Source of the DNA: Candidatus Doudnabacteria bacterium
GTDB taxonomy: Bacteria > Patescibacteriota > Doudnabacteria > UBA920 > O2-02-FULL-48-8
Direction: 5' to 3'
DNA length: 47,101 nucleotides
Assembly (NCBI GenBank): GCA_019659055.1
Contig: JAIFWV010000001.1
Span: 70,123-117,223 of the forward strand
Both the position numbers and the translations under genes were made by a program. The notes below the pieces were generated by a model that did not search any database, was not told the origin of the DNA, and was given only the letters and a program-made list of their open reading frames with translations. Below, in pieces: positions 1-47,101 of the stretch (positions are counted from its first letter, which is position 1; each line of letters begins with the position of its first letter).

Positions 1-195
1 CACAGTAAAATAGTTCTGAAAATTCTGAAAAGCCTCGTTCCGCGCTTCGGTATCATCCAGCAGAACCTTCATGCCGTTCGGATTATCCAGGTAATCGACA
101 GCGTATAAGTTAAGGTCATTTTCAACAAAGCTTTTGAGATTATCCTTGAGAATTGCCTCAGAGCAAGTAAATATAATTGCTTGGTGTGTCTGCAT
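1..195 (-). CDS. hypothetical protein, partial (runs off the window start)
   Basis: Open minus-strand frame from ATG at 195 to the edge: MQTHQAIIFTCSEAILKDNLKSFVENDLNLYAVDYLDNPNGMKVLLDDTEARNEAFQNFQNYFTV...; not in the ORF track because it is truncated. Confidence 0.6.
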   Translation of the reverse strand, partial: MQTHQAIIFTCSEAILKDNLKSFVENDLNLYAVDYLDNPNGMKVLLDDTEARNEAFQNFQNYFTV

Positions 196-240
196 GACTT
201 TCCTTTCCAGACGATTCTAACTTATTTTTATAGTTTTGAC

Positions 241-277
241 AAAAAAAGCCTTGTCTGGATATGACACCAGACAAGGC
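241..277 (-). terminator. Rho-independent terminator
   Basis: Perfect stem gccttgtctgg/ccagacaaggc followed on the minus strand by a T7 run; lies downstream of the 284..472 ORF. Confidence 0.8.
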
Positions 278-283
278 CGAGAC

Positions 284-472
284 TTAGCCTAACTCAGCTG
301 AGGGCGGCGGGAACCGCAGATGATCGGCGTCGGTCATGAGATCGACACGGTCGCCGAACATAGTCCTCAAACGTTCGTAGGGATGGACCTCCTGTTCGCC
401 AAGCGGCGCGCTCCTTTCGGTTTGAGATTCAATCATGTGTGATTTGGTCTCGGAACTCGAAAGCTGATCCAC
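284..472 (-). CDS. small hypothetical protein
   Basis: 62-aa ORF, GTG start preceded by GGAGG, terminator immediately downstream. Confidence 0.5.
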   Translation of the reverse strand: MDQLSSSETKSHMIESQTERSAPLGEQEVHPYERLRTMFGDRVDLMTDADHLRFPPPSAELG

Positions 473-495
473 TCTAGCACCTCCGTTTGTAATGT

Positions 496-1584
496 TTAGC
501 CTACCGCAACCAGTTCCCCGAAAAGTTCCGAAGCTTTTTCGATGCGATTGATTACGTCGAGCTTCCTCGTATCGAGGTTGACCGTAGAAGTCAGGACCTG
601 AAGATGATCAAGGATGTCCGGAACTTTTCTGTGGAGAATCTCCACCGAATATTCCGCCAGGTCCTTGGCTTTTTCTTCCGCAAGCCTCTGTTCCGGGCCA
701 GCAGATCGGTAACCGGCCGAAGTCATCATGACGAGCTTATCGTCCGAGAGACGTCCTTCCCGCAGGTTCTTGAGCAGGAGTCCGCCCGCAGTTTCGATAG
801 CGACCTCAAGCTTGAGGTCGTACGGGCCAACAATGAAAGCCGTATTCACGAGGTGCAGCCAATCGAACGCTCGACCGATCCCGAGCACCCATTCCTTGTG
901 AACGATGTCGGAGATCGGGCGATTGCTGGCGCGGATTTTCCGGATATGCCGCACGTTACCTTCGACCAAAGGCAGAAGGTCGTTGACAACTCGCTCGGGG
1001 AACGAAGGATAGAATTCCTGCAGCATCGCCGTAAGCGCCGCCTTGGATGTGTCCTTGCATTCCGCCAGATCCAGTACCTCTCCACCTTCTCCGTGTAGGA
1101 TGAGGGCATCGAGATCCGTCTCTATCCCGCAAACCAGGGTGCTGACGCCGCTGCCGTAAACCCGGTCGAACTGGGCTTTGAGTGTTTTGGCGGCTGTGAT
1201 GGCTTTGTCGGTCTCGTAATTGAAACCGGCACACCCACGATGGTCATCACCTCGAGATTTGTGGTAAGTAACCAAAACCAGCGAGTGTCGGCCGCGTACG
1301 ATGGCGTAATTGACCCATTCGTTGATGAGATTCTGAAACAGCGGCCATCCCAAACTGAATTTTCCGCCGAGATTCCGGAACGGCTGGATAACACCCAGAG
1401 CTGTTTCGGTCATAACGGGCAGATTCAATCTACCATCCATGCATTTGAGTGCACAGATTTCGGTCGGATGTTCTCCGCGGTAACGTATTCGCTCGATCTT
1501 CTGATCCAAAAACTCCTGCGAGTGCTGCTCGTTGATTCGCAAAAGAGTTTCAATCGTCTGCGGCATTTTACCCCCGTTGGTCAT
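496..1584 (-). CDS. beta-carbonic-anhydrase-like protein (divergent)
   Basis: C-x-D-x-R (CMDGR), RNLGG (cf. RNAGN) and H-x-x-C (HRGCAG) motifs in the order and type of beta-CA Zn/catalytic motifs; start may be the internal ATG (MPQTIETL). Confidence 0.55.
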   Translation of the reverse strand: MTNGGKMPQTIETLLRINEQHSQEFLDQKIERIRYRGEHPTEICALKCMDGRLNLPVMTETALGVIQPFRNLGGKFSLGWPLFQNLINEWVNYAIVRGRHSLVLVTYHKSRGDDHRGCAGFNYETDKAITAAKTLKAQFDRVYGSGVSTLVCGIETDLDALILHGEGGEVLDLAECKDTSKAALTAMLQEFYPSFPERVVNDLLPLVEGNVRHIRKIRASNRPISDIVHKEWVLGIGRAFDWLHLVNTAFIVGPYDLKLEVAIETAGGLLLKNLREGRLSDDKLVMMTSAGYRSAGPEQRLAEEKAKDLAEYSVEILHRKVPDILDHLQVLTSTVNLDTRKLDVINRIEKASELFGELVAVG

Positions 1585-1702
1585 GGTTTTCCGATTAATA
1601 TTGCAAACAAAAAACAGGACACACCATGTGTTCTGCTCTTGTGTCAGGCCAAATTCCTTGGGTCTATCAGAAGGGCAGAACCACCAGGAAATTTTAGCTT
1701 AT

Positions 1703-2137
1703 TTATGAGTTTGTGTCAATCCTTGGCGCATGCGAGCGGTGTTTCCGCGCGACCTTGAGCCGTGCCAAATTTTTTTCCAAAACCGCAGAAGCCGTGGCAT
1801 GGGATTTCTGATCGTGATACGAACCGCGCATAATCTCCTGCGCTTTTTGGCGCGCTTCCTCTGCTCGATGTTCGTCTATCTCGTGACCAAACTCAGCAGT
1901 GTCCGCCAGCACCACGACTTCGTGATTTTTGCGGACTTCGATAAAACCGCCGGAGACCGCAAAGAAACTCTCCTGCCCATGTGTCCTGTATCGCACCTCG
2001 CCAGCTACAAGACTCGCCACCAGAGGGATGTGATTTTGCAGTACGGTGATCTCCCCTAAGCGGGTCGGCAAAGTTACCGAGTCAACCTCGGTTTCAAGCA
2101 GAATTCTTTCGGGAGTTACTATTTTGAAATGGATCAT
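1703..2137 (-). CDS. atpC: F1F0 ATP synthase subunit epsilon
   Basis: Characteristic N-terminus (HFKIVTPERILLETEVDSVTLPTRLGEITVLQNHIPLVASL) and operon position. Confidence 0.95.
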   Translation of the reverse strand: MIHFKIVTPERILLETEVDSVTLPTRLGEITVLQNHIPLVASLVAGEVRYRTHGQESFFAVSGGFIEVRKNHEVVVLADTAEFGHEIDEHRAEEARQKAQEIMRGSYHDQKSHATASAVLEKNLARLKVARKHRSHAPRIDTNS

Positions 2138-2146
2138 AGTAGATAA

Positions 2147-2210
2147 CCATCTCGAACGAAGTGAGAGATCCCGGTGTTAATACCGAGACTTCTCGCTCCG
2201 CTCGAAGTGG
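2147..2210 (+). repeat. palindromic repeat family P1, copy A (atpC/atpD intergenic)
   Basis: 64 bp, two 32-nt arms; arms match at 23/32 positions and all 9 differences are transitions; near-identical to copy B. Confidence 0.9.
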
Positions 2211-2211
2211 T

Positions 2212-4436
<2,225 letters not shown>

Positions 4437-4447
<11 letters not shown>

Positions 4448-5933
4448 ACGATTTATTAAAATCCTCAATCGCCTTCTTCAAATCATTCTCAATTTCGGCA
4501 AAATCCTTGATGCTTGGAATTTTGGCCAGCAAGTCTTTGTGTTGGACGTCCATAAATTTATGAAAATTGCTTTCCCAATCCCGCACATCTTCGACCGCAA
4601 CTTTCTCAAGGTAATTATTCGTGACGGCATAAAGCACTGCCACTTGATGACCGACAGACACCGGCTGGTACTGATCTTGCTTCAGAACTTCGGTAATTCT
4701 GCGGCCCAGCTCGATACGTGCTTTGGTTTGTGGATCAAGGTCAGAGGCAAATTGGGCAAACGCAGCCAACTCGCGGAACTGAGCCATATCGAGGCGGAGC
4801 TTGCCTGCAACTTTTTTGATAGCCTTGATCTGTGCGGCCGATCCCACCCGCGAGACCGAGATACCGACGTTGAGCGCAGGGCGAATGCCCTGATAAAACA
4901 AATCGGTTTCCAAATAAATCTGACCGTCGGTAATGGAGATGACATTAGTAGGAATATATGCCGAGACGTCACCCGCTTGGGTTTCGATAATCGGCAAGGC
5001 TGTGAGTGATCCCGAGCCATTGGGTTCGCTCATTTTGGCGGCGCGTTCAAGCAAACGTGAATGCAGGTAGAAGACATCTCCCGGGTAAGCTTCGCGACCT
5101 GGCGGACGACGCAAGAGTAAAGAAATTTCGCGATAAGCCACAGCGTGCTTGGACAAATCGTCATAAACGATAAGCGCGTGCTGGCCCTGGTCCATGAAGT
5201 ACTCGCCCATGGCACAGCCGGCAAACGGCGCGATATAAGAAAGCGCTGCCGGGTCGGCGGCGCCGGCCAGGACGATGATCGTGTGGTCCATAGCCCCATG
5301 ACGTTCAAGTTCGGCTTTGATCCGAGCGACTTTGGATTCTTTCTGGCCGATGGCTACGTAGATGCAGATTACGCCTTTGCCTTTTTGGTTGATGATAGTA
5401 TCGATGGCAATCGCAGTCTTACCTGTTTGGCGGTCGCCAATGATAAGTTCGCGCTGACCGCGGCCAATCGGGATCATAGAGTCTATAGCTTTGATTCCGG
5501 TCTGTAAAGGTTCAACCACGGATTGGCGTTCGATTACTCCCGGGGCGATTTTTTCTACGGGATAGAGTTTCTCGGATTCCACTGGTCCCTTGTTGTCGAG
5601 CGGCACTCCGAGCGGGTTAACCACACGCCCCACCAAGGCCTTACCTACGGGGACCGACAAAATTTTTCCGGTCGGCCTGACGATATCACCTTGTTTGATG
5701 TGCTCGTAGCTTCCGAGCAATATGGCACCGATGCTGTCTTGCTCCAAGTTCAAGACTACGCCGAGTGTACCGCCTGGGAATTCCAACATTTCAGAAGCTT
5801 TGGCGCTCGAGAGGCCGGAGATCTTGGCGATACCATCACCAACACTCAGGACGTTTCCGACTGTTTCAACTTTTGCCTTGCTTTCGAATTTCTGTATTTT
5901 TGCCTTGAGCTGTTCGAGTACGTTGTTTGCCAT
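4437..5933 (-). CDS. atpA: F1F0 ATP synthase subunit alpha
   Basis: [19 protein letters not shown] and full-length alpha homology. Confidence 0.98.
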
Positions 5934-5934
5934 A

Positions 5935-6333
5935 TTAGTTGCTTAATTCATCTTTTAATTTATTCAGTTCACCTTTGACTGAGGCATCTATGAGTTGGTC
6001 ATCGAGTTTGATGACCACACCTCCGAGGATCCGTTCATCGATTCGCTTCTTGACTTCCACATCGCCTTTCACAATTTTATTCAACTCATGGATGATATCG
6101 CGCTCGGTTTCTTTGGAGATAGGATGAGCCGTGGTCACCTCGGCCAGTCTTTTACCTTTCTTCTCAAGCTCGAGCTTATGGAATTCCTCTTCGATCAGAT
6201 CAAAAGTCTTAATGTCGTTGTTCTGAACCAAAACCTCAACGAAATTATTCAAAACCAAATCCACATCCTTGGGATTGGTATCCTCCAATGAGTCGTACAA
6301 GGCTTGCGCGTATTGTTTGGCGGTGAATTTCAT
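5935..6333 (-). CDS. atpH: F1F0 ATP synthase subunit delta
   Basis: [16 protein letters not shown]..., C-terminal [29 protein letters not shown] typical of OSCP/delta. Confidence 0.92.
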
Positions 6334-6342
6334 AAGTGTAAT

Positions 6343-6406
6343 CCATCTCGAACGAAGTGAGAGATCTCGGTGTTAATACCGAGACTTCTCGTTTCTCTCG
6401 AAGTGG
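6343..6406 (+). repeat. palindromic repeat family P1, copy B (atpH/atpF intergenic)
   Basis: 64 bp; left arm ccatctcgaacgaagtgagagatctcggtgtt differs from copy A at one position. Confidence 0.9.
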
Positions 6407-6949
6407 TCAACTGGCGTCTTTAATACTTTCTGTGATCAATTCATGGTCTTTCTTCTGATCGAGTTTGGATTTGAGGATTTTTTCCGAAGCCGCGACAACC
6501 AAAGTCGCCACATCTTGCTTAATTTCGGCAAGCATTTGGACTTTTTCGGATTCAATCATTGCTTTGGCCTGTGCTACGAGACCTGTGGCTTGCTTCTGGG
6601 CCTCGACAATCGTTTCTTGTTTAATCTTATTGGCGGTATCGTTGGTCAGGCGCAATATATGATCGGCTTCAGTGCGGACTTTTTTCATTTCTTGCTGTTT
6701 CCATTCCTCAAACCGCTTCTTTTCGTCGTCCATGTATTGAGCGTTTTTGAGGCCGGATTCGATCCGATTTTGCCTATCTGTCAGGGTCTTGCCCAGAGGC
6801 TTCACTATCCATTTCCAAAACGCAAATAAGACGATGCCAAAGTTAATTAGCTGAGCCAAGAATAATTTCCAATCAATACCCAAAGTACCAAGCACGTTTT
6901 GCTTAGCAACGACCTCCTCAGCAGCAGATAATATAAAGTGTAAATCCAT
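6407..6949 (-). CDS. atpF: F1F0 ATP synthase subunit b
   Basis: N-terminal TM segment followed by a long amphipathic helix; operon position. Confidence 0.9.
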   Translation of the reverse strand: MDLHFILSAAEEVVAKQNVLGTLGIDWKLFLAQLINFGIVLFAFWKWIVKPLGKTLTDRQNRIESGLKNAQYMDDEKKRFEEWKQQEMKKVRTEADHILRLTNDTANKIKQETIVEAQKQATGLVAQAKAMIESEKVQMLAEIKQDVATLVVAASEKILKSKLDQKKDHELITESIKDAS

Positions 6950-7015
6950 AGGAAGTGATTAAGATACAAAGTTAAGGGTTCAAGGCATAGACCCTGGAAC
7001 CCTACGCCCTATACC

Positions 7016-7234
7016 CTATAAAATAAACGTAATAACCAACGCGTAGATGGCGATAGCTTCTGCAAAAGCCATGCCCAAAAGCATTGGGACAAACAACTTG
7101 TCGGTAGATTCCGGATTGCGGCCGATGGATTCCATGGCTTTGCCGGCAATTCGGCCTACGGCCAAGGCTGGAAACATACCGCCGATGGCGATAGTCAGAC
7201 CCTTGGTCAGGGTTGCGATCATTTCTGGTGTCAT
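7016..7234 (-). CDS. atpE: F1F0 ATP synthase subunit c
   Basis: 72 aa, two TM helices, loop GKAMESIGRNPE, carboxylate in AFAEAIAIY. Confidence 0.95.
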   Translation of the reverse strand: MTPEMIATLTKGLTIAIGGMFPALAVGRIAGKAMESIGRNPESTDKLFVPMLLGMAFAEAIAIYALVITFIL

Positions 7235-7333
7235 AAGATTCTTCTTTAGCTGGACTGGATGTTATTGTTTAAAGTCCGCTGTTTAAGAATTAAGAAACAG
7301 AAACCTTCGACTAAAGTTCCTGTATACCAAATT

Positions 7334-8179
7334 CTAAACCGTGGGCGTGGGTACCGATTCCTGATGCCCGTGCGCTGCGTCGTCGTGGGACGTAATGGGA
7401 GTCGTGGCAATGGTCAGATAGACTAAGGTCAGCATTGCAAAAACTACAGCCTGGATCAAACCGACCAAAATCTCTAGCAACATAAACGGCAGCGGCACCA
7501 CGTAGGCGATGAGGCTAGCCAGTACCGTGAGCAAAACTTCCCCGGCAAAGATGTTGCCGAACAACCGCAATGACAGCGAAACCATCTTGGCGACCTCGGA
7601 TGAGACCTCGATTAACCCTACGACGAATTCTACCACAGCCACAAATATGCTCATACCGCCCTTGCGCACCGAATGGATGAGATCATTGATTTTGATAAAT
7701 TTGTTGAAGTACTTATAAAACCCGATGGCCGCTACTCCCAAGATATGAGAGGTGATAACTGCAAACACGGCCATGGCCAAGGTCATGTTGAGGTCCGAAT
7801 TGGCCGGCCGAAACAGCGGCACCAATTCCTGACGGCCTTCCACAATAAGCCAACGGCCGATAGAGCCGGTCCCCGGGATCAAGCCCATCCAGTTTGAGAT
7901 AAGTATAAACAAAAATAATCCGCCGACAATCGGCAAAAATTGCATAGATTTTTTGCGGTCGCGGGTAACTTGATCCACGTATTTGAGAATAAATTCAAGG
8001 ATGCTCTCGGCAAAGTTCTGGATCCGGCCCGGCCTGAGCGCTGTTTTGTTTCTAAGCACATATCCGGCAATCAAAAAAAACACCACTGCCAAGCAGGAAT
8101 TTATGTAGGCGTTTGTTACGGGAAACGCGCCTATATGAAGTATTGGTTCAGCCACAAGCGGCGGCAAAGTGAATATCAT
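7334..8179 (-). CDS. atpB: F1F0 ATP synthase subunit a
   Basis: SLSLRLFGNIFAGEVLL and C-terminal subunit a helices. Confidence 0.95.
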   Translation of the reverse strand: MIFTLPPLVAEPILHIGAFPVTNAYINSCLAVVFFLIAGYVLRNKTALRPGRIQNFAESILEFILKYVDQVTRDRKKSMQFLPIVGGLFLFILISNWMGLIPGTGSIGRWLIVEGRQELVPLFRPANSDLNMTLAMAVFAVITSHILGVAAIGFYKYFNKFIKINDLIHSVRKGGMSIFVAVVEFVVGLIEVSSEVAKMVSLSLRLFGNIFAGEVLLTVLASLIAYVVPLPFMLLEILVGLIQAVVFAMLTLVYLTIATTPITSHDDAAHGHQESVPTPTV

Positions 8180-8475
8180 TATTTAATGTAACCTTTAAGT
8201 CTTTTGGTCATCCATATCGTGGTCGAAATAATCGCAATCAATATCCCTGCCAAGGTAATCCATGGAAATGTGCCGAATTTTGCATCGGCCCATTTGCCAG
8301 CTAAGGCAAAAACTACCAGCGGAATCGCGATTATAAATCCGAATTCACCAGCCAGCGAGACGAGTGACCATTTTGTGACTATTGGATTATTGGGTTTCTG
8401 GGGGTTTTCGTCCATAAAAATTAAGCTTTGCGCGGAAATTATAATAAAAAAAGCCGTACTTGGCAAGCCTGGCAT
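8179..8475 (-). CDS. AtpZ/AtpI-family F0 accessory membrane protein
   Basis: Two-TM small protein, GKWADAKFGTFPWITLAGILIAII pattern, directly upstream of atpB. Confidence 0.7.
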   Translation of the reverse strand: MPGLPSTAFFIIISAQSLIFMDENPQKPNNPIVTKWSLVSLAGEFGFIIAIPLVVFALAGKWADAKFGTFPWITLAGILIAIISTTIWMTKRLKGYIK

Positions 8476-8503
8476 TTTTTTGGGGTATTGACTTTGGGAA
8501 TTC

Positions 8504-8579
8504 TGGAGCCGATGGTCGGGATCGAACCGACGACCTCTGCTTTACGAAAGCATTGCTCTACCAACTGAGCTACATCGGC
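8504..8579 (-). tRNA. tRNA-Thr (anticodon CGT), encoded CCA
   Basis: Cloverleaf: acceptor GCCGATG/CATCGGC, anticodon loop TTCGTAA, T-arm GTCGG-TTCGATC-CCGAC. Confidence 0.93.
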
Positions 8580-8620
8580 GCCTATCAAGTATACCAAACA
8601 AGGCCTGATTTAGGCCAATT

Positions 8621-8650
8621 TTAACGGCTCATACGGGGTATGAGCCGTTA
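8621..8650 (-). terminator. hairpin terminator downstream of pepF
   Basis: taacggctcata/tatgagccgtta perfect 12-bp stem followed by an AT-rich tract. Confidence 0.65.
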
Positions 8651-8651
8651 A

Positions 8652-10424
8652 TTATCTATTCTTCTTGATCTGGCTATATATAAGCTTAGCTTCCACAATC
8701 ATTTCTTTGATGATATTTATCCCACCTTCCCAGAATTTCCGGTCAGAGAGATTGATTCCAAAAGGTCTAAGGAGCTCTTGCGGCGATTGAGACGACCCGG
8801 CACTCATGAATTCCAAGTATTTAGGCACGAATGGTTTAGGGTCCTGCTTGTACTGAGCATAAAGCGAGAGGACCAATAGTTCTCCAAAGGCATATCCGTA
8901 GACATAAAACGGTGTATGCAGAAAATGCGGGATATAACTCCACCAAAGTTCGGAACCGGAATTATCCAGAGATTTTCCGAACATTTCGTTTTGGCGCTTA
9001 ATCCAAAGAGCTTTAAATTCTTCTGTGGTCAGTTCCCCTTTTTGTCTTTGCAGTGAATGTATATCTTGCTCAAACTTATGCATAGCTGTTTGGCGAAACA
9101 CAGTGGCAAAAATACCCTGAATTTTTTGGATGTACATGGCAAATTTTTCTTGCGGATTGGTGGTTTTTTCCTTGAGGTCATCGAACACCAGCATCTCGCA
9201 AAACACACTTGCCGTTTCGGCCAGAGTTATAGGCACTCCATAATTAAATAGAGTCTGCTTGCTCATGAGATAATCGTTTATCCCATGCCCCAGCTCATGC
9301 GCCAGCGTCTGCACACTTTCGTTGAGACCCTGGAAGTTTACCAATATAACCGGATGGACATCGGGAGTAATACCCGCGCAATACGCACCACCTTGCTTAC
9401 CGGCAAGGACTGGAGCATGGATCCAATTCTTATCAAAAAACTCTTTGGCGATCCTGCCAAACTCCGGCGAAAATTTATTAAACGCCGCAAGGATAATTTG
9501 TTTGGCCTGCTCGTAGCTGTATTTTTTATCGGTTTTTGCTATCGGGGCGTAGCGATCATAGACTTTAAGCTTAGGCAGTTCCCTAACTTTGGCCACAAAC
9601 AAATAAAAATCTTCCACGACCTTATAATTCCGTGAGATGACCTCAGTCATCGTCTCGACCATTTTCTGATCGACTTCGTTTGAGAGATGCCGGGCTTGCT
9701 CCGGGTATGTAAATTTGTGCCACTTGTCGCCGATAGCCTTATCTTTAATGATCGTATTGAAGATAAGCGTAAGCATGCGCGCATCTTCCAGCAATCCGGC
9801 AGTAAAAGTTTCCGCAGCCGCTCTCCGTGCCTTTCGATCTGGTAAGTTCATTTGTTTTGTTACCGCTTCCAAAGGCTGACCCTTGAATTTCTTCGATGCA
9901 AAGTGCTGGTCGAAGAGTCGGTTAAATGCGCCACTCGAGGTCATGGCCTTGTCGTTGAAAATCTTTTCCTCCTCTTCGCTCAAATGATGAGGCTTCATCT
10001 TGGCGATATTAGCCAGAAAATGCTTGTAGTTCTTCAAGACCGGATCGTTTATGAATTTCTGAAGTCTTGCCGCTGGAAGCTCCATAATTTCCAGATCAAA
10101 GAAAATAAAACTGCTCTGCACTTGTGTGGCATGATCTTCCATCTGCTGGTAAAGCACATTGATTTTGGGATTTGCGCTATCCACCGTCAGCCCGAGATAG
10201 GCAAAGCTTCCAAGCTTTGCAGTTTGTTGCAGGATACTTTCTCCAAGCTTAAGAGCGGCCAAAAGCTGTTTGGCATCGAGCTTGGCGACCTGATTTTTGT
10301 AGCGCTTCACGAATTTCTGAGCATCAACCAGATTCTTCTTAGCGTCCGATTTGATTTTGGGATCATCCACGCTTTTATATAGCGCCGACAAATCCCAGAC
10401 TGGTAGTTTTTCTTGTTTAGGCAT
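8652..10424 (-). CDS. pepF: oligoendopeptidase F (M3 family)
   Basis: HELGHGIND zinc motif; M3 oligoendopeptidase sequence; start at MPKQEKLPVWDLSALY preferred over the ORF-track start at 10442. Confidence 0.9.
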   Translation of the reverse strand: MPKQEKLPVWDLSALYKSVDDPKIKSDAKKNLVDAQKFVKRYKNQVAKLDAKQLLAALKLGESILQQTAKLGSFAYLGLTVDSANPKINVLYQQMEDHATQVQSSFIFFDLEIMELPAARLQKFINDPVLKNYKHFLANIAKMKPHHLSEEEEKIFNDKAMTSSGAFNRLFDQHFASKKFKGQPLEAVTKQMNLPDRKARRAAAETFTAGLLEDARMLTLIFNTIIKDKAIGDKWHKFTYPEQARHLSNEVDQKMVETMTEVISRNYKVVEDFYLFVAKVRELPKLKVYDRYAPIAKTDKKYSYEQAKQIILAAFNKFSPEFGRIAKEFFDKNWIHAPVLAGKQGGAYCAGITPDVHPVILVNFQGLNESVQTLAHELGHGINDYLMSKQTLFNYGVPITLAETASVFCEMLVFDDLKEKTTNPQEKFAMYIQKIQGIFATVFRQTAMHKFEQDIHSLQRQKGELTTEEFKALWIKRQNEMFGKSLDNSGSELWWSYIPHFLHTPFYVYGYAFGELLVLSLYAQYKQDPKPFVPKYLEFMSAGSSQSPQELLRPFGINLSDRKFWEGGINIIKEMIVEAKLIYSQIKKNR

Positions 10425-11035
10425 TAATTTTTTCCATCCCATTCCTTATAAAATTGCTTAAGAAAATCCTTAACAAACTTTTCTCTTTTTAACGCAAGAT
10501 TATATCCGGTCTTGGTATTCATAAGGTCCGTGAGCCACAAAATCTTTTCATAAAAATGGCCGATTGTGGTCTCGTTTTCTTTCTTGGGATCATAAATCAT
10601 GCGCTTCTTGTAGCCGCCATAGGCAAACGCTCTAGCGATACCTATCGCGCCTAGTGCATCCAATCTATCGGCGTCCTGAACGACTTTGCCCTCAATCGTA
10701 GTCATTCTATGCGTGTTCTTCCCTACTTTGAAAGAGATATATTGCACAATGTACGCAACCTGATCGATTATAGATTTGGGAACTTTTAGACTTTTTAACT
10801 TCTTAACTGTTAATTTTACCCCGGCATCGGGATCTGCATGGAACTTCCAATCCGCTATGTCATGTAGGAGTGCCGCAAGCTCCACAACAAATAAATCGGC
10901 TTTTTCTTTCTTGCCGATTAGTTTGGCGTTCCTCACCACCCGCTCGATATGGTACCAATCATGTCCAGTTGCTTCATCTGCTAGGACTCCCTTTACATAT
11001 TCGCGAGTTTTCTTCAAAACTTGGGATTTAGTCAT
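10424..11035 (-). CDS. HD-domain phosphohydrolase
   Basis: GHDWYHIERV...ALLHDIADWKF HD motif. Confidence 0.85.
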   Translation of the reverse strand: MTKSQVLKKTREYVKGVLADEATGHDWYHIERVVRNAKLIGKKEKADLFVVELAALLHDIADWKFHADPDAGVKLTVKKLKSLKVPKSIIDQVAYIVQYISFKVGKNTHRMTTIEGKVVQDADRLDALGAIGIARAFAYGGYKKRMIYDPKKENETTIGHFYEKILWLTDLMNTKTGYNLALKREKFVKDFLKQFYKEWDGKN

Positions 11036-11432
11036 GCTTTATATATTTTTTGTAATTACCGATTGCTTCGTGGAAAAATTCCGGAATATCTTTGAGTTCA
11101 TCTATATCCATCCATTTTTGCTCTGTGTGCTCTTCAGATAATTTTACCTCGTCGGAAAGCAAGTTACACCAGTACATTATCAGAGTTATTTTCTGCCCAT
11201 CCACACGGACGAAATGCTTCACTGCAAGAGGCATGATAATTTCTACTTGAGAGTTTAATTCCTCTTTTACTTCACGCTTAAGTCCTTCAAACGGATCTTC
11301 GCCTAATTCCAGCCGACCGCCAGGGATATCCAGTTTTCCTGGTTTGTGCGGATCATTGGGCCGCCGCTTCATCATGAAGAGTTTATTACCGCGAACTATA
11401 AACGCCTTCGCCGCATTGCGAAAATTATCCAT
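11028..11432 (-). CDS. NUDIX hydrolase
   Basis: LDIPGGRLELGEDPFEGLKREVKEELN Nudix box. Confidence 0.9.
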   Translation of the reverse strand: MDNFRNAAKAFIVRGNKLFMMKRRPNDPHKPGKLDIPGGRLELGEDPFEGLKREVKEELNSQVEIIMPLAVKHFVRVDGQKITLIMYWCNLLSDEVKLSEEHTEQKWMDIDELKDIPEFFHEAIGNYKKYIKHD

Positions 11433-11693
11433 TTATTTCAGAGAAATTATTTGATACCCAAATTTTTCGACATCGTCCGGAGGGAACAAATTGACTTCTT
11501 TAGTTTTAAGAACGTACCCGACTTCTCTGGAAACCTCACGTCCCGTATACGCTTGAAGTTCTGGGTCCCATTCTTTAAGCACCAAAACATCGCCAGGATT
11601 ACATTCCCAGTCAGCAAGCCTCAGTTCAAATGTTTTAGAACCATTTTTTACCTGTTCAAAATATTCAGGCAAAATTTTCTTCTCAATTTTCAT
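11433..11693 (-). CDS. DUF3850/ASCH-superfamily small protein
   Basis: MKIEKKILPEYFEQVKNGSKTFELRLADWECNPGDVLVLKEWDPE; ORF-track N-terminus overlaps the tRNA and is rejected. Confidence 0.7.
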   Translation of the reverse strand: MKIEKKILPEYFEQVKNGSKTFELRLADWECNPGDVLVLKEWDPELQAYTGREVSREVGYVLKTKEVNLFPPDDVEKFGYQIISLK

Positions 11694-11703
11694 ATATTTT
11701 TCC

Positions 11704-11777
11704 TGGAGCAGGTAGAGGGAATCGAACCCTCGCTCTATCCTTGGGAAGGACATGTACTGCCATTATACGATACCTGC
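11704..11777 (-). tRNA. tRNA-Gly (anticodon CCC), encoded CCA
   Basis: Acceptor GCAGGTA/TACCTGC, anticodon stem TGTCC/GGATA with loop TTCCCAA, T-arm GAGGG-TTCGATT-CCCTC. Confidence 0.92.
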
Positions 11778-11859
11778 CAACATAGCTTTAACATTATACA
11801 GATTTTGGTATAATTAGAAAAACAAGGCCATAGCGGCCTTTTCAATTTAGGAGGAATCA

Positions 11860-12126
11860 ATGCTTAAAATCTCAGTGGTGACAAACATTCTCCTCGCCAT
11901 TGTGGCCTTTCTGGTAGGAACACTCCTCGGAGTATCACTTACAGGGCATCAAATCTACCTGCTCGCAATACTCATGTTCGTCTCGAGCCTGATCACTTCT
12001 GGAGCTCTACTTATTTCCGATGAAAGATGGCAGTGGCACGCGTGGTTTGTGTCATTGGGCGGTATCAGCGGAATGTATGCCGCCTACTACCTCATCGCCA
12101 GTCTCAAAATGCTGGCGCAAAGATAA
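11860..12126 (+). CDS. small membrane protein, hypothetical
   Basis: RBS aggagg before ATG, TATAAT-like box at ~11807, three or more hydrophobic segments, terminator follows. Confidence 0.7.
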   Translation: MLKISVVTNILLAIVAFLVGTLLGVSLTGHQIYLLAILMFVSSLITSGALLISDERWQWHAWFVSLGGISGMYAAYYLIASLKMLAQR

Positions 12127-12127
12127 A

Positions 12128-12164
12128 ACCCCAACGATTCGAATTTCGTTGGGGTAGTTTTTTT
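12128..12164 (+). terminator. Rho-independent terminator
   Basis: ccccaacga...tcgttgggg followed by a T-run. Confidence 0.85.
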
Positions 12165-12165
12165 C

Positions 12166-13047
12166 CTAATAATTTTTGATTTTCTTGACCGGCATATCGC
12201 CGAGGAGATTGGCAAGCCAGGGATCAAAGCCTGTGGTTTCGATGAGGATGTGTTTGGCATGCCACATTTTTTTGCCGTCGATCATGGATGTTTCTATGGG
12301 ATAAACTATTTCGTATCCGTCGCGGGTGACGATGATATCGTGCACTTCCCCAATCTTTGCCACGGTAATTGCTTTTTCCAGTTCCGGCAGAATTTGCCCG
12401 TGCTCAAAAAAGCCCAAATCTCCGCCGAACTGTGCGGATTTTTTGTCGGCGCTAAATTGCTTGGCGACATCCTCGAATTTTTCACCGGCATTGAGCCGCT
12501 CCAGGACATTTTCCGCTTTTTGGTAAGACTTCTGGTTGAGATTGAAATCGGAATTATATTTTATACGCAGACGCGCTTCCACGGCTTGGGGAGCAACGAC
12601 GTTTTCTTTAAATAATTTTTCTGATCCCCGGAAATAAGTGCGGAGAAAATTGTCGTACTCAGGGGATTTTTTATAGAAATATAATTCATCCGAGATTGCG
12701 TCTGAGGGAAGTTTCAGACCTAATCGTTTAAGCAGGAGGTCGGATTTGATGTGCTTGAGATACATATCAAATGCATCCGCTCCGGAGACATTGCCATCCA
12801 TCTTGCTCGCCAAGGCCACGAAAGCGTCTGAGTCTTCAATCGAGACCGGCACAGATCCCACCAAGGCCGAAGGATAGAGCTTCTTGAAACTTTTGGAAAT
12901 GGGATCCTGCCAAGCGGTAGCATATGCGATGGTGACTGAGATAAGCAAAAATCCCAGGATGATCGCAATGCCGGCCCAGAACAAGTGTTTAGGTTTAGGC
13001 AGATTGTTATTGATTTCGGAAGAAATATTCATACCATTTTTTAACAT
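12166..13047 (-). CDS. peptidyl-prolyl cis-trans isomerase (parvulin/PpiC type), membrane-anchored
   Basis: N-terminal TM; LNAGEKFEDVAKQFSADKKSAQFGGDLGFFEHGQILPELEKA. Confidence 0.85.
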   Translation of the reverse strand: MLKNGMNISSEINNNLPKPKHLFWAGIAIILGFLLISVTIAYATAWQDPISKSFKKLYPSALVGSVPVSIEDSDAFVALASKMDGNVSGADAFDMYLKHIKSDLLLKRLGLKLPSDAISDELYFYKKSPEYDNFLRTYFRGSEKLFKENVVAPQAVEARLRIKYNSDFNLNQKSYQKAENVLERLNAGEKFEDVAKQFSADKKSAQFGGDLGFFEHGQILPELEKAITVAKIGEVHDIIVTRDGYEIVYPIETSMIDGKKMWHAKHILIETTGFDPWLANLLGDMPVKKIKNY

Positions 13048-13366
13048 TACTCTCTTGCGTGGTCACCCGCGCTGAGGCGATTTGTTCCTGTTGCTGAGGA
13101 AGCGCGACCACGACTTCCCCATCTTTTTTGAGGTTGAGCTGTTCGCGCGCCGCTTTTTCCTGGTATTGCTCGCTATTTAAATATTTCAAAAGATCGGAAA
13201 GCTCCTGGTTTTCCCCGCGGATTTGGTCGGCGTGAGCTTGGAGCTGTTTGATCTGGTTATCTGTCTGATACTTCTGTGCCAACAGCCTCCCTGTGACAAA
13301 CAAAAAGCTCACTAAAGCAATGGAGAGGATAACCGTACCGGTTTTTGATTTCAGTATTGAATGCAT
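13007..13366 (-). CDS. septum formation initiator (FtsB/DivIC-like)
   Basis: Single TM followed by coiled coil and REQLNLKKDGEVVVALP motif. Confidence 0.8.
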   Translation of the reverse strand: MHSILKSKTGTVILSIALVSFLFVTGRLLAQKYQTDNQIKQLQAHADQIRGENQELSDLLKYLNSEQYQEKAAREQLNLKKDGEVVVALPQQQEQIASARVTTQESNVKKWYEYFFRNQ

Positions 13367-13370
13367 AAAT

Positions 13371-13475
13371 TTAGCGGGCGGCCAAAAGCGGGATAAGAGT
13401 AAACAAAATCATGGCCGCAATCATAAATACGGCGAAGACTATAGAAATTTGTTGAAGTCGTTTTCGGTTTCTCAT
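13371..13475 (-). CDS. 34-aa single-TM peptide (MRNRKRLQQISIVFAVFMIAAMILFTLIPLLAAR)
   Basis: ATG overlaps lepA stop (ATGA), basic N-terminus plus hydrophobic helix; below the ORF-track size cutoff. Confidence 0.55.
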   Translation of the reverse strand: MRNRKRLQQISIVFAVFMIAAMILFTLIPLLAAR

Positions 13476-15247
13476 TTCTTAAGAATTGCTAAAAATGCTT
13501 CTTGCGGGATATCGACCTGGCCGATACGCTTGAGCCGCTTCTTGCCTCTTTTCTGTTTCTCGAGGAGCTTCATTTTGCGGGTCACATCGCCGCCATAGAG
13601 TCCGACTGTGACATCCTTGCGCACAGCCGAGATGGTTTCGCGGGCAATAACCTTGCCGCCGATAGCGGCTTGGATCGCGATCTCAAACTGTTGCCGCGGG
13701 ATAAGCGTCTTAAGTTTCTCAGTGAGGCTCCGGCCTTCGGCCTCAGCCACATCCCGGTGGACTATCATAGACAAAGCCTCGACGATTTCTCCTGCCACCA
13801 AAATATCGAGCTTTACCAAATCATCCACCCGCGAATCCAAATACTCATAATTGAGTGAGGCATAGCCTGAGGATACACTCTTAAGTTTATCATAAAAATC
13901 AATGATGATGTTGGCCAGCGGCATTTCGGCAGTCACGAGCACGCGGTCATTGGAGAGATAATCCATGTTTTTATATATGCCGCGACGGCCGGTAATGAGT
14001 TCCAAAATTCCCCCGATGTATGTCTGCGGGATTAGAATCTCAATTGCGACCCAAGGCTCTTCTATGGATTCGACGATAGATAAATCGGGCAACTCCGCCG
14101 GGGTGTGTATGATTTTCTGAGTGCCGTCCTTGAGATTGATTCGGTACTCCACTGATGGCGCGGTCAGCACCAGATCCAGATTGTATTCGCGTGACAAGCG
14201 TTCCTGGACGATATCCATATGGAGCAGTCCCAGGAACCCGGTCCGAAAACCGAATCCCAGGGCAGGAATGTGCTCCGGGACAAATTCCAGGGCCGCATCG
14301 GAAAGTTTGAGTTTCTCTATAGCGTCGCGCAAAAGCGGATAATCATCCCCCGAAACCGGAAAAATAGAAGCATAGACCATAGGTTTGATCTGCTTGTAGC
14401 CAGGAAGTTGTTCCACCTTTGCTCCCGCTGACGTGATCGTATCGCCGACTCGAGCTTTGCGCACATCCCGGAGTCCTGTAACTATGTACCCCACTTCCCC
14501 GGTCTTGAGATCCTGGGACGGGAAAAATTTGGGATGGAAATATCCGACCTCAAGCGAATCAGCCGGAGTATTTGTCCCTATCATCTGTATCTTTTCGCTC
14601 TTCTTAAGACTGCCGTCCACTATCCTCACAAATGTCAGCACGCCGCGGTGCTGATCATAAGCTGAATCAAAAATCAAGGCGCGCAGGGGCTTGTCGGTGT
14701 CTCCTTGGGGCGCCGGGACTCGCTCGACCACGGCTTCGATGATTTTGTCCACGCCTTCACCGGTTTTGCCGGAGGCATAGAGAATTTCATCGTCGGTAAA
14801 CCCGAAAGCTTTTTTGATCTCTTCTGCGGTTTTTTCGCGGTCGGAATTCGGAAGGTCGATTTTATTGACCACTGGGATGATTTTGAGATTGTGGGCTTGC
14901 GCCAAATGAATATTGGCCAGAGTCTGCGCTTCTATACCTTGGGTTGAGTCCACCACCAATATCGCACCTTCGCATGCGGCCAATGATCGCGAGACTTCGT
15001 AAGTAAAATCCACGTGCCCAGGAGTGTCGATAAGGTTGAGGATGTAATCCTGCCATTCCATACGCACCGGTTGGAGCTTGATCGTGATCCCGCGCTCCCG
15101 TTCTAAATCCATAGTATCGAGCAACTGATCTTTCATCTCTCGTTTGGAAACTGTGGAAGTCATTTCCAAAAGCCGATCCGCCAGCGTGGACTTGCCGTGA
15201 TCGATGTGGGCAATGATACAAAAGTTACGGATTTTATCTTGTGACAT
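13472..15247 (-). CDS. lepA: elongation factor 4 (LepA)
   Basis: AHIDHGKSTLADRLLE G1, DTPGHVDF G3, full LepA homology. Confidence 0.97.
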   Translation of the reverse strand: MSQDKIRNFCIIAHIDHGKSTLADRLLEMTSTVSKREMKDQLLDTMDLERERGITIKLQPVRMEWQDYILNLIDTPGHVDFTYEVSRSLAACEGAILVVDSTQGIEAQTLANIHLAQAHNLKIIPVVNKIDLPNSDREKTAEEIKKAFGFTDDEILYASGKTGEGVDKIIEAVVERVPAPQGDTDKPLRALIFDSAYDQHRGVLTFVRIVDGSLKKSEKIQMIGTNTPADSLEVGYFHPKFFPSQDLKTGEVGYIVTGLRDVRKARVGDTITSAGAKVEQLPGYKQIKPMVYASIFPVSGDDYPLLRDAIEKLKLSDAALEFVPEHIPALGFGFRTGFLGLLHMDIVQERLSREYNLDLVLTAPSVEYRINLKDGTQKIIHTPAELPDLSIVESIEEPWVAIEILIPQTYIGGILELITGRRGIYKNMDYLSNDRVLVTAEMPLANIIIDFYDKLKSVSSGYASLNYEYLDSRVDDLVKLDILVAGEIVEALSMIVHRDVAEAEGRSLTEKLKTLIPRQQFEIAIQAAIGGKVIARETISAVRKDVTVGLYGGDVTRKMKLLEKQKRGKKRLKRIGQVDIPQEAFLAILKK

Positions 15248-15260
15248 AAGCGATAACCTG

Positions 15261-15319
15261 CCCAGTAGTGAAGTTCGATTATATTTCCCGCGACAGCGGA
15301 TCGAACTTCTACTACTGGG
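15261..15319. repeat. inverted repeat upstream of lepA
   Basis: cccagtagtgaagttcgat / atcgaacttctactactggg: arms complementary apart from one bulged base, 20-nt loop. Confidence 0.85.
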
Positions 15320-15320
15320 T

Positions 15321-15350
15321 ACAAAAATTCCTAATCTTATCCTGTGACAT
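15321..15350 (-). repeat. imperfect duplicate of the first 10 lepA codons (MSQDKIRNFC)
   Basis: 24/30 nt identical to 15218..15247 on the minus strand; all 6 differences synonymous. Confidence 0.85.
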
Positions 15351-15367
15351 GAATTTGATGAGACTGT

Positions 15368-15390
15368 AATACGGTACAGTAAGTAAGTCT
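15368..15390. promoter_or_regulatory. second (half-)operator-like site for the TrpR/YerC-like regulator
   Basis: gtacagtaagtaagt is identical to one half of the palindrome at 15799..15824. Confidence 0.5.
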
Positions 15391-15393
15391 ATA

Positions 15394-15789
15394 TTACGCC
15401 TTGATTAATTCTGAAAGATGTGGCATGCCTTTGTATCTTGGAAATTTAGTCGAAGTCTTTTTCCTGAACTTCTGTTCCAAACCCTTAAGGTTATTGTGGG
15501 CCTTGCGTAACCCCTCCCCTTTTTGGGCCAAGATATTACTGACATGTGCAATTGTTTTCTCACTTATGTTTAGCTCGCGACTTATTTCTTCGTAATGCTC
15601 GCCATCTATGAGTCTTCGGGCGACCTCGAGTCTTTTCGCTAGCATTTTATATTCAGTATGGGTGAACAAATCCCGAAACAACACTCGCATCTCTTCCTTT
15701 GTTTTCATAGATAAGAAAGCGAGCCAGATGTTATTGACCAAAAGTCCGAGTTTTTCATTGCTCAAAGGTTTACGCGATAGTTTTGTCAT
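15394..15789 (-). CDS. TrpR/YerC-family transcriptional regulator
   Basis: TKEEMRVLFRDLFTHTEYKMLAKRLEVARRLIDGEHYEEISRELNISEKTIAHVSNIL. Confidence 0.8.
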   Translation of the reverse strand: MTKLSRKPLSNEKLGLLVNNIWLAFLSMKTKEEMRVLFRDLFTHTEYKMLAKRLEVARRLIDGEHYEEISRELNISEKTIAHVSNILAQKGEGLRKAHNNLKGLEQKFRKKTSTKFPRYKGMPHLSELIKA

Positions 15790-15798
15790 ATTCGTTAT

Positions 15799-15824
15799 AC
15801 TTACTTACTGTACAGTAAGTAAGT
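15799..15824. promoter_or_regulatory. perfect 26-bp palindromic operator acttacttactgtacagtaagtaagt
   Basis: Perfect self-complementarity; positioned in the divergent promoter region upstream of the regulator gene. Confidence 0.8.
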
Positions 15825-15866
15825 GAGTTATTAAGCCATTTTACACTTGCTTATTTTAGCAAACTC

Positions 15867-15895
15867 TTGACAAAACCGCAAAAAAGGAGTATAAT
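15867..15895 (+). promoter_or_regulatory. sigma70-type promoter, full consensus
   Basis: TTGACA (15867-15872), 17-nt spacer, TATAAT (15890-15895). Confidence 0.85.
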
Positions 15896-15940
15896 TACTT
15901 GTTGGAACATGCCGTTCCGACCAAAGGCCAAGGAGGCCAT

Positions 15941-16417
15941 ATGCCAGGATTTAGAGTTTACTATACAGCAGTCGATGACAATGGCAACGAAAGCATCGTG
16001 GCCAAGTCATTCGCCCCGCGCATGATGGAAGTCAATCTCATCAACAAAGCGGTACGCGATTGCCATGATGCGATCCACAACCATACCGACCTCGGCCCGA
16101 TCGACACGCGGTTCGAAGGCCGTGACAGCAACGACTGGCGACCAATTTCGAAAGAACTTCGCAAAGGGAAGATCGCCATTGCCTATCTGAAGACGAAGAG
16201 AATCAGGGAAGGCATGACGGTCGGCCACGACCTGCGAAGCGAGCTGGGCAATATCGTGATCGAGCTCAACAAGCAGCACCCGGGTCTTGATGTGGATCTC
16301 GATGAGGTCCTTGAACTCACACGTGATATTATCCATTTCGTCACGGAATTCACCTGTCGACCAAGGTCCGACAAAGACACGGTCTCGACAGCTCGTCAAC
16401 GACTCGCTGGCATCTAG
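15941..16417 (+). CDS. hypothetical protein
   Basis: GGAGG RBS then ATG at 15941 (MPGFRVYYTAVDDNGNESIVAKSF...); the ORF-track TTG start at 15899 lies inside the promoter. Confidence 0.65.
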   Translation: MPGFRVYYTAVDDNGNESIVAKSFAPRMMEVNLINKAVRDCHDAIHNHTDLGPIDTRFEGRDSNDWRPISKELRKGKIAIAYLKTKRIREGMTVGHDLRSELGNIVIELNKQHPGLDVDLDEVLELTRDIIHFVTEFTCRPRSDKDTVSTARQRLAGI

Positions 16418-16418
16418 A

Positions 16419-16534
16419 GCAACCAGTTTTCAAAAGCCAAGTGAGCGCAAGCTCCACGAGAAATCGTGAGGGGTAATTGCACTTCCGTCCACCCGGACGG
16501 CAAGGCAGGATAAGAACCCTGTGCTGGTCTAAAA
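16419..16534 (+). ncRNA. candidate structured RNA / 3' UTR element
   Basis: Hairpins GAGC-GCAA-GCTC, CACGA-GAAA-TCGTG and CCGTCC-ACCC-GGACGG, enclosed by accag(16422)/ctggt(16524). Confidence 0.45.
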
Positions 16535-16539
16535 TCGCA

Positions 16540-16584
16540 AGGCGAGTGATTGGATGAAAATCCTTCACTCGCCTTTTTCTTTTT
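16540..16584 (+). terminator. Rho-independent terminator
   Basis: ggcgagtga...tcactcgcc followed by tttttcttttt. Confidence 0.85.
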
Positions 16585-16609
16585 CCTATAAATTTAAAAA
16601 GCAAGGCAC

Positions 16610-18229
16610 CTATGACCACATTGACCAGATATAAGCAAAAGGTTTGCCGGCTTTGGCCACGGCACTGCGTGTTACCGAAATAATATTCCGGGTCTCGGCC
16701 AGTCCCAAGACCCAGCTCACGGCCAGGTAGGCCAGAGAACCGACGAGGCCGGAGATAATTGCTTGTGTAAGCACACCGACGTATTTGTTCATAGGGACAA
16801 ACGGCGCGACGATATACAGAGTTATATAAGTGATAATGCCGGCCACGAGTGAACTAATGACTATTTTGAGGGTCAAGACAATCAGATATTCGTCGTGGAT
16901 ATTACCAAGTTTGACGTGCAGTTCCATCATGAGAATCGCCAGCTCAATCAGGCTTGTAATCGAGAATGCCATGGCCAGGCCCGGCACTCCGAATTTGCGC
17001 ACGAGGATTGCGGTGGCGACGATATTGATGGCGATGGTAATAAAACTTATGATCACCGGGATTCTGGTGTTCTGCATAGCATAGAACGCGCGGGTAAAAA
17101 GCTGAATCAGTCCTTGCGCAAACATGGACACGGCAAATAATCCCAGAGTTGCGGCCACAGTCCGGACGTCGTTGAAAGTAAAGTTAGTATTTTGTCCGAT
17201 GCCGAGTACAAGCCGTACCACTTGGGCGCGCAGGATCAACATAAGTACCGACAATGGGATCACGAAGTACAAAATCTGGATCGTGGTATGGGCAATAACG
17301 TCTTTGAGTCCGGTCATATCTTTTTCATTAAACAAGTCCGACATCACCGGGAAGACTGCCAGTGCTGCCGAGACCGCAAAAATGCTCAAGAATACTCCCT
17401 GTAGATTGTTGGCATAATAAAACGAGGACAGAGCCCCAGCACCAAGAAACGATCCAAAAATACTGGTGATAAGCAAAGTGATCTGGCCTGTGCCCATGGA
17501 AAAAATCCGCGGCCAGTACAATTTCCAAAACTGTATAAATCCTGGTTGTCGCGTATCGATTTTGAATTCATAACGAAAACCCAAACTCAAAAGCTGAGGC
17601 ACTTGGATAATAAAGTGTAGGAAGGCTCCGAGCACTACCCCAAAAGCCAATCCCATAGGACCAAATTTTGGATAAAGCCAAACCGCGCCGGCGATTATAG
17701 AGGCGTTATACAGTAATGGTGCCGCTGAAACTATCGCAAAGCGCCGATGAGTATTGAGCATGCTCGAGGTGATCGAAGACAATGTCAAAAATATTGGCGA
17801 AAGCAAAAAAATCTTAGTAAAAGTTTTCGCAAGCTCGCGGGTTTCGCCCTGGAAACCAGGCGCAATGGCCGAGATCAGCGGATTTATAAAGACGAGCGCC
17901 AGCAAGCTGAAGACAAAGATCATCAGCAGGGTAACATTGATAATGCTGTTGGCCAGACGATTGGCTTTTTCTTTATCTTTGATCAGGTATTCCGAGAAGA
18001 TCGGAATAAAAGCCACTGAGAAAGTTCCGAGAATGAGCAGATTGAACACAAAGTCCGGAATCCGGAACGCGGCGAAATAGGCATCGATCACAGGCCCGGT
18101 ACCGAATTGGTGGGAAAAAATAGCATCTCGAGCCAAACCCAAAATTTTTGACAGCAAACTGAACACGGCAATGATAATTGCCGCACTGCCTATTCGATTG
18201 CGTGTTTGCCTGAAATTATCGCTGGTCAT
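16610..18229 (-). CDS. murJ: lipid II flippase MurJ (MviN)
   Basis: SLLSKILGLARDAIFSHQFGTGPVIDAYFAAFRIPDFVFNLLI, polytopic. Confidence 0.93.
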   Translation of the reverse strand: MTSDNFRQTRNRIGSAAIIIAVFSLLSKILGLARDAIFSHQFGTGPVIDAYFAAFRIPDFVFNLLILGTFSVAFIPIFSEYLIKDKEKANRLANSIINVTLLMIFVFSLLALVFINPLISAIAPGFQGETRELAKTFTKIFLLSPIFLTLSSITSSMLNTHRRFAIVSAAPLLYNASIIAGAVWLYPKFGPMGLAFGVVLGAFLHFIIQVPQLLSLGFRYEFKIDTRQPGFIQFWKLYWPRIFSMGTGQITLLITSIFGSFLGAGALSSFYYANNLQGVFLSIFAVSAALAVFPVMSDLFNEKDMTGLKDVIAHTTIQILYFVIPLSVLMLILRAQVVRLVLGIGQNTNFTFNDVRTVAATLGLFAVSMFAQGLIQLFTRAFYAMQNTRIPVIISFITIAINIVATAILVRKFGVPGLAMAFSITSLIELAILMMELHVKLGNIHDEYLIVLTLKIVISSLVAGIITYITLYIVAPFVPMNKYVGVLTQAIISGLVGSLAYLAVSWVLGLAETRNIISVTRSAVAKAGKPFAYIWSMWS

Positions 18230-20199
18230 TATCGGTTGAGAAGAATTGCCCAGTACTGATCGGAGCCGGTGGTATAGCTTAAGTTACTTACGCCATTATC
18301 CAAACCAACGTCTGCGGAATGCCAATAAGGTGTGAGGTTGCCCGACTCGAGAGTGGCGCTGAAGTCATAAGGGTAAACTCCAGACTGCTTCTGGAAGAGA
18401 AGACTGTATTTGGTCTGAGTCGCAACGACGTTGGTCTTGGCTTTATACGGTATCACATATGTGAGCCTGAGAGACCGGGTTTCGCCAGCTCCAAGTGCCA
18501 GCCAGCCTGTGAATTCGGTTTTGCCGGCTTCTGCGCGGATAAACGTATTACCGACCTCGTGTCCCTGGTCCCAATTGCCTAAATCCGGATCGGTGGTATA
18601 GCCTTCGGCCTGCGATGGATTGAATTCGTGCTCGTCAAAGCCCAGCGCGGACACCAAAGTAGATCCCGCCGGGACCATAACGCGCATGAAATCTAAATTA
18701 TCTACCGCGCCGCTATTGAATCTTTCGATCGTGAGCGTATCGATGATCGATCCGTCTGAGAGAATTTTACTTTGAAGGTGAGCTTTCTGTTTGATTGAAA
18801 GATCGCTTTTGGTCCCGCCGAGATTGGTGTTGATAATATTCAGGTAATCCTCTTCCGAAGCCAAAATCTTGCCCGAGACATGTAGGTCGTCTATATTTTT
18901 TTCTAATTTAGGATCTTTGCTAAACAACAAAATATGTTTGGCACCCAAATTCTCCTGCATGGATTGCAAAATCTTCAGCCATTGCTCCTGGGTCAGGCTC
19001 ATGAATTTATTGAGCAAGAGCGGGGCGAAGTCGGCCAACAATTGCTTGGGCTGGTTTTTTTGTTTGTCATAGTCCACCGAAGTCTTGTACTGCACCACGT
19101 CTTGGAAATTATCAGCCGAAAGCACCACGTCATAGCCAGGCATAGGAATTGGGCCCGTGATTCGCAGGATGTCTTGGAAAATCGCCGGCGTAAACGCAAT
19201 CACGCCGTCGGCGGTCTGCGAGCCGGACTCAAAGAACTGCAAAAGTTTTCTCGCCGACGAGGGAAAATCGGCAAACCAATTGGCATCGCGTATCCCCCAC
19301 TTTTTTATGAACGGCTGAAACGGTCCGGGGGCGGCAACATTGTCATAGATGTGGCCGTCGAGATCGTAGATGCTTTCGATTTTGAGATCCTGGATTTTGC
19401 CGTCATTAATTTTAAGTACGCCATAGGTCCCAATAAACCCGCCAGTGGCGCGGACCTCGTCGTAGTTTTGGAAGATCAGCAAATAGACTCGCGGGCCGGT
19501 GCCAAAAAATCCCAAATAAATATCCTCAAGGTTGGACAGATTCTGGACCATACCCGAAAGTGCGGACACCTGTTGTTTCGCTTTGAGAAACGAACTAGCG
19601 TATTCGGCCGGGAGACCCGCTACCCCGCTAAATTCCTGCTCCGATTGTTTGAGTTCATCCAAGGCCGTATGGAGGGAATTCTGGTTGCGTTTGAGACGAT
19701 CAGGAAGATTTGCAGTTTCTATTCCGGAGCTCGAAACTTTGAGGTCGTCAAATACCGATAAGGCCTCGGTGAGTTTTTGTCCGGCGGCGGCCAGATGCGA
19801 CGCGCCCGAAAGAATCTGGCCGGCAGTTTTGGCCTGGCTGGCAACTAATTGCAGAGCCTTGAATTCATCGAGCCTGTTTTGTGCAGTATTTAAATTACTC
19901 AGCGCTTCCGTAAATTTGATCTGAGCGTCTGAGAAATTTTTTGCCGCCAAACTGCTCCCGGCATCGGATAAATCAGAATAAGCCATGGTCGCCGCACCTA
20001 AGATATCTTTCTGGGCATTTTTGGCTGAGGACAGATAACTCAACATTTGCATGGACAGCATGACAATAATCAACCCGGCAATAAACGGCGCGATGAGCAT
20101 TTTACTGCGGCGAATCTTGGGCATAACTATAAACCTCAATTCTTGAGGTTGGGTTTTTTGTGGCTTACTGTTTTGTGGACTTCTGATTATGTCTCTCAT
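18229..20199 (-). CDS. DUF4012 domain-containing protein
   Basis: LLIFQNYDEVRATGGFIGTYGVLKINDGKIQDLKIESIYDLDG; start MRDIIRSP overlaps the ftsW stop by 4 nt. Confidence 0.85.
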   Translation of the reverse strand: MRDIIRSPQNSKPQKTQPQELRFIVMPKIRRSKMLIAPFIAGLIIVMLSMQMLSYLSSAKNAQKDILGAATMAYSDLSDAGSSLAAKNFSDAQIKFTEALSNLNTAQNRLDEFKALQLVASQAKTAGQILSGASHLAAAGQKLTEALSVFDDLKVSSSGIETANLPDRLKRNQNSLHTALDELKQSEQEFSGVAGLPAEYASSFLKAKQQVSALSGMVQNLSNLEDIYLGFFGTGPRVYLLIFQNYDEVRATGGFIGTYGVLKINDGKIQDLKIESIYDLDGHIYDNVAAPGPFQPFIKKWGIRDANWFADFPSSARKLLQFFESGSQTADGVIAFTPAIFQDILRITGPIPMPGYDVVLSADNFQDVVQYKTSVDYDKQKNQPKQLLADFAPLLLNKFMSLTQEQWLKILQSMQENLGAKHILLFSKDPKLEKNIDDLHVSGKILASEEDYLNIINTNLGGTKSDLSIKQKAHLQSKILSDGSIIDTLTIERFNSGAVDNLDFMRVMVPAGSTLVSALGFDEHEFNPSQAEGYTTDPDLGNWDQGHEVGNTFIRAEAGKTEFTGWLALGAGETRSLRLTYVIPYKAKTNVVATQTKYSLLFQKQSGVYPYDFSATLESGNLTPYWHSADVGLDNGVSNLSYTTGSDQYWAILLNR

Positions 20200-21290
20200 T
20201 TGTTTGTAGCAAACCGGGAAATATTTAAAAGAATTCCAAGCGCGGCCAGATTCAATGCCATAGCAGTGGAACCGTACGAGGTGAATGGCAATGGGATACC
20301 CGTAAGCGGTATGACTTTGGTGATCCCGCCGATATTGATAAGCGCTTGCACGACAATCCACGACGTGATACCCGCGGCAACCAATTTGCCAAAGACATCA
20401 GGAGCCTTGAGTGCCACCTGGTAGCCTTTGTAGGCCAGAAATAAAAAGCCCAACAAAAACGCTCCGGCGCGGATAAATCCCATCTCCTCGGCGATGACGG
20501 CAAATATCGAGTCACCAATGGCTTCGGGCAGGTAGTTTTGCTTTTGGATACTGCGGCCAAATCCCCGTCCCCACAAGCCGCCGGAGCCAATGGCGAGCAA
20601 GGCTTGATTGATCTGGTAAGAGATCCCTTGGGCATCGACGTCTGGATTAAAAAACGCCAAAAGCCGATGCGTGCGGTAAGCAGCCGCTTTGACCAAAACC
20701 CACAGGGCGACTGATGCTAGCGCTGCTGTTGTGAGTAAATATTTGAGACGAACGCCGCCGAGGAAAAACATAATCGAAGCGATGGCAATCAAAACCAGCA
20801 TAGTCCCGAGATCCGGCTGCATAATGATCAGCACTGAAGCTACACCGACTATGGTCAGCGTCGGCAGAAATCCATAATAAAGATCATGGACATGCTGTTG
20901 ACGCTTGTCGTACCAGCTGGCTAGGTAAATGATAATTGCCAGTTTCATAAATTCGGCCGGCTGAAAAAGAAATACTCTGAAGTTTATCCAGCGAGTAGCG
21001 CCTCCCGTAGTAAATCCCACCCCGTTCAGAAAAACCGCCACCAGCATGCCGATTCCAAGAAACATAAGGACGGGGGCGAATTTCTGCCAGATATGGTAAT
21101 CGATTCTCGACAAAAGATACATGAGGATAAGACCCGGCAAGGCACCCTGCAAAAGCTGTCGGGTAAAATACCAGTAGTTGTTTCCATGCTCCTTGAGGGA
21201 GACCACGGACGAAGCCGATGACAAGCTCAAAAGACCAAATGCCAAAAGGCCAAGGATCGTCCAGAGTAAAGTTTTGTTTACGGGATTCAT
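20196..21290 (-). CDS. ftsW: SEDS-family FtsW/RodA peptidoglycan glycosyltransferase
   Basis: QPDLGTMLVLIAI, GISYQINQALLAIGSGGLWGRGFGRSIQKQNYLPEAIGDSIFAVIAEEMGF. Confidence 0.92.
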   Translation of the reverse strand: MNPVNKTLLWTILGLLAFGLLSLSSASSVVSLKEHGNNYWYFTRQLLQGALPGLILMYLLSRIDYHIWQKFAPVLMFLGIGMLVAVFLNGVGFTTGGATRWINFRVFLFQPAEFMKLAIIIYLASWYDKRQQHVHDLYYGFLPTLTIVGVASVLIIMQPDLGTMLVLIAIASIMFFLGGVRLKYLLTTAALASVALWVLVKAAAYRTHRLLAFFNPDVDAQGISYQINQALLAIGSGGLWGRGFGRSIQKQNYLPEAIGDSIFAVIAEEMGFIRAGAFLLGFLFLAYKGYQVALKAPDVFGKLVAAGITSWIVVQALINIGGITKVIPLTGIPLPFTSYGSTAMALNLAALGILLNISRFATNK

Positions 21291-22537
21291 TTTTTGATTT
21301 CCGTTACGAATTGCTCAGCACGGTCGCGGTAATTTTTAAACATATCAAAGCTGGCCGCGGCCGGTGAGAGCAGGACCACATCGCCTGCAGTCGCAATGCT
21401 TTTTGCCTGGGAAATAATCTCTTGCATATTTTTGGCGCCGGTAAAAATTTTCCCAGAATAGCCTTCCATATTTTTGAGAATTTTAGGAGCTTCTTCCCCG
21501 ACCGCAACGACGGCTTTCAGATTTCCTGCTGACTTTATAGTCTTGCCTAGTTTTTTGTATTCCAAGCCCTTGCTCGAGCCACCGACAATCAAAATTACAG
21601 GCTCGGCAAATGCCTGGATGGCAGCAATCGTCGAATCCTCGTTGGTACTTATCGAATCCTCCACATAAGTAATCCCGTCTTTCTCCAAAACTTTCTGCAG
21701 ACGGTGCGGGAGGCCTGGAAAGTTCTTCACCGCTTGGCGAATCAGGTCTTCTGGAACCTTCAGAATCTTCCCCACAGCAGATGCGGCCGCAATATTTTCA
21801 AGGTTATGCTTTCCGAGTATTATGTATTCATAATCTTCGACATCTTTCGGATCAAAAATAATTTTCTGGCCGTGGCCTACATTCTGTACATCGGACGGAA
21901 GTTCATGGGAAATGACTGCAAAATCCTCTGCGGTTTGGTGGGCTATGATCTGCAGTTTGGCATCAAAGTATTCACTGATCGATCCGTGCGCTGATTTATT
22001 GTAGGTACCTGATTCATCCAAATGATCCGCGGTAATATTGAGCACGACGGCTATGTGCGGACTGCGATGGAGATCCTGGAGCTGGAAGCTTGAAAGTTCC
22101 AAGACCACCAAATCCTCGGGTTTAATAGAATCAATAAACTCAAACGGGTCGGTGCCGATATTGCCCGCCAGCCAAACTTTGTAGCCGCCAGCTTCGAGAA
22201 TTTTGGCCGCGAGCGTGGAGGTTGTCCCCTTGCCCTTGGTGCCAGTGACACCAATGATTTTGGCCGGACACAGATCAAAAAAGAGTTTGGTCTGGCTTGA
22301 GATTTCAACGCCTTTGCTTTGAGCCTGCTGAATGGCCGGCGCCATATACGGCAACCCCGGGGTCCGAAACAAAATGTCGAAGCGGTCCAGCTGTCCCACC
22401 AGGTCGGAATTCCGCTTCCAATCAGCGATCGTTTCATAGACAATTCCGTGCGCATCAAAAAAGGATGCCAACTTTTGATTGTTGACTCCCATGCCGACGA
22501 TCGCAATCTTTTTGTCTTGAAGGTGTTCTAGGTTCAT
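21287..22537 (-). CDS. murD: UDP-N-acetylmuramoylalanine--D-glutamate ligase
   Basis: GVTGTKGKGTTSTLAAKILEAGG; LNITADHLDESGTY. Confidence 0.92.
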   Translation of the reverse strand: MNLEHLQDKKIAIVGMGVNNQKLASFFDAHGIVYETIADWKRNSDLVGQLDRFDILFRTPGLPYMAPAIQQAQSKGVEISSQTKLFFDLCPAKIIGVTGTKGKGTTSTLAAKILEAGGYKVWLAGNIGTDPFEFIDSIKPEDLVVLELSSFQLQDLHRSPHIAVVLNITADHLDESGTYNKSAHGSISEYFDAKLQIIAHQTAEDFAVISHELPSDVQNVGHGQKIIFDPKDVEDYEYIILGKHNLENIAAASAVGKILKVPEDLIRQAVKNFPGLPHRLQKVLEKDGITYVEDSISTNEDSTIAAIQAFAEPVILIVGGSSKGLEYKKLGKTIKSAGNLKAVVAVGEEAPKILKNMEGYSGKIFTGAKNMQEIISQAKSIATAGDVVLLSPAAASFDMFKNYRDRAEQFVTEIKK

Positions 22538-24096
22538 GTTCTGCGCAATATCGTGCCAAAGTGCCCTGAACCTCGGCCGTCATAATAAGCAATTTGTCCG
22601 TTGACGATCACTGAATCGATCCCAAACGACAGCTGGAACGGGTGTTCGTAAGTGGCCTGATCCGAAACTTTCTTGGGATCAATAACCACGAGGTCGGCTA
22701 TGAGGTTTTTCGCAATGGTCCCGCGGTCTGTGATCTTAATTAGGCGCGCCGGTTCGGAAGTAATTTTGCGGATCGCTTCTTCCCAGGAAATTTTTTTCTT
22801 TTCTCTGACCCATGACAAAAATCTGGGCATGGCCCCGTAACAGCGCGGGTGGACCAAATTTTCAGTCTGAGCAGTGTAGCCGGCGCCATCGGTGGCGATC
22901 ATCCCAAGCGGGGAGGCCAAAAGCTCATCCACGAGCTCATCCGACAAATTTCTGTCGAATGCCACGGCTTGAGTTTTGCAGGCGGTTAGAATATTAAGCA
23001 GGGCTTCCGCGCCGGATACTCCAGAATTGGCGGCGATGTCGGCCACAGTCTTGCCAATAAAGCCGGAATTGTTTTCCGATGTGGCGACAGTGATGTTTTT
23101 GTAATCGTATTCCTGGGTTTTGAGATATTCGAGGATTTTTTTACGCTCGACTGGTGAAGCCATCATTCTCAAAATTTCCTGCCGGCCGCCCTCATAAGCC
23201 CACTTAGGCAGATAAGTGTAGAGCACGGACCAGGAAGTGTGGTACGGATAAACGTCAAACGAAATATCAAGGCCTGAGTGGTAAGCGTCCTCGATTTTTT
23301 TGAGAGCTTGTTTTCCCAAGTGCCAATTTTTTTGGTTTTGGATCTTGAAATGAGAAATTTTCAAAGCCACGCCGGCTTTTTTGGCAATTTCGATGACTTC
23401 GTCGAGACTCTCCAAGACATGCGCGCCTTCTGAGCGCAGATGTACGGAAAGATAAGCCTCACGGGTTTTGAGATTTTTCGAGAGCTCCAAGAGCTCTTCG
23501 GCGGTGGAATTAACTTCATGCGCATAGACTAAGCCCAAAGACAAGCCAAGTGCGCCTTGCTCCAGAGACTGCGACAAAAGTTTATCCATAATCTGAATTT
23601 CATCCGATGTCGCCTTCCGGACCTGATCGCCCAGCAGACCGCGCCGCAGAGTGGCATGCCCGACTAAACTGCCGACATTGACCGCAGTTTTCTGGTGCAT
23701 GCTCCGCAGGAATTCGGCAAAGGTTGACCAGTTGATATTGATGCCGGCGAGATTATGCCATTTCTGAATTGTCTTGATAGCTTCTGTACTTGTAAGCGGT
23801 GCCAGAGATGATCCGCAGTTACCGACTATTATAGACGTGATTCCCTGTGAGATAAGACTCAATTGATCCGGCTCATCAAAAAGCGTCCAGTAAGCGTCTG
23901 AGTGGTTCTGGATATCTATAAATCCGGGTACGATGAACTTGCCGCCCGTATCAATTACGACTTTGGCTTTGGACTCTGGGATGTTTTCAGCGATTTCCGA
24001 AATCTTGCCGCCGGTAATTGCGACGTCGGATTTAAACTTTGGCTTTTTGCCCGTGCCATCGATGATTTCCCCATTTTTTAAGAGAATATCAAACAT
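22534..24096 (-). CDS. N-acyl-D-amino-acid deacylase (D-aminoacylase) family amidohydrolase
   Basis: MFDILLKNGEIIDGTG...VIDTGGKFIVPGFIDIQNHSD; IIVGNCGSSLAPL. Confidence 0.88.
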   Translation of the reverse strand: MFDILLKNGEIIDGTGKKPKFKSDVAITGGKISEIAENIPESKAKVVIDTGGKFIVPGFIDIQNHSDAYWTLFDEPDQLSLISQGITSIIVGNCGSSLAPLTSTEAIKTIQKWHNLAGININWSTFAEFLRSMHQKTAVNVGSLVGHATLRRGLLGDQVRKATSDEIQIMDKLLSQSLEQGALGLSLGLVYAHEVNSTAEELLELSKNLKTREAYLSVHLRSEGAHVLESLDEVIEIAKKAGVALKISHFKIQNQKNWHLGKQALKKIEDAYHSGLDISFDVYPYHTSWSVLYTYLPKWAYEGGRQEILRMMASPVERKKILEYLKTQEYDYKNITVATSENNSGFIGKTVADIAANSGVSGAEALLNILTACKTQAVAFDRNLSDELVDELLASPLGMIATDGAGYTAQTENLVHPRCYGAMPRFLSWVREKKKISWEEAIRKITSEPARLIKITDRGTIAKNLIADLVVIDPKKVSDQATYEHPFQLSFGIDSVIVNGQIAYYDGRGSGHFGTILRRT

Positions 24097-24115
24097 AAAA
24101 TTGAGAATTTAAGAA

Positions 24116-25162
24116 TTATCGCCCTACTAAACTTATAGCAACGCCGACTGCGGCGGACATAGCGGTAATGACCCAAAATCTCATAGTGACCTTGGTCTCT
24201 GGCCAACCGAGGGCTTCAAAATGATGATGAATTGGAGCCGAAAGAAAAACTTTTTTCTTAAATATTTTTCGAGCCCCGATCTGAATAATTACAGATCCTG
24301 ATTCTAATACCAGAACAAAACCTATAATCGGCAAGACGAAGACGGAATTAGTATAAAAAGCAATGACCGCAAGCACGGTGCCAAGTGACATAGAACCCGT
24401 ATCGCCCATAATAAATCTAGCGGGATAAATATTAAACCAAAGAAATGCCAAGAGACTTCCGACCATGACCGCGGTAAAGGTCGCCAAATCGTAACGGCCT
24501 TGTACAAAGGCGATAGTTCCGAAAGCAAAAAAACAAATGCCGAGGACCCCGGCGGCTAAGCCGTCCAAACCATCGGTTTCGTTTACCGAAAAGCTCGTTG
24601 AGATAACGACGAAAATAAAAAATGGGATATACCACAGCCCCAGATGCCAATCGCCTAGTCCTGGGACATGCAAAATATCAAACCCCAGCTTGTAATAAAA
24701 CCAATAAGCGCCGACCACAGCGACCAGGGAGTAGAAAGCCAACCTATGCCGCATGCGCATGCCGCCGCCTTTGCCGCCGCCGCGGCCAACGACGCCCAGA
24801 TAGTCGTCGAATAACCCGAGGAGCGCGGTGGCCAAAAGTACACCCAACGGCAGGAGGGTTTGCTGGCGCGATAAGAAATTCAGATAATGAAAATAATCGA
24901 GATGGACTACGCGGTCCAGAAACCAAAAGCTCAAAGCCAGGACAGCTGTCGTAAACCAGATGAGGATACCGCCCATAGTCGGCGTTCCGGCTTTTTTGGC
25001 GTGGAGTTTGCTGAAAACCGGGGTGTCACCTTCGGCACGGATTTTTTTGCCGATTTTGTTCTTATACAAAAAGTCGGTAAAGGGAGGCGTGAGCAAGATT
25101 GCCACGATAAAAGCCATTGCCGCCAGGCAGAACATTTTAATGAGTATGGGAATGGATTCCAT
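24116..25162 (-). CDS. mraY: phospho-N-acetylmuramoyl-pentapeptide-transferase
   Basis: KKAGTPTMGGILI; FSVNETDGLDGLAAG; PIHHHFEALGWPETKVTMRFW. Confidence 0.96.
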   Translation of the reverse strand: MESIPILIKMFCLAAMAFIVAILLTPPFTDFLYKNKIGKKIRAEGDTPVFSKLHAKKAGTPTMGGILIWFTTAVLALSFWFLDRVVHLDYFHYLNFLSRQQTLLPLGVLLATALLGLFDDYLGVVGRGGGKGGGMRMRHRLAFYSLVAVVGAYWFYYKLGFDILHVPGLGDWHLGLWYIPFFIFVVISTSFSVNETDGLDGLAAGVLGICFFAFGTIAFVQGRYDLATFTAVMVGSLLAFLWFNIYPARFIMGDTGSMSLGTVLAVIAFYTNSVFVLPIIGFVLVLESGSVIIQIGARKIFKKKVFLSAPIHHHFEALGWPETKVTMRFWVITAMSAAVGVAISLVGR

Positions 25163-25273
25163 AGCTTAAAGATTTACGATTTTGTTTCGAACAAGTAACG
25201 AATTTGCCGCTATATTATACCACACGGAAGCACTTTTGCCAAAATTAAAGCCGCCTCGTGGGCGGCAATATAA

Positions 25274-26173
25274 TTACCACCGATAAGCGTGGAAGATCCA
25301 GTCGATAAGATTGCGCGTATCATCTTCCCGGTTCGGGGTATTGAGCACAATGGTCAGGACTTTGATCCCGTTGTGATCGATTTTGATAATGAGGTTGCCC
25401 TGAGCGTCGTTAGTGAAGCCGGTCTTCACACCCACGACTTCTGAATTTTCCAAAAGCAGTTTATTGCTCGTGCGCAGGTGATGGACAAATTTCCCATCGA
25501 CGGAGCTGACATCCATGCCGCCGGTGGCGACAATTCTCTCAAGGAGGGAATATTTGAGGAACTCTTGCGCGATTTTGGATAAGTCCTGGGCTGTAGAATA
25601 ATTGTCAGGACTATCGAGTCCGGCGGGATTGGAAAAATGAGTATCGGCAAGCCCGAGCTCTGCGGCTTTGTCGTTCATCATTTTTACAAACGCCACCTCG
25701 TCTCCGCCCGTGAATCTTGCCAGGGCCTTGGCAGAATCATTGCTTGAGGGTATAAGCATAGCCTTGAGCAGGTTCTCTACTGTAAGCTGTTCCCCGGCCA
25801 GTAAACCTACGCACAAACACGTTACCTGCGTGTCAGCCTTATCTATGGTCACGACCTGGTCCTTGCTGGCATGATCAGAGACGACCATGGCAGTCATGAG
25901 TTTGGTCAGACTGGCAATCGGCAATTTTTCTGCGGGATTCTGGCTATACAGGACTGTTCCCGTGTTGAGGTCGATAGCGAGAATGGATTTGGCACTGCTA
26001 TGCGGAGCTGTAGAACCTCCGATCAACTCTGGGGAGACGGTATCCGCGGAAGGTTCTTGGTTTTCGATGCTGGCCGAAGAAACTGCAGGTAATTGCTTAT
26101 TCCATGTCTGGTGCGGAAATATCAAAACCACCGCCCCTAAAGCCGCTATGCTAAAAATGGTTTTCCTGTACAT
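25274..26173 (-). CDS. dacA: D-alanyl-D-alanine carboxypeptidase (S11)
   Basis: IASLTKLMTAMV (SxxK), SSN, KTGFT motifs. Confidence 0.9.
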   Translation of the reverse strand: MYRKTIFSIAALGAVVLIFPHQTWNKQLPAVSSASIENQEPSADTVSPELIGGSTAPHSSAKSILAIDLNTGTVLYSQNPAEKLPIASLTKLMTAMVVSDHASKDQVVTIDKADTQVTCLCVGLLAGEQLTVENLLKAMLIPSSNDSAKALARFTGGDEVAFVKMMNDKAAELGLADTHFSNPAGLDSPDNYSTAQDLSKIAQEFLKYSLLERIVATGGMDVSSVDGKFVHHLRTSNKLLLENSEVVGVKTGFTNDAQGNLIIKIDHNGIKVLTIVLNTPNREDDTRNLIDWIFHAYRW

Positions 26174-26279
26174 CTAAAAGATAATTACTGATCTGCACTG
26201 ATTTTACTAGATTTTTTGACACATATCAATTCTGCCCATATAATAATTTGGCATAATTTAGGCGGACGAGGAGAAAAAA

Positions 26280-26603
26280 ATGGAAATCACACTCACAGAC
26301 AGCAACTTTAGCGAAGAAGTCCTTAAATCAGACAAACCGTTTTTGGTGGATTTTTGGGCCGAATGGTGCGGACCCTGCAAAATGGTCTCTCCGGCCGTGA
26401 CCCAATTGGCAGACGAACTCAAGGATCACATGCGGGTGGGTAAAATCAATGTTGATGAAAACCCGAAAACTACTCAAGATTACTCGGTATTTTCTATTCC
26501 GTCTCTAAAGATATTCAAAGGCGGCAAGATTATAGGTGAAATCGTAGGCGCAGCTCCCAAACCCGTAATTGAGCTCAAAATCAAAAGCATTCTTGGGATC
26601 TGA
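26280..26603 (+). CDS. trxA: thioredoxin
   Basis: FWAEWCGPCKMVSP active site. Confidence 0.95.
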   Translation: MEITLTDSNFSEEVLKSDKPFLVDFWAEWCGPCKMVSPAVTQLADELKDHMRVGKINVDENPKTTQDYSVFSIPSLKIFKGGKIIGEIVGAAPKPVIELKIKSILGI

Positions 26604-26605
26604 TT

Positions 26606-26710
26606 CGCTCGGCACGTTTGCAAAAGTACCGGCCATAAAATTCTGCTGAATTTTTGGCCTACGCGCTCGGACCGTCGTCCTGCGCGAGTTACTTTCTGCA
26701 AAGTGCCTCG
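26606..26710. repeat. long imperfect inverted repeat 3' of trxA
   Basis: Outer arms cgctcggcacgtttgcaaaagta / tactttctgcaaagtgcctcg with nested hairpin ggccataaaattctgctgaatttttggcc. Confidence 0.7.
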
Positions 26711-26733
26711 CTTTGTTTATTATTGGTTAACAA

Positions 26734-26761
26734 AACCCCGGAAAGAATTCCGGGGTTTTTC
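26734..26761 (+). terminator. Rho-independent terminator
   Basis: aaccccgga-aagaa-ttccggggttttt. Confidence 0.85.
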
Positions 26762-26782
26762 TAAACTACCGATGAGCGAAAA

Positions 26783-27046
26783 TTAGGGTTGTGTCGATCC
26801 TGAAGCACTGCCTGATGCAGAACCTGACGCCGAACCAGATGTCCCACTGCTTGAAGATGAACTCGGCAATGTGGTGTTGGTTCCGCCGGTTGAACCTCCG
26901 CGGCGGCCAAAGATATTGGTCCCAAAGAACAGTAGAGCAAATAGGACCAAGAGTACGGCAATCACCGCCCAGACGCCTGCACCACTCCCGGTATCACGCT
27001 CGACATAGTGCTCATGAGTCTCTGTGGGTGTTGTATATACAGCCAT
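26783..27046 (-). CDS. single-TM protein with Ser/Gly/Ala-rich C-terminal tail
   Basis: 87-aa ORF: TM segment then SGTSGSASGSASGSASGST. Confidence 0.65.
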   Translation of the reverse strand: MAVYTTPTETHEHYVERDTGSGAGVWAVIAVLLVLFALLFFGTNIFGRRGGSTGGTNTTLPSSSSSSGTSGSASGSASGSASGSTQP

Positions 27047-27117
27047 ATGATTAATTTAGAATGCAAAGTTAAAAATTCAAAATAACTTTTCGCTTTGCAT
27101 TTTTAATTTTAAATTAC

Positions 27118-27384
27118 CTAGTATCTGCCTGAAAGCGGTGTTCTAAATCCGCGGACGATCCAAAGCAAGAGCACTGAGCCCAGAACAGCCACGATCAAGC
27201 TGACGAAGTTGAAACCAGTCACACTCGGACCTCCGAATAGAGTCATGAGCCAGCCGCCGATGAGGGCGCCGACGATGCCGACAATGATGTTGGCAGGAAT
27301 CCCCATCTCCGCATCCGTACGCATAATAATGCTTGCAAGCCAACCGGCGATACCTCCCAAAATTATCCACGCTAATACTGTCAT
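27118..27384 (-). CDS. GlsB/YeaQ/YmgE-family small membrane protein
   Basis: WIILGGIAGWLASIIMRTDAEMGIPANIIVGIVGALIGGWL. Confidence 0.9.
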   Translation of the reverse strand: MTVLAWIILGGIAGWLASIIMRTDAEMGIPANIIVGIVGALIGGWLMTLFGGPSVTGFNFVSLIVAVLGSVLLLWIVRGFRTPLSGRY

Positions 27385-27442
27385 TTATATCACCCCTTTC
27401 TCTTTAATTAATTATTTAAGATTCAAAAAGGAACATTGTAGT

Positions 27443-27808
27443 TTAGTTAAAGCCTGAGCCGTCGCCAAATCCTGAGTAACGGTTGTTCTTCCAAGATGAC
27501 TTAATCCGGCGCCAGTGCCATTTAAGATCGTCGGCCAGATCACGCAATTCGTTACTTGAGATGCCTTTGACTTGGGCGTACTTATTGGTCACTTCATCTA
27601 CAACTGAATCATATTTGTCTTGCGTCAGGTCGGAAATCTGGGAAGCTTTATCGTAAACTTGCTTCTTGAGATTTTGGAATTCTTCGTTCTGGCCGATTTT
27701 GTCCGAAACCTTTCTGCCAAATAACGCCCAAGCAACGGCTCCGGCGATGAAGGCGATCAATCCGGCTCCCAAAATATTGCTTCTATGCACGTAGTCTTTC
27801 TGAAACAT
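27443..27808 (-). CDS. hypothetical YtxH-like protein (N-terminal TM, helical tail)
   Basis: ILGAGLIAFIAGAVAWALFGRKVSDKIGQNEEFQNLKKQVYDKASQ. Confidence 0.6.
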   Translation of the reverse strand: MFQKDYVHRSNILGAGLIAFIAGAVAWALFGRKVSDKIGQNEEFQNLKKQVYDKASQISDLTQDKYDSVVDEVTNKYAQVKGISSNELRDLADDLKWHWRRIKSSWKNNRYSGFGDGSGFN

Positions 27809-27818
27809 ATTTCTCTCC

Positions 27819-28046
27819 TTAGAAAATAAATCTTAATGCTCGAAGTACAAATCTGGTAAATGCTAAATTACGCCAGGCGCGCGTCGCGCTATGCACGTGT
27901 TCCAAACTTTCATCGAGTTTGCGCACGCTTCGGTCTGCGAGTTTCTTAAGGTAAACCAAAAGAACGATCAAGCCGAGGACAAACAAACTCACGAGAATCA
28001 GAGCAATGCTAGCCGTCCAATAGAAAAATTCTCTTATTCCGTCCAT
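27819..28046 (-). CDS. hypothetical small membrane protein
   Basis: 75-aa ORF with one TM segment, just upstream of and codirectional with 27443..27808. Confidence 0.55.
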   Translation of the reverse strand: MDGIREFFYWTASIALILVSLFVLGLIVLLVYLKKLADRSVRKLDESLEHVHSATRAWRNLAFTRFVLRALRFIF

Positions 28047-28150
28047 AGAGATATTCTAGTCTTCGGGCTCAATCTCGCTACTGTTGGCATTGACTAAAGC
28101 ATTTGGGCAAGATCACAAGCAGGGTTGGAGCTTATTACATATTTGTGGAC

Positions 28151-28176
28151 AAAAGAAAAACCCCAAAATCTGGGGT
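28151..28176 (-). terminator. Rho-independent terminator
   Basis: aaccccagattttggggtttttcttttg on the minus strand. Confidence 0.8.
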
Positions 28177-28210
28177 TGGAAATTGAAATTGGTATTTGCA
28201 AATTATAGGT

Positions 28211-28705
28211 TTAGGTGTGGCGATCAGCGACCGAAGACGCGCCATAGGAATCGGGCTTAGTCTTCACAGCAAATCCCGAGCCCTTGATCATACCCACGAC
28301 TTCGTTGATTAATTTTTTGGTCTCGCCGTTCGGGCCGACATCGACATGGATGGTAAGATTGTAGTCGATGATTTCTTTCGCTCTGAGGTTTTCTATCAAT
28401 TGCTCAGCCAGGCGGAGGGAATACAGAGCTTCCTGGTAGATGCGATCACGGAGCGTATGCAGGCTGGTCTCGTGGCGTTTGGACCAAAAGTATATACCGC
28501 CTTTGTTTTTGCGGTGGACCACTATTGCCGAGACAAACTCGGCCTCATGTCCCGACGGCATGGAGTCGGTACCGATGATGAGCTCATACTCAAGCCCCGG
28601 CGCCACACCCATATAACCGAGGAGTTTTTCCAAAACACCATCAAAATCAAGCTTTCCATGTGTCGGGCTTCGGAACTCGTTGAAGTTGAAATCCTTCATG
28701 ATCAT
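28211..28705 (-). CDS. YkuK/DUF458-type ribonuclease H-like protein
   Basis: FRSPTHGKLDFDGVLEKLLGYMG...IIGTDSMPSG...HVDVGPNGETKKLINEVVGMIKGSGF; start at MIMKDF or MKDF (approximate). Confidence 0.75.
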   Translation of the reverse strand: MIMKDFNFNEFRSPTHGKLDFDGVLEKLLGYMGVAPGLEYELIIGTDSMPSGHEAEFVSAIVVHRKNKGGIYFWSKRHETSLHTLRDRIYQEALYSLRLAEQLIENLRAKEIIDYNLTIHVDVGPNGETKKLINEVVGMIKGSGFAVKTKPDSYGASSVADRHT

Positions 28706-28712
28706 ACAGAGG

Positions 28713-29171
28713 TCAGACCTGCGGCTTGTATTTGCTTTGGATGTAGTAGATGCCGTAAGTACACACTGCAACGAATACTGTCATGACGATGTAAAATTCG
28801 ATCACTGTGTGGTGCTGAGAGAAATACACCCCGTATTCCAAGGCCAATTGCAAAGCCATAATGATAGTAAAGACATAATATGGTATCAGTACTACTGCGT
28901 ATCTCTGCTTGTGAGTACTAATGCTGACATTGACGATGATCGAAATCACAAGCAGTGGAATAATAAAAAACGCGTGGACTAGGATCACCCCGAGGTTATT
29001 GAAATAATCAAGCGGCGCCGGTGCCAAGAATCGGCCCATGTCGTAGAGGATTCTTTCGCCGAGCGCAATCAGTGACAACACCAGGAGTCCAATGATAAAT
29101 ACTCCCGAACCCGTGAGTTTGGTTGTGAATATGCTCCCCTGTTCATTTTCTGGGGTTTCTTTGATAAACAT
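28713..29171 (-). CDS. multi-TM membrane protein (DUF5671-like)
   Basis: Four hydrophobic segments; similar architecture to the adjacent ORF. Confidence 0.55.
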   Translation of the reverse strand: MFIKETPENEQGSIFTTKLTGSGVFIIGLLVLSLIALGERILYDMGRFLAPAPLDYFNNLGVILVHAFFIIPLLVISIIVNVSISTHKQRYAVVLIPYYVFTIIMALQLALEYGVYFSQHHTVIEFYIVMTVFVAVCTYGIYYIQSKYKPQV

Positions 29172-29172
29172 T

Positions 29173-29751
29173 CTAGGCGCTCCTCATATATTTTTGGACA
29201 AAAAAGATGATTCCGGTGAGAACCAAAACAGTCATCACAAGTACGGCATAGACGCCGTAGGTCGCATTTTGATCCATGATGTACTGACTGACCTGAAATA
29301 AGAGCTTGAGCAGGAGCCAGCCGGCGACAAAGTAATAAGGCTGAGAAATAATCATGAACTTATTTTTTTGCTCGTGCTCATGGAACGAATAATGCAGTAG
29401 GAAAGCTAGAAGCAAGAACGGCAGAACAATAAACACGTTTATGATGAGTTTGCCGCTGGTGCTTAGAGACGTAGAGACCAAATCCTTGACGACGTGGTTT
29501 GAGAGTATGAGCAGGGCAAAAAACAGCACCACGGCAAGCATTACGCTCAGTGGTGAATTCCATGAATGTTTCCGGCCAGGATTAGCTGCTAAAGCGCTCG
29601 TTCCCGTGATGGCTGTGCTCGCCGAGATTAGCGCTTCGCTAGCCTGGCCTTCGGTCCAGCCGTTGAGCATGAGTGCCTGCTTAATAACCTCATCACTGAG
29701 GTTATTGGCCCGTGCATGCCGGATATAATCTAAAGATTTTTGGTCAATCAT
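29173..29751 (-). CDS. multi-TM membrane protein (DUF5671-like) with N-terminal UBA-like segment
   Basis: IDQKSLDYIRHARANNLSDEVIKQALMLNGWTEGQASEAL followed by four TM segments. Confidence 0.55.
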   Translation of the reverse strand: MIDQKSLDYIRHARANNLSDEVIKQALMLNGWTEGQASEALISASTAITGTSALAANPGRKHSWNSPLSVMLAVVLFFALLILSNHVVKDLVSTSLSTSGKLIINVFIVLPFLLLAFLLHYSFHEHEQKNKFMIISQPYYFVAGWLLLKLLFQVSQYIMDQNATYGVYAVLVMTVLVLTGIIFFVQKYMRSA

Positions 29752-29801
29752 TGTAAATTTATTATATATTACGCCAGCAATCAGGGCAAATGATCTGGTG
29801 A

Positions 29802-30173
29802 TTATTGAACTAGCTCTTGGTATTGGCCGGGCGCTTGTTTCAATTGATCCACAGTCAGGCCAGTGCTTGAGAACATAAGATTCGTGGTCAGAAGCAGTAA
29901 TGCGATCGAGGCTACGGTAAGCCCCAGACAGACGTAAGCCGCAGTTTTGCCGTCGGATTTGCCTGAGGTAAAGAATTTTACAGCATAAAGCAACCCAAAC
30001 GGCGGCACTGCCAAGGAGACCATATATCCCCAGCGTTTTTCCTTGGAGGTAAGCATCTGGTCATTGGCCCCGCTGAGCGCGGCCATGGCTAAACTCGCGA
30101 CATCAATTTCTTTGTTGGCGCTGTGCAGATCTTTGTATTGTTTTATTTGTTTCGCAAGCTCGTCCTCATTCAT
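29802..30173 (-). CDS. hypothetical membrane protein
   Basis: 123-aa ORF with two TM segments. Confidence 0.55.
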   Translation of the reverse strand: MNEDELAKQIKQYKDLHSANKEIDVASLAMAALSGANDQMLTSKEKRWGYMVSLAVPPFGLLYAVKFFTSGKSDGKTAAYVCLGLTVASIALLLLTTNLMFSSTGLTVDQLKQAPGQYQELVQ

Positions 30174-30237
30174 GTCTCTATTATACCAAAAAAATCGCCC
30201 AGTGTCCCCTCGATTACATTAATTAGCAAGGATAAAC

Positions 30238-30804
30238 CTATTTTGTGAAAGTGATGTGCTTCAGGATTTCCTCTTGTAACGATTTTTCCATTTGGGGCGG
30301 GAATGAGAATACATAATAGCCGTTGTTCTGTACTACTACACCATCGTTAATATCGTTTCCTTGAATCACAACCCAGTAGCCACTCTTGGATCCCACTATG
30401 ATGTTCTGGCCCTTAGTGTATGAATTACCTAGCATACTAAAGAGATCACTTGCGTACTGCACGTTAAAATCATAATCATAACCATTACTCTTTCCAGCAT
30501 CGACTTTTGCTTTAGTGCTAGGACTTAATATAGATGCAACCCCAGTATTATTATCAGCAGAAGGAGTGACTATTACCCACGTGGATGGATATTCAATTGA
30601 AACCTCTTTGGCACTAAAAGTCTTAAAAGGAGCCTTATAGTCCTGGCTTGTGGGAGGAGGCGTAGGAGTGGGGACTTGAGTTGGATTTGGAGTCGGAGTG
30701 GCTTGACTTACTAAATCATTAGAAGAATTTCCATGCCAAATTAGATAAGCAACTACTGCTATAACCACTATAGCAACCACCACTAAAATTACATTTTTTC
30801 TCAT
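30238..30804 (-). CDS. hypothetical membrane-anchored protein with Pro/Thr-rich linker
   Basis: N-terminal TM, linker TPTPNPTQVPTPTPPPTS, soluble domain. Confidence 0.65.
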   Translation of the reverse strand: MRKNVILVVVAIVVIAVVAYLIWHGNSSNDLVSQATPTPNPTQVPTPTPPPTSQDYKAPFKTFSAKEVSIEYPSTWVIVTPSADNNTGVASILSPSTKAKVDAGKSNGYDYDFNVQYASDLFSMLGNSYTKGQNIIVGSKSGYWVVIQGNDINDGVVVQNNGYYVFSFPPQMEKSLQEEILKHITFTK

Positions 30805-30840
30805 TTGATTAAGTTTAATAACGATTTAATTATAGTAGAA

Positions 30841-30870
30841 AAATAGGGAGAGCGCACTGTGCCCTCTCCC
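30841..30870 (-). terminator. Rho-independent terminator
   Basis: gggagag/ctctccc stem followed by ATTTTT on the minus strand. Confidence 0.7.
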
Positions 30871-30891
30871 TCACCGTTTGCGTGGTCCGCG

Positions 30892-31905
30892 TCAGGGATA
30901 TACCACGACCTGCTTCCATCCCGACCAGTTGCCATTGACGTCGTAGTATCCCCACCAACGAATCAATTTGTTTGTCTTATCTACCGCAGCCTCGGCCTCG
31001 TACCAAGTCGTGACACCGTTCACAGTTTTAAAGAACCAGCTCCTGTAGTGGATGGAGTTCCCCGCAACATCGTCCCACCACCAACGCAAGTCGTTTGGGT
31101 AAGGGACAAGAGCCTTGTCGAACTTCGCGATCAAGCCCTGTTTCATGTCATAGAAAGATAAAGGCATGTCCGGATCACTGCATTTAGACGTATCGCCTGG
31201 GGGGCAGGTCGACTCGATAAATTGGATAGGATCCACCCACCCCATGCGACTGGGCCAGTTAGCTATTGCAGTCCTCCCTAAACCAGTGGTAGGACTGCCG
31301 CTACCTACCCAGATACCGAAATGAAGGTGCTCTGCACCGCCATATGTACCAACAGATCCAAGGTACTGGCCTTTGTATACCTGGGTATTAAGCTGTCCCG
31401 AGCCACAGTACATACAGGTTGACTTTTCGATATGTCCATAAACAGCCTTAAACGATCCAGCCGTGGGAGATGTCGATCTGATAACTAAAGCTATATTCAC
31501 AGTACTACCCGATACGTCCCAACCATTTAGTGAAACCTGGTCGATGTAACCGTCTGCCGCGGCGTAGACGTATGTCCCATACGGTGCCATCACGTCATAA
31601 CCATTGTGGTAGACATCAGGGCTGTAATCGTACCAGCCCGCCTGGCCCGTATGGTAATCATTTACCACAGGATCGGGGGACATGAAGTGTCCTGCGTAAC
31701 CTGTATTGCTGGGACCTTGCTGAACCTTCGTAGACGATCCACCGATACGGTGGTATCCACGATCAATCCAGTCATTCACGTCAGTTACAGGATAGTAGTA
31801 CCCTGTGTGCGTGGGGTGAGGACCTGTTTGTGTCCGCACGGGGGCACTGAAGAAGAGCCCTATTGCGGTAACGAAGAACGCTGTGAGTCTGAACGAAAAT
31901 TTCAT
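30892..31905 (-). CDS. secreted M23-family (LytM-type) metallopeptidase
   Basis: HNGYDVMAPYGTYVYAAADG ... VYGHIEKST ... GGAEHLHFGIW; signal peptide. Confidence 0.85.
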   Translation of the reverse strand: MKFSFRLTAFFVTAIGLFFSAPVRTQTGPHPTHTGYYYPVTDVNDWIDRGYHRIGGSSTKVQQGPSNTGYAGHFMSPDPVVNDYHTGQAGWYDYSPDVYHNGYDVMAPYGTYVYAAADGYIDQVSLNGWDVSGSTVNIALVIRSTSPTAGSFKAVYGHIEKSTCMYCGSGQLNTQVYKGQYLGSVGTYGGAEHLHFGIWVGSGSPTTGLGRTAIANWPSRMGWVDPIQFIESTCPPGDTSKCSDPDMPLSFYDMKQGLIAKFDKALVPYPNDLRWWWDDVAGNSIHYRSWFFKTVNGVTTWYEAEAAVDKTNKLIRWWGYYDVNGNWSGWKQVVVYP

Positions 31906-32088
31906 TACTCATCCTCCTGCAGATTGAGAATAAGATAGCCTGTACGGCTATTCTTATCCCGTAAACAATACAGCGTCGCTTATTCTGGGTCAATGAGAAG
32001 AATGGATAATTCTGACTCGGTTGGGCGGCTCTGATTCGGTCAGTCGCTGATACTCCTTCTCCCGAATCCAGCCACCTTGTGAAATCAC

Positions 32089-32128
32089 AAAAGAAAGAAA
32101 CTGACAAAATATCAGTTCCTTTCTTTTG
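32089..32128. terminator. bidirectional-looking hairpin terminator
   Basis: aaaagaaagaaactga/tcagttcctttctttt, 15 of 16 bp. Confidence 0.7.
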
Positions 32129-32146
32129 GCTCCCTCAGGTTTGCGA

Positions 32147-33415
32147 TTATTCGTATCGTAAGGCTTTGATTGGATCGAGTCTCGATGCCTTGAGCGACGG
32201 CAATGCGCCTGCCAAAAACGCCAGCAAGACTATGCCAGCCAAAGTCAGTAGGCTCGGCAAGACCGGAAACGACAAGAGGTTGAAGCCCACAAAATCTTTG
32301 AGGAAATTTTTGGCTGCGTAGTGATTGATAATCTGGCCTGTGGCTACACTCAAGGCAATGCCAATCAGGCCGCCCCAAAAACCTATGCTTGCCGCCTCGA
32401 GCGAAAAAATCGAAAAGATAGACCGAGAGTTGGCACCCAGAGCTTTCATTAATCCGATTTCGGGGGTCCGCTCGTTTACCGCCATAAGCAAAGTGTTTAC
32501 AATCCCAAAAGTTGCAGCCAGCAGAGCAATCGCTCCAAACACGTCGAGCCCAACCAAGATCCCATTGATAATTTTGCTAAACGTACCGATCTGATCCTGG
32601 ATGGTCTGGGCCGAGTAACCATTGGCCACGAGAGTCTGCTTGAGCTCCTCGACCTGCCCCGGTGGCAAATTTTTATCGAACTCGACGATAAGTCCATTGA
32701 AGCTGTCTGAGAGATTGGCAATCCCGCGCGTCTGATCTGCTTGCAGTTCCGACGCAAATATTGGCGAAGTATAAATGGTGGCGTTGCCCAGGATTGATTC
32801 TTGCTGGACACCGACTATTTGCAGTTGGCGTTCCTCGATTTTCCCCAAAGAATTTTTGTAGCCGACTGTCAGATTTTTCCCGAGCGCATCGGAAGCCGAG
32901 CTAAACCCCAGAGGTTCGACATAGCGGATTGGGATACTGACCTCGTCTGGATTTTCTAAGCCCGCCACCCGGCCTGAAGCCATATCCAAATTTAAGCCGC
33001 GGATGTATTGGTTGAGTGCGGCGATATATTTGTCTCCGCCGGCCGCGATGTATTCCAGTTGCGGGGTGTAATTTGGGGTTATAGTTTGCACATTTTTAAT
33101 GTTGCGAATATTTTCGATGTCATTGGTCCCGAGAAGCGGCAGATTGAAAGTCCCACTGCGCTTGTCCGGGTCGTATTTGGTGACTTCGCTTGAAAGTGGG
33201 TTCTGCTGGCCGGACTTACCCTGGACAATGAGCGAATTCTCGACTCCGACATTACCAAGTTCTTTGTTAACATAAGACTTCACCCCATTACCGACACCGT
33301 TGGTCAGTGAAATAGTAAAGGTCCCGATAAATACTGCGAGGATTGTCAAAAAGGTGCGAAGTTTGCTTCGAACCAAGTTGCTTTGGGAAATTTTGATCAT
33401 ATCTAAAATCTTCAT
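32147..33415 (-). CDS. ABC transporter permease (MacB/FtsX family)
   Basis: MKILDMIKISQSNLVRSKLRTFLTILAVFIGTFTI...; four-TM FtsX topology. Confidence 0.88.
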   Translation of the reverse strand: MKILDMIKISQSNLVRSKLRTFLTILAVFIGTFTISLTNGVGNGVKSYVNKELGNVGVENSLIVQGKSGQQNPLSSEVTKYDPDKRSGTFNLPLLGTNDIENIRNIKNVQTITPNYTPQLEYIAAGGDKYIAALNQYIRGLNLDMASGRVAGLENPDEVSIPIRYVEPLGFSSASDALGKNLTVGYKNSLGKIEERQLQIVGVQQESILGNATIYTSPIFASELQADQTRGIANLSDSFNGLIVEFDKNLPPGQVEELKQTLVANGYSAQTIQDQIGTFSKIINGILVGLDVFGAIALLAATFGIVNTLLMAVNERTPEIGLMKALGANSRSIFSIFSLEAASIGFWGGLIGIALSVATGQIINHYAAKNFLKDFVGFNLLSFPVLPSLLTLAGIVLLAFLAGALPSLKASRLDPIKALRYE

Positions 33416-34095
33416 ACGGTTTCTCCCAGAATCACTCCGTCTTTGATAGTGATCATGCGGTTGCACATGAGTGCAAGTTCGTGATCGTGAGTAACGATAA
33501 TCAGCGTCATGCCTTTTTCGCGCTGAAGGCGGAACAAAAATTCTATAATCGAACGTCCGTTTTCTGAATCCAAATTGCCGGTCGGCTCGTCAGCAAAAAT
33601 AATTTGAGGATTGGTGATAAGCGCCCGGGCGATACACAGTCTTTGCTTTTGGCCGCCTGAGAGGTCGTTGGCTTTCTGCTTGGCAAACTCCGCCAACCCG
33701 ACCACGGAAAGCATGGCCAGTCCCCGCTCGTTGCGCTGCCTAGCGCCCACACCTTGAATAACCAACGGCAAAACGACGTTTTCAAGACAAGTGTTGCGGG
33801 CATTCAGGAAAAATTGCTGGAACACAAACCCAAATTTTTCATTTCGGAGTTTGTCGAGTTCCTGATGTTTGAGAGACGTCGTATCGTGGCCGTCTACAAA
33901 AAGCTTGCCCGAAGTCGGCCGGTCCAAGGTTGCCAAAATATGCAGGAGAGTGGATTTACCGCTCCCGGATTTACCGACAATCGCGACACTCTCGCCTGCT
34001 TGGATATTTATGGAGACATCCTTAAGAGCCGCGGTGGTAGCGCCGTCATTGCCGTAAATTTTGTCTAGATTCTGAGTTTCGATAATTGCGTTCAT
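33412..34095 (-). CDS. ABC transporter ATP-binding protein (LolD/MacB-like)
   Basis: GKSGSGKSTLL, LSGGQKQRLCIARALI, IIFADEPTGNLD. Confidence 0.93.
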   Translation of the reverse strand: MNAIIETQNLDKIYGNDGATTAALKDVSINIQAGESVAIVGKSGSGKSTLLHILATLDRPTSGKLFVDGHDTTSLKHQELDKLRNEKFGFVFQQFFLNARNTCLENVVLPLVIQGVGARQRNERGLAMLSVVGLAEFAKQKANDLSGGQKQRLCIARALITNPQIIFADEPTGNLDSENGRSIIEFLFRLQREKGMTLIIVTHDHELALMCNRMITIKDGVILGETV

Positions 34096-34185
34096 ATTGT
34101 GATAAAACGGGAATTAGATCCCGTTTTTGTTTGCGTATTCAGTATATAATTGTACTCCTTTTTTGGCATTTTGTCAACATTTAGC

Positions 34186-34764
34186 CTAGTGGAGCTTCTC
34201 TCCACGAGCAAGCATTTCAATCAGGTCATTAATACGCTTTTTTCGGGTTTCAATTTTCTTGGCAGTCGTGATGCGCCAGATGATGGCGTAGGAATTAGCC
34301 TTGCTTAAATTTTGAAAAAAGGCTTTTGCTTTTTTGTTCTTCTTCAAGGCTGTAAGGAAATCCTCCGGCGCTACCGCGCTTTTGGGGGATGCATAGGCAT
34401 TGTCCCACCGGCCGTCTTCCTTGGCGGCCGCAATTACCGCAAGTCCTGCGGGCATCATTTTCTTCTCAAGGATAAGCTTCGTGACTTTGTCGCGGTTGAT
34501 CTGCGACCACATGCTCTTGGATTTGCGCGGAGTAAACTTCTGAATGTACGATTTCTCATCGAACCGGTTGACCAGGCTGTCGATCCAGCCAAAACACAAA
34601 ACTTCGTCCAAAGCTTCCAGATAATTCATCATTTTGACGCCTGAGGCTTTCTTATAAAACCGAATCCAAATCCCCTGGGACTTAGCGTGATTGATCCTAA
34701 GCCATTTGCGGAATTCTTGCGACGTTTTAAATGCTAAAATTGGGTTTCCGTCTTTTGCTTTCAT
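34186..34764 (-). CDS. YdeI/OmpD-associated family protein
   Basis: FKTSQEFRKWLRINHAKSQGIWIRFYKK...EALDEVLCFGWIDSLVNRFDEKSYIQKFTPRKSKSMWSQIN. Confidence 0.8.
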   Translation of the reverse strand: MKAKDGNPILAFKTSQEFRKWLRINHAKSQGIWIRFYKKASGVKMMNYLEALDEVLCFGWIDSLVNRFDEKSYIQKFTPRKSKSMWSQINRDKVTKLILEKKMMPAGLAVIAAAKEDGRWDNAYASPKSAVAPEDFLTALKKNKKAKAFFQNLSKANSYAIIWRITTAKKIETRKKRINDLIEMLARGEKLH

Positions 34765-34806
34765 GTATTGAAATTATATCCTAAATCTGGTATATTTACT
34801 AAGATT

Positions 34807-34881
34807 TGGGGCGTCGCCAAGCGGTAAGGCAGGGGCCTTTGAAGCCCCCATTCGTAGGTTCGAATCCTACCGCCCCAGCCA
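34807..34881 (+). tRNA. tRNA-Gln (anticodon TTG), encoded CCA
   Basis: TGGGGCG/CGCCCCA acceptor, anticodon stem GGGGC/GCCCC with loop CTTTGAA, GTAGG-TTCGAAT-CCTAC. Confidence 0.93.
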
Positions 34882-34906
34882 ATAAGATTTTCAATAATGA
34901 TATAAA

Positions 34907-35041
34907 GTAGGATTCGAACGGGTTGAAGCGAGGCAAGTCATCAGACGCAGCCGAGCGATCGGAAAATGTCCTGTGAACATTTTCCGCAACCCTGTAGTAG
35001 CCGCCTAAGCGGCGGAACTCGAATCCTACCGCCCCAGCCAA
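34907..35041. repeat. structured element ending in a 23-bp duplicate of the tRNA-Gln 3' end
   Basis: Direct repeat tcgaatcctaccgccccagccaa at 34860-34882 and 35019-35041; terminal inverted repeat gtaggattcga/tcgaatcctac; internal hairpins ggaaaatgt/acattttcc and gccgc/gcggc. Confidence 0.85.
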
Positions 35042-35054
35042 AAGAAATTCGCAT

Positions 35055-35798
35055 ATGCAATTCAGTCCAACTAATAACATTGTTAAACTCTGCCTTCAGG
35101 GCATGGGCATGGAAGACAAAGGTAAGCCTGAAGAAGCAAGTAAATTATTTCTCCAAGCCTGGGATGAAGCCACAAACAATTCTGAAAAATTTCTCGCCGC
35201 TTTCTACATATCCCGGCATCAAAAAAATACTTCCGATAGGTTAAAGTGGCTTACAACTGCTTTACAGTTGGCATTGGAACTAAACGACCATTCGGTTGAG
35301 AGTGCTTTTCCTTCTCTGTACTCAAGCATTGCCAAATGCTATGAGGATCTAAACGATCCTCACGAGGCAAATAAGAATTATAAATTAGCAGCTTCTTTTA
35401 AAAATAAACCGACCGACACCGGTCCTTTTTATCATGGAACGAAAGCAGATTTGAAAGTGGGCGATTTGCTGACAACAAAAAATGATTCTAACTATAAATC
35501 CGACCTAAAAATGAATCATATTTATTTCACCGCGCTCGTGAATGGGGCGGGTCTTGCTGCGGCATTGGCCAAAGGTGAAGGACGTGAACGTGTCTATGTA
35601 GTCGAACCAACGGGAGACTTTGAAGATGACCCGAACGTTACCAATAAAAAATTCCCGGGCAATCAGACACGTTCATATCGCTCCGAATCGCCACTGAAAA
35701 TTGTTGGCGAAGTAGTAGATTGGGAACGGCTTATACCTGAGGAACTTCAAAAATTTCGTGACAGATTAGCCAACACCAAAGAAAATATTATAAATTAG
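35055..35798 (+). CDS. arr: TPR-like N-terminal domain fused to rifampin ADP-ribosyltransferase (Arr)-like domain
   Basis: GPFYHGTKADLKVGDLLTTKNDSNY...NHIYFTAL...GEGRERVYVVEPTGDFEDDPNVTNKKFPGNQTRSYRSESPLKIVGEVVDW. Confidence 0.88.
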   Translation: MQFSPTNNIVKLCLQGMGMEDKGKPEEASKLFLQAWDEATNNSEKFLAAFYISRHQKNTSDRLKWLTTALQLALELNDHSVESAFPSLYSSIAKCYEDLNDPHEANKNYKLAASFKNKPTDTGPFYHGTKADLKVGDLLTTKNDSNYKSDLKMNHIYFTALVNGAGLAAALAKGEGRERVYVVEPTGDFEDDPNVTNKKFPGNQTRSYRSESPLKIVGEVVDWERLIPEELQKFRDRLANTKENIIN

Positions 35799-35814
35799 CG
35801 ATCCATTTTTGTTT

Positions 35815-35848
35815 AAAAAAGCGGAAGTAGATCACTTCCGCTTTTTTG
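35815..35848. terminator. bidirectional terminator
   Basis: aaaaaagcggaagt-agatc-acttccgctttttt. Confidence 0.88.
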
Positions 35849-36499
35849 TTATACGCCCTTGTTCTCTTTGAGATCCCAACCGGCTTTAATCGGTTCACCG
35901 AGTGTGCCATCTGGCTTTTGCTGCCGGTATTCGACTTCTATTTTCCCAAAACTTAAACTGAAAGAATCCAGAGGAAGCAGGTCGCTTCCGCCAGCATTTT
36001 GTCTATAAGAGCTAACCAAGACGTCTGAGAATTTCCAGGTCAGAAATACCTGGCCCTTATCTTTGCCTGCCGAACGCACTACCATAAGTGTCGCATCCTT
36101 GATGTGTTTCCCGTTGGCCGTGGCCAAGAACAGCGCTACCGATGCCTTGTTTACTCGCATCGTGAAATTGAAATCATCCATTTGAACTTTGCCGGCACCG
36201 CTTCCACCGCCAAAGCTTGTTGACCCGGAATTATGTTCGCCAAAACTGTAAGATTCAATGTCGATTTGGTTTTCGTGTCCCGCGGTTGTAGATTCGCCGT
36301 CTATGCCATCAATCTGGAGGTAATAATCAACTGCCGAGGCGTCTGCGGACTGCACCAATAAGTCATTCAGGCCTAAGGCCTTGTTCTGTCCAGCCGGACC
36401 TGTTGCCAAACTAAATGCAAACATACCGAAGACCAAAACCAACGCTAAAACTGCCGCGATGTTTGTTTTCGCCCAATTCGTAATTTTATTCATAAGCAT
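35849..36499 (-). CDS. Hcp-family (T6SS tube-like, PF05638-type) protein with N-terminal TM/signal segment
   Basis: DYYLQIDGIDGESTTAGHENQIDIESYSFGE...GKVQMDDFNFTMRVNKASVALFLATANGKHIKDATLMV...SFGKIEVEYRQQKPDGTLGEPIKAGWDLKENK. Confidence 0.85.
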   Translation of the reverse strand: MLMNKITNWAKTNIAAVLALVLVFGMFAFSLATGPAGQNKALGLNDLLVQSADASAVDYYLQIDGIDGESTTAGHENQIDIESYSFGEHNSGSTSFGGGSGAGKVQMDDFNFTMRVNKASVALFLATANGKHIKDATLMVVRSAGKDKGQVFLTWKFSDVLVSSYRQNAGGSDLLPLDSFSLSFGKIEVEYRQQKPDGTLGEPIKAGWDLKENKGV

Positions 36500-36539
36500 T
36501 ATGTATCTGCGTTAATTATTCTAACTTGTCGACCACAAG

Positions 36540-38120
36540 TTAGGTTTCGACTTCGCCGCCCATAATTTTGAGGGCGGATTCCATGAGATTATTATCGAGA
36601 TTGTCTTCCACGGGTTCGCCCGGCGGAGGCATCTCGTTTTCTGTTTGCGGTGATAAGGGAACAGGTTCTCCCTTCCAATCCTTCTCCACGACTGGTTTGA
36701 TCATAAGCTTCATACCGGTAACTTCTTCGATAACCTGATCGACTACGATCTTGTTTTTGCGCTGTTCAACAGCGTCCTTATGGAACTTATACGGAAACGT
36801 GATCACGAGCTCCCGGCCTTGCAGGGCCACGGCTTTGGCCAATTTCAGGCTTGGAATAAGCGAATGATTGTACTCTTTGAGTTTATCTAAGATTTTCGGC
36901 CAGGCTTCAGCAATTTTCTGCAAACCTTCAGGATTGTCATGAGAGTTTCCACTTCGATCCGACGATTGTCGGGGAGAAGTCTCGGTGTTAGTACCAAGAT
37001 CTCTCACTTCGTTCGAGATGGTACCAATAGCAACATTATCTTTAATATTTATCGCCTCAATGGCTGCCAGTTCCATAGGCAAGCTTTGGATCACGCTCCA
37101 CTTGATTTCACTACCGGCGCGCTGGAATAATTCAATAATCCGGACCAGCTTCTCAAGCGGTACCCGAGACACCAACTCCAAAAGCTTGCTTTGCATTTCC
37201 TGGGAAAACCCAAAGTCGGCACGCGCCCCGACTTTGATAATGAGAATCTTGCGCAAATACTCCAAGAAGTCTTTCTGGAATTGGATGAGGTCTTTCCCTG
37301 AATACATAAGTTTGGAAATAAAATCCACGGCTTGCTTGTTTTCGCCGGCCAGGATGAGAGACAAAAAATCATACGAGGTCTGCAGACTGGTTAGTCCGAG
37401 CACATCTTCAGCCAAAGCCACGGTGAGTTTGCCATTGGCAAAATTTAGGACTTGGTCGAGGAGAGACAATCCATCTCGGAAACTGCCGTCCGCGGCCTGC
37501 GCGATGACGATCAGAGCTTCATCTTCGGCCTCGACTTGATTATCGGCGCAGACAAACTTAAGCCTCTGGACCAGATTTTCCATAGAGGCTTTCTTGAAGT
37601 CAAACCTTTGCGTGCGCGAAACTATCGTAGCCGGGACTTTATGAATTTCGGTGGTCGCCAGAATAAAAATTGCATGCGCGGGGGGTTCTTCCAAAGTCTT
37701 AAGCAATGCATTGAAGGCCCCTTTGGAGAGCATGTGGACTTCGTCAATGATTATGACTTTGTACTTGGCTCGGGTGGGCGCAAATTGCAGATGGTCTATG
37801 AGCTCGCGGATGTTATCGACTCCGGTATGCGAGGCGGCGTCAATTTCGAGGATGTCCAAAGACGTTCCGCCCAAAAAATCCTTACAGATATCGCAGTTAT
37901 TACAAGGTTCACCCTCAGCCACCTGGAGACAATTCACAGCGCGCGCAAAAATCCTGGCGATAGTGGTTTTACCCACTCCGCGCGGACCCGTAAACAAATA
38001 CGCGTGGCCGGCGCGATTGTGGGCCACAGCGTTTCTGAGGGTAGTTTTGACGTGATCCTGGCTCACGACATCCGAGAAACTCACGGGACGATATTTGCGA
38101 TATAAGACGAGATTAGACAT
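36540..38120 (-). CDS. dnaX: DNA polymerase III subunit gamma/tau
   Basis: LYRKYRPVSFSDVVSQDHVKTTLRNAV, GPRGVGKTTIARIFARAVNC, zinc CNNCDIC. Confidence 0.95.
   Translation of the reverse strand: MSNLVLYRKYRPVSFSDVVSQDHVKTTLRNAVAHNRAGHAYLFTGPRGVGKTTIARIFARAVNCLQVAEGEPCNNCDICKDFLGGTSLDILEIDAASHTGVDNIRELIDHLQFAPTRAKYKVIIIDEVHMLSKGAFNALLKTLEEPPAHAIFILATTEIHKVPATIVSRTQRFDFKKASMENLVQRLKFVCADNQVEAEDEALIVIAQAADGSFRDGLSLLDQVLNFANGKLTVALAEDVLGLTSLQTSYDFLSLILAGENKQAVDFISKLMYSGKDLIQFQKDFLEYLRKILIIKVGARADFGFSQEMQSKLLELVSRVPLEKLVRIIELFQRAGSEIKWSVIQSLPMELAAIEAINIKDNVAIGTISNEVRDLGTNTETSPRQSSDRSGNSHDNPEGLQKIAEAWPKILDKLKEYNHSLIPSLKLAKAVALQGRELVITFPYKFHKDAVEQRKNKIVVDQVIEEVTGMKLMIKPVVEKDWKGEPVPLSPQTENEMPPPGEPVEDNLDNNLMESALKIMGGEVET
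36949..37021 (-). repeat. palindromic repeat family P1, copy C, in frame inside dnaX
   Basis: Minus strand ccatctcgaacgaagtgagagatcttggtactaacaccgagacttctcc...tcgaagtgg; encodes TISNEVRDLGTNTETSPRQSSDRSG. Confidence 0.88.
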
Positions 38121-38128
38121 AAAGAGGT

Positions 38129-38480
38129 AACCATTTCGAGTGAAGCGAGAAATCTCGCGATTAAATTATTGATTTATATAAGTCTTGCCATTTAGGGTTG
38201 ATTGAGCTTATCAAGGTTGTTTTTTTAAATCTGCCCCATTTCTTTATTTGTTTTTCTCTGGCCAAAAGAGCATCATAGTCTTCCCCAGATTCATAATAAA
38301 CCAATTTCTGGCATTTATATTTCTTCGTGAACCCTTCAGCGAAACCATTTCGGTGCTCCCAAACTCGCTTAACGAGATCCGAGGTAAAGCCTATGTAAAT
38401 CGCCCCACTTTCGCTGCTCATTATATAAACGTAAAACATATGTTTTAACACCGAGATCTCTCACTTTCGTTCGAGATGGT
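38129..38480 (-). mobile_element. candidate GIY-YIG element: P1 palindrome split at its centre by a nuclease ORF
   Basis: Upstream arm 38445..38480 matches the P1 left half; downstream arm 38129..38164 matches the P1 right half (29/35 vs copy A); the ORF lies between. Confidence 0.7.
38161..38439 (-). CDS. GIY-YIG nuclease superfamily protein (UPF0213/YhbQ-like)
   Basis: MFYVYIMSSESGAIYIGFTSDLVKRVWEHRNG...KLVYYESGEDYDALLAREKQIKKWGRFKK. Confidence 0.93.
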   Translation of the reverse strand: MFYVYIMSSESGAIYIGFTSDLVKRVWEHRNGFAEGFTKKYKCQKLVYYESGEDYDALLAREKQIKKWGRFKKTTLISSINPKWQDLYKSII

Positions 38481-38512
38481 GTACGCTCTATTTTAGCATA
38501 GAATCCCACTCA

Positions 38513-38545
38513 AACAAAAAAACGGCAATTGCGCCGCTTAACAAT
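38513..38545 (-). terminator. short hairpin terminator downstream of gtrA-like gene
   Basis: gcggcgcaattgccgttttttt on the minus strand. Confidence 0.5.
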
Positions 38546-38555
38546 CATAACTTGA

Positions 38556-39026
38556 TCATCGATCCTTAAATACAAACCTCCGGTAACCGAAGAAATTCCA
38601 AATAAGACCAAGCCCGATACCCAGCGCATTTGCCAAATTTAGCCACAGCTTCGCCGAAAGGCCAGCCACAGGATTGATATAGGTCGTAACTAGAAATATC
38701 ACGGTAGCGTTGATTGCGGCACCGACAATACTCACCATGAGGAATCGGGTAAATTCCACGCCCCGATCGTTTGTGCTCGGATCCCGAAACGACCAGTGCT
38801 TGTTCATATAATAGCTATTGGTGGTAGCCACCGCAAAGGCCGCGGCCGAAATATAAATTACCTGCCCTCCCTTTTCTATTCCTGTCAGCCAGGTCAGCAC
38901 GTTGAGAATAATAAAGTTGATTACTGTATTCATGAGTCCGACGACGGCAAAACGCAAAAACTGGCCAGCAAGCTGGCCGTAGTTTTTATTGGTTTCGGAT
39001 GGCGGAAGATTATTCTCTGGGATCAT
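38556..39026 (-). CDS. GtrA-family membrane protein
   Basis: FLRFAVVGLMNTVINFIILNVL...NSYYMNKHWSFRD...WNFFGYRRFVFK. Confidence 0.9.
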   Translation of the reverse strand: MIPENNLPPSETNKNYGQLAGQFLRFAVVGLMNTVINFIILNVLTWLTGIEKGGQVIYISAAAFAVATTNSYYMNKHWSFRDPSTNDRGVEFTRFLMVSIVGAAINATVIFLVTTYINPVAGLSAKLWLNLANALGIGLGLIWNFFGYRRFVFKDR

Positions 39027-39640
39027 AGTTCTTCAAGCTCGGTCTCATCGGAACTTTTGTCCGGGGTCGGGACTGTGGCGGCACTACCGCCGGCACTGGT
39101 TCCTTGTTTGATGACATTTTCTACCGCACCCCAAGTGGCATCCTTGTCTTTGGGTAAAACTATTGTAACTTCATCACCCGGCTCGGCTTTGAAATAAGTG
39201 AGACTGGCTAGTAAGACCCTGAAGGATTTACCTTCGGCAATCACCTTGTAATCGCCTTTGTCATCTTGGGTGAGCATCCCGAGAACCTTACGGCGCTCAA
39301 TAGGACCGATCTGTTTATATATGAATGAACCGTCATCGGCAATCGTAAGTTTGAGGACATCCCCTTCCACCAATTTACTCTTGGAGGCATAGTTTGCCGG
39401 GACTGGGTATTGTTTGCCGTCGGGGCCGATCATGTTTTGCCCGTCGAAGACGCCTTCGATGATCTTGCCGCCTTCGGACACAGAAAGAGACGCCGCCCGG
39501 CGGGATATTTCTCCAAGATCGGAGACAATCGTTCGACCGCCCATGAGGTCGCGTAAAAGCTGTTTGGCCGACTGAATATTCTTTTCCGCCGACTCAATCA
39601 TTTGGGCAATTAAAGCAAGATTGTTGGTGTTATCCATATT
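39023..39640 (-). CDS. hypothetical protein
   Basis: MDNTNNLALIAQMIESAEKNIQSAKQLLRDLMGG...; ends by 4-nt overlap with the gtrA-like gene. Confidence 0.7.
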   Translation of the reverse strand, partial: NMDNTNNLALIAQMIESAEKNIQSAKQLLRDLMGGRTIVSDLGEISRRAASLSVSEGGKIIEGVFDGQNMIGPDGKQYPVPANYASKSKLVEGDVLKLTIADDGSFIYKQIGPIERRKVLGMLTQDDKGDYKVIAEGKSFRVLLASLTYFKAEPGDEVTIVLPKDKDATWGAVENVIKQGTSAGGSAATVPTPDKSSDETELEEL

Positions 39641-39778
39641 TTTATTTCTAGGGCTTAAGCTTAAGCAATACAGGCGTATTCTACGCAATTTATCCACAAT
39701 GCGTCAATATGCATCTTGTATATCGCCTAAATTGTTATTTAGTTTCAGTAAAGTTATTAACCTACCGGTATTATAACA

Positions 39779-39928
39779 CTAACCTTGAAGGTGCGCAAAC
39801 CGTTCTAAATCCGGCCAGGCCGAATCGGGTTTTTCGAAGGTTTTGCAATGCTCAAGCATGTGTTCTGCGTTCTCTTCAAACTCCGGGCTCGTGGTTTTCT
39901 CAAATTTTGATTCGAAATTTTCGCTCAT
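39779..39928 (-). CDS. 49-aa hypothetical protein
   Basis: MSENFESKFEKTTSPEFEENAEHMLEHCKTFEKPDSAWPDLERFAHLQG; ATGA overlap with the upstream gene. Confidence 0.55.
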   Translation of the reverse strand: MSENFESKFEKTTSPEFEENAEHMLEHCKTFEKPDSAWPDLERFAHLQG

Positions 39929-40338
39929 TGGGGTTGGTTTAAAAATTCGGCGAACTTGGGATACTTATTCTTTAATATATCAAGATTATTGTTGGCGTCA
40001 ATTGCATCTTCCAAAACCTGCATCGCAAGGTTTTGGTCCGTATCCATGATTCCGGCCACGAATTCGGTCACCTTTTTCTCGGCATCGCTGCGGCCTTGGC
40101 GTTCGATATAAACTGCGAGCTTCTGCTCAAACTTCTTGAGCTGAGGAAAATCTTTGGCCAGCTCCATAATCAGCCTCAACATATGCTCTTCGCTGTCGAT
40201 GAGATTTTTATGCGCCACCACGGCCCGGGCCATTTCTTTGGCTGTGCCCAGAGAGATCATACGCATGCGCATTTCCTCGGCCAGAAACAAGCAAAACAGG
40301 TGCGCGGCGTTGTCCTTTGGGTTCAATTTAGTTTGCAT
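39925..40338 (-). CDS. hypothetical helical protein
   Basis: MQTKLNPKDNAAHLFCLFLAEEMRMRMISLGTAKEMARAVV...; the longer ORF-track start lies in a repeat. Confidence 0.7.
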   Translation of the reverse strand: MQTKLNPKDNAAHLFCLFLAEEMRMRMISLGTAKEMARAVVAHKNLIDSEEHMLRLIMELAKDFPQLKKFEQKLAVYIERQGRSDAEKKVTEFVAGIMDTDQNLAMQVLEDAIDANNNLDILKNKYPKFAEFLNQPQ

Positions 40339-40348
40339 AGTTGTTCTA

Positions 40349-40452
40349 CCCCTTCTAACCTCCCCTGTTCCAGGGGAGGAACAGACCAAAACCAAGCTGC
40401 GGCCTGGTTTGGGTTGATTCCCCTCCTAATATAGGAGGGGTTAGGGGAGGTA
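40349..40452. repeat. palindromic intergenic repeat (nested hairpins)
   Basis: ctcccctgttccaggggag, ccaaaacca/tggtttgg and cccctcctaatataggagggg, with outer similarity taacctcccct / aggggttaggggaggt. Confidence 0.8.
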
Positions 40453-40463
40453 TTATATTTAGA

Positions 40464-42989
40464 TTATAGACTTCTTTCTACACTCGCCGGGCCAGTTTGA
40501 GCGGGGCTCCCGAGCTTGGTGCGTTCCAAAATGTCGGTTTCTACATCTCTGCGGGCTCGGCCAAAACTTAGACGCGACATATTGCGGACTATTTTGGCTG
40601 TGTCGAGATTTGCTCCTGGCGGTTTGGGGTAGGTCTGCATGTTAAACGGCCTGGAGGCTGTGCCGTTGATCATGAGTTTGACGTAGGCATTGAACCGCTC
40701 GATATTGATAACGTCGAACTCGTTGAACACCGGGGCAAATTCTTTGGCCATGATTTCGGCGTCCTCGACACCAATACGGAAGCTGACCATAGTCCCGGCG
40801 TTACCGAAGACGGCATCGCGCATGCGGGTATCCAGGCCCGACGAGCCTTCTTTCTCCTGGGCCAGCTGGGAAATAAACTGGTGCGCCATAATCAAATTGA
40901 GACGGTATTTGCGGGCCTCAGAGAGTATAGTCGCAAAGCTATCGGTGACGAAGTTCTGGAATTCATCGACATAAAGATAAAAATCCTTGCGGCTTTCTTC
41001 CGGGATATCGGACCGCGACAATGCCGCCATCTGAAGTTTGGATACAATTATCAGCCCCAAAAGTTTAGCATTGACCTCACCGGTTTTACCTTTGGATAAA
41101 TTGATGAGGAGGATTTTACCTTCGTCCATAACCTGCCGAAAATCAAACGACGAATGTGACTGCCCAATGATATTACGCATCATTTCGTTTTCCACAAACC
41201 TTCCGACTTTGGAAACCAGGTAGCCCAACATTTCGGATTTGTGGAAGTCCGAAGTTTTGGCCATTTCTTTTTCCCAGAACGACCGGACGATCGGATCTGC
41301 GACTTTGGAGACTTTGTATTTCTGAAAATCGGTGTCGGTAAACATGCGCGGAATATCCGCAAGCGTGCCCGGGTACTGCTTGTCCTCCATGAGCGTAAGC
41401 ATGACGTTGCGCATATTGTGCTCAAACATTGGGCCAATCATCTCCGGCGGAAACAGCTTCATAAAGATCGCAATCATTTCCTGCACGGCGAAATCTTTTT
41501 GCGAATCGTCTTTGACCTCGAGCATGTTGAGTCCCAAAGGGCGCTCCATATCGAACGGTTCAAAGAGGATGACATCTTGGGCACGCTCTTTGGGGATATA
41601 TTGCAAAACGTCTTCCACGAAATCCCCGTGCGGATCCACGATACAGACGCCCTCACCATTGCGGATGTCCTGGATGGCCATGTTCTTCATAAGTTCAGTC
41701 TTACCCGTACCTGTGCGGCCGATAATGTACTGATGTCGGCGGCGATCGTCGCGCTCGATAAAGATTTTGGTATCCTGGCCGCGATAATGACTTTCGCCGA
41801 GCAAGAGGCCGGCTGCTGGGGCATTCTGCGGCGGCGGGGCTTTTTTGGCATTGAGCCATTTGATATTTGGGGTTTCGGTAAATCTTGTCGGCAAGTGCCA
41901 AAGTGAAGCCAACTCTTCGGTATTGAGAATCTGTTTGGTGTTGCGGAACACCCGATAGACATAGTCGGTAATCACGCGTTTGGGCTTGCGCTTGAGCACG
42001 CGGAAGCCGTTGAACGGCGGCATCGTATATTGCATAAACGACGAGACGATGTTTTTGAGGTGGATATCGGCTGTGCCAGGATCGCTTGCAGCACTCACTA
42101 CGCGCAGGTTAAACTTGTATCCGGCGCGCGAGGCTTTCTCTTCAAACTTTTTCACGATCTCCTGTTGCATAGGAGTCAAATTTATAGGTTTGTCGAAGCC
42201 CGATGGATCAAATTTGTTTGGGTCTTTCTTGGACCCCATAGCTTCGTTGATCAGCTCGCCGGTAAATTTGCCCGTGCTTTTGAGAATTTTGGTCCCGATC
42301 GAAGCCGTCACGTCCGAAGGATTTTTCCCCTGCTGAATTTCCAATGCCAAATGCCGCGGTTTCTCCTGCCAGCTGTTGCTCGCCGGGGAAATAAGCAACT
42401 GGATAGCCGCGCCTTCATCATCGCCAAGTTTAGATAAACTATTCGTGAGCGCGTTGAGCGGATCGGTCTCCATGACTTTATAAGTCCGGACCGGGTAGAT
42501 ATAAGATTTCTGTAAACTCAGTTCTGCGGCGGCGGTCGCGGAACCTTTGTGGAAAATGTTGTAGGATTTTATCTGCTCGATCTGAGCTTTGGGGTACTGG
42601 GCATGAAGCTGTTTTTCTATAAGCGGCTGAAGTTTGCGGGGGACGTTGATGTAAAACGAAATTCTTTTGCCGATAGCAGCAATCTCAAACGAAATATAAT
42701 CATTGATATCCAAAAAATGCTGGATATTGAGCTTTTGATCGATATGCGCGATCGTGGAAAAAAATTGCTCAGCAATGGCAATAATGTCTTTCTCTTCTTT
42801 GGCCGCTTCCTGATTTGGGTCCGTGTTTTCTTTGGGGATAGTGACTTCCAAAAACACGGAATCCAAAAGTCTCGGGCCCCAAGTGTTTTTACGCAAATAA
42901 TCAAACAGGAAAAAATACAACATCAATCCAACCAGCCCGAGTACGGCCAGCAGGATTACCCAAAAAAATAATTGTGTTGCTCCTGTCAT
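40464..42989 (-). CDS. DUF87/TraD-VirD4-like ATPase with N-terminal TM segment
   Basis: GRTGTGKTELMKNMAIQDIRNGEGVCIVDPHGDFVEDVL; FYLYVDEFQNFVTDSFATILSEARKYRLNLIMAHQF. Confidence 0.88.
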   Translation of the reverse strand: MTGATQLFFWVILLAVLGLVGLMLYFFLFDYLRKNTWGPRLLDSVFLEVTIPKENTDPNQEAAKEEKDIIAIAEQFFSTIAHIDQKLNIQHFLDINDYISFEIAAIGKRISFYINVPRKLQPLIEKQLHAQYPKAQIEQIKSYNIFHKGSATAAAELSLQKSYIYPVRTYKVMETDPLNALTNSLSKLGDDEGAAIQLLISPASNSWQEKPRHLALEIQQGKNPSDVTASIGTKILKSTGKFTGELINEAMGSKKDPNKFDPSGFDKPINLTPMQQEIVKKFEEKASRAGYKFNLRVVSAASDPGTADIHLKNIVSSFMQYTMPPFNGFRVLKRKPKRVITDYVYRVFRNTKQILNTEELASLWHLPTRFTETPNIKWLNAKKAPPPQNAPAAGLLLGESHYRGQDTKIFIERDDRRRHQYIIGRTGTGKTELMKNMAIQDIRNGEGVCIVDPHGDFVEDVLQYIPKERAQDVILFEPFDMERPLGLNMLEVKDDSQKDFAVQEMIAIFMKLFPPEMIGPMFEHNMRNVMLTLMEDKQYPGTLADIPRMFTDTDFQKYKVSKVADPIVRSFWEKEMAKTSDFHKSEMLGYLVSKVGRFVENEMMRNIIGQSHSSFDFRQVMDEGKILLINLSKGKTGEVNAKLLGLIIVSKLQMAALSRSDIPEESRKDFYLYVDEFQNFVTDSFATILSEARKYRLNLIMAHQFISQLAQEKEGSSGLDTRMRDAVFGNAGTMVSFRIGVEDAEIMAKEFAPVFNEFDVINIERFNAYVKLMINGTASRPFNMQTYPKPPGANLDTAKIVRNMSRLSFGRARRDVETDILERTKLGSPAQTGPASVERSL

Positions 42990-43035
42990 TATTTTGTTTT
43001 TCTTCTACTTCTGTTTCGATTTTACGTCCGACTAC

Positions 43036-43377
43036 TTACTCGCCAGGAATTATCCTTTGCTGTTCTTCGATGGCACTATAGGGATCATCCGTGCCGGCAT
43101 CGATTTCCTTGATCCACGAGGTCATGACAAGTTTTTGATCTTCCTCGCTGAGTGCTTTGGTTTCTAGAGCACCTTCTGCTGAGGTCGCTTTCTGGGTGCG
43201 CTCAAGATTTTGGGCATCCACCATACTCCCGCTTTCGCTTAGATTCACTTTCTTAGAGGTATAAGTCGTACTACTGCGGCCTTCGCCGTCTTGCTGGAGT
43301 TGCTCCAAAAACCCTTCCGTTTCCGGAGAAGGTTTTATTGCGGGCTCTTGTTCTGGTATGTTTAATCGTTCTGACAT
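43036..43377 (-). CDS. hypothetical protein
   Basis: 113-aa ORF in line with the flanking genes. Confidence 0.55.
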   Translation of the reverse strand: MSERLNIPEQEPAIKPSPETEGFLEQLQQDGEGRSSTTYTSKKVNLSESGSMVDAQNLERTQKATSAEGALETKALSEEDQKLVMTSWIKEIDAGTDDPYSAIEEQQRIIPGE

Positions 43378-43417
43378 GACTCGTAATTATACATTAATTT
43401 CTCGGTTTGAGCAATGC

Positions 43418-46400
43418 TTAAGCCCCGGCTTTTTTCTCCATATCTACGGTGAGACCCTTATGCCCAATCCTGACTGCCGTTATCTTTTGGCCATATTTCT
43501 GCTCTAGAACCTTTTTTATCAGATCAGGAATTTCATTTACGCGAGATTGGGCGAAGGCTCTGACCAGAATGTTGGCGTCTATTTGGCGCCGAATCATGAC
43601 TATTTTGTTGTCAGTGCTCTTGAATTCACCGCTAAACCCCACATCGTAACCTTGGGCATTTATCCGGCCTTCAATCCCGATCGATGCGGGATTTTGCTTC
43701 AAGTTCAGCTCTTTGACTGTAACATTGGAGTTTTTACCGAGCTCTTCCATAATCACCATTTTCAGATCATCCACGCTGAGGAGCTTGCTTTCCGTCTGTT
43801 CCTTATCTTCCCGGCGCTCTTTCTTTGTCCCGAGCTTGGCGTTTTCGATTCTGTTGACCTGAATTTTTCCGCCTGCCAATTCTTTCCAATCATCTTTTTT
43901 GAATCCCAAGGTTTGCATTATTCCGGCGAATTCCCGCTTGGCCGACCCATTGCTCGGATTGATTTTTTTGAATTCGTTGTAAATTGTGGTGAGTTGGTCT
44001 TCAATTTCTTGTTTCTCCGGTGCGCCATACTTTTCCATGCCCCGGATCCGATGTTTTAGTCGCCGTTCAACTAATTTCAGAGTCTCGCGGACTTTATTTG
44101 CTTCCGCTTCTCTTTCGGGATCGATAGGTATTTCGGCAGCAGACGGGCCTTCATTGACAATTTCGGCAGGCCTCGTCAATTCAACGTTGCCTGCGGGCTC
44201 TTCTACTGAGTCGGACGTGCTCCGCCTAACAGCTCTCTCCTTCCGCATTTCTTCTATCGCGGCGTTCTGCTTTCTCTCTTTATAATCACCAATCAAATCC
44301 TTTGCTTCTCCGATTGCCGTAGTCAACATAGGTTCTCCAGGAGGTGCGCCTCCGGTTCTTACCCTCGCGGTGACTTGACCCACACTTGAAAGCCTTGCTT
44401 TGCGTCTATCATCTTTTATTTTATAAATAGGTTTGATTTTATAATCATCCAGGGCTTTTTTCACGTTCTTTATACTCATAATTTCGACTGCGCCAGAAGG
44501 GCTTATTTTCCAATCATCTTTCTTGAAGCCTAACCAGTGCATCAATCGGCCTAAGAATTTTTCTCCCTGCTCTTCACCAATCAAAGGCTTGATCATGTGT
44601 CTATACTTTCCTGATAGCAGGGTCTCGAGTTGTCTGGTATTTGATTCGTTTAAAGTCTCGTATGGTTTTATCTGCTGCAGAAAATCATCAATTGATTTAA
44701 ATTTGATTGATTCGTTGTGAAAATCAGCGTAAGGGTCGATACCCCTGATCATTGCATCCAAGTACCGACGTGGACTAGAATCTGATCTCGTGGCTATGGT
44801 GCTTATGGTTTTGACATTAGGCTCGATGTTATCACCTTTCCTTTTGCCTCTGAAAACAGAGATCATTTCGCCGATATACATGTCTTCACCAACTTTAAGC
44901 GGACTATACCCTCCTATTTGAGCATAAACTTCGGCCGTAAAAGAAGTGTTCCAGCCTCCTGTAACAACCCTATTCCAGACGAAATTATTAGGGACGTCCT
45001 TGGGCCGGAATTTCTTATCACGCATTAGGACTTCCCAAAAATCATCCATTCTGCGGTTTAAGAAAAACATATCATTCTTGGCCATTACTTCCGGATATCT
45101 ATCCTGCTTGCCGCGTAAAGCGTCTAATTCGGGATTTTTGTCATATTTATTCATAAGGCGAACAACAGTTTCCGGATCAACTTCGAGCAAGTCTGCATCT
45201 TCAGATTCCATGTATAATTGTCCAGTGGGATTTTTCCTTTCTTGAGAGCGGAGCAAAATTAGATCTGCTAAATATTTCCGAGCTAAACCGACTCCAGCGG
45301 ATTCTCTAGGAAATTCTTTATCGATAACGTTTATCTGGTACTCTGGATGCTCATCTTTAAATTTCTTAATCACATCCACTGAATTATCAGCCGGAGCTCC
45401 CTGTGGCCTATTAACAATAATATCTATTTCATATATCCTAGGGTCTAATTTCTTACCATTACTTTCAATCTGTTTAGTGTATTGATCCAATAAACGTTCT
45501 AAATTTGCAGCCTCGTTATAAGCCGGAATCATTATTGCAACTCTAGTCTGATCGCTCATCGGCCGCATCGAGTCTTTCAATTGCCTTAACTCGTCGACAT
45601 AAGTTTTGGGCAGCTTGTCCAAATAATGTTTGATCCTTTCTCTTTCTCTAGATACATCTCTCGTCTTCTCAGGTGGCTGAGGTTCTATGCCTGCGTTCCT
45701 AAGCACTTCCTGGTAATTCTCCGGACGTCCCAAGCCATAGTACCTACCTAAGGGCAACGGCCCATTAGGGGTCTTCTCCAATGCAAATCTCGGCCAAAAT
45801 GGGAATGGGGTAATCCAATCGGGATTCTGGGGCGGGCGGACATCGATCACTGGAATTTTGTGATCAATAGAAGTGCCGCCAAGAATTTCATAATTATGTC
45901 CTTGCGTAGTATTCAGCACATGACCGTCGAAGCGTTCTTCCATAAATCGAAAAGGAATACTCCCATCGTGCAGTTTGGCTTCGGAATCAAACAGACCCCA
46001 TGTCGCTTTAGGCAGTGGGAGTTTGTAGCCATCGACGAGCGCTTCATTCGACATCGCACTCAATCCCAATTTATTGGCTTCCTCAGTCGGGATAATCACC
46101 GCCTGGAAATGCTTGGCATATTCTTCTGGCTTGTCACCCACACTGATCAAAGTCTTGGCTAAATCTACAAGTTTGTGGTCAATTGAACCATCCGGGCTTT
46201 TACCAAAATCAGGATCGCTCAAGGCACGCTTGGCATTTTCCGCCATGTTATGGGCCAAAGCTTTGATATTCATGAATACCATGCCACTGCCTGGATCCCG
46301 TTCCAAATACTGCATCTGCTGTTTGCCTTCAAACTCTATCGGCTTACCGAACCACTTGCTAAATACCTTTCCTGCTTCATCATGCCAATGGACGCGCGCA

Positions 46401-47101
46401 TACTTACCAAGATCCGGCAAAAGCTGTTTCAATTCATCGACGGATGCAATATGATTTTGCGAGCCAAGTTCAATATCGCCCTGCGCAGAAGACTCACTAA
46501 ATCCAAAACTGTGTTCTTTGAGATCCTGTAAAGCCTCTGGCGTAAACTTACCATGATCAACTTCCAGATGACTTGCCGAGATGTTGCCATCATTATCAAT
46601 AATATCTACGAAGTGCTTACCATGTTCGAGGTGGTCGGCAATAGTATATCCTGGCGGCAGATTTACCCGGCCACCATCAGGTAAAACATTGGCAGCCAAA
46701 GCGCCGGAATAAGTTTCGTAGGGGCTTTCACCGCGAAGTTTATGCCATGCTCCTTCGATAAGAGATCCATGCTTCTGAGAATCAAAGAATGGAATCCCGT
46801 GCCCGCGGAGCTGGTCGATACCAAACTGGGCCACGGCTCCCCCAGCGATGCCCATAACGCCTCCGAGAATCCCGGCTTTAATTTTCTCCTTCTTTTCGAA
46901 TTCATCGAAGCGTTCGTTCGCGCCGTTTATACCTTTGATAACTTCGAGTCTTTGTTCCTGGATAAGGTTTTCAAGATCCGCATCGGTCATACCGTCCAGT
47001 CCCCGCGCATTTTGCAGTGCCTCTCGCAGTGTATTTAAACCAAACCGCCTGGTTCCCTTTTCGCCGCCGCCTTTACCGGAAACAGAGATCAGATTTTTCC
47101 T
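43418..47101 (-). CDS. very large multidomain protein with internal GT2-like glycosyltransferase domain, 5' end outside the window
   Basis: Frame stays open upstream of the ORF-track start (RKNLISVSGKGGGEKGTRRFGLNTLREALQNARGLDG-MTDADL...); RVAIMIPAYNEAANLERLLDQY ... YMESEDADLLEVDPETVVRLM ... VTGGWNTSFTAEVYAQIGGYSPLKVGEDMYIGEMI. Confidence 0.8.
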   Translation of the reverse strand, partial: RKNLISVSGKGGGEKGTRRFGLNTLREALQNARGLDGMTDADLENLIQEQRLEVIKGINGANERFDEFEKKEKIKAGILGGVMGIAGGAVAQFGIDQLRGHGIPFFDSQKHGSLIEGAWHKLRGESPYETYSGALAANVLPDGGRVNLPPGYTIADHLEHGKHFVDIIDNDGNISASHLEVDHGKFTPEALQDLKEHSFGFSESSAQGDIELGSQNHIASVDELKQLLPDLGKYARVHWHDEAGKVFSKWFGKPIEFEGKQQMQYLERDPGSGMVFMNIKALAHNMAENAKRALSDPDFGKSPDGSIDHKLVDLAKTLISVGDKPEEYAKHFQAVIIPTEEANKLGLSAMSNEALVDGYKLPLPKATWGLFDSEAKLHDGSIPFRFMEERFDGHVLNTTQGHNYEILGGTSIDHKIPVIDVRPPQNPDWITPFPFWPRFALEKTPNGPLPLGRYYGLGRPENYQEVLRNAGIEPQPPEKTRDVSRERERIKHYLDKLPKTYVDELRQLKDSMRPMSDQTRVAIMIPAYNEAANLERLLDQYTKQIESNGKKLDPRIYEIDIIVNRPQGAPADNSVDVIKKFKDEHPEYQINVIDKEFPRESAGVGLARKYLADLILLRSQERKNPTGQLYMESEDADLLEVDPETVVRLMNKYDKNPELDALRGKQDRYPEVMAKNDMFFLNRRMDDFWEVLMRDKKFRPKDVPNNFVWNRVVTGGWNTSFTAEVYAQIGGYSPLKVGEDMYIGEMISVFRGKRKGDNIEPNVKTISTIATRSDSSPRRYLDAMIRGIDPYADFHNESIKFKSIDDFLQQIKPYETLNESNTRQLETLLSGKYRHMIKPLIGEEQGEKFLGRLMHWLGFKKDDWKISPSGAVEIMSIKNVKKALDDYKIKPIYKIKDDRRKARLSSVGQVTARVRTGGAPPGEPMLTTAIGEAKDLIGDYKERKQNAAIEEMRKERAVRRSTSDSVEEPAGNVELTRPAEIVNEGPSAAEIPIDPEREAEANKVRETLKLVERRLKHRIRGMEKYGAPEKQEIEDQLTTIYNEFKKINPSNGSAKREFAGIMQTLGFKKDDWKELAGGKIQVNRIENAKLGTKKERREDKEQTESKLLSVDDLKMVIMEELGKNSNVTVKELNLKQNPASIGIEGRINAQGYDVGFSGEFKSTDNKIVMIRRQIDANILVRAFAQSRVNEIPDLIKKVLEQKYGQKITAVRIGHKGLTVDMEKKAGA

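What the first reader, a model, noticed from the sequence alone, without database searches (positions are those of the whole stretch)
34860..35041. tRNA-Gln 3' end duplicated by a compact structured element
Seen: 23-bp direct repeat tcgaatcctaccgccccagccaa at the tRNA 3' end and again 159 bp downstream. The element between has terminal inverted repeats made of the T-arm sequence itself (gtaggattcga ... tcgaatcctac) and nested hairpins (gggttg/caaccc, ggaaaatgt/acattttcc, gccgc/gcggc). Tyrosine integrases classically duplicate tRNA 3' ends, but the 159-bp content encodes nothing plausible. Inference: a minimal element that targets or mimics a tRNA end, or a remnant att site.
Basis: partly seen in the sequence, partly recalled or inferred. 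Interest (0 to 1): 0.68.

Follow-up and report, generated by a model that had tools for sequence, protein, structure and literature searches.

The report
Mobile structured RNA element at tRNA ends
A 159-base non-coding insert behind a tRNA gene turns out to be one copy of an apparently undescribed family of tiny, RNA-shaped mobile elements in ultra-small Patescibacteria, which insert at tRNA ends, leave the tRNA intact by duplicating its tail, and carry an arm that matches whichever tRNA they sit behind.

Summary
A covariance model of the core alone, containing no tRNA sequence, finds 67 distinct copies in 21 Patescibacteria genomes: five in the window's own genome, 16 of 49 genomes in its order (Ca. 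Doudnabacteria), and five genomes elsewhere in the phylum. Copies lie on the tRNA strand, behind at least 13 kinds of tRNA and tmRNA. The usual order is target T - spacer - antisense of T's first 9-17 nt - folded core - second copy of T (about 20 nt, T-loop to CCA).

The core shows strong compensatory evolution (22 of 23 pairs; 0/500 shuffles). Wobbles are G-U rather than A-C (38:7), so it folds as the tRNA-sense strand.

It is an insertion. One copy sits at the 3' end of a nuclease-domain gene with a 20-bp duplication and an arm matching that gene; 12 relatives lack it there. tRNA-Arg/recG is occupied here and empty in a relative.

Rfam, phages, plasmids and IMG/VR patterns give no match. A one-contig genome with eight copies shows no reverse transcriptase, Y1 transposase, tyrosine recombinase or Cas1.

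Best reading: a new family of protein-free, RNA-structured mobile elements. The mobilising enzyme is unknown.

The parts
34807..34881 (+). intact host gene tRNA-Gln (TTG)
   Evidence: ARAGORN; Rfam RF00005
34860..34882 (+). T-left: first copy of the target (T-loop to CCA plus one base), part of the functional tRNA
   Evidence: exact 23-nt direct repeat
34883..34906 (+). spacer S (AT-rich here; an intrinsic-terminator-like hairpin in many relatives)
   Evidence: sequence; no promoter or terminator pattern scored inside it here
34907..34919 (+). arm a: antisense of the tRNA-Gln T-arm (13 nt; its last base is the near-constant first C of the core); 34907-34917 form helix P1 with 35019-35029
   Evidence: inverted repeat; fold; own-versus-permuted match across 67 elements
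34919..34994 (+). conserved core (R1 match 85.3 bits, E 1.9e-21): P2 GGGTTG 34920-34925 / CAACCC 34987-34992; P3 34928-34956 with tandem GA/GA internal loop; P4 hairpin 34960-34986
   Evidence: covariance model; compensatory changes
35000..35013 (+). P5 hairpin GCCGC/GCGGC (variable, absent in short relatives such as L123)
   Evidence: fold
35019..35041 (+). T-right: second copy of the tRNA-Gln 3' end, ending the element; interpreted as target-site duplication
   Evidence: same layout in most other copies

Best explanation
The block is one copy of a family of short (about 105-190 bp per unit), protein-free mobile insertion elements of Patescibacteria whose transcript-strand sequence folds into a conserved structure. 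SHOWN: copies occur at many different tRNA genes, at tmRNA and at one protein gene; each is usually flanked by two copies of about 20 bp of its target (for tRNAs, T-loop to CCA), so the host gene stays functional; an arm just before the core is antisense to the first 9-17 nt of the local target; the structure is under selection on the tRNA-sense strand; orthologous sites are occupied in one genome and empty in others. INFERRED: the folded RNA (or the same strand as single-stranded DNA) is the mobile form or is recognised by whatever moves it; insertion opens the tRNA gene around T-loop position 56/57 and near the 3' end, which duplicates the tail; the antisense arm is rewritten at each new site from the neighbouring target copy, for example by fold-back template switching across the P1/P2 hairpin, rather than carried unchanged from the donor. 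The mobilising activity is not identified; it is either supplied in trans or by the host replication/repair machinery.
For: Core-only model R1 (no tRNA sequence in it) hits 67 non-redundant places; 46 of them have an ARAGORN tRNA ending 14-99 nt upstream on the same strand (my count). Arm/target match: mean longest complementary run with the upstream target 9.06 nt versus 4.29 for permuted partners, maximum of 200 permutations 5.27. Structure: 97.8% of cells paired, 22 of 23 pairs with double-sided changes, 0/500 shuffles, slid controls fail. G-U 38 versus A-C 7 among non-Watson-Crick cells, p = 3e-6. Insertion: L121 in G005 has CATGAG-TGTAAATTTAGGCATTTGGAG-[128 bp]-GTAAATTTAGGCATTTGGAG-GGGTAG; 12 relatives carry the gene without it, several ending HECKFRHLE-stop. 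tRNA-Arg(gcg)/recG holds a copy in the window's genome and is empty in G005; tRNA-Gln(TTG) with the same neighbour gene is also empty there. Cores do not follow tRNA identity: same tRNA in different genomes 0.681 mean identity versus different tRNA 0.698; the nearest core to the window copy sits behind tRNA-Asn of another genus (92%). Patchy spread with 1-8 copies per genome. Cores 90% alike (L097 tmRNA, L095 tRNA-Gly) have entirely different arms, each matching its own target.
Against: No mobilising enzyme found. No very recent transposition pair (identical cores at different targets) was seen; best cross-target identity is 96% within G026, and some of those sites are decayed. All genomes are assemblies from metagenomes or unnamed; no expression data. 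The arm and T-right also pair with each other, so part of the matching could come from selection for hairpin P1 after insertion. In two G350 copies the element sits in the D-loop of a duplicated 5' tRNA part, without the antisense arm, so the layout is not universal.
Confidence: 0.72

Rival explanations
1. A host-useful RNA gene that travels with tRNAs: the transcript is read through from the tRNA, and the matched ends let it fold onto the tRNA (an alternative tRNA whose T-loop is replaced by the core) or borrow tRNA processing for stability or regulation.
For: Strong structural selection on the tRNA-sense strand; always on the tRNA strand; in the fold of the whole transcript the tRNA 5' acceptor strand pairs with the distal copy so that the core sits in an enlarged T-arm; G350 copies lie in a D-loop.
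Against: Only 6 of 47 tRNA genes carry it in the one-contig genome G005, different tRNAs in different genomes, absent from many relatives; one copy is at a protein gene; many copies have a terminator-like hairpin between tRNA and core.
Confidence: 0.15
2. An RNA- or ssDNA-guided element in the style of IS200/IS605 guides or group II introns: the antisense arm is a pre-existing guide that selects the target by pairing, and it changes only by mutation.
For: The arm lies just 5' of the structured foot and pairs across the insertion point, to 10-14 nt of the intact tRNA T-arm, longer than its match to T-right. tRNA T-loops differ at few positions, so little retargeting is needed.
Against: tmRNA and ORF copies have completely different arms although their cores are 81-90% like tRNA copies. 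No Y1 transposase or RVT_1 reverse transcriptase in several multi-copy genomes.
Confidence: 0.2
3. Remnant att sites of tyrosine-integrase islands or prophages in tRNA genes, reduced to a small scar.
For: T-loop-to-3'-end direct repeats at tRNA and tmRNA genes are the classical layout (established knowledge of integrase sites).
Against: Conserved co-varying content at more than 13 kinds of tRNA, matched antisense arms, no integrase found in G005, G001 and G009, no phage or plasmid match.
Confidence: 0.03
4. A degenerate second tRNA or a chance tandem repeat.
For: The 3' copy is tRNA sequence.
Against: The interior is a separate conserved family, and only the tRNA tail is duplicated.
Confidence: 0.02

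Closest known systems
Integrative elements in tRNA genes (tyrosine-recombinase islands and prophages)
   Same: Insertion at tRNA/tmRNA 3' parts starting in the T-loop; the tRNA is restored; a 3' fragment is left at the far end.
   Different: About 110-190 bp, no genes, structured RNA-like content, many tRNA species per genome, an antisense arm matched to each target; no tyrosine recombinase found in G005.
IS200/IS605 elements and REP/RAYT-type palindromic elements
   Same: Small structured single-strand-like elements; a guide-like sequence 5' of a hairpin foot pairs with the target.
   Different: Target duplication of about 20 bp, arm of 9-17 nt, no Y1_Tnp in G005, G026, G003, G008, G012, G018.
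Group I / group II introns and SINE-like retroelements
   Same: Structured sense-strand RNA; pairing of an internal sequence with both flanks; target duplications as in target-primed insertion.
   Different: 80-nt core with no Rfam match; RVT_1 absent in G005, G026, G003; the whole target tail is duplicated.
Casposons / Cas1-type integration
   Same: tRNA or gene 3' ends as targets, duplication of the target (from general knowledge).
   Different: No Cas1 in 20 of 21 genomes tested; no terminal inverted repeats apart from the target-matched arm.

Membership tests
Tyrosine-recombinase integrative element | integrase gene in the element or genome | tested here: not met
   no gene in the element; PF00589 not found in one-contig genome G005 with 8 core copies, nor in G001 and G009
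Tyrosine-recombinase integrative element | direct repeats from the T-loop to the tRNA 3' end | tested here: met
IS200/IS605 or REP/RAYT | HUH Y1 transposase available in the genome | tested here: not met
   PF01797 absent in G002, G003, G005, G008, G012, G018, G026, G350 although they carry copies
IS200/IS605 or REP/RAYT | no target duplication | tested here: not met
   20-32 nt duplicated at the target
Retroelement (group II intron, retron, SINE-like) | reverse transcriptase in the genome | tested here: not met
   PF00078 absent in G000, G003, G004, G005, G008, G009, G012, G018, G026; transient supply by a phage is not excluded
Known structured RNA family | match to an Rfam model | tested here: not met
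   only tRNA in the window block and no credible match to the element in 13 further loci
Casposon / CRISPR integration | Cas1-type integrase | tested here: not met
   PF01867 in 1 of 21 genomes
DDE or serine-recombinase transposon (MITE) | terminal inverted repeats and a related autonomous element | tested here: inconclusive
   no long dispersed IS-like repeat recognised in G005 self-comparison; DDE and serine recombinase families were not searched
Degenerate tRNA | cloverleaf remains of the same tRNA | tested here: not met
   interior matches no tRNA and is shared among unrelated tRNAs

The most novel reading that the evidence does not exclude
A self-retargeting mobile RNA: a protein-free folded RNA (about 80-nt core) that inserts its own copy into tRNA genes, regenerates the tRNA tail from the target, and rewrites its antisense arm to fit each new site, so that one core can spread through most tRNA species and occasionally into protein genes, without any recombinase known today.
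Probability: 0.3. Interest if true: 0.92.

Novelty: categorically new. Interest (0 to 1): 0.78.

Why it matters
If right, bacteria have a class of mobile element that codes for nothing, is smaller than two tRNAs, is shaped by selection on RNA structure, and solves the 'safe target' problem by inserting where it can restore the tRNA. The target-matched arm would be a natural case of an element copying its target into itself. It is common enough in Doudnabacteria to be tested directly (target duplication, empty sites, transcripts), and it raises a concrete question: what moves it in a genome without detectable reverse transcriptase, Y1 transposase, tyrosine recombinase or Cas1.

Tried and rejected
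Rfam searches: no family apart from tRNA; weak hits were antisense of tRNA or below threshold. Phage and plasmid collections and three IMG/VR pattern scans: nothing usable; the three contigs matching the 17-mer in IMG/VR do not match the core model. Pattern hits in Burkholderia, Oscillochloris, Amphritea, Pseudomonas and Synechococcaceae are chance: no or insignificant model scores. Reverse transcriptase, Y1 transposase, tyrosine recombinase and Cas1 as resident mobilisers: presence does not track the element and all four are undetected in G005. A TnpB/Cas12-type guide-RNA reading (20-nt guide at the 3' end, TTC before the target) was considered and dropped because the tmRNA and ORF targets are not preceded by TTC. 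A tRNA-like-structure reading was dropped because the core holds no partner for the acceptor strand. The idea that spacer S is a fixed element part was left open: S and the downstream flank share 12 nt in L012, so part of it can be duplicated trailer. Literature searches found no description.

Full report
OBSERVATION. The 159-nt block folds far better than shuffles (z = -5.1), and no 23-nt direct repeat occurs in 1000 shuffles. Rfam knows only the tRNA.

A FAMILY. A DNA search of the window's own genome (900 kb, 39 contigs) gave a second copy behind tRNA-Arg with the same spacing but with ends that match tRNA-Arg. A search of 145 relatives and inspection of the hits showed the same design behind Gln, Asn, Glu, Ser, Pro, Lys, Leu, Arg, Tyr, Trp, Met, Gly and Asp tRNAs. 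A covariance model R1 was then built from the core only (GGGTTG...CAACCC), leaving out everything that resembles tRNA. It finds five copies in the window's genome, copies in 16 of 49 genomes of the order, and in five further genomes among 380 sampled across the phylum, up to seven per genome. Named contigs place the family in Candidatus Doudnabacteria and other Patescibacteria.

ARCHITECTURE. Copies read, on the tRNA strand: T-left (inside the intact tRNA) - spacer, often with a terminator-like hairpin - arm a - core - optional P5 hairpin - T-right. T runs from T-loop position 54-59 to CCA, often exactly to CCA. The arm is complementary to the local target for 9-17 nt and always follows the variable T-loop bases of intact sites (for example TTCGATC gives GATCGAA, TTCAATT gives AATTGAA). 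Across 67 elements the longest complementary run with the own upstream target averages 9.06 nt against 4.29 for permuted partners (maximum of 200 permutations 5.27). Tandem arrays and truncated extra units occur (L016, L041, L014, L048, L046, L123).

STRUCTURE UNDER SELECTION. In 66 distinct cores 97.8% of cells are paired and 22 of 23 pairs show changes on both sides; no shuffle reaches this and slid pairings fail (the unfitted 25-sequence set gives the same). Among non-Watson-Crick cells G-U outnumbers A-C 38 to 7, so the structure works in the tRNA-sense strand: RNA, or that strand of DNA. The unpaired tandem GA/GA loop in P3 is almost invariant.

MOBILITY. (i) In G005 a copy sits at the 3' end of a PD-(D/E)XK-domain gene: 128 bp plus a 20-bp duplication of TGTAAATTTAGGCATTTGGAG, with the arm CCTGAATTTACA matching this new target (one G-U). 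Twelve relatives have the gene without the insert, several ending HECKFRHLE-stop. (ii) tRNA-Arg(gcg)/recG carries a copy in the window's genome and none in G005; tRNA-Gln(TTG), next to the same neighbour gene but in the other orientation, is also empty in G005. (iii) In the one-contig genome G005, with 47 tRNA genes and one tmRNA gene, six tRNAs and one protein gene are occupied; tRNA-Tyr has a remnant. (iv) Core similarity does not follow tRNA identity (same tRNA 0.681, different tRNA 0.698), and nearest neighbours share a genome more often than chance (27 of 66 against a mean of 3.9, maximum 17 in permutations). The window core is closest to one behind tRNA-Asn in another genus.

HOW IT MAY WORK. 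Shown: insertion, duplication of the target tail, matched arm, sense-strand structure. Inferred: because tmRNA- and ORF-borne cores are 81-90% like tRNA-borne ones while their arms are completely different and fit the new target, the arm is probably made from the target at or after insertion. Fold-back template switching at imperfect palindromes is a known way to perfect hairpin arms (PMC8794818, PMC7202029, read at abstract level only) and would act on exactly the P1 arm. The alternative, a pre-existing guide that must match before insertion, is kept as a rival. No mobiliser was found: G005 shows no RVT_1, Y1_Tnp, Phage_integrase or Cas1, and its long repeats that were inspected code for surface-like proteins, not transposases. 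DDE and serine recombinases were not tested, and G005 is rated 95% complete.

VARIANTS. In G350 two copies lie in the D-loop of a duplicated 5' tRNA part upstream of the intact tRNA. Independent of the model, other tRNA-tail copies with different inserts occur in these genomes, including a two-hairpin insert between GGTTC and GANTC behind three G005 tRNAs. The T-loop of a partial tRNA copy thus seems to be a landing site for more than one small element.

KNOWN OR NEW. Defining features of tyrosine-integrase islands, IS200/IS605-REP elements, retroelements and casposons were tested and not met (membership table). Searches of the held open-access papers found no description; subscription papers and preprints are not covered. 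I rate the family as categorically new with moderate confidence; a specialist may prefer 'new variant of non-autonomous mobile element' once the helper is known.

LIMITS.

Noticed in passing
window 35055-35798 (+): The gene 14 bases after T-right encodes a protein with a rifampin ADP-ribosyltransferase (Arr) domain at its C-terminal end (PF12120); no homologue in the other 13 family genomes.
   Followed up: partly
window 34186-34764 (-): OmdA/YdeI-family protein gene (PF13376) next to the tRNA-Gln.
   Followed up: no
L046 2673-2948 (-), genome G026: A tRNA gene upstream of an element array is interrupted by a group I intron (RF00028) with what looks like an HNH-type homing-endonuclease ORF, which is why ARAGORN misses the tRNA.
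   Followed up: partly
G005:C1 485321, 668092, 684012: A second, unrelated insert type: GGTTC-(two hairpins, about 40 nt)-GANTC...CCA directly behind tRNA-Gly(tcc), Ser(cga) and Ile(tat).
   Followed up: partly
L111 and L115 (G350): Core in the D-loop of a duplicated 5' tRNA part; the same tRNA-Asn also has a diverged 3' element with another core.
   Followed up: partly
G005, whole one-contig genome: No Phage_integrase-domain protein at all, so apparently not even XerC/XerD.
   Followed up: no
L104, L070, L064, L192, L060: tRNA tails (some with longer 5'-truncated tRNA parts) duplicated behind tRNAs with inserts that the core model does not recognise.
   Followed up: no
L010 1626-1690 and L046 copies: In elements behind tRNA-Asn an extra domain of about 65-85 nt splits T-right between T-stem and acceptor strand.
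   Followed up: no
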